Below are positions 1 to 56,565 of a stretch of 56,565 nucleotides of DNA, one piece after another. Numbering within the stretch: position 1 is the first letter of the stretch; the number at the start of each line of letters is the position of its first letter. A model generated the notes under the pieces. The model had not been told where the DNA came from. It did no database searches and saw nothing but the letters and a program-made list of their open reading frames with translations. Origin of the DNA: an uncultured Ruminococcus sp. Its GTDB lineage: Bacteria; Bacillota; Clostridia; Oscillospirales; Ruminococcaceae. Made by a program: the position numbers and the translations under genes. The stretch covers positions 1-56,565 of the forward strand of contig CAKSJP010000014.1 in the NCBI GenBank assembly GCA_934463425.1. The letters are read 5' to 3'.

Positions 1-1946
1 CACGCCCGCGTGGGGCGTGACTTAACCAATTCGCAACAGATTTTTTTCTTAATTCATTTCAACTCACACGCCCGCGTGGGGCGTGACGCGGGTACTACGC
101 CCCCTTCTGGGGGCGTTTTGGCATTTCAACTCACACGCCCGCGTGGGGCGTGACCATACGCATTTCATAATTTCGGGTATTGAAAAAAATTTCAACTCAC
201 ACGCCCGCGTGGGGCGTGACTTATTGGAACGGAGGGCGCGAGCGCCCGACCACCATTTCAACTCACACGCCCGCGTGGGGCGTGACGCGCGGCAGCCCCC
301 AGAGGGCAGAGGGCGGCAAGATTTCAACTCACACGCCCGCGTGGGGCGTGACTTTATACCGCCGTGAGGGCTTCGCAGCGGTACAGATTTCAACTCACAC
401 GCCCGCGTGGGGCGTGACGGTTGCCGTTTTACTTCCATGTTTTTCTTGAAAAAATTTCAACTCACACGCCCGCGTGGGGCGTGACTGGCGTTGTAGTTCC
501 CCACGTTCACACTGCCGGTATTTCAACTCACACGCCCGCGTGGGGCGTGACCATGTCACCGTTTTTTCAAATGTCATGGGCTGTGATTTCAACTCACACG
601 CCCGCGTGGGGCGTGACTGGTCAAAAAAGAGATTTCTGCCGGTGCTCCTGAATTTCAACTCACACGCCCGCGTGGGGCGTGACCTCTGTGTCCTTCTGGC
701 TTGACAAGACTTCCTGAATTTCAACTCACACGCCCGCGTGGGGCGTGACTGCACGTCTCGTTCCAGATATGTATATTGATTCCACATTTCAACTCACACG
801 CCCGCGTGGGGCGTGACAAGACGTTGTAGATACAAGCGGCGATATTGTGGAATTTCAACTCACACGCCCGCGTGGGGCGTGACAGATCAGCAACGGAGAT
901 GATCGGAATTATCGGTTATTTCAACTCACACGCCCGCGTGGGGCGTGACAAGGCACAGCTTGCAAAGGCTTATGATTTGTTAATTTCAACTCACACGCCC
1001 GCGTGGGGCGTGACTTCTTCTACTTATCCTTCTCTTACTTTTTCTCAGATTTCAACTCACACGCCCGCGTGGGGCGTGACTCAAATGACTTTTGACATGG
1101 AGCAGGAGGTGTAAATTTCAACTCACACGCCCGCGTGGGGCGTGACGCCGGGGCGTTCTTGGCAAACTCCACGATTCTGCGATTTCAACTCACACGCCCG
1201 CGTGGGGCGTGACGCTATGGTCTGAAGCGCGCATGGGCAAACGCAAAAATTTCAACTCACACGCCCGCGTGGGGCGTGACCCGGTTAATTTTTTGGAAGT
1301 ATCCTTTACACTTTATTTCAACTCACACGCCCGCGTGGGGCGTGACAAAATGGAATTGTCATGGAACGGAAAACGCGAAAATTTCAACTCACACGCCCGC
1401 GTGGGGCGTGACGCAAGACCTCCGCAAGTTGGAGGATAGTGCTAAAAATTTCAACTCACACGCCCGCGTGGGGCGTGACTGGCTATAAGATAACACTTGA
1501 TCTGACTAAGTATGATTTCAACTCACACGCCCGCGTGGGGCGTGACTGTTCCTTATGTTCTGACAGATGTTGAAACCGGTCATTTCAACTCACACGCCCG
1601 CGTGGGGCGTGACAAGATGTCTTCTTATATCGCACGTAAAGTGAAAAATTTCAACTCACACGCCCGCGTGGGGCGTGACCGGGGGCGGCTGATATTGCAT
1701 TAGGGGCGGCTAGCATTTCAACTCACACGCCCGCGTGGGGCGTGACTCGCCGTTATCGTCTATGTCATAATCTTGAAATTGATTTCAACTCACACGCCCG
1801 CGTGGGGCGTGACCGGCAACTATTTTTGCTGATGTCCGCACCTATTGGATTTCAACTCACACGCCCGCGTGGGGCGTGACCTATTATCTCGTATCTATCT
1901 TGATGCGTTGGCTCATTTCAACTCACACGCCCGCGTGGGGCGTGAC
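1..1946 (-). CRISPR. Type I-C CRISPR array, 30 repeats, open at left edge
   Basis: Thirty copies of a 32-bp repeat are visible. The first (1-21) is cut by the window edge and the last is 1915-1946. They are separated by 29 spacers of 33-36 bp. All copies look identical by eye. Read on the minus strand the repeat starts GTCACGCCCC and ends TGAGTTGAAAT. It folds into a 7-bp stem (CACGCCC/GGGCGTG) with a 5-nt loop, followed by an 11-nt tail. That tail is the usual 5' handle left after Cas5c cleavage in type I-C. The orientation and the adjoining cas2 place the leader, and so the newest spacers, at the right end near 1946. The oldest part of the array lies outside the window. Confidence 0.98.
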
Positions 1947-2115
1947 CCTAGATGTTGTGTCAAAGGGACACGAAATTATCACGCGAGCGGATTATCCTAT
2001 GCAAAATCATACAATTTCGCACAAAATATTTTTATTTTACTTTTTTCCTTTGCGAAGTGCTCCGGAATTTTAGATTATCTGCGGTTCGCAGCCAGAAGAA
2101 GTTTCAGCAAAACAT
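1947..2115 (-). promoter_or_regulatory. CRISPR leader between cas2 and the array
   Basis: This 169-bp AT-rich stretch separates the cas2 stop from the first repeat on the leader side, where transcription start and spacer integration signals are expected. It holds a small hairpin, CTGCG-GTT-CGCAG (2079-2091). It also holds a 9-bp inverted repeat GATTATCTG/CAGATAATC (2073-2081 and 2117-2125) whose right arm runs into the cas2 stop codon. I see no convincing -35/-10 pair for the array. The leader role is inferred from position. Confidence 0.75.
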
Positions 2116-2406
2116 TCAGATAATCAGTATGCCTTCTGGGTCATAGGTCTCTTTCGCGCCGAAGTGCTCCACGCGCCTTGCCCAATGATTCCCCAGATAA
2201 TAAAACCGCAGACTGTCCCTTTCTTCATCGATCAGCTTCAAAAGCTGATCCTTGACTCTTAAAAATGTACCATAATCCGTGTCTATCTCAAAAACCGAAT
2301 TCTGCACGCGCTGCCCATAATTCTGACAAGTCTTTGCCACCTTTCGGAGTCGCGTTCTTCCCTTGGCATCTGTTGTAGACACATCATAGCTTACAAGCAC
2401 CATCAT
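2116..2406 (-). CDS. cas2: CRISPR-associated endonuclease Cas2 (type I-C)
   Basis: This 96-aa protein is the usual Cas2 length. It begins MMVLVSYDVS, so the conserved aspartate of the ferredoxin-like fold is D8. It contains the I-C-typical stretch RLRKVAKTCQNYGQRVQNSV. Cas2 forms the dimer at the centre of the Cas1-Cas2 integrase that inserts new spacers next to the leader. It is the last gene of the leftward cas operon, 10 bp after cas1, and its stop lies in the right arm of an inverted repeat that reaches into the leader. Confidence 0.97.
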   Translation of the reverse strand: MMVLVSYDVSTTDAKGRTRLRKVAKTCQNYGQRVQNSVFEIDTDYGTFLRVKDQLLKLIDEERDSLRFYYLGNHWARRVEHFGAKETYDPEGILII

Positions 2407-2416
2407 CGGACATCAC

Positions 2417-3439
2417 CTACTTCATCAGAAAACAAGGATACTCTTCGATCTCTCCCCGGATATATTTTGCCAGCAGTGCGCTCTGCACATACGGCAAAAG
2501 CCCCATCTCTATTTTTTCATTCAGATATGGATGCGTCATGATACTGCGCTTTCGCTCCTGCCAGGCGGTCAGGATCTTTTTTCTGCCGTCAGCATTGAGA
2601 AGGACTGCGCCGCTCTCCTGAAATTCAAAATCTTTGCGTGTCAGGACCTTTAAATTGATCTGCGTCAACACGATGCGCTCAGCAATGCAGCGCGTTTCTT
2701 CTATCAAGTCACAGGACAAGCTGCTCCTGCCGGAACGCAGTGCATGATAAAAGCCGTAACAGCTATCCAATCCCACGCTCTCCAGTGCAGAAGTATACGC
2801 CGTCGTCATGATCGCATACAAAAAGGACAGCGCTGCATTGACCGGATCCAGCGGCGGCTTCTTGGTACGGGCGCGCATGCGAAAATCTTCCTTCTGATGC
2901 AGGATCAATTGGTTGAACACGCCGAAATACGCCTTTGCGCAGTTTCCTTCAATGCCCAGCACCATTTCCCGGTCTGTGGTCTGATAGACACGATCAATGC
3001 CGCTTTCCAAAAACGAGATACAGCTGCTCAGTGCGCCGTCTGCATCCAGCTGCGGATTATCGCGTTTAGAGCGCCGGAGCAGGTAGCGTGTATTGGACAG
3101 CTTTGCCGCAACTGTGTTCTGCATCAACAGCGGATCCGGCGAAGCAAACTGTTCAAACTGCGCTTTCCGCAAAAAGATATTTCCTTTGGTTTTTCCCTGT
3201 ATGCGCGCCAACAGTTTTCCGTTAGGGTGAAAAAAGCACAGGTTTACTCCTCGTTCCGCACACGCGCCCATCAGCGCCGGCGAAGCTCCGGGATAGCTGA
3301 AACAATAGATCTCTTCGATGGTGGTAAACGGCATGCGTCTTTTCTCCGCACCGTCACACCGAATCACAACATTTTCACCATCCAGAGTCAGATAAGCGGT
3401 TTCATCCAAAATATAAAGCGTATTCTTCAGCTTTCGCAT
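2417..3439 (-). CDS. cas1: CRISPR-associated endonuclease Cas1 (type I-C)
   Basis: This 340-aa protein is the catalytic subunit of the spacer integrase. The conserved metal-binding residues are visible as E164 in LGIEGNCAKAYF, H232 in GFYHALRSGR and D244 in SCDLIEE. The chosen ATG gives the typical I-C start MRKLKNTLYILDE and has AAAGGAGGGG about 8 nt upstream. An upstream start 96 bp earlier would add a cysteine- and arginine-rich tail that the family lacks. Its start overlaps the end of cas4 by 13 bp, so the two are probably translationally coupled. Confidence 0.97.
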   Translation of the reverse strand: MRKLKNTLYILDETAYLTLDGENVVIRCDGAEKRRMPFTTIEEIYCFSYPGASPALMGACAERGVNLCFFHPNGKLLARIQGKTKGNIFLRKAQFEQFASPDPLLMQNTVAAKLSNTRYLLRRSKRDNPQLDADGALSSCISFLESGIDRVYQTTDREMVLGIEGNCAKAYFGVFNQLILHQKEDFRMRARTKKPPLDPVNAALSFLYAIMTTAYTSALESVGLDSCYGFYHALRSGRSSLSCDLIEETRCIAERIVLTQINLKVLTRKDFEFQESGAVLLNADGRKKILTAWQERKRSIMTHPYLNEKIEMGLLPYVQSALLAKYIRGEIEEYPCFLMK

Positions 3440-4110
3440 ACTGCATCCCCTCCTTTCTGTGCATCGATCCTTTCCCGAACACAATACGGCTTCTGCTTCG
3501 GCAGACAAAGATCGGCAATCGAACAACCGGAGCACTTCTGTCCGCGCTTACGCGCCGGAATCACATGCGATTCCAGAATCGCACGCATCTCCTCCAACAG
3601 CTGCCGTAGCTTGGCATCATATGCAGCATATGCCGTATCAAAAGGCAGCTTCACCCGTTTTCGAGTATCTGCATAATACAGATACGCCTCACTGTCGCAC
3701 TGCCAGATCTGATCGGCACAAACCTTCTGGGCAAATACCTGAATTGCATCTGTTTCATGATACGGCGCATCCTTTGGTGCTTTGGGCTTGTATTCCACCA
3801 GGCGCACCTGGTATGTTCCCGTCAGCCCCGGAACAGCGACGCCGTCCTTTGCCTTGAGAAATTCCACGCAGTCTGTCTTTCCGTAGATCCCATAGGGCAT
3901 ATCCTCCCGATAAACGAACATTGCACTGCACACGGTCTTTCGATGGTCTGAAAACGAATGAGATCCGTCGTGCACATGTTCATGCAGCAGGTCAGCTTTT
4001 GCGACAAAGGCGTTTTCCTGCCAGTCCCGATCGATCTCCAACAGCGCAAACCGTCTGGGACAGTACAGATAATGCTGAATGCTGCGAATTTGAATGGAAT
4101 CCTCGTTCAT
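3427..4110 (-). CDS. cas4: CRISPR-associated exonuclease Cas4
   Basis: This 227-aa RecB-type nuclease trims prespacers and selects for the PAM during adaptation. The four iron-sulfur cysteines are C17 (YLYCPRRF) and C193, C196 and C202 (CSGCSIADLC). Nuclease motifs are D80 in YGKTDCVEF, the E-Y-K core in LVEYKPK (about 105-110) and DAIQVFAQ. The ATG at 4110 overlaps the cas7 stop as ATGA and has GGAGAA upstream. A start 13 codons earlier lies inside cas7 and is less likely. Cas4 is standard in type I-C loci. Confidence 0.96.
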   Translation of the reverse strand: MNEDSIQIRSIQHYLYCPRRFALLEIDRDWQENAFVAKADLLHEHVHDGSHSFSDHRKTVCSAMFVYREDMPYGIYGKTDCVEFLKAKDGVAVPGLTGTYQVRLVEYKPKAPKDAPYHETDAIQVFAQKVCADQIWQCDSEAYLYYADTRKRVKLPFDTAYAAYDAKLRQLLEEMRAILESHVIPARKRGQKCSGCSIADLCLPKQKPYCVRERIDAQKGGDAVCES

Positions 4111-4982
4111 ATTTTCTCCAGAAGTGTAACGCCATCCGGAAGCTGGCAATCCACTGCAATGGTATAATCGCTGAATTTCCGCGGTGTCACAACATCCGCT
4201 TTTTTGGTGACTGTGATCTTATCGAACAGCACATGAGACGGCGCATTACCCAGCACAGAATCATGCCGGAAAACATATAGCTTTCGCATGCACATCTTAC
4301 CTCTTGCAGCGCTGTGGTCATTTTCAAACATATTGATGATGGCTGTCCAGAGCAGTTCCAGATCTTCTTCTCCGAATCCGGTGACCCGCTGCGCCAGAGA
4401 AGCTGAAATATAACCCTCTGCCCGATAGAGACCATAGTAGACCAGGCTCTTCTTTCCGATTTCCGTCATACCTTTTTCCTGGCGGTCGATCGTTGTCTTT
4501 GCCTGCCGGGTAATGGTGATATCCTCCGCCAATACAGGATCGATGCTCCGCGCAAAGTTCAGCTGCACCGGGCCGCGGACAATGCCGCATGGGTTGTTGC
4601 CGGTACTCATAACTGCGCCGAAGGTACGGACATCATAATAATTCCGGCACATATACTTCTGCGCTTTCAGCTGATCGCTCATGGGCGTTTCTTTTTTTCT
4701 GCCCTTTTCCAGTTTCTCTGCGTCATATGCCTCTGTGAACTTCTCATTCAGCGGACGGTCTGTCCGGATCAAAATCTGATAACCTGGCACATCTGCTTTT
4801 GCCAGTTCCACAAAGTTCCGGATCTTCCGCTTCAGACATACATCAGTTACCAGACCCAGAGAAGTTTCCGGGTCTGTCCGGGGCAGATTTCCGGCATCGG
4901 GGTCGCCGTTGGGGTTGCCGTTTTCCACGTCAAACAGCATCACAAAGTCATAGCGGTTCTGAATTGCTTGATTGTTTTCCAT
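4107..4982 (-). CDS. cas7c: Cas7c (Csd2) Cascade backbone subunit
   Basis: This 291-aa protein belongs to the Csd2/Cas7 family, which polymerises along the crRNA spacer to form the backbone of the type I-C surveillance complex. The N-terminal region with DVENGNPNGDPDAGNLPRTD and the later stretch on early conserved basic residues (LKRKIRNF) are typical of the family. It follows cas8c by 17 bp with AGAAAGGATGG before the ATG, and its stop overlaps cas4 by 4 bp. It would also be needed if the crRNA-like RNA at 7705-7795 acts as a guide. Confidence 0.96.
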   Translation of the reverse strand: MENNQAIQNRYDFVMLFDVENGNPNGDPDAGNLPRTDPETSLGLVTDVCLKRKIRNFVELAKADVPGYQILIRTDRPLNEKFTEAYDAEKLEKGRKKETPMSDQLKAQKYMCRNYYDVRTFGAVMSTGNNPCGIVRGPVQLNFARSIDPVLAEDITITRQAKTTIDRQEKGMTEIGKKSLVYYGLYRAEGYISASLAQRVTGFGEEDLELLWTAIINMFENDHSAARGKMCMRKLYVFRHDSVLGNAPSHVLFDKITVTKKADVVTPRKFSDYTIAVDCQLPDGVTLLEKI

Positions 4983-4999
4983 AATAGACCATCCTTTCT

Positions 5000-6841
5000 C
5001 TATTCAGCGGATTTGGGTTCTGTTTTTTTCTGATAAAAATCGGTGATTTGCTGCTGATAGCCGACAATGAAGCAGCCCTGCTCTTCCAGACTCAATGTTG
5101 CTGGAAAGCCGCCGTCCAGCTTGTCCATGATCTCACCGATCAGCTTTTCAAAATACACTTCTCTGCCCTTGTTGCCTGCACCGATCTTTCTCAGATGGTT
5201 CTTTGACAGCTTGTCAAGCTGCGGCAAAATGCGCCGGGGTATGCCGCAGGCGGAAGAAAAATAAGCATCTTTGATGGTACGGTTCAGGTTGCCGTCTGCG
5301 GCTGACTGTTGAATCATTTCGTAAACAGCAAACAATCTGCCGCAAAGATATGCCGGGTTCTGGTTTTCCTTGTTCAGGCTCATGGTGATCTCCTCCTCTT
5401 GATGCGCCAGCCGCGCCTTACGGTTCAGACATGCCTTAATGATGCCTGTGCGCACATCGTTCAGCTTGATAAAATGGTTGTTTTCGTTGTCGCTGTCTGT
5501 TTTGACGCGGCGGATCACGGTGGCGAGCAGGTCTGTGGGATAAGCGCTCCCGTGAAATGCCGCATACAGGATGCTTGCCATAAGCGGTGACGGCACTTTC
5601 GGATTCGTTGCCACCGGCGAAACCAGCTGCTTTCGGATGTCATCAAAGGAGACCTGACGCATCCGCGCCGGGTTGCATGCCAGATCCTTTTGGTGCTGCA
5701 CGAGATTGGCAATGAATGCGCCGTATTTGTCCCGGTACAAAAACTTCTGACAGATGCGGGAACTATTGGGAGAAAGTCCTGCCACATAGAATGTCGCATC
5801 TGCATCCGCATGCAGCGCAGACAGATCGGGGGCTCTACCGAAAACCGCCTGGCGGAAAATGTCATCCAGTTCAGCTTCATTCCTTGCAGTAGGATCACCA
5901 AGCAAAAAAGAAAACAGATCGCACTCTCCGGCATCATCCGGCTTCATGGCAAAATAGACCAGACACATCTCATCCATGATCTTGTGATGACGCCTGTCCC
6001 CAGCCAGATAATTCAGCGCCGAAGTGTATTTCTTCATCGCCTTTTCTGAAATGTTGCTGTTATAGGACTGTGTCTTTCCGTAAGACCAGAACGCCGATTC
6101 CTTCATACCTACCATAACGCACCCCGTGGAATTTCCGCCGGGCAGCTTGATTTTATCGTGGATACGCGCCACCGGTAATACCTCGCCCAAAACAGCACAC
6201 TGCGCCGAAGTGCCGCTCTCTTTCTGTGCCGCCTTTTCAGCAGTCTGCTTCTCCCGAAAAATGCGGTCGTACTTCTCCCGAAAAGCAGGGTCATTCTCCA
6301 GACGGACATTGGGATCACTCTGAAGCCCGAAACAGAAATAGTTGTTCTTATAAAGTGCACCGCATTTTTTCAGATGAGAATTTTCCGTCTCCGACTCCGG
6401 ATTCCAGTTCTGTAAAAACGCATAGAACGCGCGGCAGATCTCTGAATCCAGATCCTGAAAAAATTCCAGGTTATGCGCCACAAAGGCATCGTGGGATTTC
6501 TTCGCTTTATTGGTCTTGTCACAGGGTGTCAGTTCTCCCTGGTCGAGATTCAGACCGAAGAGGTACAGCGGACGGTGCTCAATGGTGTTGGAACAGATTC
6601 CCGTCACCTGTGTCCGCAGCGGAAGCAGACAGGTTCTGGGCGAATATGCGATCTTGGTCTTGCCCTTTTTCTGCGGTGTTTCCACTACATTTCGGATATC
6701 CAGAATGCCGCCGATCTTTCCCTCCGGTGTCAGAAGCACTTCAAAGGAAACCTTCTGTTCCGACCAGCCATCGGGAATTTTTTGTCCGCCGGCACGTTCT
6801 GCCAGCTGGTCTGCATAGCTGCAAAGCGCCTGTATCAGCAT
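5000..6841 (-). CDS. cas8c: Cas8c (Csd1) large Cascade subunit
   Basis: This 613-aa protein matches the size and position of Csd1/Cas8c, the large subunit that recognises the PAM and recruits Cas3. In type I-C an internal start inside cas8c often yields a separate small subunit (Cas11c). I cannot prove such a start here. The opening MLIQALCSYADQLAERAG is family-like, as is the LPGGNSTGCVMVGM stretch near residue 240. Its start overlaps cas5c by 7 bp and it precedes cas7c, the normal I-C order. Confidence 0.95.
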   Translation of the reverse strand: MLIQALCSYADQLAERAGGQKIPDGWSEQKVSFEVLLTPEGKIGGILDIRNVVETPQKKGKTKIAYSPRTCLLPLRTQVTGICSNTIEHRPLYLFGLNLDQGELTPCDKTNKAKKSHDAFVAHNLEFFQDLDSEICRAFYAFLQNWNPESETENSHLKKCGALYKNNYFCFGLQSDPNVRLENDPAFREKYDRIFREKQTAEKAAQKESGTSAQCAVLGEVLPVARIHDKIKLPGGNSTGCVMVGMKESAFWSYGKTQSYNSNISEKAMKKYTSALNYLAGDRRHHKIMDEMCLVYFAMKPDDAGECDLFSFLLGDPTARNEAELDDIFRQAVFGRAPDLSALHADADATFYVAGLSPNSSRICQKFLYRDKYGAFIANLVQHQKDLACNPARMRQVSFDDIRKQLVSPVATNPKVPSPLMASILYAAFHGSAYPTDLLATVIRRVKTDSDNENNHFIKLNDVRTGIIKACLNRKARLAHQEEEITMSLNKENQNPAYLCGRLFAVYEMIQQSAADGNLNRTIKDAYFSSACGIPRRILPQLDKLSKNHLRKIGAGNKGREVYFEKLIGEIMDKLDGGFPATLSLEEQGCFIVGYQQQITDFYQKKTEPKSAE

Positions 6842-7554
6842 ATGATCCCCTCCCGATACTTTTTCACGTCAATGATGCCGTCGATCATATGGGGCCGATA
6901 GTATACCGCATCCGCGCTGTCGGAAAACTGCGGATGTTCCCAGTCGCCGTTTATGGGCTTTCCGCCGTCATGAAAGCGCATGCCATAGAGCATATAGCCC
7001 AGGTCGATATCTCCTTTCAGTTCCGCTGAGATTTCTTCCGGATGGAGCTCGTCCACCAGAGTGATCTTTTTCACCGGAAACTCCCGGCAGCCCAGGCACG
7101 GCTGACAAAAACACTGACCATTTCGCAGCCGCCGCAGCAGAATGTTGTAATGCTTGGCTTCGCACTCGTCGGGATGGTCTGCCTTCAGCCCGGTCATCTC
7201 CATGTGAAAGGCAATGCCGTATTTCACATGCTTCAAGATCATCGAAGCGCGCTGCGTGCGATTCTCAGAGGTATAGATCACCGGCGAGCCGTTCCCTTTC
7301 ATCTGTGCGCGCACCGCAGTATAAGAGACCTTGCTCTTGCACTCATTCCGTCGCACATTCAGAAACTGGATGGGATGATAGACAAAAATTTTGTCTATTT
7401 TGTAACGAACCGGAGGCTTCCAATATATGGACTTGATAAGACCTTCCAGTGCAGAGGGTGTCGGCACGTCATAAGAAACACGCTCCACCTTCATTTCCGG
7501 CCGGGAGAAGCAGGCATAGTCGCCCTCCACCACGATTTGAAATCCATAAGCCAT
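6835..7554 (-). CDS. cas5c: Cas5c crRNA-processing endonuclease
   Basis: This 239-aa protein belongs to the Cas5d/Cas5c family. In type I-C, which lacks Cas6, it cuts the repeat at the base of its stem, leaves the 11-nt handle and stays on the crRNA 5' end. The start MAYGFQIVVEGDYACFSRPE is typical. I chose the ATG at 7554 because AAAGGAG lies 8 nt upstream; a GTG three codons earlier overlaps that ribosome binding site. It is the first gene of the cas5c-cas2 operon, with a promoter at 7587-7615. It is the natural processor of both array crRNA and the mini-crRNA encoded upstream. Confidence 0.95.
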   Translation of the reverse strand: MAYGFQIVVEGDYACFSRPEMKVERVSYDVPTPSALEGLIKSIYWKPPVRYKIDKIFVYHPIQFLNVRRNECKSKVSYTAVRAQMKGNGSPVIYTSENRTQRASMILKHVKYGIAFHMEMTGLKADHPDECEAKHYNILLRRLRNGQCFCQPCLGCREFPVKKITLVDELHPEEISAELKGDIDLGYMLYGMRFHDGGKPINGDWEHPQFSDSADAVYYRPHMIDGIIDVKKYREGIIC

Positions 7555-7572
7555 TTCATCCACTCCTTTCGA

Positions 7573-7609
7573 CTTATTTTATGTTCACTATATCACATTG
7601 CAACTGCAT
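7573..7609 (+). promoter_or_regulatory. Predicted Cascade target site in the cas5c promoter
   Basis: Read on the plus strand from 7576, the sequence ATTTTATGTTCACTAT matches the pseudo-spacer at 7734-7749 (ATTTTCTGTTCTTTAT) at 13 of 16 positions. Positions 1-5, 7-11 and 14-16 agree; 6, 12 and 13 differ. Positions 6 and 12 are bases that Cascade flips out and does not read. The flanking PAM-side triplet is CTT (7573-7575), not the canonical I-C TTC. The site covers the predicted start site and the -10 box. The match is seen directly; function is inferred. Confidence 0.65.
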
Positions 7610-7615
7610 GTGCAA
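7587..7615 (-). promoter_or_regulatory. Promoter of the cas5c-cas8c-cas7c-cas4-cas1-cas2 operon
   Basis: On the minus strand there is TTGCAC (7615-7610), a 17-nt spacer, then TATAGT (7592-7587). The predicted start site is near 7580, giving a 5' UTR of about 26 nt before the cas5c ATG. The site lies directly in front of cas5c, in the gap that separates it from cas3, so the Cascade and adaptation genes can be controlled independently of cas3. Confidence 0.75.
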
Positions 7616-7669
7616 GATCTATTTTGCACAAAGATCATAGAAAGTTTTTGTATAGTATTCCGTACTCAC

Positions 7670-7698
7670 TTGATTTTTGTAAAATCATCGCTTATAAT
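7670..7698 (+). promoter_or_regulatory. Promoter of the crRNA-like small RNA
   Basis: TTGATT (7670-7675), a 17-nt spacer and a perfect TATAAT (7693-7698) lie on the plus strand, divergent from the cas5c promoter. The predicted start near 7705 is only about 3 nt before the degenerate repeat. No start codon with a ribosome binding site and a sensible reading frame follows, so the product should be RNA. Confidence 0.75.
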
Positions 7699-7704
7699 AA
7701 GAGA

Positions 7705-7795
7705 GAAGTCTGCAAATTGCAGTGAGTTGAAATATTTTCTGTTCTTTATGAGGAACGATTGGAAGAGGATCCGGTGATTTTGCCGGGTCCTCTTC
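7705..7795 (+). ncRNA. crRNA-like regulatory RNA with degenerate repeat (CreR-like)
   Basis: The unit has three parts. First is a 26-nt degenerate repeat (7708-7733). It begins GTC, forms a 5-bp stem CTGCA-AAT-TGCAG, and ends TGAGTTGAAAT, which is identical to the 11-nt crRNA handle of the array repeats. Second is a pseudo-spacer from 7734 whose first 16 nt match the cas5c promoter. Third is a strong hairpin (7762-7795). The array repeat has an unrelated GC-rich 7-bp stem, so the shared handle is not explained by recent copying. Known relatives in concept are CreA and cas-regulating RNAs, which guide Cascade to partly matching promoters and repress without cleavage. The 3' end is uncertain, because no T-tract follows the hairpin. 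Confidence 0.72.
7762..7795 (+). repeat. Strong hairpin between cas5c and cas3
   Basis: Arms GAAGAGGATCCGG (7762-7774) and CCGGGTCCTCTTC (7783-7795) pair over 13 bp with one G-U wobble and an 8-nt loop. On the plus strand it would close the 3' end of the mini-crRNA 28 nt after the handle. On the minus strand it sits 39 nt after the cas3 stop. Neither strand has a T-run after it, so it is not a classical intrinsic terminator; it may protect RNA 3' ends or attenuate read-through from cas3. Confidence 0.7.
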
Positions 7796-7833
7796 TGCTG
7801 TTCGGAGATTGCTCCCAGCCAAAGGCATGCATA

Positions 7834-10050
7834 TTACGGGAACATGCCATCCCAGAGCAGGTCTCCGTTGTGCTCCAGATTCAAGCCGGTCTCTTTTTCG
7901 TAATATGCCATATCCGCCAGAACGAAAACGCCGTTTCTTTCGCACAGAATGCCGGCTTCTGCCGCCTTGGAAAACGCATGCCGCCGCAGTGAAACAGTAT
8001 AGCGCTGCAGCTTTCGCTTGACCGAAAACTTTCCGGATTCCAGCTTTGCCAGAAGTGCTTTTGCTGTGTCGTCTGTAGGAATCACAACGCCGACTGTGTC
8101 CTCTCGAATGAACCGGAAATTTTCCGCATACGACCGAAACGGCAGATTGTCGATTCCCGTAACATCCCTGGCAATGGTATTGCTCCTGATCTCGTCCTTA
8201 TCGCAAAATGTGTAGAACTGCCGATAATAGGTCTCGATGCATTCCGGGTCGGCGATCTCCGGGCATTTCTGACGCGCCGATTCTGTAAACTGCACCCGTT
8301 GCTCCAGTGCACGGGGCACGCTCTCCTCGGTTTCAAAGACATAGACGTCACCCATTTCCAGTTTTCCCTCCCGGTTGCACCGTCCGGCAGACTGCAAAAT
8401 ATTGTCCAGCCCTGCCATCTGCCGGAATACTGCGGAAAAGTCAAGATCTACCCCGGCTTCCACCAGAGAGGTAGAAACCACTGTGATGGGTACACCCTTT
8501 TTCAGGTCTGCCCGGATCTCTGCAATCACACGAGAACGGTCTGCCGGTATCATGTCCGTGGAAAGGTGATATTTCTTCCCCGAAGCCTGCGCAAAGACTT
8601 CCCGTGCAGATTTGCGCCGATTGACAATAATCAAACTGCTGGGATAGGCAGAAGCCTTCTCCAGTACGTTGTCATAGTCCGTCGTCCCCAGAAAGTGAAA
8701 ACGACACTTCTGAAAAGCGTCAAAATCGGTGCGGTCAGTGATGAGCGGGCAAACCGGAATCCCCGGCAAATACCGCTGAAACAGCTCCGTATAATCCGGC
8801 ATCGTTGCAGACAGAAAGATGGCTTCGCTGTTCAGATAGCGGATCAGATAGCCGATACCGCGCAGACAGGGCTGGAGCAGTTCCACCGGAAGCAGGTGCA
8901 CCTCGTCAAACACGATCACAGCATCCGCCATATTGTGCAGCTTGCGCAGTCCAGTACCTTTATAATGGTAGAGGGACTGGAAAAACTGTACGCTTGTGGT
9001 AATGAGAAACGGCGCATCCCAATTCTCTGTGGCAGACTTTCGGCGCTGTGCCGCAGAAACTGTGTCATCTGCCTGCTCCTCCGGATCGGTATCATAAACA
9101 TAATTAGAATGATGCTGCAAAATGTCTGCATACTGTCCGAACTCCTGTTCAAATTGCTCGGCGGTCTGCTCAATGATGCTCGTATATGGTATCACATAGA
9201 TGATCCGCTTTTTTCCGGTATCTTTCAGCACCTTTTGCAGCGCGATCTTCAGGCTGCACAGCGTCTTTCCGCTGCCGGTGGGCATATTCAAAATAGAGAT
9301 GGGCGCGTCACTTTGCGCGGCATTCTGAAACGCCTGCTGCTGCAAACGCTGCCGTGCCTTTTGCAGAGGTGTTTCAGCCCGAAATCCGGAAAGCTTCTGG
9401 TTCAGCGCTTCCAGAACTCCGGCAAAGTCCGCAGACAGACCGCGTTGTTTCTGCGGACTGCAAAACTGCTCCGTGTCCAGGAAATCGGCATCTGTCAGGC
9501 AGGAAAAAACATATCGTGTAAAAAAGGCATACTGTTCCAGCATCTCCGTCTGGTCTTTTGCTCGGAGAAACTCCTGCATCATGGCGGCGGCATCCGGGAT
9601 CTCCAGAGATACATCCTCCCGATAGGCGCTGAAATCCCGTTCCCCGGTATAATCCGGCGCGCGCCCCAACCGATGATACAATGCAGTTCCGTCATAAGGA
9701 TACCCTCTGCCAGACTTCGTTCCGCCGTCCGGCAGTCCGGTATGATGCCCGGCAATGCAGTATTCCAGCATCCGGGCAACGCATTCCTCCATCCTGTTTT
9801 TCGGCATCTGATCCAGGGCGATCGCGCCGCAGGCGGAATGCTCGAACTTCGGCTTTCCGGTCATCAGCCGCCGCTGAAATGCCGGCGCATATTTTCCGAT
9901 GTCATGATAGCGTCCGGCAGCCCGGCAGATCTCCCGAAGTATTTCCTTCGAGAATGCACCCGCCATATCAGAGACATTGGTCAGGTGCTCCAGAACCGTC
10001 TGTTTCTCGCCGTCCTCCCGAATATGTGCATAATATTCCATTTTTTCCAC
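7834..10050 (-). CDS. cas3: Cas3 HD nuclease-helicase (type I-C)
   Basis: This 738-aa protein carries both Cas3 parts. The N-terminal HD nuclease shows H49-D50 in GRYHDIGKY. The superfamily 2 helicase has Walker A NMPTGSGKTL near 253-262, a DEVH box in VIVFDEVHLLP near 380, SATMP near 411 and the arginine-finger motif QSAGRCNREG near 552. After Cascade binds a target with a proper PAM, Cas3 is recruited and degrades the DNA. The gene has its own promoter and is separated from cas5c by 270 bp that hold the small RNA, so the nuclease and Cascade can be set at different levels. Confidence 0.97.
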   Translation of the reverse strand: MEKMEYYAHIREDGEKQTVLEHLTNVSDMAGAFSKEILREICRAAGRYHDIGKYAPAFQRRLMTGKPKFEHSACGAIALDQMPKNRMEECVARMLEYCIAGHHTGLPDGGTKSGRGYPYDGTALYHRLGRAPDYTGERDFSAYREDVSLEIPDAAAMMQEFLRAKDQTEMLEQYAFFTRYVFSCLTDADFLDTEQFCSPQKQRGLSADFAGVLEALNQKLSGFRAETPLQKARQRLQQQAFQNAAQSDAPISILNMPTGSGKTLCSLKIALQKVLKDTGKKRIIYVIPYTSIIEQTAEQFEQEFGQYADILQHHSNYVYDTDPEEQADDTVSAAQRRKSATENWDAPFLITTSVQFFQSLYHYKGTGLRKLHNMADAVIVFDEVHLLPVELLQPCLRGIGYLIRYLNSEAIFLSATMPDYTELFQRYLPGIPVCPLITDRTDFDAFQKCRFHFLGTTDYDNVLEKASAYPSSLIIVNRRKSAREVFAQASGKKYHLSTDMIPADRSRVIAEIRADLKKGVPITVVSTSLVEAGVDLDFSAVFRQMAGLDNILQSAGRCNREGKLEMGDVYVFETEESVPRALEQRVQFTESARQKCPEIADPECIETYYRQFYTFCDKDEIRSNTIARDVTGIDNLPFRSYAENFRFIREDTVGVVIPTDDTAKALLAKLESGKFSVKRKLQRYTVSLRRHAFSKAAEAGILCERNGVFVLADMAYYEKETGLNLEHNGDLLWDGMFP

Positions 10051-10073
10051 CTCGATATTATTTATATATTACA

Positions 10074-10102
10074 ATTATACCAGAAACGACATGAAAATTC
10101 AA
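10074..10102 (-). promoter_or_regulatory. cas3 promoter
   Basis: On the minus strand TTGAAT (10102-10097), a 17-nt spacer and TATAAT (10079-10074) lie 24 bp before the cas3 ATG. Upstream, around 10131-10148, are the short palindrome TTTCGACGAAA and a doubled TTCGAC, possible operator material. Confidence 0.7.
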
Positions 10103-10371
10103 CTGTAGTTTTTCATTTTTTCACCGCAAGTTTCGACGAAATTCGACAAAGCAGAAAAACGCGCCTGCCAGTTCTAAAAATAGGCAGCGTTGCAAAAACT
10201 TATGTGATGCTGTCTACGATTGTAAATTATATTTGAACGGACAGACGTGCGTCTCGCAGCTCTGCTATAATAGAGACAGTTCCAGATTGCAGGGCACATC
10301 AAAAAAACCGGCAAAAAAATCGACGGAATGTAACTCTTTTGTGGTGTTTACAAAAATCACCGAAATTGTTC
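10103..10371. other. Gene-free gap between cas3 and the membrane-protein genes
   Basis: No coding sequence is supported here. I see a TATAAT (10266-10271) without a clear -35 box but with the palindrome AGACG-TG-CGTCT (10243-10254) where one would be, which suggests a regulated rightward promoter. A bulged hairpin between AACGC near 10160 and GCGTT near 10190 may mark a transcript end. Nothing else is recognisable. Confidence 0.4.
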
Positions 10372-10401
10372 TTGTTTTTTTTTTTTTTTGTATGCTATAA
10401 T
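10372..10401 (+). promoter_or_regulatory. Promoter with a T15 spacer run
   Basis: TTGTTT (10372-10377) and TATAAT (10396-10401) are separated by 18 nt, most of which is part of an uninterrupted run of 15 T (10375-10389). Gain or loss of a T would alter the -35/-10 spacing. The 5' UTR to the ATG at 10453 would be about 45 nt. Confidence 0.6.
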
Positions 10402-10452
10402 GCAATAAAGCGTATAAAAATGCTTAAATTTATGGGCTGGGAGGATTTACAC

Positions 10453-11718
10453 ATGGCAAAAAAGGTAAAGATCCAGTATACGGCCGAACCGCCGCATACA
10501 GAGATCACAGCAGACGGAATGCAAATGGACACGTCCCGGATCGAGGGACGCCGACTGGAGGAATGGGCATATCCGTTTTTCATCCAGAAGGTGCAGTGGA
10601 ACGGCATCAGCGAGGAACTGAAAGCTTTCACCGGTACAGACGATGTGCACATTCAGTTTCAGGGGACTGAGGCAGAGATGCGCATCCTGCGGGATGCGGT
10701 AAAAAACACCCCCATGAAGGTGGCAGGAACAGACAACCGCGTTGTCATTCTCTACTGCCGGGACAACCTGACCACGCGCATCACTGTCAACGGTAAAATG
10801 TTCGACACATCGCGCATCCAGAACCGCAGCATTGAAGAATGGGTCGATCCCTTTCAGTTCCGGGATCTCCGCTGGGATGGTATTTTTCAGGAATTGGAAA
10901 ATGTGCTGGGCACAGACGAATATACCATCCAGTTCGCCGGCGAACAGGAGGATATGCGGGAACTGATGCAGCACTGTCCGGATACCGTGAGTCTCACCTT
11001 TAAGGCAGCAGAAACGGCAAAGCACATGCCGAAAGCAGGAAACCTGAAAATGCCTAACGTAACGGAAAACGAAAATCTCAAGGCAGCTGCCGGCGCTGCT
11101 GCCGATGCCGCTGTCAATGCCGCAAAAAAGCTGGACAGCAGCGTTTCCAATGCTGTCAGCAACATCCAGAACGCAGAAGGCTACCAAAAGCTCATGGCAA
11201 ATGAAAAGGTGCAGAAGGTCAAGAACAACAGCGTGATCCAAAAGATCGCCGGCTTCTGGAAGGGCTTAAACAAGATCGTGAAGTATGCCGTCGTGATCGG
11301 TCTCGTCGTTGTGATCCTGGTAATCGTTCTGGTCAGCTGCTTCGGCAGAGACAAGAGCATTATTGCAAAATCAGACGGTCAGCTGAGTGCGATACAGTGC
11401 CCGCACTCCTGCGAGGGCGGAAAATTCGGCTTCTTTGACATGAGCGAATTGAGCGATAATGTTAAAGGCTTAGGCTATTTGTATTTTAGAGCAAATGATT
11501 ATACCACTACCTATTTGCTGGAAGGCGAGGACGGTACGCAGTGTGAAACGATCGCCGGAGCAGGTTCTGCGGAAGGAGAAGCTTCTGGCTTTGATAGTGA
11601 CGCTAAAGTGCAGAGTGATGACGTTGACGGCGACGGCTATGTGACATTCACCATCAAGAAATTTGACGGCGAAGATTATGTAGAAGTATGCACTATCAAG
11701 GGAGAGGTGAAAGAATGA
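10453..11718 (+). CDS. Unrecognised membrane protein with duplicated N-terminal domain
   Basis: I do not recognise this 421-aa protein. Residues 17-83 and 109-172 are a tandem repeat (offset 92) sharing DTSRI, R-(L/I)-EEW, PF, W-(N/D)-GI, EL, GTD and IQF. An Ala-rich linker follows, then one TM segment at about 277-296 (YAVVIGLVVVILVIVLV) and a C-terminal domain of about 120 aa. There is no signal peptide, so the duplicated domain is probably cytoplasmic and the tail external. The ATG at 10453 has GGGAGG 8 nt upstream and follows the T15 promoter. The stop overlaps the next gene as ATGA, so the two are coupled. Function unknown; signal transmission across the membrane is only a guess. Confidence 0.85.
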   Translation: MAKKVKIQYTAEPPHTEITADGMQMDTSRIEGRRLEEWAYPFFIQKVQWNGISEELKAFTGTDDVHIQFQGTEAEMRILRDAVKNTPMKVAGTDNRVVILYCRDNLTTRITVNGKMFDTSRIQNRSIEEWVDPFQFRDLRWDGIFQELENVLGTDEYTIQFAGEQEDMRELMQHCPDTVSLTFKAAETAKHMPKAGNLKMPNVTENENLKAAAGAAADAAVNAAKKLDSSVSNAVSNIQNAEGYQKLMANEKVQKVKNNSVIQKIAGFWKGLNKIVKYAVVIGLVVVILVIVLVSCFGRDKSIIAKSDGQLSAIQCPHSCEGGKFGFFDMSELSDNVKGLGYLYFRANDYTTTYLLEGEDGTQCETIAGAGSAEGEASGFDSDAKVQSDDVDGDGYVTFTIKKFDGEDYVEVCTIKGEVKE

Positions 11719-12587
11719 TTTGTCCAAACTGCGGATTAGACTGCGAGGATAACCAGGACACCTGTCCCCTCTGCGGCTATTCCTTCACGGAAAACCCTGC
11801 TCCGGCTGATACACCTCAGCCGGAAGCAGCCGTACCACAGAGCACAGAGGCACCAACAGACACGGCTGTCCCTGTGCCGAAAAAGAAAAATACAGCGGTA
11901 ATTGTACTGGCGATTCTCGTTGCAGTGCTCGTACTGGCCGGAGCGGTAATGGCTGTGCTCCTGCTGCGTCCGAACGATAACGGCGAAAGCCAGACTGCGG
12001 CAGGCGTGCAGACAACGCTGACCACCACCACTACAGAAGCGACTACCACTGCAGAAACCACAACTGTCACGACCACAGAAGCCACCACGACCACACAAGC
12101 GACTACTACCACGACCGCTGCAACAGAAGCAGCTACAGAAGCAGCAGAAGCCGCACCACAGGTACTCAGCGGCAGCAGCTTCCGTGTGGAAAAGGGCACG
12201 GCTTTTTCCGGTGAGGTTTTCTGCATGGATGTCACATGGTTGGGGCAAAGCAAAAGCTATGTGGAAAACGCACTTGGCGCGTCGCTGTCCCTCGAAGACT
12301 GGCAGTGGTGGGGAAACGATCTGAAAGCGGCGTTTATCACCTACAACAACCTGGACATTGCACTGTTTTTCCAGAATGACATATTTGTCATGGCGTATTA
12401 TGACTGTAATTCCAGTGTATCGGATGACATTGCCGCCGCACAGGATTTTGTATTTTCCGATTATCCGGCTTCCTCCAACGGTGTCACCTTCGGCGAAGCA
12501 GGATACCTGGAGATCTATGAGGAAGTTTACGCAGAAACTGGTGAATATGTCACCCGGCAACGCTATGTCAGCTATGACATGTATTAA
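11715..12587 (+). CDS. Zinc-ribbon, single-TM protein with Thr-rich stalk (paralogue 1)
   Basis: This 290-aa protein has four parts. An N-terminal zinc ribbon (MICPNCGLDCED with a second CPLC pair) is followed by a Pro/Ala linker. One TM lies near 60-82. A Thr/Ala-rich stalk near 98-145 is followed by an ectodomain of about 140 aa. The ectodomain contains WLGQSKSYVENALG and repeated aromatic beta-strand-like segments. That pattern recalls BLIP/SmpA-like small beta folds, but I cannot assign it. The likely topology is a cytoplasmic zinc ribbon with the stalk and ectodomain outside. The first half is nearly identical to the gene at 12666, and the ectodomain is unrelated to it. Confidence 0.85.
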   Translation: MICPNCGLDCEDNQDTCPLCGYSFTENPAPADTPQPEAAVPQSTEAPTDTAVPVPKKKNTAVIVLAILVAVLVLAGAVMAVLLLRPNDNGESQTAAGVQTTLTTTTTEATTTAETTTVTTTEATTTTQATTTTTAATEAATEAAEAAPQVLSGSSFRVEKGTAFSGEVFCMDVTWLGQSKSYVENALGASLSLEDWQWWGNDLKAAFITYNNLDIALFFQNDIFVMAYYDCNSSVSDDIAAAQDFVFSDYPASSNGVTFGEAGYLEIYEEVYAETGEYVTRQRYVSYDMY

Positions 12588-12592
12588 GAAAC

Positions 12593-12641
12593 CTGTCTTT
12601 ACATATGCTCGAAAATCCACACATATTTCTTGTAAAGACAG
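12593..12641 (+). repeat. Inverted repeat between the two zinc-ribbon paralogues
   Basis: CTGTCTTTACA (12593-12603) and TGTAAAGACAG (12631-12641) are perfect 11-bp arms around a 27-nt loop. The loop holds further short pairing (TATG/CATA), so the stem may extend. No T-run follows. It lies between the stop of paralogue 1 and the ribosome binding site of paralogue 2, a place for attenuation, RNA processing or a regulator. Confidence 0.65.
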
Positions 12642-12665
12642 ATCCTAAAACGGAGGCGAAATGAA

Positions 12666-13589
12666 ATGATTTGTCCAAACTGCGGATTAGACTGCGAGGA
12701 TAGCCAGGACACCTGTCCCCTCTGCGGCTATTCCTTTGCGGAAAAAGAATCCCCTGCTCCGGCGGACATTCCTCAGCCGGAAGCAGCCGCACCACAGTAT
12801 GCGCCGACAGACACGGCAGCTGTGCCAAAAAAGAAAAACACGGCGGTAATTGTACTGGCAATTCTCGTTGCAGTGCTCGTGCTGGCCGGGGCGGCGATGG
12901 CTACGCTTCTGCTGATGCGCCACAATGACAACGGCGGCAGCCAGACTGCGGCAGGCGTGCAGACAACGCTGGCCACCACCACTACAGAAGCGACTACCGC
13001 CACAGAAGCCACAACTGCCGCGACCACAGAAGCCGCCACTACTACAGAAGCGACTGCCACCACGGCTGCTGCAACAGAAGCAGCCACCGAAGCGGCGGCT
13101 TCTGAAAGCGGCATCGACTACTTCTCCGCATATTACACCGGGTTGGAACTGACGAATGTCTCTAACGCAGACGGGTTCTACAAGGGCTATACGCTGTTCG
13201 ATATCAACCACGACGGCACACGGGAGTTTATCCTGAAAATGGGCAGCAGCGAAGCGGAAACCGTCTACAAGATCTGGACGATCTCCGGAAACCAGATCCT
13301 CTACTGCGGCGAAGCAGAAGGCTTTTCCTGCCATCTGGAAGAGTTTGAGGGCAACCTGTACACCATGCTGGGGCACACGCAGTATGAAGCCGCCACAAGG
13401 ATCTCCATGGACAGCAATTACAGCATCAGCGAACAGATTGTATATGAGCATAATCTGGATGATACTGAGGATTATTCCTGCTACGGCACAGATGTGGGCA
13501 TGTATGACATCTCTGACACTTCCCTGCTGCTGAAGCTGAGCACGGCTACCTTTGATGCAGGACACTACAGCTATCAGGAAGATTATTAA
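12666..13589 (+). CDS. Zinc-ribbon, single-TM protein with Thr-rich stalk (paralogue 2)
   Basis: This 307-aa protein has the same layout as its upstream neighbour. The zinc ribbon is MICPNCGLDCED/CPLC, the TM lies near 58-83, and a Thr/Ala stalk runs to about 145. The ectodomain differs: it starts SGIDYFSAYYTGLELTNV and contains FDINHDGTREFIL. The D-x-N-x-D-G spacing there resembles an EF-hand or dockerin-type calcium loop. The ATG has CGGAGGCG upstream. The gene ends 21 bp before a bidirectional terminator, closing the three-gene unit. Role unknown; an envelope sensor or binding protein would fit the layout. Confidence 0.85.
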   Translation: MICPNCGLDCEDSQDTCPLCGYSFAEKESPAPADIPQPEAAAPQYAPTDTAAVPKKKNTAVIVLAILVAVLVLAGAAMATLLLMRHNDNGGSQTAAGVQTTLATTTTEATTATEATTAATTEAATTTEATATTAAATEAATEAAASESGIDYFSAYYTGLELTNVSNADGFYKGYTLFDINHDGTREFILKMGSSEAETVYKIWTISGNQILYCGEAEGFSCHLEEFEGNLYTMLGHTQYEAATRISMDSNYSISEQIVYEHNLDDTEDYSCYGTDVGMYDISDTSLLLKLSTATFDAGHYSYQEDY

Positions 13590-13610
13590 GGCATTCCGGG
13601 CAATACGCAA

Positions 13611-13650
13611 AAAAAGATCGGGCAGCTTGCATTGGCTGTCCGATCTTTTT
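13611..13650. terminator. Bidirectional intrinsic terminator
   Basis: AAAAAGATCGGGCAGC and GCTGTCCGATCTTTTT form a 16-bp stem with one wobble around TTGCATTG. A T-run is present on both strands, serving the zinc-ribbon genes from the left and the convergent MATE gene from the right. Confidence 0.9.
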
Positions 13651-13655
13651 ATAGA

Positions 13656-15029
13656 TCACACCGTTTTCTTTGGATAACCTGCCCGGTTGACGCGGCGGCA
13701 AACAAGAACAAAGGAAACCAGGATCAGCACCGAGGTAATGACCCATGTAGTGGGAAATACCAGGTATAAGCTTCTCAGTGTCCGGAAATGAGCAAACACG
13801 GTGAAGATCCAGAGAATCCGCACAGCGCAGATTCCCAGCATGGTTTCCGCCGCCGGAAGTGAGGAGTACCCGAAACCACGCATGGTGCAGGCAGGGATCT
13901 CATAAAGAGAGCACATGGTCTGCAAGCTCAGAACGATGAGGATACGCTCACAGGCATAGCGAATTTCCGTGGGCGAGGAAGAGAACAATCCCGATGCCTG
14001 CGCACGAAGCAGCACTGTGGGGTAAATAATCAGACTGGAAAAGCCAACTGCCAGCACCAGACAGAGCCAGAAGATCTTCCGGCAGCGGCTGCGGTTTCCG
14101 GCGGCGTGGTTCTGGCTGATAAAGGTGGTGGCTGCCTGTCCAAAGGCGGTGTTGACATAATAGGCGATATACTCGAAGTTCATGGAGACCGCAGAACCGG
14201 CTGCGGCTGCGCTGCCGAAGGTATTGATCGCAGACTGAACAAAAATATTGGCAACACAAAAGACGGCAAACTGCAGCGCCGCAGGAATGCCGATACGCAA
14301 AATCTGTCCCAGACAGTGCCCATGAATCCGGCAGCGGCGGGGCGAAAAGCGAAGGTCGCCTTCTTCCCGGCAGAGCCAGAACAGGATAAACCCGGCGCTG
14401 ACTGCCGTAGCAATGTCTGTCGCCAGGGCAACGCCTACTACGCTCAGACGGCACACAATGACAAAGAACAGATTCAGCAGCACATTGACAACGCCGGAAA
14501 AGATCAGCGCGCCCAGTGGCCGGCGACTGTCCCCTTTGGCGCGGAGCACGGCAGAGCCGAAGTCATAGAGCATCAGAAATGGCGCACCGGCGAAGTAGAC
14601 ACGCAGATAGCGCACAGCAGAGTCCAGGATATCCGCCGGCGTATGGATCAGTTGCAGCAGCGGCTGTGCAGCAAACTGCCCGATCACGGCGAGCCCGATA
14701 CCGAAAAGCAGCGAAAATGCCATGGCGGTATGAACGGCTTCCGGAATCTCTTTTCGGTTTCCTGCGCCGATGCACCGGGCAATCAGCACATTTGCGCCCA
14801 CCGCAACGCCTGCCGACAGGCTGACGATCAGCGCGACGATCTCTCCGTTGGTTCCCACGGCTGCAAGCGCGTCCGGGTCGCCGAACTTTCCGGCAACGGC
14901 GGTATCTGCCGAGTTGAACAGCTGCTGCAAAATGCTGCTTGCGGCGATGGGCAGTGCAAACAGCAGAATGCTCCGCAGCAGCGAGCCACGCAGCATGTCC
15001 AGACTATGGCTCTTGGTATTTGCCCTCAT
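13656..15029 (-). CDS. MATE family efflux transporter
   Basis: This 457-aa protein has about 12 hydrophobic segments in two similar halves, as in MATE exporters, which expel cationic drugs or metabolites using Na+ or H+ gradients. The N-terminal half includes ILLFALPIAASSILQQLFN and ADTAVAGKFGDPDALAAVG, the classic MATE opening. The ATG at 15029 has GAGGAGA upstream; an earlier start would add a 32-aa tail that the family lacks. It is a single gene, divergent from the ABC-F gene. The substrate cannot be told from sequence. Confidence 0.93.
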   Translation of the reverse strand: MRANTKSHSLDMLRGSLLRSILLFALPIAASSILQQLFNSADTAVAGKFGDPDALAAVGTNGEIVALIVSLSAGVAVGANVLIARCIGAGNRKEIPEAVHTAMAFSLLFGIGLAVIGQFAAQPLLQLIHTPADILDSAVRYLRVYFAGAPFLMLYDFGSAVLRAKGDSRRPLGALIFSGVVNVLLNLFFVIVCRLSVVGVALATDIATAVSAGFILFWLCREEGDLRFSPRRCRIHGHCLGQILRIGIPAALQFAVFCVANIFVQSAINTFGSAAAAGSAVSMNFEYIAYYVNTAFGQAATTFISQNHAAGNRSRCRKIFWLCLVLAVGFSSLIIYPTVLLRAQASGLFSSSPTEIRYACERILIVLSLQTMCSLYEIPACTMRGFGYSSLPAAETMLGICAVRILWIFTVFAHFRTLRSLYLVFPTTWVITSVLILVSFVLVCRRVNRAGYPKKTV

Positions 15030-15139
15030 AAAACGTCTCTCCTCTGAATTGATGCTAAAACAGTATATCACAGTACCATAAAATAAAAAAGCGGATATTT
15101 TATAAGTTGTATGTCCAAAAAACATCCTGCCCCACTGTC

Positions 15140-15168
15140 TTGAAAAAGATGCCGGAATATGCTATACT
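15140..15168 (+). promoter_or_regulatory. Promoter of the ABC-F gene
   Basis: TTGAAA (15140-15145), a 17-nt spacer and TATACT (15163-15168) precede the ATG at 15204. AAGGAG lies 11 nt before the ATG. Confidence 0.75.
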
Positions 15169-15203
15169 AAGAATAATTTTATGAGCAAGGAGCAAATGGA
15201 ACG

Positions 15204-16994
15204 ATGATATTATTATCCGCACAAAATCTTTCCAAGACTTATATGGAACGACATGTCCTGGATGACGTTTCTTTCTTTTTAAATGAAGGCGACAAGGTGG
15301 GCATTATCGGCATCAACGGCACGGGAAAGTCCACTCTTCTGCGCATTCTCGCCGGAGCAGAGGAAGCAGACCAGGGCGAAGTGATCCGTTCCAGCGGTGT
15401 GCGCATCTCCTATCTCCCGCAGATCCCGGAATTTGAAGCGCATGGCACGGTTCTGGAGCAGGTCATGGCACATCTGCCCCAGGATCTCCGGGAAGCAAAG
15501 GTGTTTGAAGCGCGTTCGATTCTGGGAAAACTCGGAATCGCCGACTGTGAAAGGGATATTTCCACCCTGTCCGGCGGTGAAAAACGCCGTGCCGGCATTG
15601 CAGCTGCACTGATCCAGCCCAGTGATGTGCTGCTGCTAGACGAGCCCACCAACCACATTGACAACGAAACGGTACAGCTTCTGGAAGAGCAGCTGAAAAA
15701 GTACCGGGGCGCGATCGTTATGGTCACTCATGACCGCTATTTCCTGAACAGCATCACGCAGCGCATTGTAGAGGTTGACCACGGAAAGCTTTTCTCCTAC
15801 GAGGGCAGCTACAGTACCTATCTGGAGCAAAAGGCGCAGCGGGAAGCGGACGCCGAAGCCAAGGAGCGCAAGAACCGGACGCTCTACCGAAAGGAACTGG
15901 AATGGATTCGCCGGGGTGTCCGCGCAAGAGGCACCAAGTCCAAAGACCGCATCGAGCGGTTTCACCAACTGGAAAACCGGGACATTCCCCAGGAAGCCGC
16001 CGGACTGCAATTGCAGTCGGTCTCTTCTCGTCTGGGGAAAAAGACAGTGGAATTGGAACACCTTTCCAAAGCGATCGATGGCAGGACACTGATCCAGGAT
16101 TTTTCCTATCAGCTCCCCAGAGACGCCCGGATCGGTATTGTCGGGCACAACGGTGCCGGAAAGTCCACCCTCATCAGGCTGATCTGCGGAGCGCTCTCCC
16201 CTGACAGCGGCAGCGTGATCCTGGGAGACACCGTGCGCATCGGCTATTTTTCACAGGAATGTGAAAGCATGGATCCGGAACAGCGCGTCATCGACTATAT
16301 CAAGGAGACTGCCGAGCGAATCCAGACACCGGACGGCACAGTGACTGCCGCTACCATGCTGGAACGCTTCTTATTCACGCCGGAGTTACAGTGGAACCGC
16401 ATTGCGAAGCTGTCCGGCGGCGAGCGCAAGCGGCTGTATCTGCTGAAAGTGCTGATGACTGCACCCAATGTGCTGCTTCTGGACGAACCAACCAACGACC
16501 TGGATATTGCGACCCTCACCATCCTGGAGGACTATCTGAGCCGATTCAGCGGCGCGGTCATCGCCATCTCCCACGATCGGTACTTCCTGGACAAAATGGC
16601 TTCTGAGATCTGGGAGCTCACCGGAGACGGCACGGTACGGCGATACAACGGCAACTACAGCGACTATGCAGCAAAGGCGCAAACGGACACTGTACCGGAA
16701 CGAGAGCAAAAGCCGGCGGAAAAGAAAGCACGCACCTTTGTGGGCGAAAAAAAACTGAAATTTTCCTATAAGGAACAGCGGGAATATGAAACCATTGACA
16801 CCGACATTGCCGCACTGGAACAGCAGATCGCAGACACAGAGACTGCCATCGGCACATGCAGCTCAGATTATGTCCGGCTCCAGGAGCTTTCCGAACAGAA
16901 AGAAACACTGGAAGCACAGCTGGAAGAGAAAATGGAACGATGGGTCTATCTCAACGATCTGGCAGAACGAATCGCCCGGGGAGAAACTGTATGA
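15204..16994 (+). CDS. ABC-F ATPase, Uup-like
   Basis: This 596-aa protein has two ABC domains and no membrane segments. Walker A motifs are GINGTGKST (near 38) and GHNGAGKST (near 316). Signatures are LSGGEKRR and LSGGERKR, each followed by LLLDEPTN. The linker WIRRGVRARGTKSKDRIERF and the charged coiled-coil C-terminus after about 530 are typical of Uup/YfmR-like ABC-F proteins. These act on ribosomes or translation stress rather than transport. Some ABC-F members protect against ribosome-targeting antibiotics; the long C-terminal coil argues for the housekeeping Uup branch, but this is not certain. Confidence 0.93.
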   Translation: MILLSAQNLSKTYMERHVLDDVSFFLNEGDKVGIIGINGTGKSTLLRILAGAEEADQGEVIRSSGVRISYLPQIPEFEAHGTVLEQVMAHLPQDLREAKVFEARSILGKLGIADCERDISTLSGGEKRRAGIAAALIQPSDVLLLDEPTNHIDNETVQLLEEQLKKYRGAIVMVTHDRYFLNSITQRIVEVDHGKLFSYEGSYSTYLEQKAQREADAEAKERKNRTLYRKELEWIRRGVRARGTKSKDRIERFHQLENRDIPQEAAGLQLQSVSSRLGKKTVELEHLSKAIDGRTLIQDFSYQLPRDARIGIVGHNGAGKSTLIRLICGALSPDSGSVILGDTVRIGYFSQECESMDPEQRVIDYIKETAERIQTPDGTVTAATMLERFLFTPELQWNRIAKLSGGERKRLYLLKVLMTAPNVLLLDEPTNDLDIATLTILEDYLSRFSGAVIAISHDRYFLDKMASEIWELTGDGTVRRYNGNYSDYAAKAQTDTVPEREQKPAEKKARTFVGEKKLKFSYKEQREYETIDTDIAALEQQIADTETAIGTCSSDYVRLQELSEQKETLEAQLEEKMERWVYLNDLAERIARGETV

Positions 16995-17016
16995 ATTTTC
17001 TGTTTTCATGCAAACA

Positions 17017-17045
17017 TTGACATTCCCGAAAGAATGTGCTATAAT
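17017..17045 (+). promoter_or_regulatory. trpS promoter
   Basis: A near-perfect TTGACA (17017-17022), 17-nt spacer and TATAAT (17040-17045) lie 38 bp before the trpS ATG. The short 5' UTR leaves no room for a T-box. Confidence 0.85.
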
Positions 17046-17083
17046 ACAATTACTTGCAGAAAGAAATGAGGAGTATCACTACT

Positions 17084-18145
17084 ATGAAACAGGTTATTTT
17101 AACAGGTGACCGCCCCACCGGGCGGCTTCACGTCGGACATTATGTCGGCTCACTGAAAGAACGCGTCAGACTCCAGAACTCCGGAAAGTTTGACGAGATC
17201 TATATTATGATCGCAGATGCCCAGGCACTGACAGACAACGCAGAGCATCCGGAAAAGGTGCGCCAGAATATCACTCAGGTAGCACTGGATTATCTGGCAT
17301 GCGGTCTGGATCCGGAGAAATCCACCATTTTTATTCAGTCGATGGTACCAGAGCTGACCGAACTGACCTTCTATTATATGAATCTGGTCACTGTCTCCCG
17401 GGTACAGCGCAATCCTACTGTCAAGGCTGAAATCCAGATGCGCAATTTTGAAGCAAGCATTCCGGTCGGCTTCTTCTGCTACCCCATCAGCCAGGCGGCT
17501 GACATCACCGCATTCCACGCCACTGCTGTACCGGTAGGCGAAGATCAGCTGCCGATGCTGGAACAGTGCAAGGAGATCGTGCACAAGTTCAATTCTATAT
17601 ATGGTGAAACCCTGACTGAGCCGGAGATCATTCTCCCCAGCAACCAGGCATGTCTGCGTTTGCCCGGCATCGACGGCAAGGCAAAAATGAGCAAATCCCT
17701 GGGCAACTGCATCTATCTGTCTGACGAAGAGGCAGATGTCAAGAAAAAGATCATGTCCATGTTCACCGATCCGAACCACTTGCGTGTAGAAGATCCGGGA
17801 CAGGTAGAGGGCAACCCGGTATTCATCTATCTGGATGCTTTCTGCAAGCCGGAATATTTCGCAGAATTTCTGCCGGATTACAGCTGTCTGGATGAGCTGA
17901 AAGCCCATTATCAGCGCGGCGGTCTGGGCGATGTTAAGGTAAAGAAGTTCCTGAACAACGTGATGCAGGAAGAGCTGCGTCCCATCCGTGAGCGCCGGAA
18001 GCAGTGGGAACAGCGTCTGCCGGAGGTTTACGAGATCCTGAAGGCAGGCAGTGCAGCCGCAGAAAAGAAGGCTGCCAAAACGCTGGAAGGCGTTCGCCGC
18101 GCTATGCAGATCGACTATTTCGGTGAGGGCGGACTGAACAGCTGA
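17084..18145 (+). CDS. trpS: Tryptophanyl-tRNA synthetase
   Basis: This 353-aa class I synthetase charges tRNA-Trp. The HIGH-type motif is GRLHVGHYVGSL near residue 14, and the KMSKS loop is KAKMSKSLGN. The length fits bacterial TrpRS. The ATG at 17084 gives MKQVILTGDRPTGRLH, the normal family start, with GAGGAG upstream. It has its own promoter and terminator and so forms a single-gene unit. Confidence 0.97.
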   Translation: MKQVILTGDRPTGRLHVGHYVGSLKERVRLQNSGKFDEIYIMIADAQALTDNAEHPEKVRQNITQVALDYLACGLDPEKSTIFIQSMVPELTELTFYYMNLVTVSRVQRNPTVKAEIQMRNFEASIPVGFFCYPISQAADITAFHATAVPVGEDQLPMLEQCKEIVHKFNSIYGETLTEPEIILPSNQACLRLPGIDGKAKMSKSLGNCIYLSDEEADVKKKIMSMFTDPNHLRVEDPGQVEGNPVFIYLDAFCKPEYFAEFLPDYSCLDELKAHYQRGGLGDVKVKKFLNNVMQEELRPIRERRKQWEQRLPEVYEILKAGSAAAEKKAAKTLEGVRRAMQIDYFGEGGLNS

Positions 18146-18184
18146 GCCGAGATCAAAGCAACCATTTTTCAAAGCGCAACGACA

Positions 18185-18227
18185 AAGCGGCTGCTGCACG
18201 AGCAAAACGTGCAGCAGCCGCTTTTTT
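18185..18227 (+). terminator. trpS terminator
   Basis: AAGCGGCTGCTGCACG pairs with CGTGCAGCAGCCGC around AGCAAAA and is followed by six T. Confidence 0.92.
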
Positions 18228-18254
18228 GTATGGATATCAGAGCTTGTTTAAAGC

Positions 18255-19406
18255 TTATGCATTTTCCTTGTTTCTGCGTTCCAGCAATGCCTTGATCTTC
18301 GCGTTCGGATCGATGACATTGCCGATGGAAACATCGTGATTCAGAGAGGCGATGAAGTAAGAAATATACTTGGAGCAGTCTACCTCATGGAACCACTTGC
18401 GGGACAGCAGCGCATCGGTGCGGTATGTCAGGTTGGTGGAGAATACTGCATCAATATAGCCGTCCTCATTTGCCTTGTCGAACTTCTCCAGGCCGTTTAC
18501 AAACAAACCATAAGTCGCATAGCAGAATACCCGGCGTGCCTTACGCTCCTTCAGGGCATAGGCAATATCCAGCATGGACTCACCGGAAGAAATGATATCA
18601 TCTGCAATAAAGACATCCTTCCCTTCTACGGAGTTGCCCAGATACTCATGCGCTACAATGGGGTTATGACCATTGATGATCTTCGCATAATCCCGGCGCT
18701 TATAGAACATGCCCATGGGAACGCCCAGCATAGAAGCGTAGTACATATTCCGGTTCAGCGCGCCCTCATCCGGGCTGATGACCATGAACTCGTCCGGGGT
18801 CGTCTTGAGGTGCGGTACTGTCTGGAACATTGCCTTCAATACCTGATAAGAGGGCATCATGTTATCAAAGCCCATGAGCGGAATTGCGTTATGCACCCGC
18901 GGGTCATGTGCGTCTACGGTCAGAATATTAGAGACCCCCATCTGGTACAGCTCCTGCAGAGCGCAGGCACAGTCCAGAGATTCGCGGTAATTCCGGCGAT
19001 GCTGACGGCCGCCGTACAGGATCGGCATGATCACATTGATCCGGTGTGCCTTGCCGCTGACCGCCTGGATAATGCGCTTCAGATCCTGATAGTGATCATC
19101 CGGGGACATTGCATTCTGCTGATCATACATCTGATACTTGACGTTGTAGTTGCCGACATCCACAATGATGAACAAATCCTTGCCGCGAACAGTAGACTTG
19201 ATGAGTCCTTTTCCGTCGCCGGAAGAAAAACGAGGGCACTCCGATTCGATCAGGAATGTATCCACGTCATAGCCGCCCTTGTGTGCCCAGCTGACCAGGT
19301 ACTCATTCAGTTTTTTCCCCAGTTCCTCTGCGCCTTTCATTGCAATCAGGCCAAGCGGTGCGACGCTGGTTCCGTGATTGAACAAAATGTCTGATGCTGA
19401 TACCAT
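18255..19406 (-). CDS. prs: Ribose-phosphate pyrophosphokinase (long clostridial form)
   Basis: This 383-aa member of the PRPP synthetase family makes PRPP from ribose 5-phosphate and ATP for nucleotide, His and Trp synthesis. The ATP-binding region MPILYGGRQHRRNYRESLDC and the PRPP loop VFIADDIISSGESML are clear. It is about 65 aa longer than the common 315-aa enzyme and diverges at both ends, as in the longer form seen in many Clostridia. It lies 77 bp downstream of ppa with no obvious promoter between, so a ppa-prs operon is likely; PPi removal and PRPP supply are linked. Confidence 0.92.
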   Translation of the reverse strand: MVSASDILFNHGTSVAPLGLIAMKGAEELGKKLNEYLVSWAHKGGYDVDTFLIESECPRFSSGDGKGLIKSTVRGKDLFIIVDVGNYNVKYQMYDQQNAMSPDDHYQDLKRIIQAVSGKAHRINVIMPILYGGRQHRRNYRESLDCACALQELYQMGVSNILTVDAHDPRVHNAIPLMGFDNMMPSYQVLKAMFQTVPHLKTTPDEFMVISPDEGALNRNMYYASMLGVPMGMFYKRRDYAKIINGHNPIVAHEYLGNSVEGKDVFIADDIISSGESMLDIAYALKERKARRVFCYATYGLFVNGLEKFDKANEDGYIDAVFSTNLTYRTDALLSRKWFHEVDCSKYISYFIASLNHDVSIGNVIDPNAKIKALLERRNKENA

Positions 19407-19483
19407 AACTTAAACTACCTCTTTCTATTTTAGGCACACCCAATCTGCAAGATCTGCCGCTGAGCGTGTCCTTTTTACATTGT

Positions 19484-20017
19484 TTACGCCTTACAGAATT
19501 TATCGATATAATGTTCGATATCTGCCGCAATGATCTCCTTCGCTGCGTAGACATCCTCCACCTCATCTACCGCAGTGGTCTTATGCTCCAGTTCTTTGTA
19601 GACCTGGAAGAAATGCACGATTTCTTCAAAAATATGACGCGGCAGATCGTCGATGTTATGATAACTATTATAAGTCGGGTCATTGCACGGAATGGCAACG
19701 ATCTTGTCATCACGCTGACCATTATCGATCATGTGGATCACGCCGATGGGATAGCACCGTACCAGTGTCATGGGATGCAGTGTCTGAGAGCAGAGCACCA
19801 GCACATCCAGCGGGTCGCCGTCGTCAGCATAGGTACGCGGAACAAAGCCGTAATTTGCCGGATAATGGGTGGAGGTATACAGAATACGATCCATCTCCAG
19901 GATGCCGGTGTCCTTGTTCAGCTCATACTTGACCTTACTGTTTTTCGGGATCTCTACAACCGCTACAAACTCATCTACGGTGATGCGCTTCGGGTTGATA
20001 TCATGCCAGATATTCAT
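19484..20017 (-). CDS. ppa: Inorganic pyrophosphatase (family I)
   Basis: This 177-aa soluble family I pyrophosphatase splits PPi to phosphate and so pulls biosynthetic reactions forward. The signature ADDGDPLDVLVL near residue 70 carries metal-binding aspartates, and HYPANYGFVP is the typical preceding stretch. The ATG at 20017 has AAAGGAACAA upstream. The promoter is at 20097-20124. It is the first gene of a probable ppa-prs operon. Confidence 0.96.
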   Translation of the reverse strand: MNIWHDINPKRITVDEFVAVVEIPKNSKVKYELNKDTGILEMDRILYTSTHYPANYGFVPRTYADDGDPLDVLVLCSQTLHPMTLVRCYPIGVIHMIDNGQRDDKIVAIPCNDPTYNSYHNIDDLPRHIFEEIVHFFQVYKELEHKTTAVDEVEDVYAAKEIIAADIEHYIDKFCKA

Positions 20018-20096
20018 CAGTCCATTGTTCCTTTCTGTCAGAAGTCTCTCGCTTTCCGCCGCAGCGCACCGCAGTCGGAAATACCTTTCCTTTTCT

Positions 20097-20124
20097 AGTA
20101 TAACATTTTTTGCGGTTTTGTCAA
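20097..20124 (-). promoter_or_regulatory. ppa promoter
   Basis: On the minus strand TTGACA (20124-20119), a 16-nt spacer and TATACT (20102-20097) lie about 80 bp before the ppa ATG. It is divergent from the moxR promoter. Confidence 0.75.
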
Positions 20125-20228
20125 TATCCTACCGCCGCTTTTTTCTGCCATTTCTGTTTTTTCGCTGTTTTCACCGAAAGCAAACAAAAAAAGATACCGC
20201 GATTTTGCGGAAAAGACAGTTTGCACAC

Positions 20229-20257
20229 TTGCCAAAAGCAGAAAAAAATGATATAAT
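20229..20257 (+). promoter_or_regulatory. moxR operon promoter
   Basis: TTGCCA (20229-20234), 17 nt and TATAAT (20252-20257). The 5' UTR to the ATG at 20379 is about 115 nt and contains the hairpins listed next. Confidence 0.7.
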
Positions 20258-20285
20258 AAATTGTATATCATGAAAAAAATGTAAA

Positions 20286-20332
20286 GACGGCAGAAAAGCA
20301 ACCGCTTTTGATTTTTGCGATTTCCTGCCGTC
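20286..20332 (+). promoter_or_regulatory. Structured 5' UTR of the moxR operon
   Basis: GACGGCAG (20286-20293) pairs perfectly with CTGCCGTC (20325-20332). Inside is a smaller hairpin, AAAAGC-AACC-GCTTTT, followed by GATTTTT, which looks like a weak intrinsic terminator. The outer and inner stems could be alternative folds, as in attenuators. No known riboswitch class is recognised. Confidence 0.5.
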
Positions 20333-20378
20333 ACGAAACACGTTTGCATAAAACCACACACAGAAAAAGGAGCTGTTT

Positions 20379-21317
20379 ATGCCGACTGTTACAACAAGAA
20401 GTCTCCCGGCAGCCATTCTCCGGGAGGTACAGAAAGCCGTGATCGGAAAAGATCTGGTACTGACCAAGGTGCTCATCGCCTTTCTGGCAGAGGGACATGT
20501 TTTAATGGAGGACATGCCGGGCGTGGGAAAAACAACACTTGCCATGGCGTTTTCCAAAGCACTGGGGCTGAGCTGCCGGCGCGTGCAGTTTACTCCGGAT
20601 GTGCTGCCCTCTGATCTCACCGGTTTTTCCGTTTATGAAAAAAATACCGGAAAATTTGTATTCCAACCGGGCGCATTGTTTTGTCATCTGCTTTTGGCAG
20701 ATGAGATCAACCGTACCTCCAGCAAGACCCAGGCGGCGCTGCTGGAGGCAATGGAAGAGGGAAACGTCACAGTAGAGGGAAAAACCTATTCTCTGCCGAA
20801 ACCCCATCTGGTCATTGCAACACAGAATCCTCTGGGCTGCGTCGGTACGCAGTCGCTGCCGGAATCTCAGCTGGACCGTTTTCTCATGCGGCTGCATATG
20901 GGATATCCCCGGATCGAGGAAGAGATCGCCATTTTACAGGGCAGAGCTGCCCGCGATCCGCTGCAGGACGTACAGCCAGTATGCACACCGGAACAGCTGC
21001 TGGAATTGCAGCAGCAGGCGGCAGCGGTCTATGTGGACGATCGGCTTTACTACTATGCGGCTTCTATTTCCAAGGCGACCCGGGAGCATCCGCAGATCAC
21101 GCTTGGTGTGAGTCCCAGAGGAACGCTTGCACTGATCCGCTCCGCCAAAGCCATGGCGATGCTCCGCGGCAGAAACTACCTGCTCCCGGATGACATCACG
21201 CCGCTTTGCATGGATGTCCTGGCGCACCGCATCATCCCCAAGGGCAATGTCCCGGCAGAGCGCGTGCTGGAAGAGATCCTGCATCAGATCCAAGCCCCGG
21301 CACCGGACAAGCGGTGA
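20379..21317 (+). CDS. MoxR-type AAA+ ATPase
   Basis: This 312-aa MoxR-family ATPase has Walker A MPGVGKTTLAMA near 45, Walker B LLLADEINRTSSKTQ near 105, and a sensor region IATQNPLG near 146. MoxR proteins are chaperone-like and assemble protein complexes. Here the gene is followed at once by a DUF58 protein and a membrane transglutaminase, the widespread moxR-DUF58-TGc unit, whose exact cellular role is unsettled. The ATG is preceded by AAAAAGGAGC. Confidence 0.94.
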   Translation: MPTVTTRSLPAAILREVQKAVIGKDLVLTKVLIAFLAEGHVLMEDMPGVGKTTLAMAFSKALGLSCRRVQFTPDVLPSDLTGFSVYEKNTGKFVFQPGALFCHLLLADEINRTSSKTQAALLEAMEEGNVTVEGKTYSLPKPHLVIATQNPLGCVGTQSLPESQLDRFLMRLHMGYPRIEEEIAILQGRAARDPLQDVQPVCTPEQLLELQQQAAAVYVDDRLYYYAASISKATREHPQITLGVSPRGTLALIRSAKAMAMLRGRNYLLPDDITPLCMDVLAHRIIPKGNVPAERVLEEILHQIQAPAPDKR

Positions 21318-21323
21318 GTTGCC

Positions 21324-22448
21324 ATGTGGATCACAAAGCTCTTTTATCTGCTGCTGACCGGGATTGTCTATCTGTTCTTTTGTCTGTATCTGCCGCAGTT
21401 TTCGGCATATCTGCTGGTGAGCATGCTGCTGCTCCCCTTTGGCTTTTTTGCGGCGGCCCATTTCAGCGGCGCAAAGCTTCGGGCAGAACTGTTCTGCACG
21501 GAAACACAGGCGGAAAAAGGAGTGCCCTGCCGTTGTGTGGTACAGCTGCACAACCCCACATGGCTGCCCATGGGAACAGTAACATTTTTGCTGACCGCGA
21601 AAAACGTCACGCTGGACGAAGAGACGGAACAGGAGTTTCAGACCGCTGTGCCGCCGTGGGATACCATCCGCATGGAAATCCCTGTTACCCCATTACACTG
21701 CGGGAAATTTCAGGTCACAGTCACCAATTTTCGCATCTACGACAGCATTCACTTATTTTCCCACCGAAAGCGGCTTTTCCGGCAGACTGCTTTTCCGGCG
21801 CTCCCGATCGTGCCGGAACCGCCTGCCAAGGATTATAAGCCGTCTGTGTCCGGAGAAGCCGCTGTCATGCAGCCCACCGCAGAACCGGAAGAGTTTCTCG
21901 GCGTCCGCAGCTATCGCAGCGGTGACCGCATGCGCGCCATTCACTGGAAGCTGAGCAGCCGTTTTCCGGAACCGGTGGTACGGGAATATGGTATTCCCCG
22001 GCGTATCCCGGCAGTGATCGGCATGCTGTATGCGCTTCAGCCGTCCGCAGACGGCGAACCGGGTACACGTCTGGATGCTATGCTGGAGGCTCTGACGGCG
22101 GCAATCGAAATGATGTGCGGCAATGACAGTGCTTTAACGGTAATTATCTGCGGCGATGACTGGAAGCGAAGCCGCGAGATCGCATCCGCAGCGGAACTTC
22201 TGCCGTTTTTGGAAACCGTTCTGGACATGTCTCCCGGCAGCGACCCGGAAGCTGCACTTTCGGTACTGGAAAACACCGGAGACAGCGTGACCTGCTGCAT
22301 TGCAGACACGCTGGAGAGAAAGATCAGCGCAGATACAGTATTTATTTCCGGCGCTGCAAAAATTTCCGGACAAGTTCCTGTTGCGCCTGAAACGGCCGCC
22401 AAAACGGTATATCAGACTTTGCAGCAAGCGGAAGGAGGAGAACGATGA
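21324..22448 (+). CDS. DUF58 domain protein
   Basis: This 374-aa protein has two hydrophobic segments at the N-terminus (about 5-40) and a soluble domain. The DUF58 hallmark GVRSYRSGDRMRAIHWKL lies near residue 193. DUF58 proteins have a von Willebrand factor A-like fold and occur with MoxR ATPases. It starts 6 bp after moxR, and its stop overlaps the transglutaminase start by 4 bp, so the three are co-translated. Confidence 0.92.
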   Translation: MWITKLFYLLLTGIVYLFFCLYLPQFSAYLLVSMLLLPFGFFAAAHFSGAKLRAELFCTETQAEKGVPCRCVVQLHNPTWLPMGTVTFLLTAKNVTLDEETEQEFQTAVPPWDTIRMEIPVTPLHCGKFQVTVTNFRIYDSIHLFSHRKRLFRQTAFPALPIVPEPPAKDYKPSVSGEAAVMQPTAEPEEFLGVRSYRSGDRMRAIHWKLSSRFPEPVVREYGIPRRIPAVIGMLYALQPSADGEPGTRLDAMLEALTAAIEMMCGNDSALTVIICGDDWKRSREIASAAELLPFLETVLDMSPGSDPEAALSVLENTGDSVTCCIADTLERKISADTVFISGAAKISGQVPVAPETAAKTVYQTLQQAEGGER

Positions 22449-25075
22449 AAATACAGCGTTCCTTCTCCCCTGCTCTGATCGCATCTGAGCCGCAGTGGTC
22501 ATCTGAAAAGCAAAAACCCACCAGCGGCATGCTGTACCGTTTTTTGCTGGCAGCCATGGGGTTCGGCGGCATGCTGTTTGCGCTGCTGACACTGTATACG
22601 CCGGACTGCCGCAAGCTTCCGCTGCTTCTTTCTGCTGCGGCTTGCTTTCTTCTGGCATCTGTCTTGCAGCTGCTCCCGAAGCACAGCGGAAAACTGACGG
22701 TTTTCGGTATCTTACTGCTGCTTCTGCTGCCGATCCTCCGCGCCAGACAGATGGTGATGGGCATGCAGCACATCATCAACCAAGTCTATCAAAATGCGCA
22801 CCGCACAGATGTCTCATATTTCACCCTTCACGCATCGCCGGAGGAACTGAACCATTCTGCAACGCTGACCTGCATCTGTGTTGCCGGACTTCTGGCATTC
22901 TTTTTTGCCTGCTTTACCTTGCAAAAACCGCACTTTGTTCTGACCGCCTGTGTTTCTTTCCTGCTCATTGAGCCGGGACTGTATCTGGGACTTCCGGTCA
23001 ATGCTTTTGCCATGGCGTTTCTTCTGGCGTACTGGTGCGGCATGCTGGCTCTGCGGTTCGCCGCGCTGAATGGACACCGAAAAGCGCAGTCACACCAGCG
23101 AGCCGCTTCTGTCTGCGGTTCGATCACTGCCGGCTTTGTGCTGCTGGTATACAGTGCAGTCGCCCTCACTGGAACATGGCAGGACTATACGCGTACCGAA
23201 GCCGACAAACTGCGGATGCAGGAGCTGAGCGCCAGCCTGTCTGAATTTGATGTGCAGAACCTTCCTCAAAGCATCCGAAATATCGGAACAGCACTGGGCC
23301 TTTCTGCCTCCGGAACGGTTTCTCTGGGGACAAAAGCCTCTCTACAGTATCGAGACCGCACAGATCTGAAGCTGATCTTTGACAATCTGCCGGACAGCAC
23401 CATGTATCTGAAAGGCTATACCGGAAGCGTTTATCAGAACAACAGCTGGCGTGCACTCACCAAGACATCTGACTTTCAAAACGGCAGCACTGTCCTTTCA
23501 GTTCTGCAAAACTATGACTGCGCGCCGCAAAACTTTCCGTTTCTGTTTCAGCGCTCTATGCTGCCGGATTCCGGCATTTTTACCTGCACAGTTCAGCCCC
23601 AGCGCCGCGACGGCAGATATTATCAGCCTTATGTTTCCTTCGGCGAGCAGGTAAGCTTTCCGGATGATGCCAATGTCAAGCCGGAAAAACGCAGCGCATA
23701 CTGCTGGACTGTCTCCGCGCCGCAGTCCTGGGTCATCCCAAACCTTGCAGACAATCCATTGCAGGACTGCCGCGTCTCCGCTTCTGCGGCTGGCAGCAGC
23801 GATGCCGTTCGTTCTTTCCTGGATGCACTGGGTGCAGCGTCTTCTGACCCCACAGTATCCATCCGCTTTCAGCCGGCAGAGGCCGCAGATGCACCGGAAA
23901 TGATCCAGGGAAAGACCATTCCGGCGGCACTGCTGGAATCTCTCGCCTACCGGGACTTCGCCGCAGATGCCTATACCGAACTGCCGGAAAGTGATGCACT
24001 GGATGCTGTTTATGCAGCGCTTCCGGAATCCCTTCAAAACAGCCATCCCCGAACTGTGCAGGAACAATACCAGGCACTTCGCGAAATACGCGCCTGGATG
24101 GCGGAAAACACCGCCTATACCCTTTCTCCCGGAAAGACGCCAAAGACACGGGATTTCGTCAGCTTCTTTCTCCTGGAAAACCAAAAGGGCTATTGTGTGC
24201 ACTATGCCACCGCCGGAACGCTTCTGGCGCGGCATCTGGGAATCCCGGCGCGGTACTGTGAAGGCTATCTGGTGGGGAACGATGTACTGGACAGTGCATC
24301 AGTCTCCGGAGACGGCTACACGGTCACATTAAAAGACCGCCAGGCCCACGCATGGTGCGAATTTTACATCGACGGCTATGGATGGATGCCCTTTGAAATG
24401 ACACCGGGCTATTATGACAGTATGCCAACCGAAAACACACAGCACCAAACACCAACGAATGCTGTTGCAGAGACAACCGTATCTGAAACGCTTTCCCAGG
24501 AAATGACCAGCGCTTCTCTGACTTCTACAAAAATATCGAGTGTGACAACGGCATCAGAAACCGGCAGCATGCCCGGCGGAACGGAATCAGAAAGCAGCAG
24601 CGGTCTCTCCGGAGCTGACGGCAATACAGCGCATGTACTCCATACGATATTGCGCATGCTGCTGTACCTGTCGGCAGCGGCAGCCGTGATCGCTGCGGTA
24701 ATCCTTTTGCGGCGATGGCATCTCTATCGGCGCAGAAAGCGCTTCTGTGACACGCTGCATCCGCGGCAGGCGATGCAGGCAATGTACCGCTATCTGTTCC
24801 GGCTGCTTCGCTGGACCGGACTTTCCTTCCATCAGGAGGCGCTTCTGGAGTTTTGCGAAACAGCGCAGCAGCATCTGCGGCAGAAGCACTTGCCCGACGA
24901 AGCACCGCTGCAAATCATTCCTATGACACTGGCACTGGAATTCGGCAGACAATATCCGGAGAAAGCACAGCAGCTGCAAGCCGCGGAAAATGTCGAAGCT
25001 CTCGCCCATGCCTTTTGTGCATCCTGCAGACCGCTCAAGCGGCTCTGCCTCAAATACTTATTCCATCTGTTTTGA
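22445..25075 (+). CDS. Membrane-anchored transglutaminase-like protein
   Basis: This 876-aa protein opens with about six TM segments (30-230), followed by a long extracellular part. The transglutaminase-like core has its catalytic Cys near 583 in QKGYCVHYATAGTLLARHL, His near 634 in RQAHAWCEFY, and Asp near 642 in YIDGYGWMPFE. A Thr/Ser-rich linker near 680-730 precedes one more TM (about 735-757) and a cytoplasmic tail. It fits the TgpA-like architecture found with MoxR and DUF58. A protease or cross-linking role at the envelope is likely; the substrate is unknown. Confidence 0.92.
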   Translation: MKIQRSFSPALIASEPQWSSEKQKPTSGMLYRFLLAAMGFGGMLFALLTLYTPDCRKLPLLLSAAACFLLASVLQLLPKHSGKLTVFGILLLLLLPILRARQMVMGMQHIINQVYQNAHRTDVSYFTLHASPEELNHSATLTCICVAGLLAFFFACFTLQKPHFVLTACVSFLLIEPGLYLGLPVNAFAMAFLLAYWCGMLALRFAALNGHRKAQSHQRAASVCGSITAGFVLLVYSAVALTGTWQDYTRTEADKLRMQELSASLSEFDVQNLPQSIRNIGTALGLSASGTVSLGTKASLQYRDRTDLKLIFDNLPDSTMYLKGYTGSVYQNNSWRALTKTSDFQNGSTVLSVLQNYDCAPQNFPFLFQRSMLPDSGIFTCTVQPQRRDGRYYQPYVSFGEQVSFPDDANVKPEKRSAYCWTVSAPQSWVIPNLADNPLQDCRVSASAAGSSDAVRSFLDALGAASSDPTVSIRFQPAEAADAPEMIQGKTIPAALLESLAYRDFAADAYTELPESDALDAVYAALPESLQNSHPRTVQEQYQALREIRAWMAENTAYTLSPGKTPKTRDFVSFFLLENQKGYCVHYATAGTLLARHLGIPARYCEGYLVGNDVLDSASVSGDGYTVTLKDRQAHAWCEFYIDGYGWMPFEMTPGYYDSMPTENTQHQTPTNAVAETTVSETLSQEMTSASLTSTKISSVTTASETGSMPGGTESESSSGLSGADGNTAHVLHTILRMLLYLSAAAAVIAAVILLRRWHLYRRRKRFCDTLHPRQAMQAMYRYLFRLLRWTGLSFHQEALLEFCETAQQHLRQKHLPDEAPLQIIPMTLALEFGRQYPEKAQQLQAAENVEALAHAFCASCRPLKRLCLKYLFHLF

Positions 25076-25087
25076 AAGGAGTCTGTT

Positions 25088-25726
25088 ATGAATTCAAAAT
25101 CCCCCAAAACCAAATTCGGCAAACAAATGCTCTACATCCTGCTCCCCTTCGTCCTGCCCCTCTGTCTTATTGTGCTGGGCATTGTGCTGATTTCCAAGCC
25201 TGCAGTAGTAAACGGTATCTTCCTGACGCTGGGCATTCTGGTTGCTGTGATCGGACTGATCGAAACTGTCATTTATGCCTCACGCCGCAAATTCCAGCCC
25301 GAGGGAAGATATCTGATCACAGGAATTTCCCTGCTGATCGTTGGTGCGCTGCTTATCATCCTGCCCTTTACCATCAATAATCTGATCCCCATTATTCTGA
25401 GCATCTGCGTATTGGGCAGCGGTATTTCCGGCATTGTCAACACGCTGGCCTTTCGCAAAGAGGACACCAACATTCTGGCATCCATGCTGTTTGCCGTCAC
25501 CAACTGTCTGCTTGGCATCTTCATCCTGATCTATGTGCTGCGCAACAGCAACGAGATCGGCTGGAAGGTTATCGGCATCCTCATGATTATCAGCGGTGCG
25601 CTGCGGCTCATCAACGAAGTCATTGCACGGCTTGCGCCGAAGCACTCCGGTTCTGTGGTAGAAACGACGTTCACAGAAGCCACAGTTACCGAACAGCCGC
25701 CGACAGAAGCGCCGAAAGAAAACTAA
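25088..25726 (+). CDS. DUF308 (HdeD-like) membrane protein
   Basis: This 212-aa protein has about six short hydrophobic helices between 12 and 175, in repeating pairs, as in DUF308/HdeD-like proteins. The tail after about 185 is polar and Thr-rich (VETTFTEATVTEQPPTEAPK). It starts 12 bp after the transglutaminase with AAAGGAG upstream, so it belongs to the same operon. HdeD is linked to acid stress in E. coli; no such role can be assumed here. Confidence 0.85.
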   Translation: MNSKSPKTKFGKQMLYILLPFVLPLCLIVLGIVLISKPAVVNGIFLTLGILVAVIGLIETVIYASRRKFQPEGRYLITGISLLIVGALLIILPFTINNLIPIILSICVLGSGISGIVNTLAFRKEDTNILASMLFAVTNCLLGIFILIYVLRNSNEIGWKVIGILMIISGALRLINEVIARLAPKHSGSVVETTFTEATVTEQPPTEAPKEN

Positions 25727-25741
25727 GGAAGTGTCATACAC

Positions 25742-26530
25742 ATGCTGAAAGCAAATTATCACACCCACACCGCCCGATGCCGCCATGCATGGGGCGAGGA
25801 TAAGGAATATGTGGAACACGCCATCCGGGAAGGCATGGAGGTTCTGGGTTTTTCCGATCACTGTCCCTGGGTCTTTCCGAAGGATTATGTCTCCCACACG
25901 CGGATGGAACCCAGAGAGCTGGACAATTATTTTTACGCACTGGAAGCGCTGAAGCAGGAATACGCCAGAGATATTACCATTTACATCGGATTTGAGTCGG
26001 AGTATATTCCGGAATTGATGGAAGAGCAGAATCGCCTTCTGGACGGCTATCCTGTGGATTATATGCTGCTGGGGGAACATTTCACCGCCAGCGAGATCAC
26101 GGGGCCATACACCGGACATCCCACCGAAGATGAGGCGGATCTCAAACGCTATGTTGATCTGGTGATCGAGGGCATGGAAACTGGAAAATATGCCTACACA
26201 GCGCATCCGGATCTGATCCATTACACCGGGTCGGATGCGGTCTATGAGGAGCACATGCTTCGTCTCTGCCGGTATCTCAAAGCGCACGATATCCCCGTCG
26301 AGATCAATTTGCTGGGCGTGGTGGAGCATCGTCACTATACCTCCGGCAGGTTTCTGCGCATTGCACAGGAAGTCGGAAACAGCGCCATAATTGGCTGCGA
26401 TGCCCATACCCCGGATCGGCTTTCCAATTCAGAATATATCCAGACCTGTCTGGATCTTGCAAAGCAGTACGCACTGCCTGTGGTGGAATTTCTCCCCGGA
26501 CTTCTGCCGAAAAAAATGGACGAAGGGTAA
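25742..26530 (+). CDS. PHP-family histidinol-phosphatase-like hydrolase
   Basis: This 262-aa PHP-domain protein has metal-binding motifs NYHTHTARCRHA at the start, GFSDHCPW near 37, GFESEY near 82, TAHPDL near 156 and GCDAHTP near 219. These match the HisJ/HisK type of histidinol phosphatase, the last but one step of histidine synthesis. No other his gene is nearby, so another phosphoester substrate is possible. It starts 15 bp after the DUF308 gene with AAGGAAG upstream and is probably the last gene of the moxR operon. Confidence 0.85.
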   Translation: MLKANYHTHTARCRHAWGEDKEYVEHAIREGMEVLGFSDHCPWVFPKDYVSHTRMEPRELDNYFYALEALKQEYARDITIYIGFESEYIPELMEEQNRLLDGYPVDYMLLGEHFTASEITGPYTGHPTEDEADLKRYVDLVIEGMETGKYAYTAHPDLIHYTGSDAVYEEHMLRLCRYLKAHDIPVEINLLGVVEHRHYTSGRFLRIAQEVGNSAIIGCDAHTPDRLSNSEYIQTCLDLAKQYALPVVEFLPGLLPKKMDEG

Positions 26531-26555
26531 AAAATCCGCAATTCCGGAAAAGGCG

Positions 26556-26584
26556 TTGACTTTTTCAGGGGAATGTGGTATAAT
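26556..26584 (+). promoter_or_regulatory. Promoter before the thi operon
   Basis: TTGACT (26556-26561), a 17-nt spacer and TATAAT (26579-26584). The start is expected near 26591, about 20 nt before a strong terminator hairpin. Confidence 0.8.
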
Positions 26585-26611
26585 AACAAAATAGAATGAC
26601 TGCGTAAAATG

Positions 26612-26646
26612 GGGCACACCACCGAAAAGGTGTGTGCCCTTTTTTT
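26612..26646 (+). terminator. Intrinsic terminator in the thi leader
   Basis: GGGCACACCACC and GGTGTGTGCCC pair over 11 bp with one bulged C around GAAAA, followed by seven T. It lies between the promoter at 26556 and thiS, so read-through is needed for expression from that promoter. The 20 nt before the stem are too short for a TPP riboswitch. Confidence 0.88.
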
Positions 26647-26697
26647 GCGTCACGAAATGGAATAATATGGAAGTGATGATAGAAAGGAGCGATTGAC

Positions 26698-26898
26698 ATG
26701 TGTGTAAACGGCGTACAGATCCCTCTAGAAAAGCCGCAGACGCTGCTGGAATTTCTGGAAGCACAGGGATACAACATCCAGCGCATCGCAGTAGAACGCA
26801 ATGAAAAGATCGAAGCAAAAGAGGACTATGCCGCAATTGTACTCAGTGACAGCGATGTGATCGAAGTTGTCAGCTTTATGGGCGGCGGCGCAGCATAA
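26698..26898 (+). CDS. thiS: Sulfur carrier protein ThiS
   Basis: This 66-aa ubiquitin-like carrier receives sulfur as a C-terminal thiocarboxylate and delivers it to ThiG for thiazole formation. The family core VNGVQIPLEKPQTLLEFLE is present. The C-terminus reads FMGGGAA, so the Gly-Gly that must be terminal is followed by two alanines. AAAGGAGCG precedes the ATG. It is the first gene of thiS-thiG-thiH-thiE/tenI-yczE; no thiF, needed for ThiS adenylation, is in the window. Confidence 0.92.
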   Translation: MCVNGVQIPLEKPQTLLEFLEAQGYNIQRIAVERNEKIEAKEDYAAIVLSDSDVIEVVSFMGGGAA

Positions 26899-26934
26899 AA
26901 ATAGTTCAACAGACTCGCAGGAGAAAACCGATTT

Positions 26935-26975
26935 TTAAGGCAACACCGCACAACGCTTGTGCAGTATTGCCTTAA
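26935..26975. repeat. 41-bp palindrome between thiS and thiG
   Basis: Arms 26935-26953 (starting TTAAGGCAAC) and 26957-26975 (ending TTGCCTTAA) are 19 nt with a 3-nt loop CGC. On the plus strand there are two C-A mismatches; on the minus strand the same positions are G-U wobbles, so a minus-strand RNA would pair without a break. It resembles a REP-like or miniature element, or a processing site that sets thiS/thiG ratios. Confidence 0.7.
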
Positions 26976-26995
26976 AGCAGAAAGGAAGCAATCAT

Positions 26996-27775
26996 ATGGA
27001 AACCTTAAAAAATGATACACTGGTACTGGGCGGAAAGGAGTTTCATTCCCGGTTTATTCTGGGCTCCGGAAAATTTTCGTTACAGCTGATCCGAGACGTT
27101 ATGGAATACGGCGGCAGCGAGATCGCCACCATTGCCCTGCGCCGCGCCAATGCAGACAGCCCGGAAAACATCCTGGATTTTCTGCCGGAGCATCTGACAC
27201 TGCTGCCGAACACCTCCGGCGCGAGAAATGCAGACGAAGCAGTACGCATTGCGCGGCTTTCCCGCGCGCTGGGCTGCGGTGATTTCGTCAAGGTCGAAGT
27301 CATCCCGGATGCCAAGTATCTGCTGCCGGACAATGCAGAGACCATCCGCGCCACAGAAATTCTGGCGAAGGAGGGATTTCACGTTCTGCCGTATATGTAC
27401 CCGGATCTCATTGCCGCACGCCGTCTGGCAGATGCCGGCGCCGCTGCCATTATGCCGCTGGGCGCTCCCATCGGCAGCAACAAGGGACTGCGCACCAAGG
27501 ACTTTATCCGGATCATCATTGACGAGATCGACCTGCCGGTCATTGTAGATGCCGGCATCGGCGCACCGTCTCAGGCGTGCGAAGCAATGGAAATGGGCGC
27601 TGCTGCCGTTATGGCAAATACCGCAGTAGCAACCGCTGACAACTGCCCCATGATGGCACACGCCTTCAAGCTGGCGATCGAAGCCGGACGCGCCGCTTAT
27701 CTGGCAAAATTGGGACGTGTTCTGGACTCCGGCGCAGAAGCTTCCAGTCCGCTGACTGGATTTTTACAGGATTGA
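26996..27775 (+). CDS. thiG: Thiazole synthase ThiG
   Basis: This 259-aa (beta/alpha)8-barrel enzyme joins deoxyxylulose 5-phosphate, dehydroglycine and ThiS thiocarboxylate into the thiamine thiazole. Family stretches include [19 protein letters not shown] at the start, the Schiff-base lysine region [23 protein letters not shown], and the phosphate-binding [19 protein letters not shown]. The ATG at 26996 has AAAGGAAG upstream. The next gene, thiH, starts 13 bp after the stop. Confidence 0.97.
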
Positions 27776-27788
27776 GGAGGGCAGTATC

Positions 27789-28955
27789 ATGCGTAAGATC
27801 TATGACCCCATGGAATTTCAGCCGGGCATGCAGCAGATCGAGAGCGACATTTTTGACCGTGTGATCGCTGCCAGAAAGGCATATGCACCGGAACAGTATA
27901 CGGCAAAACAGGTGCAGACTGCCCTGCAAAAAGAAGAATTGTCGTTTGAGGATTTTGCAGCGCTGCTCTCCCCGGCGGCACAGCCTTTTTTGGAACAGAT
28001 GGCACGACGTGCCAAGGCAGAACGGGAGAAACATTTCGGCAACAACGTCCTGCTGTTTACACCGCTGTATATTTCCAACTACTGCGAAAACCAATGCGTT
28101 TACTGCGGATTCAACTGCAAAAATCCCATTACACGCTGCAAGCTGAATGCGGAGGAAATTGAAGCGGAAATGGCTGCGATCGCCAAAACCGGCATGCGGG
28201 AAGTCCTGCTGCTGACAGGCGAAAGCCGATCGGTTTCCGGTCCGGAATATATCGCAGAAGCAGTACGTATCGCCAAGAAATACTTCTCTACCATTGGCCT
28301 GGAGGTATATCCCATGAACGCTGACGAGTACGCCATGCTGCGGGCATGCGGCGCGGACTTTGTCACTGTTTTTCAGGAAACCTATGATCTGGAGCGGTAC
28401 GGCGAAATGCATGTTGCCGGCGCAAAACGCTGTTTCCCCTATCGCGTCTGCGCACAGGAACGGGCGCTGATGGGCGGCATGCGCGGCGTTGGATTCGGCG
28501 TGCTGCTGGGACTGGCAGACTTCCGCAAGGATATGTTTGCTGCCGGAATCCACGCGGCTCTGCTGCAAAAGAAGTATCCTCAGGGCGAGATCGCGCTGTC
28601 TTTTCCGCGGCTGCGTCCCTATAAGAACCACGAGGAGACCAACCCCAACGATGTACACGAAACCCAACTTTTGCAGATGATGCTCGCCTGCCGCATTTTC
28701 CTGCCCTTCGCAAGCTTCACCATCTCCACGCGGGAACGCGCCGGATTCCGGGATCATGTTCTGCCTCTGGCAGCCACCAAGATCTCTGCCGGTGTCGATG
28801 TGGGAATCGGCGGCCACAACGAGGAGCACAAGCAAAAGGGTGACGCGCAGTTTGAGATTTCTGATCCCAGAAGTCTCCAGGAGATCCATGAAGCCATTCT
28901 CGCTCAGGGCATGCAGCCGGTCTATACCGACTACATCAACACCAACATTCTATGA
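27789..28955 (+). CDS. thiH: Tyrosine lyase ThiH (radical SAM)
   Basis: This 388-aa radical SAM enzyme cleaves tyrosine to dehydroglycine for thiazole synthesis; its presence indicates the anaerobic route rather than ThiO. The iron-sulfur motif CENQCVYC lies near residue 98. The stretch SYDLERYGEMHVAG-like (here TYDLERYGEMHVAG) and RVGFGVLLGL-like (GVGFGVLLGLAD) regions are typical. The stop overlaps the next start as ATGA. Confidence 0.96.
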   Translation: MRKIYDPMEFQPGMQQIESDIFDRVIAARKAYAPEQYTAKQVQTALQKEELSFEDFAALLSPAAQPFLEQMARRAKAEREKHFGNNVLLFTPLYISNYCENQCVYCGFNCKNPITRCKLNAEEIEAEMAAIAKTGMREVLLLTGESRSVSGPEYIAEAVRIAKKYFSTIGLEVYPMNADEYAMLRACGADFVTVFQETYDLERYGEMHVAGAKRCFPYRVCAQERALMGGMRGVGFGVLLGLADFRKDMFAAGIHAALLQKKYPQGEIALSFPRLRPYKNHEETNPNDVHETQLLQMMLACRIFLPFASFTISTRERAGFRDHVLPLAATKISAGVDVGIGGHNEEHKQKGDAQFEISDPRSLQEIHEAILAQGMQPVYTDYINTNIL

Positions 28956-29542
28956 TGCTCTGTGTCACCGACCGAAAGCTGTGCCGGGGCAGCTTTTTGG
29001 CGCGAATCGAACAGCTTGCCGCAGGAGGTGCAGACGGGATTTTGCTCCGGGAAAAGGATCTGTCCCCGGCTGCGTACACTGCTCTTGCCGCAGAGTGTCT
29101 GGACATTTGCCGGCGCTATCAGACACCGCTCTGGCTGAACAGCTTTCCGGAAACGGCGCAAGCGCTGCGTCTGCCAGTACAGCTGCCGCTTTCTCTGCTG
29201 CAAAGTCTGACAAAAACCGAAAAAGAACAGCTCCCGGCAATTGGCGCGTCTGTACACAGCCTGGCAGATGCGCAGCTGGCGGAGCGCCTGGGTGCGGACT
29301 GGCTGATTGCCGGACACATTTTCCCTACTGCCTGCAAACCAGATCTCCCGCCGCGAGGATTGTCCTTTCTTCGAGAGGTCTGTGACAGCGTTTCTATCCC
29401 GGTCTATGCCATCGGCGGCATAACACCGGAGCAACAGGCGGAGATTCGACAGGCCGGAGCCGCCGGCTGCTGCGTTATGTCGCAAATGATGCAGTGTGAA
29501 GATCCAAAGGCAGAATTGCAGAAGTGGAGGCATCAAGCTTGA
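28952..29542 (+). CDS. ThiE/TenI family protein
   Basis: This 196-aa protein has a TIM-barrel ThiE/TenI fold: MMLCVTDRKL at the start, GADGILLREKDLS near 27, HSLADAQLAERLGADWLIAGHIF near 103, and VYAIGGITPEQQAEIRQAGAAG near 152. ThiE joins the thiazole and pyrimidine halves; TenI isomerises the thiazole product. The short GxD/REKD region and the cluster without thiC, thiD or thiM leave both open; I lean slightly to TenI. It overlaps thiH by 4 bp. Confidence 0.85.
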   Translation: MMLCVTDRKLCRGSFLARIEQLAAGGADGILLREKDLSPAAYTALAAECLDICRRYQTPLWLNSFPETAQALRLPVQLPLSLLQSLTKTEKEQLPAIGASVHSLADAQLAERLGADWLIAGHIFPTACKPDLPPRGLSFLREVCDSVSIPVYAIGGITPEQQAEIRQAGAAGCCVMSQMMQCEDPKAELQKWRHQA

Positions 29543-30225
29543 ATCATGCATTCGTCAAAGACCCATTATTCAAGGATATGGTACAACGATATCTGTTGTT
29601 TATCATTGGTCTCTTTTTCAGTGCCCTCGGCGTAGCAATCACCAAAAAAGGCGAACTGGGCGTTTCGCCCATTTCCTCAGTGGCAAATGTGATGAGCATT
29701 CAGCTGCCGCAGCTTTCTTTGGGATACTGGCTCATTATCTGGAACTGTGTGCTGATCCTGGGACAGATCTTATTGCTGCGAAAGAAATTTCAGTGGATCC
29801 AGTTATTACAAGTGCCGCTTTCATTTTTATTTGGATGGTTCACCGATTTCGGTGTATGGCAGATCTCGTTTTTTGAACCGAAAAACTACATTGTACAGAT
29901 CCTGTTGGTGTTGACCGGCACTGTTGTTCTTGGCTTCGGCATTTCACTGGCAGTTACTGCAAACGTCATTTTGAACTCCGGCGAGGCCTTTGTCAAAGCG
30001 CTCTCCGACACCATTCACAAGGAATTCGGCAACGTAAAGATCGTGTTTGATATCAGCTGCGTTGCGATGGCAGTCATTTTGTCGTTCCTGTTCTTCCAAC
30101 GGTTGGAGGGCACACGGGAAGGCACGATCATTGCCGCTCTCTGCACCGGCTTTGTGGTGAAATTTTTCAGCAAATACACTGCGCCGCCCATTGAGAGATT
30201 TTTCACCAAAAACATACAATCCTAA
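29539..30225 (+). CDS. YczE/YitT-like membrane protein
   Basis: This protein of about 228 aa has five or six TM helices, with GVSPISSVANVMS near 42 and GFGISLAVTANVILNSGEAF near 130, like YczE/YyaS (DUF6198) membrane proteins. I chose TTG at 29539 because GGAGG lies 8 nt upstream and the start overlaps the thiE/tenI stop as TTGA; a GTG at 29524 would overlap more and lacks that spacing. Tight coupling to thiazole genes suggests, but does not show, transport of a thiamine precursor. Confidence 0.82.
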   Translation: MNHAFVKDPLFKDMVQRYLLFIIGLFFSALGVAITKKGELGVSPISSVANVMSIQLPQLSLGYWLIIWNCVLILGQILLLRKKFQWIQLLQVPLSFLFGWFTDFGVWQISFFEPKNYIVQILLVLTGTVVLGFGISLAVTANVILNSGEAFVKALSDTIHKEFGNVKIVFDISCVAMAVILSFLFFQRLEGTREGTIIAALCTGFVVKFFSKYTAPPIERFFTKNIQS

Positions 30226-30244
30226 ACGCATCCCATAAAACAAA

Positions 30245-30277
30245 AAAACCTGTCCTATGTTTGGTAGGACAGGTTTT
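30245..30277. terminator. Bidirectional terminator, thi operon and clpX
   Basis: AAAACCTGTCCTA and TAGGACAGGTTTT form a 13-bp stem around TGTTTGG, with A/T runs usable on both strands between convergent operons. Confidence 0.9.
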
Positions 30278-30292
30278 CTGTTTCTGCAAAAT

Positions 30293-31591
30293 TTAGAGTG
30301 CCGCTTCTTCCGGCGGAATGTTTTCGATTTCCTTGCCGTCAGCATCGTAGAATTTCGGGCGCGCTGTGCCGTTGACACAGTCGGCGTTGACCACGATCTT
30401 CTTTACGTTATCCACAGAAGGTGTGGTGTACATGCTATCCATCAGCGTTGCTTCCATAATGGAGCGCAGTCCGCGGGCACCGGTTTTCCGAGCAATTGCT
30501 TCGGTCGCAACTGCTGTCAGTGCGTCCTCAGTCAGTTCCAGCTGGATGTTATCAAAGTCAAACAGCTTCTGGTACTGTTTTACCAGAGCGTTCTTCGGCT
30601 CAGTCAGAATGCGGATCAGTGCCGCTTCGTCCAGATCGTCCAAAGTGGTGATGACCGGCAGTCTGCCGACCAACTCCGGAACCAGACCGAACTTCACCAG
30701 ATCCTGCGGTGTGACCTGACGGAAAATGTTGACCAGATCTTTTTTCTGCTGTGCGATCGGCGCATCAAAGCCCAGCGCTGCCGGAGCCATGCGCTTCTGG
30801 ATCAGCTTTTCCAATCCATCGAATGCACCACCGCAGATAAACAGGATGTTCCGTGTATCCACATGGATAAACTCCTGATTCGGGTGCTTTCTGCCGCCCT
30901 GGGGCGGTACATTGGAGACAGTGCCCTCGATGATCTTCAGCAGTGCCTGCTGTACGCCTTCACCGCTGACATCTCTGGTCAGCGAAACATTCTCCGACTT
31001 CCGGGAGATCTTGTCGATCTCATCGATATAGATGATGCCGCGTTCTGCCGCCTCTACATCAAAATCCGCCGCCTGGAGCAAGCGCTGCAGTACGTTTTCC
31101 ACGTCATCGCCCACATAGCCGGCTTCGGTAATGGTCGTTGCATCGGCAATGGCGAACGGTACGTCCAGGATCTTTGCAAGTGTCTGCGCCAGATAAGTTT
31201 TTCCGACACCAGTCGGACCGAGCAGCAGGACGTTGCTCTTCTGGAGTTCCACATCCCGCGCCGCATCTGCCTTAGACTGGTTCAGGATACGCTTATAGTG
31301 GTTATACACCGATACAGAAAGAGTGATCTTCGCCAGATCCTGCCCGATAACATATTCATCCAATGTCTTTTTGATCTCAGCCGGCTTCAGCAGGCGAATC
31401 TCAGTTGGTGCTTTCGATTTTTTCTTTTTCTCTGTGGTATCTGCAGCCGGATTCACCGGTCCATACAGCATTTCATAGCAATAGGTCACACACTCGCTGC
31501 AAATGTTCACATCTGCAGCGGAGATCATGCCTTCTACCATATGTTCCGGCTTGCCGCAGAAATTGCATCGTTTTTCTTTTTTCTCGTCCAT
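30293..31591 (-). CDS. clpX: ClpX ATPase subunit of ClpXP protease
   Basis: This 432-aa AAA+ unfoldase has the N-terminal zinc-binding domain ([13 protein letters not shown], then ICSECV), Walker [19 protein letters not shown] near 122, Walker B YIDEIDKI near 188, and the sensor/arginine region [12 protein letters not shown] near 370. ClpX feeds unfolded substrates into ClpP. It follows clpP by 12 bp in the operon tig-clpP-clpX. Confidence 0.98.
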
Positions 31592-31603
31592 TTCGGTTCC
31601 CCT

Positions 31604-32194
31604 TTATCTATGCTCGATCACCTTATCGATCAGGCCGTACGCCTTTGCCTCTTCGGCATACATATAATTATCCCGCTCTGTGTCATTTTCAATGACTTCC
31701 AACGGTTTCCCGGTGTTTTTCGCCAGGATCTCGTTCATCTTCTGACGAACGCGAACCAGGTGATCCGATGCGATCTTGATATCGGTGCACTGACCGGACA
31801 GACCGCCGGAGATCAGCGGCTGGTGAATCATGATCTCACTGTTGGGCAGTGCAATACGCTTGCCCTTTGCGCCGGAAGAAAGCAGGAATGCACCCATGGA
31901 AGCAGCCATACCAATGCAGATGGTAGAAACGTCGCACTTGATATACTGCATGGTGTCATAGATTGCCATACCGGCTGTGATCGAACCGCCGGGGCTGTTG
32001 ATGTAAAGTGAAATATCCTTTTCGTTATCCTGACCCTCCAGGTACAGCAGCTGTGCAACGACCAGACTGGCAGTTGCATCGTTGACCTGATCGGACAGCA
32101 TGATGATGCGGTCATTCAGCAGACGGGAGAAAATATCATAAGAACGCTCGCCGCGGCTGGTCTGTTCTACAACGTAAGGTACTAAACTACTCAT
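31604..32194 (-). CDS. clpP: ClpP serine protease subunit
   Basis: This 196-aa tetradecameric protease subunit shows its catalytic serine in [14 protein letters not shown], histidine in IMIHQPL and aspartate in [10 protein letters not shown]. The start at 32194 ([17 protein letters not shown]) has AAGGAAG at proper distance; an ATG two codons earlier touches that site. Between tig and clpP lies a stem-loop that may lower read-through. Confidence 0.97.
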
Positions 32195-32249
32195 GTTCAT
32201 CTTCCTTTCTAAAATCGACACATTCCGAAAAATGTGCACATACCACAGA

Positions 32250-32270
32250 GGGCGAACCAAGAGTTCGCCC
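32250..32270 (-). repeat. Stem-loop between tig and clpP
   Basis: GGGCGAAC and GTTCGCCC pair over 8 bp around a 5-nt loop. No T-run follows, so it is more likely an attenuating or processing hairpin inside the tig-clpP-clpX transcript than a full terminator. Confidence 0.6.
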
Positions 32271-32307
32271 GTCTGTTTTCATCTATTTTTCTAATTGCCT
32301 GTTCGGA

Positions 32308-33624
32308 TTATTCCTCAGTTGCTGCAGCTTCTTCTGCCGGAGCCTCAACAGCAACAGCAGCTTCCTTTACCAGATCCATTGCCTTTGTTGCCAGCATGTC
32401 CTCGCGCAGATCTTCCAGATAAATGCGCTTCTTTACATCCTCAGCAGTCAGGTTGTTCTCTTCTGCCAGACGATTTACTTCAGCTTCCAGATCTTCGTCA
32501 GAAACTTCCAGCTTTTCCAGTTCAGCAACCTTTTCCAGAGCCAGACGCAGCTTTACTTCGTTCTCTGCGCGCTCCAGATAGGTTTCCTTCAGTGCATCCT
32601 GATCCATGCCAGTGTACTGCAGATACAGATCCATGGAAACGCCCTGTGCCTTCAGCTGGTTTGCGAACTGGTTCATCAGGCTGTCTGCGCGGTGCTCAAA
32701 CATGCAGTGCGGAACCGGATCAGTAACCTTTTCGATCAGCTTCAGAGTAACTGCGTTCTCAAAAGAGTTGGCTGCAGCATTCTCAGCATTTTCTTCCAGC
32801 TTCTTGCGAACGTCAGCCTTCAGCTCATCTACAGTGTCAAAGTCAGAAGTATCCTTTACGAATTCATCATCCAGCTCCGGCAGCTCTTCGTGAGAAATGC
32901 TGTTGATAGAGCAGTGGAATACAGCTTCTTTGCCTGCATACTCTTCCATCTGATAATCTTCCGGGAAAGTCACAGTAACGTCAAATTCTTCGCCGATGTT
33001 ATGACCAGCTACCTGATCCTCAAAGCCCGGAATAAACTGACCGCTGCCCAGCTTCAGCTGATAGTTCTCGCCCTTGCCGCCGTCAAACGCCTCGTCGCCG
33101 AAGAAGCCCTCAAAGTTCAGGTTTACTTCGTCGCCCATTTCAGCTGCGCGATCATCAACAGAAACAACGCGGGCATTACGCTGACGCATATTCTCGATCT
33201 GCTGATCTACATCTGCATCAGTGATTTCCTTTACAGACTTCGGTGCTTCGATGCCCTTATAGCCTTCCAGAGTGATCTCCGGCTTAGTTACGCAGATCAC
33301 CTTCATGGTAACGCCGTCTTCCTTGCTGACAGCAGTTACTTCTACCTTCGGGGTGTCCACAACGTTCAGCTCGTTGTCAACGATCAGAGCCGGCAGTTCC
33401 ATGTTCAGCAGTGCATTGATCGCATCCTCGTAGAATACGTTCTCGCCGTATGTTCTCTCGCACATTTTCCGCGGCACTTTGCCCTTGCGGAAGCCCGGCA
33501 TAGAGATATTCTTCTTCTGACGCTGATAAGCAGCTTCTACTGCTTTTTCAAAGCTCTCTGCATCGATTTCAACGACCAGTTCGGTCATGTTCACATCTGT
33601 TTTGTTTGAAGATTTCAGATTCAT
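32308..33624 (-). CDS. tig: Trigger factor
   Basis: This 438-aa ribosome-associated chaperone and prolyl isomerase has three parts. The N-terminal ribosome-docking domain carries the signature GFRKGKVPRKM near 43. The FKBP-type domain near 150-245 includes GDEVNLNFEGFFGDEAFDGG. The helical C-terminal arm ends in an Ala/Glu-rich tail. The ATG at 33624 has GGAGG upstream. Its place before clpP and clpX is the conserved bacterial order, linking folding and degradation of new proteins. Confidence 0.97.
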   Translation of the reverse strand: MNLKSSNKTDVNMTELVVEIDAESFEKAVEAAYQRQKKNISMPGFRKGKVPRKMCERTYGENVFYEDAINALLNMELPALIVDNELNVVDTPKVEVTAVSKEDGVTMKVICVTKPEITLEGYKGIEAPKSVKEITDADVDQQIENMRQRNARVVSVDDRAAEMGDEVNLNFEGFFGDEAFDGGKGENYQLKLGSGQFIPGFEDQVAGHNIGEEFDVTVTFPEDYQMEEYAGKEAVFHCSINSISHEELPELDDEFVKDTSDFDTVDELKADVRKKLEENAENAAANSFENAVTLKLIEKVTDPVPHCMFEHRADSLMNQFANQLKAQGVSMDLYLQYTGMDQDALKETYLERAENEVKLRLALEKVAELEKLEVSDEDLEAEVNRLAEENNLTAEDVKKRIYLEDLREDMLATKAMDLVKEAAVAVEAPAEEAAATEE

Positions 33625-33739
33625 GTTTGGTATCCTCCAATTGATGATTACAATACCTTCCATTACAATGTAGTGAAAATGGAAGGACTGATTTTATCGA
33701 TAATATGCGAGTGCTTTAAAATGCGCACACGCTTTCATT

Positions 33740-33748
33740 ATTATAGCA
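33740..33748 (-). promoter_or_regulatory. Extended -10 promoter of tig-clpP-clpX
   Basis: TGCTATAAT on the minus strand is an extended -10 box. No good -35 box is seen at 17 nt. The 5' UTR would be about 110 nt. Confidence 0.5.
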
Positions 33749-33800
33749 TATTTGTCCCGTTTTGGCTAGTGGATTTCCGCACTTCTCTATTTTGTACAAT

Positions 33801-34490
33801 TCAGAGCACCTGCTCAGGCATAAATTGTAGATAATCACTAGAAATCATGCGCATTTCCGTTTCTTCATACTTTCCCTGAAATGCGAAATTATGCCCCTTT
33901 CCATGAACGTGTCCATAATAGCAGCGCTGAATGTGAAATTCATGCAGCACCTCTAAAATCTCATAGTTCATGGATGTGCCATAGATAGGCGGATAATGCA
34001 GAAACACAATAGGTTCCAGTCCTGCATTCACCGCAGACTGCACAGAGACCCGGAGACGCTGGACTTCTCTTGCGAGGATTTTTGCATCTGCGGCTTCGCC
34101 CTGCATGCTCACCCAGCCGCGCGTGCCGCAAATGCCGTACTGTCCGAACGCATAGTGGTTATTGTGCAGGATATGCATGGTATCAAATCCGTGGGCAGTG
34201 AAAAAATCCTCCATTTTTTTCAGCGAGGTCCACCAGTAGTCATGATTGCCTTTCAGCAGGATCTTCTGACCTGGCAGCTTTTGCACAAAGGCAAAGTCTG
34301 CCTCAGACTGTGCCAGTGTCATGCCCCAGGAAAAATCTCCTGCCAGCACTACCACATCTTCCGGTGCGATCTGTTTGCGCCAGTTTTGTTCCAGCAGACT
34401 TTGATAATTTTTCCATCCGCCGAAAATGTCCATGGGCTTGTCCGGTACGCCAAAGGAAAGGTGCAGGTCGCCTATGGTAAATAAACGCAT
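33801..34490 (-). CDS. Calcineurin-like metallophosphoesterase
   Basis: This 229-aa protein has the metallophosphoesterase signature in order: GDLHLSFG (D and H), VLAGDFSWG, LKGNHDYWW, FLHYPP and YGHVHGKGH. It therefore binds two metals and hydrolyses a phosphoester. It is close to the widespread YkuE-like/UPF family of small cytoplasmic phosphoesterases. The substrate is unknown. The ATG at 34490 follows GGGG; a GTG two codons earlier is possible. It starts 11 bp after thrC. Confidence 0.9.
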   Translation of the reverse strand: MRLFTIGDLHLSFGVPDKPMDIFGGWKNYQSLLEQNWRKQIAPEDVVVLAGDFSWGMTLAQSEADFAFVQKLPGQKILLKGNHDYWWTSLKKMEDFFTAHGFDTMHILHNNHYAFGQYGICGTRGWVSMQGEAADAKILAREVQRLRVSVQSAVNAGLEPIVFLHYPPIYGTSMNYEILEVLHEFHIQRCYYGHVHGKGHNFAFQGKYEETEMRMISSDYLQFMPEQVL

Positions 34491-34501
34491 GGGCACCCCA
34501 T

Positions 34502-36001
34502 TCAGGACAGGTGCAGTTCCTGCAATACGAACTGCTGCATTTCAGACTTATCAATGCTGCCGTCAAAACGGCGCGGCTTTGTTTTCAGCGCTGCCAGAGA
34601 CTGCGGGATCTCCATGGAGGAGATCTCGTGGAGCAGTTCTACCATATCGTACTCATCGGTACCGTCCGCCGGCTTTTTGCCAAGTGCATCCAGAACGCTT
34701 GCACTGAACTTGAACGGGCTTGCGGTAGAAGCGATCAGTGTCTTTGTGGTATCGCCGGTCTCCTTGCGGTAATCCTCATATACCTTTACTGCAACTGCTG
34801 TATGGGTATCGCAGGTATAGCCATACTTCTGGTACAGTTCTGCGATAGTTGCCTTTGTCTCTGCATCATCGCAGAAGCCGCCGTAGAACTGCTCTGTCAG
34901 CTTTGCCTTAACAGCATCAGTTACCTCATAAGTTCCCTTTTCTGCCAGCGCAGTAAACCACTCGCGGATCTGTGCATCATCTTCACCGGTCAGCAGATAC
35001 AGCAGGCGCTCCAGATTGCTGGAGATCAGAATATCCATCGACGGAGAAGTGGTCGGATAAAATTCACGATTCCGGTTATACACGCCGGTGCGGATAAAGT
35101 CTGTCAGCACCTTATTGATATTGGAGGCACAGATCAGCTTTCCGAGAGGCACACCCATCATCTTTGCATAGTATGCAGCCAGAATGTTGCCGAAGTTGCC
35201 GGTAGGAACAACAACATTCAGCAGATCGCCGTAAGCGATCTCGCCGGATTCTGCCAGAGAAACATAGGAAGAAACATAGTACACAATCTGCGGTACCAGT
35301 CTGCCCCAGTTGATGGAGTTTGCGCTGGAGAATGTCATGCCGCCCTTTTCCAGAGCATCCAGTACCTTGTGATCGGTAAAGATCTTCTTTACGCCGCTCT
35401 GGCAGTCGTCAAAGTTGCCCTTTACTGCGCACACAGTGACATTTTCGCCCTCCTGTGTGACCATCTGGCGCTTCTGCATATCGCTGACGCCCTCGACCGG
35501 ATAGAACACCATGATCTCTGTGCCCGGAACGTCCTTGAAGCCCTCCAGTGCTGCCTTACCGGTATCACCGGATGTTGCAACCAGGATCACAACCTTCTTG
35601 TCCATCTTCAGCTTCTTGACCGCAGTGGTCAGGAAGTACGGCAGGATCTGAAGTGCCATGTCCTTAAACGCACAGGTAGGACCATGCCACAGCTCCAGCA
35701 TATAAGTGCCCTCGAACAAATGTGCGATCTCTGCAATGTTCTCTGTGTCAAACGCCTTTGTTGTATAGGCGCTCTCTGTGCAGTAACGCAGTTCCGCTTC
35801 TGTGTAATCGGTCAAATACTTCGAGAACACAAAAGCTGCCCGCTGTGCATAATTCATGCCAGCCAGCGATTTCAGTTCGTCCATGGAAATGGAAGGAATG
35901 GACTCCGGTACAAACAGACCGCCTTCTTCCGAAATTCCCTTTGCAATTGCAGCTGCGCTTTCTACACGGATGCTGCTGTCTCTGGTGCTCTTATAAAACA
36001 C
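34502..36001 (-). CDS. thrC: Threonine synthase
   Basis: This PLP enzyme of about 499 aa converts O-phosphohomoserine to threonine. The PLP lysine lies in HGPTCAFKDMALQ near 112, and the phosphate-binding loop is PTGNFGNILA. I prefer the GTG at 36001, which gives the family-like start FYKSTRDSSIRVES with AAAGGG 8 nt upstream; a GTG three codons earlier sits on the ribosome binding site. It is the long, two-domain form of the enzyme. No other thr gene is nearby. Confidence 0.95.
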   Translation of the reverse strand: MFYKSTRDSSIRVESAAAIAKGISEEGGLFVPESIPSISMDELKSLAGMNYAQRAAFVFSKYLTDYTEAELRYCTESAYTTKAFDTENIAEIAHLFEGTYMLELWHGPTCAFKDMALQILPYFLTTAVKKLKMDKKVVILVATSGDTGKAALEGFKDVPGTEIMVFYPVEGVSDMQKRQMVTQEGENVTVCAVKGNFDDCQSGVKKIFTDHKVLDALEKGGMTFSSANSINWGRLVPQIVYYVSSYVSLAESGEIAYGDLLNVVVPTGNFGNILAAYYAKMMGVPLGKLICASNINKVLTDFIRTGVYNRNREFYPTTSPSMDILISSNLERLLYLLTGEDDAQIREWFTALAEKGTYEVTDAVKAKLTEQFYGGFCDDAETKATIAELYQKYGYTCDTHTAVAVKVYEDYRKETGDTTKTLIASTASPFKFSASVLDALGKKPADGTDEYDMVELLHEISSMEIPQSLAALKTKPRRFDGSIDKSEMQQFVLQELHLS

Positions 36002-36033
36002 TGTTACCACCCTTTTTCCGGCAGTTCTACTGC

Positions 36034-36411
36034 CTAAAATATAAAATCACTGCCCGTTGCATCAAATGCGTTTTCCAGATAATCCACCGAAAGAACGCGC
36101 TTTCCCTGCATCTCTACGCAGGCGATGTCAAACCGCGGCTGCAGCTGTGTGGGATGCGCTGCGCACCACATCGCTGCCGCCTGGATCAAACGAGCCTGTT
36201 TCTTTTCCGTCACATCATCAAAGCCGGAGGTCAGACTGCCTGGTTTCCGCGTTTTTACTTCCACAAACACCAGATATTCCGCATCCTCTGCAATGATATC
36301 GATCTCGCCGCCGCGAATGCAAAAGTTCCGCTTCACAATGGAATAGCCCTGCTGCTCCATTCGCCGGCAGACCTCTGTCTCTCCCAGGCGGCCGATCTCA
36401 GTCGTTTTCAT
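36034..36411 (-). CDS. YraN family (UPF0102) endonuclease-like protein
   Basis: This 125-aa protein has the YraN/UPF0102 core: [43 protein letters not shown]. The G-E-I-D and E-V-K residues form a PD-(D/E)xK nuclease-like site. Its function is uncertain; it often sits next to rnhB. It overlaps the rnhB end by 14 bp. The exact start (36411 or the ATG at 36417) is not settled, and any start further upstream lies wholly inside rnhB. Confidence 0.9.
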
Positions 36412-37048
36412 TTTCATGTTTTTGATACAGCTTTCGCAAAAAGCTGGGACGATGCGCCGGACATGGCCCATACTGCAGGATTGCCTCGCAGTGTGCCTTT
36501 GTGCCATAGCCCTTGTGCTTCGCAAACCCGTACTGCGGATATGCCTTGTCCAACTCATAAAGTGTCCGGTCTCTAGATACCTTTGCCAGAATAGATGCCG
36601 CGGCAATGGCAGCTGAAGTGGCATCCCCCTTGATGACTGTCTCCGCCGGAACAGAAAGCTGCGGCAGGCGGTTGCCGTCGATCAGAACCAGTCCCGGCTT
36701 TGCAGACAAACCGGCAACGGCGCGCTGCATGGCAAGCATTGTCGCGCCGAGAATGTTCAGTTCCTCGATCTCTGCCACAGTTGCAGATGCCACACAGTAT
36801 GCCAGACAAGCGGATTGTACCTCTTCAAAAAGCGCTTCCCGCTTTTTTTCTGTCATTTTCTTGCTGTCATTCAGTCCCGAAACCACAGGCTTCGACGGAT
36901 CCAGGATCACCGCTGCGGCATAGACATCACCAGCAAGAGGCCCTCGTCCGGCTTCATCCACACCGCAAAGCAGCACGCCACCAGCTGCCTTTTCCGCATC
37001 CCAGGCGTACAGCTCTTCCGTTGCCTTTTTCGGCGCAGTTTTAGCCAT
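36398..37048 (-). CDS. rnhB: Ribonuclease HII
   Basis: This 216-aa enzyme removes ribonucleotides from DNA hybrids. The catalytic region [20 protein letters not shown] starts near 29. Further acidic residues are in LIDGNRLP and [21 protein letters not shown]. It starts 8 bp before the rbgA stop, so it is translationally coupled to rbgA in the operon lepB-rbgA-rnhB-yraN. Confidence 0.97.
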
Positions 37049-37934
37049 TCTGCGCCTCCTGTTCCGGCAGTTCCAGCGTAATGCGTCCCAGCTTTCCGCT
37101 GCGGAACTCGTCCAACAGCGTGATCGCTGCGCGCTCTGTGTTTACCTCTCCGCCGGAGATCAGCATGCCGCGCTTTCTGCCCAGCAGATCCAGCATCGCA
37201 AAGCCGTCCTCACGGATCTCATCCAGTCCCGTCATTTTATAGCGCTGCTCCAGCGCCTGAGGATAGGACACTGCAAGCCGCTGCAGCAGCAGGCAGGCAA
37301 GCGCTTCCAGATCCATGACGTCATCATTGATCGCGCCGGTAAAGGCAAGCTTCTGTGCCACTGTCTGGTCATCAAACTTCGGCCAGAGAACGCCTGGCAT
37401 ATCCAGAAGTTCCATATTGCTGCCGATCTTCACCCACTGCTTTGTCCGTGTCACGCCAGGGCGGTCTTCCACCTTTGCGCGCTTAGACTGCGCCATGCGG
37501 TTGATAAAAGAGGATTTTCCCACATTCGGGATACCCACGACCATCAAGCGAATAGGCGCACCGGTCATGCCATGCGCAGCGCGCTTTTCCAGAAGCTCCG
37601 GCAAAAGCTGTTCCCGTACTGCGGGCGCAAAGCCGGAAATGCCCTTTCCGCTGCGGCAGTCCACGCCGAGAGCAACAAAGCCCTGCTTCCGGTACGCTGC
37701 GATCCAGCGTGAGGTGGCAGAAGGATCTGCCATATCTGCCTTATTCAGCAAAAGCAGGCGCGGTTTTGCGCCTACCATACTGTTCATTTCCGGATTGCGG
37801 CTGCTCTGCGGCACCCGGGCATCCAGAATCTCTACCACTGCATCGACCAGCGACAGATTTACCGCGATCATACGCCGTGTTTTTGTCATATGTCCGGGAA
37901 ACCACTGAATGTTTCGCATCAGATCTTCTGCCAT
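37041..37934 (-). CDS. rbgA: Ribosome biogenesis GTPase RbgA (YlqF)
   Basis: This 297-aa circularly permuted GTPase has its motifs in G4-G1-G3 order: LLLNKADM near 75, GIPNVGKSS near 136 and LLDMPGV near 181. RbgA helps finish the 50S subunit. The start [19 protein letters not shown] at 37934 is the family start and has AAAGGCGG upstream. It follows lepB by 32 bp. Confidence 0.96.
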
Positions 37935-37966
37935 ATCAGCCGCCTTTCCAAAGTCACCTTCCAGGG

Positions 37967-38605
37967 TCACTTCATATTTTTATAGATACTGCCGAAATTG
38001 TCCAGGGAGATCCGGAACAACGCCTTTCCGAGAATCGCATCCCGGGGTACAAAGCCCACGAACTGGGAGCGGCTGTCGGTAGAATTGTTTCGGTTGTCAC
38101 CCATGACAAAGTAATATCCCTCCGGCACTGTCACCGGATAGGAAGCAAAACCATCCTCCTGGTTAGCAGTCAGCTGACGAATATACGGTTCGTCCAGCAC
38201 TTCGCCGTCCACAGTCACTGTTCCGGTTTCAAAATCAATATTGATTTCCTGTCCGCCAGTAGCAATCACGCGCTTGATGAGACGTTTTTCCTGAGGCAGG
38301 CCCTTTCCTTCCACCAGATTGCCTTCTGCATCGTACAGATAGGAATGCTCATTGCTGACAATTACAATATCACCGTATTTTGGGGTATACAGAAGATCCG
38401 ACATCAGCAGGCGATCCTCATTATGGAGTGTCTCCCGCATGGAATCGCCATCCACCGTTACCGGCCGGATCACATAGGCAAACAGCATGATCACTACAAA
38501 AATGGAAACGAATACGGTTTCCAACACCTCTGCGACATCGCTCAGAAAAGAATTTTTTTTCGGTTCCTGCTGCATTTTTTCTTCTTGATTTGTCTGCTGT
38601 TCCAT
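37967..38605 (-). CDS. lepB: Signal peptidase I
   Basis: This protein of about 212 aa has one N-terminal TM (about 33-52, ETVFVSIFVVIMLFAYVI). The catalytic Ser lies in TVDGDSMRETL, Lys in KRLIKRVIATGG, and box E is VMGDNRNNSTDSR. It cleaves signal peptides outside the membrane. I chose the ATG at 38605 because GGAG lies 9 nt upstream; ATGs at 38620 and 38632 are possible. It leads rbgA-rnhB-yraN. Confidence 0.95.
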   Translation of the reverse strand: MEQQTNQEEKMQQEPKKNSFLSDVAEVLETVFVSIFVVIMLFAYVIRPVTVDGDSMRETLHNEDRLLMSDLLYTPKYGDIVIVSNEHSYLYDAEGNLVEGKGLPQEKRLIKRVIATGGQEINIDFETGTVTVDGEVLDEPYIRQLTANQEDGFASYPVTVPEGYYFVMGDNRNNSTDSRSQFVGFVPRDAILGKALFRISLDNFGSIYKNMK

Positions 38606-38644
38606 TCTACCGTTCTCCATTCTTCCGATCATCAGACTTGTTTC

Positions 38645-38716
38645 AGAACGTATTCTATCGGAATGCATGCACCTTTCCGGCAAAATCCACACAAGGATTT
38701 TGTATGAATACGTTCT
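38645..38716. repeat. Widely spaced inverted repeat upstream of lepB
   Basis: AGAACGTATTC (38645-38655) and GAATACGTTCT (38706-38716) are perfect 11-bp arms around 50 nt. The loop contains a second hairpin, AAAATCC-ACACAA-GGATTTT. It lies between the rplS terminator and lepB and may be a long leader stem or paired operator. Confidence 0.6.
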
Positions 38717-38720
38717 AATA

Positions 38721-38746
38721 AAAAAGGGACAATACTGTCCCTTTTT
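38721..38746. terminator. rplS terminator
   Basis: AAAAAGGGACA and TGTCCCTTTTT pair over 11 bp around ATAC. A T-run on the minus strand continues after the stem, about 85 bp downstream of the rplS stop. Confidence 0.88.
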
Positions 38747-38830
38747 ACTGCCGACAGGCAGGTGTCATGAAGCAAACGACGACATGTGCACCCATTCTGC
38801 CCGTCTTTGCATTGTGCATGATTCTTTGGA

Positions 38831-39175
38831 TTATCGAATCTGTTCCTTAACCTTTGCAGCCTTACCAACTCTGTCGCGCAGGTAGTACAGCTTAGCTCTG
38901 CGAACCTTACCCTTACGGATCACTTCTACGCGGTCAACAACCGGAGAGTGCAGCGGGAATACACGCTCAATACCGCAGCCGTGTGCAACGCGGCGAACGG
39001 TAAAGGTCTCGCTGATGCCGCCGTGCTTCTTTGCGATAACAGTGCCTTCGAACACCTGGATACGGCTCTTATCGCCTTCCTTGATTCTTACATGTACCTT
39101 TACGGTATCGCCGACTGCGAATGCCGGTACTTCCTGCTTCAGGCTTGCGTCGCTGATTGTCTTCAATGCATCCAT
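38831..39175 (-). CDS. rplS: 50S ribosomal protein L19
   Basis: This 114-aa ribosomal protein sits at the 30S-50S interface. [20 protein letters not shown] and [20 protein letters not shown] are typical, as is [20 protein letters not shown] at the end. AGGAGG precedes the ATG. A long 5' UTR and its own promoter and terminator make it a single-gene unit ahead of lepB. Confidence 0.98.
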
Positions 39176-39415
39176 TTTAAAATCCTCCTAAAATTTGCGG
39201 ACATTCATTCACGCGTCTCTGCTGTGCCTTTCAGCTTCAGGCACACAGGACTGCTGCAGCAACTGTGCAGTCTCCGCCAGCGGACTGTCCGATTTAATGT
39301 CGTTCTGCCGAGCCGCCGATTCCCATCGGGCGCCCGGCCGGCATTAACCTCACACGAAAAATCGTGCGGATCATTTGTGCACGGCATCTCGCCGAAACGC
39401 ACAAATTTCAAATGC
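39176..39415 (-). promoter_or_regulatory. Long structured 5' UTR of rplS
   Basis: About 240 nt separate the predicted start near 39415 from the L19 ATG. The stretch is GC-rich with several self-complementary pieces, such as GTGCG and CGCAC around 39360-39400 and GCACA/TGTGC near 39240. L19 leaders in Firmicutes are known autoregulatory sites; whether this one matches that class needs a covariance search. Confidence 0.55.
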
Positions 39416-39421
39416 TTTTAT

Positions 39422-39450
39422 ATCATACCACATTTCCAGAAAAAATGCAA
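39422..39450 (-). promoter_or_regulatory. rplS promoter
   Basis: TTGCAT (39450-39445), a 17-nt spacer and TATGAT (39427-39422) on the minus strand, preceded by an A/T-rich tract that could act as an UP element. Confidence 0.75.
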
Positions 39451-39458
39451 GTGTTTTT

Positions 39459-40118
39459 TCAAAAAAATTTTTGTTTCTCTTCTGTGAGCAGTTCTGTCCG
39501 GCAAATTTCCCGGAGCGGCAGTGTAAAGCCATCCTGTTTCTGCCAGGTGTCCAGCAAAAGCATCGGGTTGAGACTGGCACTGCTTCCGGCAGGAAGACAA
39601 AGCCGGATCTCCAATCCATCCGGGGACTCCGCCGCGCCTTCAGCCGTCACCATCGGCTTTAGGTCTACCGTTTTCATACCGCCCTTTTTGGTGCGCTTTT
39701 CAGTGATGATCTCCGGCTGCGCGAGAAATGCGTCCAGTGCGCGGTGCAGCTGTGCCGGCGCTTCACTGGAAGCCGTTATCCTATATCTGGCAAACGCCAG
39801 TTTTTTAAACGCCAGGATTCCGTCTCCTGATTCCTGAATACACAAGCCCTCCGGCAAAACGGCGTTCAGCCGCTCCATTACGGTTTCTGCCGGAACTGCT
39901 TCAGAAAGTTCCAGATCCATCAGCTCCGCAGTACTGGTAAACCCCAGAGGCAGTGTTGCCGCAAAGGAAGTCTGCATGTGCGGATGAAAGCCCTCGGAAT
40001 ACGCTGCCGGAAGCTTTGCCCGGCAGACTGCACGCTGAAAACAGCGGATCAGATCCAGGTGGGAAATATATCTGGCTCTTCCGGTTTTGGAAAAGCGCAT
40101 TCTGACACGATTTTTCAA
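39459..40118 (-). CDS. DUF2344 (TIGR03936) radical-SAM-linked protein
   Basis: This protein of about 219 aa matches the DUF2344 family that always lies next to or is fused to the large radical SAM protein upstream. The start region KNRVRMRFSKTGRARYISHL is typical. I chose TTG at 40118: GGGAGG lies 8 nt upstream, and it overlaps the preceding stop as TTGA. Function unknown; it probably works with its partner, perhaps on RNA. Confidence 0.88.
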   Translation of the reverse strand: MKNRVRMRFSKTGRARYISHLDLIRCFQRAVCRAKLPAAYSEGFHPHMQTSFAATLPLGFTSTAELMDLELSEAVPAETVMERLNAVLPEGLCIQESGDGILAFKKLAFARYRITASSEAPAQLHRALDAFLAQPEIITEKRTKKGGMKTVDLKPMVTAEGAAESPDGLEIRLCLPAGSSASLNPMLLLDTWQKQDGFTLPLREICRTELLTEEKQKFF

Positions 40119-41965
40119 AAGCAAGCCCTCCCGATTCTCCGATTGACACCGCATCCGGCGCAGTGCGCGCGGCAGTGGGGTGTCGTTTCGGAATGGTGCG
40201 CCGTCTGGTTTTCCCGGACAAAAAACGCCTTGTCCACCAGATAATCCAGGTGTTCCCACGGAAAGATCTCGTCATATGCCCTGGTGCGGTTGGCGTAAAA
40301 CGTCGGGTCAATGCCGCATTCTTCCATTGCCTGTGACCAGATCTCATAGTGAAAGTGTTCGCTCCAGCTGTCGAACTTACTGCCCAGCTGCCACGCCCGT
40401 TCGATCACCGGCGCAAGACGGCGGTCTCCCCTGGCGAGGACAGCTTCCAGCAGACTGATCTCATAGGTATGCCAGCTGACCTTGATTTTTTTCCGGTGGC
40501 GCGGCTGAATACAGCTGAGGAGGTGCTCCTGCCGTGCCAGAAGTTCTTCCCGAGAAACCTGCGGTTCAAATTCAAAAGGCGTAAACGGCTTCGGCACAAA
40601 GGTGGCACAGCTGATTGAGATCTGGATGGTTTTTCCTTTGGAACGTTCCGGTGTATTATAATAGAGATCGATCAGCTTTTCCGCCAGATGTACAATGCCC
40701 TCGATATCCTCCATGGTCTCTGTGGGCAGTCCCATCATGAAATAGAGCTTTACCGTAGCAAATCCGCCGGAAAAGGCGATCCCGGCAGTGCGCATCAGCT
40801 CCTCTTCGCTGACATTTTTGTTGATGACATCCCGAAGCCGCTGTGTACCGGCTTCCGGTGCAAATGTCAGGCTGCTTTTGCGGACACCCTGGATGCGATC
40901 CATCAATTCTTTGGAAAAGTTATCCACCCGAAGAGAGGGCAGCGTAATATTGATGCGGTTTTCATCCAGGTAGGGCAGCAGCTCATTCAGCGTCTCCTCC
41001 AGGCGGCTGTGGTCACTGGTGCTCAGCGAGGACAGGGAAAGCTCCTGATAACCGGTAGTGTCGCAGAGAGAGCGGCACTGCCGCACGATGGTTTCCGGGG
41101 ACTTTTCCCGGAACGGACGGTATAAAAAGCCTGCCTGACAGAAGCGGCAGCCGCGGATACAGCCGCGAAGCACCTCTTCCACTGCCCGGTCATGCACCGT
41201 CTCCACAAAGGGAACAACAAAAGTTTCCGGATAAAACGCCTGATCCATGTCCCGGATCACACGCTTTACCACCTTTTCCGGTGCGCCGTCCTTTGGCGTT
41301 ATGGCAGAGACAGTTCCGTCCGCATGATAGGTCACTTCATACAGTGACGGCACATAGATGCCCTCGATCCGGGATGCCGCCCGAAGAAATTCTGAACGGG
41401 AAGCGCCGCGGCGTTTCATTTCCAGGTAGAGATCCATGAGCTCCAGATTGACCTCCTCCCCTTCGCCCAGAATAAACAGGTCGAAGAAATCCGCCAGCGG
41501 CTCTGGATTACAGACACACGGGCCGCCTGCTGCGACCAGCGGTGCAAGTGTTTCGCCGCGGTCACAGGCACGCAGTGGAATCCCGGCAAGATCCAGCATA
41601 TTCAGAATATTGGTAAAGGAAAGCTCATACTGCAGTGTAAAGCCCACAAAGTCAAAGTCCCGCACGGCATCCAGGCTTTCCAGTGCATACAGCGGTATCT
41701 CATTCTGCCGCATCAGTGCCTCAAAATCTGTACACGGCGCAAAGACGCGCTCACACCAGAAGTTTTCTCTGGCGTTGATGAGACTGTAGAGGATCTTCAT
41801 GCCCAGGTGGGACATGCCGATCTCATAAGTATCCGGAAAACAAAAGGCAAAGCGGACATCCACGTCCTCCCGGTTTTTGACAACGCTTCCCATTTCACCG
41901 CCGATATACTGCGCCGGCTTCTGCGCCTGCATCAAGAGCGGTTCGATTTTCGATAGTACATTCAT
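40115..41965 (-). CDS. B12-binding-type radical SAM protein (TIGR03960)
   Basis: This 616-aa protein has an N-terminal B12-binding-like domain (DTYEIGMSHLGMKILYSLI) and a radical SAM core with CIRGCRFCQAGFLYRPFREK near 260. The C-terminus is Cys/His-rich (HCRAHCAGCGV). The family is widespread in Clostridia and Thermotogae and has no proven reaction. It is coupled to the DUF2344 gene. The promoter is at 41998-42026. Confidence 0.92.
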   Translation of the reverse strand: MNVLSKIEPLLMQAQKPAQYIGGEMGSVVKNREDVDVRFAFCFPDTYEIGMSHLGMKILYSLINARENFWCERVFAPCTDFEALMRQNEIPLYALESLDAVRDFDFVGFTLQYELSFTNILNMLDLAGIPLRACDRGETLAPLVAAGGPCVCNPEPLADFFDLFILGEGEEVNLELMDLYLEMKRRGASRSEFLRAASRIEGIYVPSLYEVTYHADGTVSAITPKDGAPEKVVKRVIRDMDQAFYPETFVVPFVETVHDRAVEEVLRGCIRGCRFCQAGFLYRPFREKSPETIVRQCRSLCDTTGYQELSLSSLSTSDHSRLEETLNELLPYLDENRINITLPSLRVDNFSKELMDRIQGVRKSSLTFAPEAGTQRLRDVINKNVSEEELMRTAGIAFSGGFATVKLYFMMGLPTETMEDIEGIVHLAEKLIDLYYNTPERSKGKTIQISISCATFVPKPFTPFEFEPQVSREELLARQEHLLSCIQPRHRKKIKVSWHTYEISLLEAVLARGDRRLAPVIERAWQLGSKFDSWSEHFHYEIWSQAMEECGIDPTFYANRTRAYDEIFPWEHLDYLVDKAFFVRENQTAHHSETTPHCRAHCAGCGVNRRIGRACF

Positions 41966-41997
41966 ATTTTTTCGTCCTTATGAGTTGATGTACTCCT

Positions 41998-42026
41998 ATT
42001 ATACCGGATTTTGTTGAAAAATGCAA
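41998..42026 (-). promoter_or_regulatory. Promoter of the radical SAM-DUF2344 pair
   Basis: TTGCAT (42026-42021), a 17-nt spacer and TATAAT (42003-41998) on the minus strand, about 30 bp before the ATG. Confidence 0.8.
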
Positions 42027-42045
42027 GTGCGGAAAATACAAAAAA

Positions 42046-42062
42046 GAGGACACGAAGTCCTC
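42046..42062 (-). terminator. spoIIA operon terminator
   Basis: GAGGAC-TTCGT-GTCCTC followed by six T on the minus strand, just after the sigF stop. Confidence 0.88.
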
Positions 42063-42064
42063 CT

Positions 42065-42730
42065 TTAAGACAGCAGTTCCTGCCGCAGCTGTGTCAGCAG
42101 CTTTTTCTCCCGGCGTGAGACCTGCACCTGTGTCATCCCCAGAATGGCTGCGGTTTTGCTCTGCGTCAATTCCCGAAAATACCGCAGTTCCAGCAGCATC
42201 CGATCCTGCTCCGACAAAGCGCCCATCAGCTGCCGCAGGGACAGCAAGTCTCCGATCCGGCGATCCGGCGCTTCTACCGGGATCTCAAACTGTCCGTCAT
42301 CGTCCTCCTCATCGTTTCGTGTCAGAGAAAGGGGCGTCTGCGTCACGCACAGCGCCTCGCCGCACTCTTCTATGGTATCACCGCTGAGTGCACTGAGTTC
42401 TGACATGGTGGGCGATCTGCCATGACGCTGCTCAAAGGTCTCCTGGATTTTTTGCAGCTTTACAGCACGCTCCCGGAGGCTGCGGCTGATGTGGACGATG
42501 CCGCCGTCCCGGAACAGACGCTTGATCTCGCCCAGGATCACCGGGACAGCGTAGGTGGAAAACTTTACGCCGCGCTCGCAGTCAAACGCCCTGATCGCCT
42601 TCAGCAATCCCACGCATCCGGCAGAATACAGCTCATCATAATCGATCCCGCGGCTGCGAAAGCGATTGGCACAAAGGTGCACCAGTCCCAGATGCTCTTC
42701 TGCGCGTGGTGCTGTTACTTCACCCGGCAT
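42065..42730 (-). CDS. sigF: Sporulation sigma factor SigF
   Basis: This 221-aa sigma-70 factor directs early forespore transcription. Region 2 reads DYDELYSAGCVGLLKAIRAFDCERGVKF in part, with FSTYAVPVILGEIKRLFRD following. Region 3 includes HISRSLRERA, and region 4 ends TAAILGMTQVQVSRREKKLL. This pattern plus the neighbours spoIIAA and spoIIAB identify it. It overlaps spoIIAB by 16 bp; GGGAG precedes the ATG. Confidence 0.96.
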   Translation of the reverse strand: MPGEVTAPRAEEHLGLVHLCANRFRSRGIDYDELYSAGCVGLLKAIRAFDCERGVKFSTYAVPVILGEIKRLFRDGGIVHISRSLRERAVKLQKIQETFEQRHGRSPTMSELSALSGDTIEECGEALCVTQTPLSLTRNDEEDDDGQFEIPVEAPDRRIGDLLSLRQLMGALSEQDRMLLELRYFRELTQSKTAAILGMTQVQVSRREKKLLTQLRQELLS

Positions 42731-43161
42731 GGCAATGCTCCCAGCTTCTTTCGCATGGTCACGGTCGTTCCTTTTCCCGGAACGCTTTTCACCTGAAGCT
42801 TGTCCATAAAGCTTTCCATGACGGCAAAGCCCAGTCCGGCGCGCTCCTCCTCCGGCGCTGTGGTGAACAGCGGCTGCATCGCCTGTGCAATATCCGCAAT
42901 GCCGCAGCCGTGATCTTTGATGCGCAGATAGACTTCCCGATTTTCCAACAGCTTCATATGTAATTCCACATCGCCGCTGTTCCGGCGATAACCGTGAACA
43001 ATGGCATTGGTCACCGCTTCTGAAACTGCAGTGCGGATATCCGCCAGTTCTTCTACCGTAGGATCCAGCTGCACCAGAAACGCCGAAACTACGGCGCGCG
43101 CCGTCCGTTCATTTTCAGAGATACCGGGAAACACAAATTTCACCGCGTTGACTGCCTTCAC
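42715..43161 (-). CDS. spoIIAB: Anti-sigma F factor SpoIIAB
   Basis: This 148-aa GHKL-type kinase holds SigF inactive and phosphorylates SpoIIAA. The ATP-binding boxes include EAVTNAIVHGYR near 50, IKDHGCGIADI near 79 and GLGFAVMESFMD near 106. The start is GTG with GGAGG 8 nt upstream and overlaps the spoIIAA stop as GTGA. Confidence 0.96.
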   Translation of the reverse strand: MKAVNAVKFVFPGISENERTARAVVSAFLVQLDPTVEELADIRTAVSEAVTNAIVHGYRRNSGDVELHMKLLENREVYLRIKDHGCGIADIAQAMQPLFTTAPEEERAGLGFAVMESFMDKLQVKSVPGKGTTVTMRKKLGALPCRVK

Positions 43162-43520
43162 GCTTCATCCCTCCCCTCCGCAGAATCTTCTCCGGCTTTC
43201 TGCACCGCAGTACGCATTTGGATCTGCGCGATGCGTTCCATGCCGGACAAACGGATCACACGGCGAATATGCTGCGGCGGATCGCGGACAATGACCTCGC
43301 CGCCGATCTGTTCCATCAGACGATGCCGTCCCATGATCAAGCCGATCCCGGAGCTGTCCATAAATGTCACGCCTGCAAAATCCAGTATCAGCGTCTCCGG
43401 CTGACAAGCATCGATCTTTGCATCGATTTCTGCGCGCATGGGCTGTGCACAGTGGTGATCGATCTCACCGCTGAGCACTGCCACCAGTTGTTTTTCCTTT
43501 GTTTGCAATTCCACTGCCAT
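43158..43520 (-). CDS. spoIIAA: Anti-anti-sigma factor SpoIIAA
   Basis: This 120-aa STAS-domain protein frees SigF by binding SpoIIAB when dephosphorylated. The phosphorylated serine is S57 in FMDSSGIGLIMGR. The ATG at 43520 has a weak CAGG upstream; a longer form would read through the end of the upstream sigma gene. An extended -10 (TGGTATACT) lies in the 58-bp gap before it. It is the first gene of the operon. Confidence 0.95.
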   Translation of the reverse strand: MAVELQTKEKQLVAVLSGEIDHHCAQPMRAEIDAKIDACQPETLILDFAGVTFMDSSGIGLIMGRHRLMEQIGGEVIVRDPPQHIRRVIRLSGMERIAQIQMRTAVQKAGEDSAEGRDEA

Positions 43521-43578
43521 CTGACCTGTTCCCTGCCTTTCTGAGAACAGTATACCACAGATGATCTGGGGAAACTTG

Positions 43579-44382
43579 TCAAAATCCGCTCCACGTCCGC
43601 ATTTTTTCAATGGCGCGCTGTTCCAATTGACGGACGCGTTCCTTGGTGACATGCAGCTTTTCACCGATTTCCAGCAGCGTCATGCGCTCCTGACCGCACA
43701 GGCCGTACCGCAGCACGATCACTTCCCGCTCCCGGGATGTCAGCTGCGCCAAACATTGCCTTAGAAAGAGCCGCTCGCCGACCTCTTCCTCCGGTGTCAA
43801 CACATCCGGCTCAGAAAGCAATTCCTGTCGTTCTGTATCTCCGTCTTGTTTCAGCATTTCATTCAGGCTCCGCATGGAGAGCATCGGCTCGACCTGAGAC
43901 AAAAAGTCCCGGATCTCCTGCGGTGACATGCCGTCCAGCCGTTCTTCTGCTGTCACACGGTCTGACAGGGCAGTATAATCCACCGCACTTCCCGGCTCCC
44001 GATAGACCGAAAGCTTATGCATTCGATCGTGCAAATGCACCGGGATCCGGATGATCGTACCGCCGGAAATGATCTCGCGCTGAATCGCCTGCCGCACATG
44101 CGCCCAGGCATAGGTACAGAACTGCGCGCCGTATTCCGGACGATACAGTCTTGCCGCGCGAAGCAGCCCCAGTTGTCCGGCTGCCCACAGATCCTCCAGT
44201 TCCAGAGAAAGATAGGCATACCGGCGGCGCTCACGCCAGGCGATGGTGTGGATCATGCCGTCATTTTGTTCCAAAAGCTGCTGCTTAGCTTCGGTATCTC
44301 CTGCCTGAATCCGAAGGCAGAGCGATTCATTGCTGTCCGCATCGGCAGCTATAATACGGCAGCTCTGTTGTGTCTCCTGCAT
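43579..44382 (-). CDS. Sigma-70 factor, group 2-like
   Basis: This 267-aa sigma factor has region 2 LEDLWAAGQLGLLRAARLY then FCTYAWAHVRQAIQRE, region 3 and region 4 LTSREREVIVLRYGL and VTKERVRQLEQRAIEKMR. Regions 2.4 and 4.2 are close to primary sigma factors, but the protein lacks region 1.1 and is short, so it looks like an alternative RpoD-like factor. It is not a usual sporulation sigma. GGAGG lies 8 nt before the ATG. It lies 58 bp upstream of spoIIAA on the same strand and divergent from a carD-like gene. Confidence 0.88.
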   Translation of the reverse strand: MQETQQSCRIIAADADSNESLCLRIQAGDTEAKQQLLEQNDGMIHTIAWRERRRYAYLSLELEDLWAAGQLGLLRAARLYRPEYGAQFCTYAWAHVRQAIQREIISGGTIIRIPVHLHDRMHKLSVYREPGSAVDYTALSDRVTAEERLDGMSPQEIRDFLSQVEPMLSMRSLNEMLKQDGDTERQELLSEPDVLTPEEEVGERLFLRQCLAQLTSREREVIVLRYGLCGQERMTLLEIGEKLHVTKERVRQLEQRAIEKMRTWSGF

Positions 44383-44579
44383 ACTGCATTCCTCCTCAAA
44401 ATCTCACATTATATCCGAAACTATGCTTCTATTATAAACTTTCAGTTTTTCAGATTCGGCATAACTAGATTTATTCTGCAAAAGAAATGAAAAAAAGAAT
44501 CCAATATTCCAACGGAATTGCATCAAGTTGCACAGTTTTTACAGCATCGCATTTGTGTATTTTTCCTCTGGCTTTTTTT

Positions 44580-44612
44580 CTGAAAATATGATATACTATT
44601 ATTATAGTATAT
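44580..44612 (+). promoter_or_regulatory. carD-like gene promoter with palindrome
   Basis: A perfect palindrome, ATATACTAT-TATT-ATAGTATAT (44591-44612), covers two possible -10 boxes: TATACT (44592-44597) and TATAGT (44603-44608). The latter pairs with CTGAAA (44580-44585) at 17 nt. A dimeric regulator bound there would block transcription. Confidence 0.6.
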
Positions 44613-44641
44613 GATAAAACCATAACGATGGAGGGATAACC

Positions 44642-45190
44642 ATGGAAAGCAGTCCGAACACGACAAAAACAGAATACGCCCCAGACGAATACGTTTCTTA
44701 TGGCACATCCGGCGTTTGCCAGATCGTTTCTTTGGAAAACCGTTCGTTTGACGGAGAGCACGAAGCGCTATACTACAAGCTGCGCCCTCTGGACAACTCT
44801 CATTCCACTTACTACGTTCCGGCAGAACGGGCAGCGGAAAAGCTTCGGCCTCTACTGACGAAAGATCAGATATGCGAACTGATCGATGAAATGGCTGATG
44901 CAGATTTCAGTGAGACCGAATGGTGCAGCAACAGCCGGGAACGGCGCGGTATCTTTCAGAACATTCTGCATAGTGACGACTATCGGGAAATGATACAGAT
45001 GATGCGGTCACTGCATCAGCAGCAGGAGCGCAAACGCCGCAATGGGCACCGACTCTCTGCCGCAGATGAAGCTGCGATGCATGCTGCAGAGACCCGGATG
45101 TATCAGGAATTCGGCATTGTGCTGCATATTCAGCCAGATGAAGTACATCACTTTATTTTAAATCGAATAGATGCTGCTTCTGCGAAATAG
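44642..45190 (+). CDS. CarD/CdnL-like transcriptional regulator
   Basis: This 182-aa protein begins with a CarD/CdnL/TRCF RNA polymerase-binding domain (YVSYGTSGVCQIVSLENRSF, then YYKLRPLDNSHSTYYVP) and continues with a helical C-terminal half. CarD-like proteins bind the polymerase beta subunit and stabilise open complexes. GGAGGG lies before the ATG. It is divergent from the sigma gene, hinting at shared control of transcription machinery. Confidence 0.9.
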   Translation: MESSPNTTKTEYAPDEYVSYGTSGVCQIVSLENRSFDGEHEALYYKLRPLDNSHSTYYVPAERAAEKLRPLLTKDQICELIDEMADADFSETEWCSNSRERRGIFQNILHSDDYREMIQMMRSLHQQQERKRRNGHRLSAADEAAMHAAETRMYQEFGIVLHIQPDEVHHFILNRIDAASAK

Positions 45191-45218
45191 TTCTTCCGGA
45201 TCTGGCCGTATACCAAAA

Positions 45219-45253
45219 GGCTGCTGTACCAAGCAAGTACAGCAGCCTTTTTT
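45219..45253. terminator. Terminator between carD-like gene and phn operon
   Basis: GGCTGCTGTAC and GTACAGCAGCC pair over 11 bp around CAAGCAA. Six T follow on the plus strand and four on the minus strand, so it may serve both convergent transcripts. Confidence 0.88.
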
Positions 45254-45267
45254 CTCCACAAAACGCC

Positions 45268-45702
45268 TTAATTGTACACGGAAAGCGCTTCTGTCAATTT
45301 GATATGTGTCTCTTCCAGGCCTTCTCGCTGATAAAAGCGGTGGGCATTTTTTCGTTTCTGATTGCTAGTCACCTCAAACTGAATGCAGCTGCGCTGTATC
45401 GCCTGCTCTCTGGCAGCATGCAGCAAGTCTGCACCAATTCCTTGGGAGCGCACAGCGTTGCTGACAATGAGCTCCATGATCTCCGCAACCTTTCCGCAAT
45501 GGTGCAGCTGAAATTCCATCCGCAAATGCAGCAGCCCGACGATTTTCCCCTGCACTTCTGCCACAAGCAGCAGGTGTGAAGCATCGGCAAGCATGGTGTT
45601 CAGTCCCCAGGCGAAGATCTCCTGCGGAAAGGATGTCTCTTCCAGTTCACAGACCAACGCGTAGATTCCGGAGAGATCTGCAGAAACCGCCGGACGTATC
45701 AT
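45268..45702 (-). CDS. phnO: PhnO-like aminoalkylphosphonate N-acetyltransferase
   Basis: This 144-aa GNAT has the same length as E. coli PhnO and shares its landmarks: IYALVCELEE near 13, FQLHHCGKVAEIMEL near 64, and KRKNAHRFYQREGLEETH near 115. PhnO acetylates aminoalkylphosphonates before or during C-P lyase use. Its start overlaps the PHP gene stop as ATGA, making it the last gene of the phn operon. The context and the shared length and landmarks make the assignment strong, though GNAT specificity is hard to read from sequence. Confidence 0.85.
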   Translation of the reverse strand: MIRPAVSADLSGIYALVCELEETSFPQEIFAWGLNTMLADASHLLLVAEVQGKIVGLLHLRMEFQLHHCGKVAEIMELIVSNAVRSQGIGADLLHAAREQAIQRSCIQFEVTSNQKRKNAHRFYQREGLEETHIKLTEALSVYN

Positions 45703-46514
45703 TGAAAATCGCCTCCCAAAATTGCAAGAATACCGCTCGGCTCTGCCAGATAATCTCCGATGTCTACAGAAACACCCTCGTATTTCCCGTGAAAATCACT
45801 GCCGCCCGTCAGAAACAAGTCATAGTCTGCAGCATATTTCCGGATGATCTCCCGATCCTTTTTCTGGTTTGCATGGTGGTGCAGTTCCAAGCCGTCCAGT
45901 CCCTGCTCCGCCAGTTCCGGAATGATGCAGAAGTTCTGCTGTTGACCGCTGTGTGCCAAAACTGCCAGACCTCCGGCATCCTTAATGGCGCGAAGTGCTT
46001 CCAACGGCGACGGATAGCGAATGTCGAAATCGCAAATGCCGCCATGCTTGAATGTCCTTTGATAGAACTCGCCGAACATGTCCGGTGCTTTGCCGCGCTG
46101 CACCAGGTCATCCATAATATGCTGCTTATAGATATATTTTCCATCCGCACGATGCAGCCGGCTCACATCAATGTCATAGCCGTGCTGATTGAGGAGCTGG
46201 ATCTGCTTCAATGAATTGGCGTGACGCGCTTCCAGCGTGGGATGCACCGCCCGTTCGGTCACCTCCGGCTTCTGAATGCTGTAGCCCAGCATATGAACGC
46301 GAAAATCGTTTTCATAATCATATGCCGAGATCTCAATGCCCGCCATTACCCGGATGCCTTCTGTCTGCGGAATCTGACTGCGCTGAGACAACGTGTCGTG
46401 ATCGGTAATGACGATGGCATCCAGACCGTTTTTCTTTGCCCGTTCGATCAGCTGCGGTATGGTAAAGCTGCCGTCCGAAACCGTGGAATGCATGTGACAA
46501 TCTGCACGAATCAT
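45699..46514 (-). CDS. PHP phosphoesterase, likely cyclic ribose phosphate hydrolase (PhnPP-like)
   Basis: This 271-aa PHP-domain hydrolase has DCHMHSTVSDGS, ITDHDTLSQ, GIEISAYD, LAHSGQQ and GSDFHGKYE. The operon lacks the beta-lactamase-like phnP. A PHP enzyme from Eggerthella has been shown to open 5-phosphoribosyl 1,2-cyclic phosphate and release phosphate, and this gene sits where that activity is needed. It overlaps phnL and phnO by 4 bp each. The exact products are inferred. Confidence 0.85.
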   Translation of the reverse strand: MIRADCHMHSTVSDGSFTIPQLIERAKKNGLDAIVITDHDTLSQRSQIPQTEGIRVMAGIEISAYDYENDFRVHMLGYSIQKPEVTERAVHPTLEARHANSLKQIQLLNQHGYDIDVSRLHRADGKYIYKQHIMDDLVQRGKAPDMFGEFYQRTFKHGGICDFDIRYPSPLEALRAIKDAGGLAVLAHSGQQQNFCIIPELAEQGLDGLELHHHANQKKDREIIRKYAADYDLFLTGGSDFHGKYEGVSVDIGDYLAEPSGILAILGGDFQ

Positions 46515-47203
46515 GCGAACGTCCCCTCCGAAATATTAAATACGCGGTCACAAAGGCCGTCCATAAACTCCAGGTCGTGGAAAATGCCGATCATGCTCGT
46601 TCCCTCCTGTTTGAGTTTCAGCAGCATGTCTTTGACCAGTACCTTGGACTTATTATCCAGAGACGCTGTCGGCTCATCCAGCAGCATCAGCCGCGGACGC
46701 TTCACCATGGTGTGCGCCAGATTCAGGCGCAGACGCTCACCGCCGGAAAAGGTATTGGGGTAGATATCCCACAGATTTTCCGGCAGGCAAAAATATGCCA
46801 GCATTTCTTCCGCCTTTTCCCTAGCGCTGCTGCTGTCTCCGCCGGTTTCCAAAAGTGTCTGCATGACATGCTCTTTTGCAGTTGTCCGGGGCATCACGTT
46901 GAGAAATTGAGATACATAGCCGATCTCATGACTGCGCAGATACAGGATCTCGCGCTCTGCGGCATGTGCCAGGCTGATTTTTCCATAGGCAAGACTGTCG
47001 TAGAGAATGTCCCCGGCTGTCGGCAGATAGGTGCGGTGGATGCATTTCAGAATGGTAGACTTTCCGGCACCGGAGCGCCCGACGATCCCGATAAACTGTC
47101 CCTCTTCCAGACTGAAATTGATGTTTTCACAGGAGTGAATTTCCCGATCAGCATGGTGCAGGTAAAAATTTTTCCCCAGCCCTTTGATCTCCAATATGCT
47201 CAT
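46511..47203 (-). CDS. phnL: C-P lyase subunit PhnL (ABC ATPase)
   Basis: This 230-aa ABC-type ATPase has Walker A GRSGAGKST near 42, signature FSGGERLRLNLAHTM near 150 and LLDEPTASLD near 175. PhnL is needed for the early step that attaches phosphonates to ribose with ATP. The start overlaps phnM as ATGA. It is more like PhnL than PhnK in length and in the LYLRSHEIGYVSQFLNVMPR stretch. Confidence 0.95.
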   Translation of the reverse strand: MSILEIKGLGKNFYLHHADREIHSCENINFSLEEGQFIGIVGRSGAGKSTILKCIHRTYLPTAGDILYDSLAYGKISLAHAAEREILYLRSHEIGYVSQFLNVMPRTTAKEHVMQTLLETGGDSSSAREKAEEMLAYFCLPENLWDIYPNTFSGGERLRLNLAHTMVKRPRLMLLDEPTASLDNKSKVLVKDMLLKLKQEGTSMIGIFHDLEFMDGLCDRVFNISEGTFA

Positions 47204-48378
47204 ATGGAATGCCCCCTGTATTCTACTCTGGAGGTAGTCTGACCATCCACCAGAACATGTGTTACGACCGGATAGCCGTCCAGAATATCCGCAATGACCA
47301 GATCCGCCTTTTTGCCCGGCTCGATCGAGCCATAGTCCTTATCGATGCCCATTGCCTTTGCCGGATTCAGAGAGACCTTGTTCACCATATCCGGCAGTGT
47401 CTGACCGTATTTCTCCCGCATGACAAACAGACTGTGCAGCAGCGCCTGCGGAAAATAGTCGGAGCATAGAATGTCCACGCTGCCGTTCTGAATCGCCTGC
47501 GCAGCGGACATATTGCCGGAGTGAGAGCCGCCAAGGAGGATATTGGGCGCACCGGCAATGGTATAAAAGCCCATTTCATGCGCTGCTTTTGCCACCTCTT
47601 CGGTAATGGGAAACTCGCTGATGTCTACGCCGAGCTGACGGTTCAACTGCAGCTTTTCCAGTGTATCATCATCGTGAGATGCCACAGTAATATGATTTTG
47701 GTGCGCCAGTTCTGCCAGTTCCCGAAGCTGTGCAATGGAAAGCATCTTCTTGTTCTGGTGATGCTCCAGCACCTCTTCAAAGGTCTTGCCCTCGTTTTCC
47801 ATGCCGTGGTATTTATCTACCGTCTCCCGATAAATCTCCAGATCCCGATACTGTCCCTGTCCCGGTGTGTGATCCATAAAGGAAATCTCCTGGATCAGCT
47901 TCCGGGCGATCATATCCTTGGCAATGGCAAAAGCATCAACATTGTCGATCTCCAGACGCAGGTGAAAGCGGTGGTGGATCAGGTGACTGCGGTTTTGAAT
48001 ATCGGCGATCAGTTCCGCCATTTCCAGTACGCTTTCTTTGGTGCGAAGCGGACTTTTTCCCAGCAGTTCATCGCTGTAAAGAGAAAAGGAATGGTAAATG
48101 GTAGTGATGCCAAGCTGCAAAAGCTCCTTTTCACATTCCTTCAATGCCAGTTCAAAAGAAAACTTTGCCGTAGGACGCGGGAATACAAACTGTTCGATCT
48201 TATCGGAATGCACATCGATCATGCCCGGCAGGATATATCTGCCGTGAGCGTCGATCACCTTTTCCGGTACACCGCCGCAGTCGCCGATCGCCGCGATCCG
48301 GTCATTTTCCAACCAAAGTGTTTTTCCCGCTGTGATCCCATCCGGCATCACAATTTTTCCGTTTTTGATTGCGATCAT
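47200..48378 (-). CDS. phnM: PhnM triphosphate diphosphohydrolase
   Basis: This 392-aa amidohydrolase removes pyrophosphate from the ribose-triphosphate-phosphonate intermediate. Metal-binding features include LPGMIDVHSDKIEQFVFPRP near 52, HHRFHLRLEIDN near 136, VASHDDDT near 232, and AGAPNILLGGSHSGNMSA near 275. GGAGG precedes the ATG. It lies between phnK and phnL, so the order K-M-L differs from E. coli K-L-M. Confidence 0.96.
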   Translation of the reverse strand: MIAIKNGKIVMPDGITAGKTLWLENDRIAAIGDCGGVPEKVIDAHGRYILPGMIDVHSDKIEQFVFPRPTAKFSFELALKECEKELLQLGITTIYHSFSLYSDELLGKSPLRTKESVLEMAELIADIQNRSHLIHHRFHLRLEIDNVDAFAIAKDMIARKLIQEISFMDHTPGQGQYRDLEIYRETVDKYHGMENEGKTFEEVLEHHQNKKMLSIAQLRELAELAHQNHITVASHDDDTLEKLQLNRQLGVDISEFPITEEVAKAAHEMGFYTIAGAPNILLGGSHSGNMSAAQAIQNGSVDILCSDYFPQALLHSLFVMREKYGQTLPDMVNKVSLNPAKAMGIDKDYGSIEPGKKADLVIADILDGYPVVTHVLVDGQTTSRVEYRGHSI

Positions 48379-48393
48379 GTAGCCAATTTCCTC

Positions 48394-49224
48394 CTATAGC
48401 AAAGAATGTACCAGCTGTTGTGTATAAGCATGCTGCGGATCTTCCAGAATCTGATCGGTCAGACCGCTTTCAATGATCTTGCCGTCCAGCATGACCACAG
48501 TACGATCTGCCAGCATCCGGATCACTGCCAGATCGTGAGATACCAGCAAAATAGAGATACCGTACTGCGCCTTGATTCTCCGGATCAGATCCAGTACCTT
48601 TGCCTGCACCGACAAGTCCAGACCTGTTGTCACCTCATCCAGTAAGAGAATGGACGGGTTGTTCGCCAGCGCCTTGGAGATCTGCACACGCTGCTGCATG
48701 CCGCCGGAAAAGTTTTTCGGTGCTTCCCCCATACGGGAGGTCAGGATCTCCACTGCCTGGAGCAGTTCCCTGGCGCGCTCAGTCATATGCCCGGCGCTGC
48801 GGTTTCCGGCTGCGATCAATTTTTCAGCAATGTTGGAGGCTGCGGAATACTGCATCCGCAGACCGCGCACCGGATTCTGGTACACCATACCCATGATGCA
48901 GTTTTTGATATGCCGCTGTTCCGCAGCGCTGGCGAGCCAGATGCTCTCGTTTCCGTCTTTATAGTCCTGCAAGTACGCCTCACCGGATGTGGGCGCAATA
49001 TCAAAGTAAAGGCTCTGCATCAGCGTCGATTTTCCGGAGCCGCTTTCTCCTACGATGCCCAGCACCTCGCCGGGATACACTTCTACAGAGACATCATTGG
49101 CAGCCCACACGGTACCGCAGACCGTACAGCGGTTCTTCTCCAAATGCGTCTGGCACTGGGGACAGCCTGCTCCATAGCGCACTGTCAGATGTTCCACCTG
49201 CAATACCGGTTTTTCTTCAAGCTT
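48394..49224 (-). CDS. phnK: C-P lyase subunit PhnK (ABC ATPase) with zinc-ribbon insert
   Basis: This 276-aa ABC ATPase of the C-P lyase core complex has Walker A GESGSGKST (60-67), signature FSGGMQQRVQISKAL and LLLDEVTTGLD. Before Walker A there is an insert with C22, C25, C34 and C37, a probable zinc ribbon absent from E. coli PhnK. I chose GTG at 49224 with GGAGG 9 nt upstream, overlapping the phnJ end by 8 bp; starts further upstream lie inside phnJ. Confidence 0.94.
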   Translation of the reverse strand, partial: KLEEKPVLQVEHLTVRYGAGCPQCQTHLEKNRCTVCGTVWAANDVSVEVYPGEVLGIVGESGSGKSTLMQSLYFDIAPTSGEAYLQDYKDGNESIWLASAAEQRHIKNCIMGMVYQNPVRGLRMQYSAASNIAEKLIAAGNRSAGHMTERARELLQAVEILTSRMGEAPKNFSGGMQQRVQISKALANNPSILLLDEVTTGLDLSVQAKVLDLIRRIKAQYGISILLVSHDLAVIRMLADRTVVMLDGKIIESGLTDQILEDPQHAYTQQLVHSLL

Positions 49225-50062
49225 CACGGGAACGCACCTCCTTGCAATAAGCGGTATCCGAACACTGATAGAATTTTTCTCCGGTCTCCGCATCAAACAT
49301 CTCATCCAGATAAGTATTGGTGCTGCCGCAGAGACGGCACTTCTTTCCGTGGAAGTTCTCCCGTTCAAAGGGAACGTCATCGAATGCCAGAGATTCCACA
49401 TTGGTATAAGGCGGCACTGCATAGATCTTTTTCTCCCGTCCTGCGCCGAAGAGGTACAGACATTCTGACTGGTGCAGCTTCGGGTTGTCAAATTTCGGGA
49501 TGGGGCTGGGGTTCATGATATAACGATCCTCTACGGTACAAGGGTACTCTGTGGGAATGGTCACCTTGCCGTACTTCACGATGCTCTCGTACAACTGCAG
49601 CCAGATAGGCGCATAATCCTTTTCAGCATGCATTTTCTTGGTGACCTCTTCCTTCGGCTCTACAATACGGAGCGGCTCCGGGATCGGCACTTGCAGCACC
49701 AGAATCTGATCGTTGCGCAGCGGCACTTCCGGGATACGGTGACGAGACTGGATCAGTGTTGCCTGATGAGTATCGGTTGTGGCAGGCACATTGGTACACA
49801 GCCCCACGAATTTCTTAATATTGACTGCATTCACGCTGTCGTCGCTGCCCTGGTCGATGACCTTCAAGGTATCCGACGGGCCGATGAGAGACAGGGTCAG
49901 CTGAATGCCACCGGTTCCCCAGCCGCGTCCGATGGGAAGCTCTCTGGAGCCAAAGGGCACCTGGTAGCCGGGAATCGCCACTGCTTTCAGAATACAGCGC
50001 CGAATCTCCCGCTTTGAGCCTTCGTCCAGAAACGCATAATTATAATGTTCAGTCCGCTCCAT
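49217..50062 (-). CDS. phnJ: C-P lyase PhnJ (radical SAM)
   Basis: This 281-aa enzyme breaks the carbon-phosphorus bond. The conserved cysteines are C242, C245, C267 and C273, each one residue off the E. coli numbers, and the catalytic glycine is G32 in AIPGYQVPFGSRE, exactly at the E. coli position. The unusual iron-sulfur motif and the glycyl-radical site are thus intact. GGAGG precedes the ATG, which overlaps phnI by 14 bp. Confidence 0.97.
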   Translation of the reverse strand: MERTEHYNYAFLDEGSKREIRRCILKAVAIPGYQVPFGSRELPIGRGWGTGGIQLTLSLIGPSDTLKVIDQGSDDSVNAVNIKKFVGLCTNVPATTDTHQATLIQSRHRIPEVPLRNDQILVLQVPIPEPLRIVEPKEEVTKKMHAEKDYAPIWLQLYESIVKYGKVTIPTEYPCTVEDRYIMNPSPIPKFDNPKLHQSECLYLFGAGREKKIYAVPPYTNVESLAFDDVPFERENFHGKKCRLCGSTNTYLDEMFDAETGEKFYQCSDTAYCKEVRSREA

Positions 50063-51122
50063 GTTCCTGCTTCCTCCGTGTTTTTCTCACTGCATCCAGT
50101 TTCGACTGGAATGTCACATAATGCGGCAGCTTCAGATGCGAGATAAAACCGTTCATTTCCAGACAGTCTCCGTGCATCAGCACAAATTCCTGATCCTGCG
50201 CCGCATAATCGCCGCCCTGCTCCAGTTCCCGGTCAATCACTGCCATGGCGATGGCTTTATTTTCATTTCTGCCAAATACAGCACCGTATCCGCTGGCAAG
50301 TTTCAGCTGATCTTTGTCGCTGGCGGAGTGGAATGTCTCCACCTCAGTCAGCAAGATCTCACCCAAATAGATGGATTCGCCCTCCATGCCGGGATAGGCA
50401 ACTTCCAGAGAGACATAGCCGCTGCGCAGTTCTCCGACAGTGGGATGCACCTGTCCGAAGCCGCGCAAAACGGAGTATGCCAATCCGGAAAGAAAGCCGG
50501 TATCGGCACGAGTCATGGTCTGGAGCCGGGCGCTCCGGGGTGCAGGAAATTCCAACAGATTTTCTGTAACATCATGCGGCGGTGTGTTGTCCTCCGGATA
50601 AGTGTCCATCAAGCCCTCTGCCTTCAGCATATCAGAAACCCGGTGATATGCTTTTTGCGGGACTGGTGTCTGCTCCGCCAGGATGCGCTGAAACAGCTGA
50701 TGCAGTTCACCGGCATCCTCATTCTCCCGTTCAAAATGAATGAGACGATGGGTGTAGTCATAAGTTGCGCCCAGCATCTGTCCGCCTGGAATATCTTTGA
50801 ATGCCGCAGAAATACGGCGAACCACACGCATGGTATCCGTATCCACCACATTGGTATAATGACTGCGTTTTAAAGTCGAACGATATGCGCGCAGCAGGAA
50901 AACAGCTTCTTCCGTAGAGCCTTCGCACTGTTTGAGCGCCAGTGCTGCATAATGCTTTGCGTACAGACCGGATTCGCTCATGACCTTATCCACCAGCAGT
51001 CCGAATTTTTCTGCGACGGCTTCCAGTTCCAAATCCTTTTCCGTGCCGCTGCGATAATAATCCAACAGCTGGATACTTGCGGCAATGGCTTCTTCACCGC
51101 CGGAAACTGCTACATATGCCAC
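50049..51122 (-). CDS. phnI: C-P lyase subunit PhnI
   Basis: This 357-aa subunit forms the core complex with PhnG, PhnH and PhnJ and catalyses the nucleophilic replacement that puts the phosphonate on ribose. It has the stretches YVAVSGGEEAIAAS at the start, DYTHRLIHFERENEDAGELH in the middle and FGQVHPTVGELRSGYV near 225. The start is GTG with AGGAGG 8 nt upstream and overlaps phnH by 13 bp. Confidence 0.97.
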   Translation of the reverse strand: MAYVAVSGGEEAIAASIQLLDYYRSGTEKDLELEAVAEKFGLLVDKVMSESGLYAKHYAALALKQCEGSTEEAVFLLRAYRSTLKRSHYTNVVDTDTMRVVRRISAAFKDIPGGQMLGATYDYTHRLIHFERENEDAGELHQLFQRILAEQTPVPQKAYHRVSDMLKAEGLMDTYPEDNTPPHDVTENLLEFPAPRSARLQTMTRADTGFLSGLAYSVLRGFGQVHPTVGELRSGYVSLEVAYPGMEGESIYLGEILLTEVETFHSASDKDQLKLASGYGAVFGRNENKAIAMAVIDRELEQGGDYAAQDQEFVLMHGDCLEMNGFISHLKLPHYVTFQSKLDAVRKTRRKQEHGAD

Positions 51123-51697
51123 TGAGAACCCCTCCTTCTTACCAATCTGGGAATGCAGGTCACATCGCCGCTGTCGGTCACAAAAAACAGATCGATTCCC
51201 ATGGGATATTCATATGCCTGCTGGTCGCGCAGTTCCAGTGCATGGAGCACCGCTGCAGAACAGTGGAATGCAGTCTCACCCTGAATGCCGGGGCCGAAAA
51301 GGGTCACAGTCTCTGACATTTCGCCGTTGTCCCGAATCAGAAGCGCTGCACTTTTATGGGGATCTGTCAGTGTACCGCACTTTGCCTGCACCATAACGGC
51401 AGACAGTTTCTGCGGATCGGTCACAAAAAGATAATCTGCATCCGAAACCTGAACTTCCTGAGAAAGCGTCACCAATTGCAGATCGCGCCGGAAAGCTTCA
51501 TCGCCGCAGGCGGAAAAGGTCACCTCATTGTCCAGCAGTGTCATCCCCAGTGCCAGGAACGCCCGATATCCGCCGAACAGCTTTTCCATCTGCTTTGCCA
51601 CGGAGACCGTCCGTGTGGGATTCGACATTGCTTCCAGCACCTTGCGGAACACCGCCTGTGTGTCAAATACTTCGTCAAACTGATGGAGTGTTTTCAT
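51110..51697 (-). CDS. phnH: C-P lyase subunit PhnH
   Basis: This 195-aa subunit is part of the PhnGHIJ core. The start HQFDEVFDTQAVFRKVLEAM and the later PGTPR-like positions (AMSNPTRTVSVAKQM) are typical. I chose the ATG at 51697 that overlaps the phnG stop as ATGA; longer starts lie inside phnG. PhnH has no known catalytic site and stabilises the complex. Confidence 0.95.
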   Translation of the reverse strand: MKTLHQFDEVFDTQAVFRKVLEAMSNPTRTVSVAKQMEKLFGGYRAFLALGMTLLDNEVTFSACGDEAFRRDLQLVTLSQEVQVSDADYLFVTDPQKLSAVMVQAKCGTLTDPHKSAALLIRDNGEMSETVTLFGPGIQGETAFHCSAAVLHALELRDQQAYEYPMGIDLFFVTDSGDVTCIPRLVRRRGSQWHM

Positions 51698-52119
51698 TGT
51701 GCCGCCTCCGAATCCATAGAGTGGAAATCCACTTTTGTTTTCTGGAACATGGCATTTTCCTGTGCGATCCTGCGCTGCTGCTCCTGTTCCCATTCCAGCA
51801 GCAGTGCTTCATGGAAAAATACGCCTTTATTTTCTGCCGCATCGATCACTGCCATATACAGTGTTTTTTCAAAATCATCGCCCATGGTAACTGCTGTTCC
51901 CACCGTGTCCGCCAGTGTGACAACGGCTTCTGTGATAATGGCTTCGCCCAGATAGAACAGGCTCTTTTTTACCGGCTCACGCATGCGGATCATGGTGAGA
52001 GATTTCTCCGGCTTTTTGACGATCGTCACCGGATACTGCTGCTGCAGTTCCTCGCCCAGGCGGATCACATCACTGCGCTGCGCTCTGGACAGGATCTGGA
52101 ACAGACGCTTTTTTTCCAT
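51694..52119 (-). CDS. phnG: C-P lyase subunit PhnG
   Basis: This 141-aa core subunit pairs with PhnI. It has KPEKSLTMIRMREPVKKSLFYLGE, a stretch that matches the conserved RxxD/MVR and FNLGE regions of PhnG. GGAGG lies 7 nt before the ATG. It starts 46 bp after the last transporter gene, the largest gap within the operon, yet no terminator is seen there. Confidence 0.94.
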   Translation of the reverse strand: MEKKRLFQILSRAQRSDVIRLGEELQQQYPVTIVKKPEKSLTMIRMREPVKKSLFYLGEAIITEAVVTLADTVGTAVTMGDDFEKTLYMAVIDAAENKGVFFHEALLLEWEQEQQRRIAQENAMFQKTKVDFHSMDSEAAQ

Positions 52120-52165
52120 AATATTTCCTCCGTCAGAACTCTCCGGAAGTCTCCGAAAGGCTCTT

Positions 52166-53026
52166 TTATTTTACTTTTGCTTTCATTTTTGTGGAGAAGA
52201 ACTCCAAAATAACTACGGCGATCACCACCACATAAGTCAGAAAGCCCATTTCGTGCAGATTAAAGTAGAAGCTGCCTGCCATGAACAGCTGAAACCCGAT
52301 GCCGCCGGCTCCGGCTGCTGCGCCCATTGCGACGGCGTTGGTAAAGTTGATCTCAAACCGCATAAACGTCCATGCGACCATCCGGCTCATGGCTGACGGC
52401 ACGATCGCCTGAAATACGATCTGCCAAAAGCCTGCACCGCTGGCACGAAACGCTTCCAGTGTGCCTTCTTCCACTTCTTCAATTGACTCTGCATACACTT
52501 TTGTCAAATAAGCAAAGCTATGAAAGGTCAAGCCGATCACCGCGGCAACGCTGCCCAGACCGGCAGACACAGCAAAGATCAACACCCACAGTACAGTTGG
52601 CACAGCACGAACCAGTGCAACCACGCTCTTCACCACATCTGCGAGACGTGCGGGCGCAATGTTTCGGGCACAGAACAGTGCACAGAAAAATGCCAGCACT
52701 GCACCAAAAATAGTAGATAAAGTACCCAGACAAAACGTAATCAACAGCTGATAAAGTATATTTTGCATGGTATCCGTAGAAAGCCGCGGTTCCAGAAAAA
52801 CGGTTTTCATATTATGCAGCGTTGCAGCAACCGCTTCTCCAAACTGGATTTCTTTATAGTCGAATGACAAAAATGCATAAAGCGTTATCAGCAGCAGTAC
52901 GCCCATGAGGAGCTTCAACACAACAGCGCTTGGATTGACTGCACCGACCTTGATCTTTCCCTTTTTATTGCGCCGGATATGCGTCTGCGCGATGTGCTGC
53001 GACAAAATGGCAGCGGTGTTTTCCAT
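52166..53026 (-). CDS. phnE: Phosphonate ABC transporter permease PhnE (second)
   Basis: This 286-aa permease has about six TM helices and the ABC permease EAA-type loop around EEVEEGTLEAFRASGAGFWQ near 190. It forms the channel with the neighbouring permease. The start overlaps the first phnE stop as TAATG. Two unequal PhnE proteins in tandem are common in Firmicutes. Confidence 0.95.
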   Translation of the reverse strand: MENTAAILSQHIAQTHIRRNKKGKIKVGAVNPSAVVLKLLMGVLLLITLYAFLSFDYKEIQFGEAVAATLHNMKTVFLEPRLSTDTMQNILYQLLITFCLGTLSTIFGAVLAFFCALFCARNIAPARLADVVKSVVALVRAVPTVLWVLIFAVSAGLGSVAAVIGLTFHSFAYLTKVYAESIEEVEEGTLEAFRASGAGFWQIVFQAIVPSAMSRMVAWTFMRFEINFTNAVAMGAAAGAGGIGFQLFMAGSFYFNLHEMGFLTYVVVIAVVILEFFSTKMKAKVK

Positions 53027-53820
53027 TATAAAATCACCTTTCTTATCTGGTTGGAAGTCACTTCAATAAGAATTACCGTAACAATAATCAGCAGAACCAC
53101 CAGGCTCGCAGAACTGAAATCCAACCGCTTATAATACATATCAAACAAATAGCCGATGCCTGTTGCTGTGAGGATACCGATCAAAGTAGAACTGCGGATG
53201 TTTGTTTCAATCATATACAGCACCCACGTAATAATTCCGGGAAGCACTGACGGAATAATACCCTGAAAAACAGTCTGAATAAAATTCGCGCCAGAAGCCC
53301 GAAGTGCTTCTATGCATGACGCGCTGGCTTCATCTATTGTTTCAATAAAAGCGCGGGTCAGCATGCCGAACGTGGTAAAAAACAGGGCAAAGAAACCGGT
53401 CAGGATGTTCTGCCCAAAAGAGAACATCAGCAGCATTGCCCAGACAACATCGGGGACATTCCGGAAAAAGGCAGCCACGATCCGGACGATTCGATTTACA
53501 ACACCGTGAAACCCTGTTGCGCCAGAGCCGAAAAGACTGGTAAAAAAAGCGAAAATCGCGGCAAGCACTGTAACTGCCACAGAAAGCAGCACCGTTTCTA
53601 ACAGCTTATCCAGAATCTTCGGAAAACGCCGCACTGCCAGTGCATCCGGGATCAGGTTTTCACCGATCCAGAGAAACGCCTTCGGAAAAGAGACAAGTCC
53701 TTCCGATAAATGAAATTTTGTGATTGCAGACGAGAAAAAATAAATGACAAGCACCGCCAGGATCATCGCGGTATATGTCAGCTTTCGCTTCCGAAAGACC
53801 GATTGTATTTGTGCATTCAT
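53026..53820 (-). CDS. phnE: Phosphonate ABC transporter permease PhnE (first)
   Basis: This 264-aa permease has about six TM helices and the loop IDEASASCIEALRASGANFIQ near 165, where the ATPase docks. It overlaps phnC by 4 bp and the second phnE by 1 bp. It is similar to its partner in layout but clearly distinct in sequence, so the pair is an old duplication. Confidence 0.95.
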   Translation of the reverse strand: MNAQIQSVFRKRKLTYTAMILAVLVIYFFSSAITKFHLSEGLVSFPKAFLWIGENLIPDALAVRRFPKILDKLLETVLLSVAVTVLAAIFAFFTSLFGSGATGFHGVVNRIVRIVAAFFRNVPDVVWAMLLMFSFGQNILTGFFALFFTTFGMLTRAFIETIDEASASCIEALRASGANFIQTVFQGIIPSVLPGIITWVLYMIETNIRSSTLIGILTATGIGYLFDMYYKRLDFSSASLVVLLIIVTVILIEVTSNQIRKVIL

Positions 53821-54599
53821 ACGGCTTCTCCCTGCATATCCAGCATCAGATCCTTTGTGTTGGACTGATAAATTTCGTGGATTTTTTCCTGCGTCAAATC
53901 AGACGGCGAGCCGTCAAAAACTACTTTTCCGGCGGTAACACCCAGAATCCGCTGAGAATACTTTATCGCAACATCCACCTGGTGCAGGTTGACAATACAG
54001 GTGATCTTTCGTGTCTGATTGATCTGTGCCAGATGATCCATGATTGTTTTCGAAGCTTTGGGATCCAGGGAGGCGATCGGCTCATCACACAAGATCAGCT
54101 TCGGCTCCTGCATGATCGCACGAGCGATTCCCACACGCTGCTTCTGACCGCCGGACAGGGCATCGCATCGCTTATACGCCTGTTCTGCAAGCCCAAGTTC
54201 ACTCAGAATCGAAAATGCCTTTTCCTTTTCTGCTTCTGTATAATGTCCGATCATCCCGGAAAAGGTCGATTTTTGCCCCAATCTGCCGTGCAGCACATTT
54301 TCCATCACACTCAGACGATCTACCAGGTTATAGTGCTGAAAAATCATTCCGGTTTTGGTGCGAATCTGGCGCAGCTGGCTTTTTCCAAGCTGCATCACAT
54401 CTGCGCCATCGTAAATAATTTTTCCTTCTGTTGCATCAATCAACCGGTTGATGCATCGAAGAATCGTTGACTTTCCTGCCCCGGACGGGCCGATAATAGA
54501 TACAAACTCGCCCTCTTCTACCGAAAAGCTCAGATCATCCAGTGCTTTGGTGGTATGATGATATATTTTGCTGACATGCTGAAATTCTAATAATGGCAT
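53817..54599 (-). CDS. phnC: Phosphonate ABC transporter ATP-binding protein PhnC
   Basis: This 260-aa ATPase powers phosphonate uptake. It has Walker A GPSGAGKST near 37, the Q-loop IFQHYNLVDRLSV, signature LSGGQKQRVGIARA and LCDEPIASLDP. The start MPLLEFQHVSKIY at 54599 has AAGGAG 8 nt upstream; an earlier start would overlap the phnD stop and lacks this site. Confidence 0.96.
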   Translation of the reverse strand: MPLLEFQHVSKIYHHTTKALDDLSFSVEEGEFVSIIGPSGAGKSTILRCINRLIDATEGKIIYDGADVMQLGKSQLRQIRTKTGMIFQHYNLVDRLSVMENVLHGRLGQKSTFSGMIGHYTEAEKEKAFSILSELGLAEQAYKRCDALSGGQKQRVGIARAIMQEPKLILCDEPIASLDPKASKTIMDHLAQINQTRKITCIVNLHQVDVAIKYSQRILGVTAGKVVFDGSPSDLTQEKIHEIYQSNTKDLMLDMQGEAV

Positions 54600-54615
54600 G
54601 AAGATTACTCCTTTT

Positions 54616-55707
54616 TTAAGATTCCATGCTGCGAATCGGATCATACCAAGAATCTTCTACTGTCAGGAAGCACATCTCATCCGATTTTTTCTCATAGAGT
54701 CCCTGTTCGCCGGAATCTTTTGCATAAAAAATCATTGAGTCATTCGCAACCTCTTCAGAAGTAAACAAATCCTGAATTGCTTTTACATTTTCCGGACTGA
54801 GGGCATCTCCGTTATAGGCAAACGGCCCATTTAATACGGGGGTGGACTGGATCACGGTATATTTTGCGCCCTGAACGGTGTCAAAAGGTGCGCTTGCATC
54901 GTCATTGATTGCATAGACACTTCCCGCCTCATTGGGAGTGCCGTCTGTGCAGGTAGCATATGGCGCAAGTTCCAGATCACAAAATGCAGAAACATCTGAT
55001 TTTCCGGAAAGCAAATTGAAAGCAGAACCCTGATGAGAGCCGCCAAACAATACTTCAGAGAAAAATGCATCACTGCCGCCCTCCAGCAGGTCATCCACGA
55101 TCAGATTATCCGATGCAAAATGCTTGATAATGGTATTGGTCGGAACTTTAAAGCCGGAGGTCGAGCTATTGGATACAAATGACATTTTCTTGCCTTTGAT
55201 ATTATCGATGTTGTACTTGTCCCCGTCCTTATAATCTGCAGCATCGCCTTCATTTACCGCAAAGAAACTGTAGTACAACGCATCATCTAATGTTCCAGAT
55301 TCGCCAGACTGCACAAAAAGCGGATTGACTGCATCATTGGCTTCCTTTGCCTGGCAATATCCTTCACCGCCCATGCAGCAGCCAATCTGTGCCGTTCCAT
55401 TAGAAAGGGATTCGATTGCGATTGCGTAATCTGTTGTCAATTTCTGCTCCACTTTCTTTCCGGTTGCCTTTTCGATCAGTTTGCCAACTTCATCTCTAGC
55501 TGCCTGATAGTCCTCTGCAGACTCATTCGGATACCAAACAAGTGTAATCGTGTCTGAATAATTTCCCGTATTTTTCGCTGCTGCTTTATCCGATGAATTG
55601 CTTTCTGCAGGTGAACTGTCTGTCCCTGTGGAATTGGTACATCCTGTTGCAGCACTGCAAAGCAATGCAAAAGCCATAATTGCCGCCCATGTTCTCTTAG
55701 TTCTCAT
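54616..55707 (-). CDS. phnD: Phosphonate-binding lipoprotein PhnD
   Basis: This 363-aa solute-binding protein starts with a lipoprotein signal (RTKRTWAAIMAFALLCSAATGC), so it is cleaved before the lipobox Cys and lipid-anchored outside. A Ser/Asp-rich linker precedes the periplasmic-binding-type fold: ITLVWYPNESAEDYQAAR, MGGEGYCQAKEAND and SFVSNSSTSGFKVPTN. The Ser-Ser-Thr-Ser loop is the usual phosphonate-holding site. The ATG at 55707 has AAGGAG 9 nt upstream. It is the first gene of the phn operon. Confidence 0.94.
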   Translation of the reverse strand: MRTKRTWAAIMAFALLCSAATGCTNSTGTDSSPAESNSSDKAAAKNTGNYSDTITLVWYPNESAEDYQAARDEVGKLIEKATGKKVEQKLTTDYAIAIESLSNGTAQIGCCMGGEGYCQAKEANDAVNPLFVQSGESGTLDDALYYSFFAVNEGDAADYKDGDKYNIDNIKGKKMSFVSNSSTSGFKVPTNTIIKHFASDNLIVDDLLEGGSDAFFSEVLFGGSHQGSAFNLLSGKSDVSAFCDLELAPYATCTDGTPNEAGSVYAINDDASAPFDTVQGAKYTVIQSTPVLNGPFAYNGDALSPENVKAIQDLFTSEEVANDSMIFYAKDSGEQGLYEKKSDEMCFLTVEDSWYDPIRSMES

Positions 55708-55769
55708 TTGAAAAAACTCCTTTTTCATAATCTCAGAAATACAAACTCTCTTCGCAATTTCCATAATTC

Positions 55770-55855
55770 ATTATACAGTCTTTCTGTAAAGTGCACTAGC
55801 ATTGCCACGTGAAACTCTATAAAACAAACAAAAGAGACCTTTTCTTTTATGTAAA
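55770..55855 (-). promoter_or_regulatory. phn operon upstream region with possible Pho-type boxes
   Basis: A TATAAT (55775-55770) lies about 60 bp before phnD without a good -35 box, which suggests an activator. TTTACA on the minus strand occurs at 55790-55785 and 55855-55850, and TTTCAC at 55814-55809; these resemble Firmicute PhoP half-sites, but their spacing is irregular. Phosphate control is expected for such an operon; the boxes are weak evidence. Confidence 0.35.
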
Positions 55856-55909
55856 AGAATCTGCACATTTTTATGAAATGCGGCAACATGCGTTAATTCA
55901 AAGAAAAAA

Positions 55910-55939
55910 GGCGCACTTTTGAAATGACAAAAGTGCGCC
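55910..55939 (-). terminator. Terminator of the CBS-domain gene
   Basis: GGCGCACTTTTG and CAAAAGTGCGCC form a perfect 12-bp stem around a 6-nt loop, followed on the minus strand by six T. It separates the CBS gene from the phn operon. Confidence 0.9.
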
Positions 55940-55972
55940 CTTTATATAAAAAGCCTGAAAACATATGTATTC

Positions 55973-56386
55973 TTACAATTTAGCAAAATAACTGATCACG
56001 TCTTTTCGGGTAATGATTCCTACAAAAACGCCTCGATCATCAACTACCGGAACAAAGTTTTGATCCATGACACGCTGCAATAAATCATCCATAGTTGCAG
56101 AAATCCGAACCGGCGGATTAAAATCTAAACGCAGCAAATCAGCAACCGACTCATGTTCCAGAGAACGAATGTCTTTGGAAAGTGCTGTATTTTCCGGAGA
56201 TTTTCCTAGAATATTCCAAAGAAAATCTCCTTCTGTAATGGTCCCATGGTATAATCCGTTATGATCAATTACCGGAATCGCTGTATACTTATGATAATGC
56301 ATTTTCTCCAACCCCTGCCGCACAGAGTCCGTCGTATACAGAAAAGCAGTATCGCATTTTGGTTTAATTAAAAAAATAATATTCAC
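55973..56386 (-). CDS. Two-CBS-domain protein
   Basis: This 137-aa protein consists of two CBS domains. The first runs VRQGLEKMHYHKYTAIPVIDHNG and ends at TITEGDFLW; the second runs ATMDDLLQRVMDQNFVPVVD with GIITRKDVISYF at the end. CBS pairs bind adenosyl ligands and regulate partner proteins. I chose GTG at 56386, giving the family-like start NIIFLIKPKCDTAFLY; the ATG three codons earlier is too close to the GGTGG. The partner is unknown. It lies just after the 5S rRNA terminator. Confidence 0.88.
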   Translation of the reverse strand: MNIIFLIKPKCDTAFLYTTDSVRQGLEKMHYHKYTAIPVIDHNGLYHGTITEGDFLWNILGKSPENTALSKDIRSLEHESVADLLRLDFNPPVRISATMDDLLQRVMDQNFVPVVDDRGVFVGIITRKDVISYFAKL

Positions 56387-56417
56387 GAGAACCATTCCAC
56401 CTTTTCAACAAATAAAC

Positions 56418-56447
56418 AAAAAAGGTTCGTTCATAATGAACGAACCT
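56418..56447 (-). terminator. rRNA operon terminator
   Basis: AGGTTCGTTCA and TGAACGAACCT form an 11-bp stem with a 3-nt loop followed by six T on the minus strand, right after the 5S rRNA gene. Confidence 0.92.
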
Positions 56448-56457
56448 CAATCAATAA

Positions 56458-56565
56458 AGCCGGCATTGACCAATTTTCCCAGGTCGAAAAGACCAAGTAT
56501 CGTAGGCGCGAAAGAGCTTAACTGCCGTGTTCGGAATGGGAACGGGTGGGACCTCTTTGCCATAA
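56458..56565 (-). rRNA. rrf: 5S ribosomal RNA, 5' end outside window
   Basis: On the minus strand the universal 5S core is visible: GGCAAAGAGG, CCACCCGTTCCCATTCCGAA, CACGGCAGTTAAGCTC and the late AAATTGGTCAATGCCGGC. About 10 nt at the 5' end are cut by the window edge. An rRNA operon reading leftward is expected beyond 56565. Confidence 0.96.

Follow-up and report, generated by a model that had tools for sequence, protein, structure and literature searches.

A degenerate CRISPR unit inside a type I-C cas locus is predicted to guide Cascade to its own operon and has counterparts in 44 further loci

Why should a complete type I-C locus carry a single degenerate CRISPR repeat between cas3 and cas5c, on the strand opposite to its genes? 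The locus lies on the minus strand of the 56,565-nucleotide stretch of DNA analyzed here, which we call the window, and comprises cas3, cas5c, cas8c, cas7c, cas4, cas1, cas2, a leader, and an array. Cas3 is encoded at 7834 to 10050 (Cas3c, 2.8e-190) and Cas5c at 6835 to 7554 (PADLOC Cas5c, 3.9e-54; the start codon was picked by eye, and a GTG at 7563 is the alternative). The genes cas8c, cas7c, cas4, cas1, and cas2 follow at 2116 to 6841, the leader side at 1947 to 2115, and the array, likewise on the minus strand and cut by the window edge, at 1 to 1946. The array repeat, GTCACGCCCCACGCGGGCGTGTGAGTTGAAAT, is 32 nt long, carries a 7-bp GC stem, and is present in 29 exact copies at 56 to 1946 plus one more that is cut at the window edge, with spacers of 33–36 nt. 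The gap between cas3 and cas5c is about 270 nt in the window; it is shorter than 100 nt in 141 of the 182 loci eligible for the survey described below. Elsewhere in the window, at 11688 to 13610, lie two paralogs side by side that have a cysteine-rich start and a threonine-rich linker; their repeat blocks are 86–96% identical and ~951 nt apart. Based on sequence comparison, we consider it very probable that the unit at 7670 to 7796 is a mini-CRISPR whose likely product, a crRNA-like RNA, would be a CreR of type I-C and would direct the cell's Cascade to repress the operon that encodes it.

The unit is read on the plus strand. Its predicted promoter at 7670 to 7698 consists of TTGATT (7670–7675) and TATAAT (7693–7698) with a 17-nt spacer between them, matches the consensus at 10 of 12 positions, and is the top of four promoter-like sites in the 361 nt scanned, where 0.7 were expected. 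The degenerate repeat, GTCTGCAAATTGCAGTGAGTTGAAAT at 7708 to 7733, measures 26 nt as opposed to the 32 nt of the array repeat and is made up of GTC, a 5-bp stem (CTGCA at 7710–7714, TGCAG at 7718–7722), and the 11-nt crRNA 5' handle TGAGTTGAAAT at 7723 to 7733. This handle is identical to the last 11 nt of the array repeat, is kept in relatives, and occurs in its exact form only once on the plus strand of the 56,565 bases; the 7-bp GC stem of the array repeat is not shared by the unit. A pseudo-spacer occupies 7734 to 7760, that is, the 27 nt up to the next hairpin, and its matched part is 7734–7749. The 15-bp hairpin that follows at 7761 to 7796 is a likely transcript end and a substitute for the second repeat, and there is no T run after it. 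Folded alone, the 5-bp hairpin is no better than shuffled sequences (z −0.35); the segment 7723 to 7797, which includes the downstream hairpin, folds very stably (z −5.9). A search of Rfam gave just two matches, both below threshold. The original prediction had described an opposite-strand unit between cas3 and cas5c with the promoter TTGATT-17-TATAAT, one degenerate repeat retaining GTC at its start and the exact array handle at its end, and an unrelated CTGCA/TGCAG stem in place of the GC stem. The sequence bears out this anatomy, and the unit does lie antisense inside a complete type I-C locus.

Which DNA might such an RNA recognize? In type I Cascades the bases at positions 6, 12, and 18 are flipped out, and these positions of the pseudo-spacer were therefore left unscored in our target scan (CreA leaves 6 and 12 free). 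The predicted target lies on the plus strand at 7573 to 7592, with a CTT flank at 7573–7575 and a protospacer at 7576–7592, over the predicted −10 region of cas5c. Read against the target ATTTTaTGTTCacTAT at 7576–7591 (small letters are mismatches), the pseudo-spacer matches at positions 1–5, 7–11, and 14–16 and mismatches at 6, 12, and 13. With 13 of 15 paired positions matched (13 and 17 fail), the match in the window is among the weaker ones of our set. The site ranks first among the 8,408 sites of the window that have a YTY flank, with a score of 16 as against 10 for the next; when any flank is allowed, one further site ties at 16 (41966, CAT flank). Only 1 of 3,000 Markov-resampled gaps reaches the score of the target, and 200 shuffles of the spacer reached it once. 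The predicted promoter region of cas5c, at 7576 to 7614 on the minus strand, holds two overlapping weak candidates that match the consensus at 9 of 12 positions each, namely TGCACA-16-TATAGT at 7614–7587, with its −10 element TATAGT at 7592–7587, or TTGCAA-16-TAAAAT at 7603–7576. When TTC was demanded, the search first pointed to position 10112, at the cas3 promoter, where 6 of 7 seed bases match; this TTC-flanked site was dropped because the cas5c site is far better once other flanks are allowed. The original prediction had named no target, and the one found before cas5c supports its guide-RNA interpretation.

We propose the following course of events. Cas5c would cut the transcript just before the handle, Cascade would assemble on the processed RNA, and a partial R-loop spanning roughly three Cas7 segments would form over the −10 region. 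This R-loop would block RNA polymerase and would be too short to license Cas3. The predicted operon cas5-cas8-cas7-cas4-cas1-cas2, of which cas5c is the first gene, would be repressed in this way via the predicted cas5c promoter. Array crRNAs would compete for Cascade, and repression would be relieved when they abound or when Cascade is inhibited; such relief is reviewed for CreR in other subtypes in passages of PMC12737573.

Our survey of related loci drew on a Cas5c-alignment scan, which supplied 80 loci (the best 80 of 589), and on five further genome samples searched for Cas5c. These were the order of L001 (32 of 295 genomes match, 30 regions taken), the order of L042 (17 of 295, 15 regions), the phylum of L074 Desulfonema magnum (54 of 297, 35 regions), the phylum of L069, a Rhodobacteraceae (29 of 349, 20 regions), and the class of L059 Geosporobacter (52 of 341, 40 regions), 140 regions in all. 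We take the phyla to be Bacillota (L059), Desulfobacterota (L074), and Pseudomonadota (L069). Twelve loci were dropped before counting, six as exact duplicates and six as re-fetched copies (L081–L086), near-duplicates remaining in the counts. This left 215 loci, 182 of them, including the window, eligible by virtue of a full cas3 and at least 300 nt upstream; the 182 are weighted towards kin of the window. Handle-like places, defined by at most one mismatch to a list of I-C handles, were sought within 700 nt upstream of cas3 and inside the cas3-cas5 gap, and those with a YTY-flanked target of score at least 16 in the scanned regions were called units. Gaps were scanned only if longer than 70 nt, so that shorter gaps are without gap units by construction. 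Since the score threshold selects for matches at positions 1–17, only the values at positions 6, 12, and 18, the YTY count obtained when no flank was required, and the decoy counts are free of selection. L114 and L115 were included via a widened handle list, and L027 (score 16 at two mismatches) was left out of the count.

The 182 eligible loci contain 83 handle-like places near cas3 or cas5, and these yield 46 units in 45 loci, as compared with 3 loci in all from the 533 places found with 20 shuffled (decoy) handle sets. The same plan, in different letters, is thus present in 44 loci besides the window. Broken down by sample, units occur in the window (1/1), the Cas5c-nearest loci (16/64), the order of L001 (11/24), the order of L042 (1/10), the phylum of L074 (1/32), the class of L059 (12/33), and the phylum of L069 (3/18); 137 of the 182, including the near kin L004, L005, L006, L045, and L088, have no unit by these criteria. 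Of the units, 26 occupy the gap and 20 lie upstream of cas3, and both strands are used. The original prediction had named as its refutation related gaps that lack a handle matching their own repeats, and the comparison supports it: where the gap measures 180 nt or more, as it does in 37 eligible loci, 26 have a local-type handle and a match within the gap and 11 have not. Two of the 11 (L154 and L165) contain a handle-like place but no convincing target, as does L105, and all three were left out of the count; L007 (gap of 346 nt, incomplete cas3, outside the 37) has no unit. Agreement with each locus's own array was checked in a 32-unit table, which includes L094 (incomplete cas3) and L097 (score 14), both outside the 46. 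Of the 23 units whose array is usable, 21 have a handle within one base of it, among them those with GTGGATAGAAAT, the unusual repeat ending of two arrays; seven units without a usable array repeat and two with a wrong or truncated one (L074, L099) were set aside. It is across relatives that the hairpin becomes significant: a stem of at least 4 bp that ends exactly at the handle is found in 27 of the 46 units versus 8.8% of control positions, with many different stem sequences. A promoter-like site of at least 9/12 precedes 27 of the 46 (5.5 expected from shuffles).

Unit presence needs 29 changes on the Cas5c tree (FastTree), and the distribution is therefore patchy. The close pairs L003/L004 and L087/L088 have a gap of 261 or 272 nt with a unit versus 23 or 70 nt without one, which suggests that the unit and the surrounding gap were gained or lost as one block. 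Among the sister loci L036 and L040, whose Cas5c proteins are nearly identical, L036 has an intact unit; in L040 the handle has decayed (TGAGTATAATT) and there is no good target, as if the brake were being lost. In four units upstream of cas3 (L011, L030, L036, L044) there is a second, array-like GC hairpin whose handle has decayed to TGAGTTTT. This second repeat mirrors the first in that the GC hairpin is kept and the handle lost, and the decay is found where no handle is needed. The spacer between the repeats, read by eye, is 21 nt in L011, L030, L044, and L013, the last of which keeps the second handle. L194 (G1485) has two units, at ~1053 and ~3440 in cas orientation, with different spacers that match before cas5 and before cas3, respectively. 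A single genome, that of L074 Desulfonema magnum, has two Cas5c-like genes ~5.7 kb apart.

The placement of the targets bears on what the units do. The target is at most 180 nt from a cas gene start in 39 of the 46 units, including all 19 of the window's branch (the CTY branch, see below); in the other seven the distance is 292–567 nt, a poor fit to cas silencing. For gap-type units the target lies before cas5, and cas3 would be spared; for tight-type units it lies before cas3, from whose promoter the entire operon is presumably transcribed. Alternatively, the unit could act as CreA, the antitoxin RNA in an addiction module of the CreTA kind, with a small-toxin promoter and not that of cas5c as its target. 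CreA shares the pairing rule (excerpts of PMC8501985), the creTA of I-F sits in the cas3-csy1 gap (excerpts of PMC10097628), and L219 and L223 have a small hydrophobic ORF between the target and the unit. However, the window target begins ~20 nt before the cas5c start, which leaves no room for another gene such as a toxin, and this fact together with the short distances in 39 of the 46 units and in all 19 of the window's branch leads us to regard the CreTA reading as improbable. In the regions 3246–3607 of L219 and 3263–3607 of L223 (both cas-oriented), two loci of the Pseudomonadota sample, these ORFs encode 54 and 33 amino acids and have a ribosome-binding-like site and a hydrophobic stretch. 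For these two loci, given an ORF between target and unit, CreTA or CrePA fits better than CreR, and the ORFs are candidates for small membrane proteins that a type I-C unit guards in the manner of CreTA or CrePA.

The pattern of matches argues for a Cascade-bound target. Over the 46 units, the matching fraction at positions 1–9 is 1.0, 1.0,.98,.98, 1.0,.28, 1.0,.93, and.98; at positions 10–18 it is 1.0, 1.0,.15,.98,.96,.96,.83,.65, and.26; and at positions 19–24 it is.20–.30. The background level at 6, 12, and 18 is a free result because those positions were unscored, and so is the drop after position 17, as 19 and 20 were scored. At the paired positions own spacers match in 95% versus 40% for swapped spacers; at 6, 12, and 18 the values are 23% and 28%. 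All 27 units for which both the gap and the region upstream of cas3 were scanned match their own region (for the remaining 19 only the region before cas3 was scanned). In the first 16 units, with YTY flanks, the own spacer is better than all 15 others in 14, the exceptions being L003 (one tie) and L071 (spacer frame one base off in that comparison; score 16 in the correct frame), and for 15 of the 16 no more than 2 of 200 shuffled spacers score as high as the own one. Spacer and target change together in the window's kin L001, L002, L003, and L087. For the CreA of I-B the available text of PMC8501985 gives a mapped rule of pairing at 1–5 and 7–11 with 6 and 12 free, and in I-F 17 of 20 bases pair (PMC10097628, in part). 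An ordinary antisense small RNA, pairing with cas mRNA in the absence of Cascade, would account for a unit antisense to cas genes and for a target that may include the cas5c transcript start. Yet units and targets occur on either strand, and unmatched positions 6, 12, and 18 together with a YTY flank are sensible only for a Cascade-bound DNA target, so that we give this explanation very little credence.

The RNA might guide Cascade to a different outcome, for example the buffering of free Cascade or activation through displacement of another regulator. The Cascade footprint overlaps the best-scoring predicted core promoter of cas in 24 of the 46 units, where 15.3 are expected, and this modest overlap, a weak result, would be compatible with such an outcome. 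We nonetheless hold it to be just as unlikely as the antisense reading, given that the target lies at most 180 nt before the start codon in 39 of the 46, where bound Cascade is expected to block initiation or early elongation, and given that CreA and CreR repress, according to excerpts of PMC13131331, PMC8501985, and PMC12737573. Least likely of all is a dead array remnant or stray repeat, to which the single degenerate repeat and the decayed version in the relative L040 might point, considering that the handle is exact while the stem changes, that the unit has a promoter-like start, and that spacer-target pairs occur in 45 loci as against 3 in 20 decoy sets.

We return to the guide that would repress its own operon, and to the flank, the candidate PAM. 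When units were called with no flank requirement, 46 of the 83 places scored at least 16 and the flank was YTY in 46/46, compared with 8.6% of positions; at a score of at least 14 it was YTY in 47/48. The branch with the handle TGAGT(T/A)GAAA has CTY in 19/19 units (CTC in 11, CTT in 8), and all 27 other units have TTY (TTC in 24, TTT in 3), the TGGATTGAAA branch being the TTY side in contrast to the window's CTY branch. On the Cas5c tree (FastTree) this split requires one change, and the 19 CTY units fall inside a 58-row set with 99% local support. TTC is the type I-C PAM, and the CTT and CTC of the window's branch differ from it, which counts against the CreR reading. So clean a division by repeat branch points to a switch of PAM along a single branch of the I-C tree. 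In a check of the flank by protospacers, a comparison of three array regions with a phage collection gave no usable protospacer, and for five spacers of the window, compared by their 26-nt cores, viral contigs contained no exact match. When 3,733 array spacers were compared with the fetched loci, two of the matches listed were of at least 24 nt, and no pattern was seen. At least 40 separate pieces of MT836150.1 (Bacteriophage sp., human faeces) match the array region of L050; they look like repeats common to both, so that this record may itself carry a type I-C-like array.

Since CreR targets cas and CreA a toxin, CreR is the better name for the window unit. The primary CreR paper, of 2023, reportedly concerns a cas-regulating RNA. 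Among the papers listed in the literature searches, none reports an I-C CreR; the 2023 paper may list I-C. The tracr-L of Cas9, a long form of the type II tracrRNA, carries an internal guide and causes the effector to repress the promoter from which it is itself expressed. The RNA of the window unit would act likewise, but tracr-L belongs to type II and has an internal guide without a repeat handle. The term "I-C" is absent from the covered portions of the main text of PMC8501985, PMC9458426, PMC12737573, and PMC10097628. CreR is named for I-B, I-E, and V-A in excerpts of PMC13131331 or for "Type I and Type V-A" in those of PMC12737573, and is further reviewed in PMC12948488 (in part). In these extracts, CreR is a mini-CRISPR beside cas with a partial match to a cas promoter and generally no toxin; the window likewise has a degenerate-repeat, crRNA-like unit linked to the cas locus, with a handle suited to the local effector and limited complementarity to a predicted cas promoter beside the candidate PAM CTT. 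The window unit differs in being I-C and in having one repeat, with a hairpin replacing the second, and the I-C units differ in a matched stretch that ends at 16–17 nt and in a flank that is CTY in the window's branch and TTY elsewhere. The CreA of I-B also has degenerate repeats (passages of PMC8501985 and PMC9458426), and in one haloarchaeal CreA described there a terminator replaces the second repeat; the CreA of I-B and I-F, however, targets a toxin promoter according to the portions covered, whereas the window unit is predicted to target DNA just before cas5c. The argument for a guide that cannot recombine with the array is published for CreTA repeats (PMC9458426, in part). RNA anti-CRISPRs (Racr), virus-encoded inhibitors in excerpts of PMC10651486, are solitary repeat-like units as well; in contrast, the window unit was not found to be phage-encoded, lies inside a complete cas locus, matches DNA before cas5c, and has like units in 44 further cas loci.

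Taken jointly, the data may describe a so far unreported I-C branch of cas-silencing guides in at least three phyla, with a three-segment, 17-nt R-loop and shortened spacers, a record of a PAM switch from TTY to CTY, and, in Pseudomonadota, guides that guard small membrane proteins as addiction modules; that all of this holds together we rate at slightly below an even chance. With a predicted self-silencing guide in 45 of the 182 I-C loci sampled, the way in which such systems restrain themselves would become a testable question. The rule itself combines a local handle with a 5-1-5-1-5 match to DNA next to the closest cas gene, and it can serve for other subtypes as well. If the PAM-switch reading is true, natural regulators would disclose the PAM of uncultured systems. 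If the proposed mechanism is true, the units would report which flanks are preferred and how much pairing suffices for Cascade to bind but not cut, and I-C systems engineered for transfer to other hosts would lose their brake if the unit is left behind.
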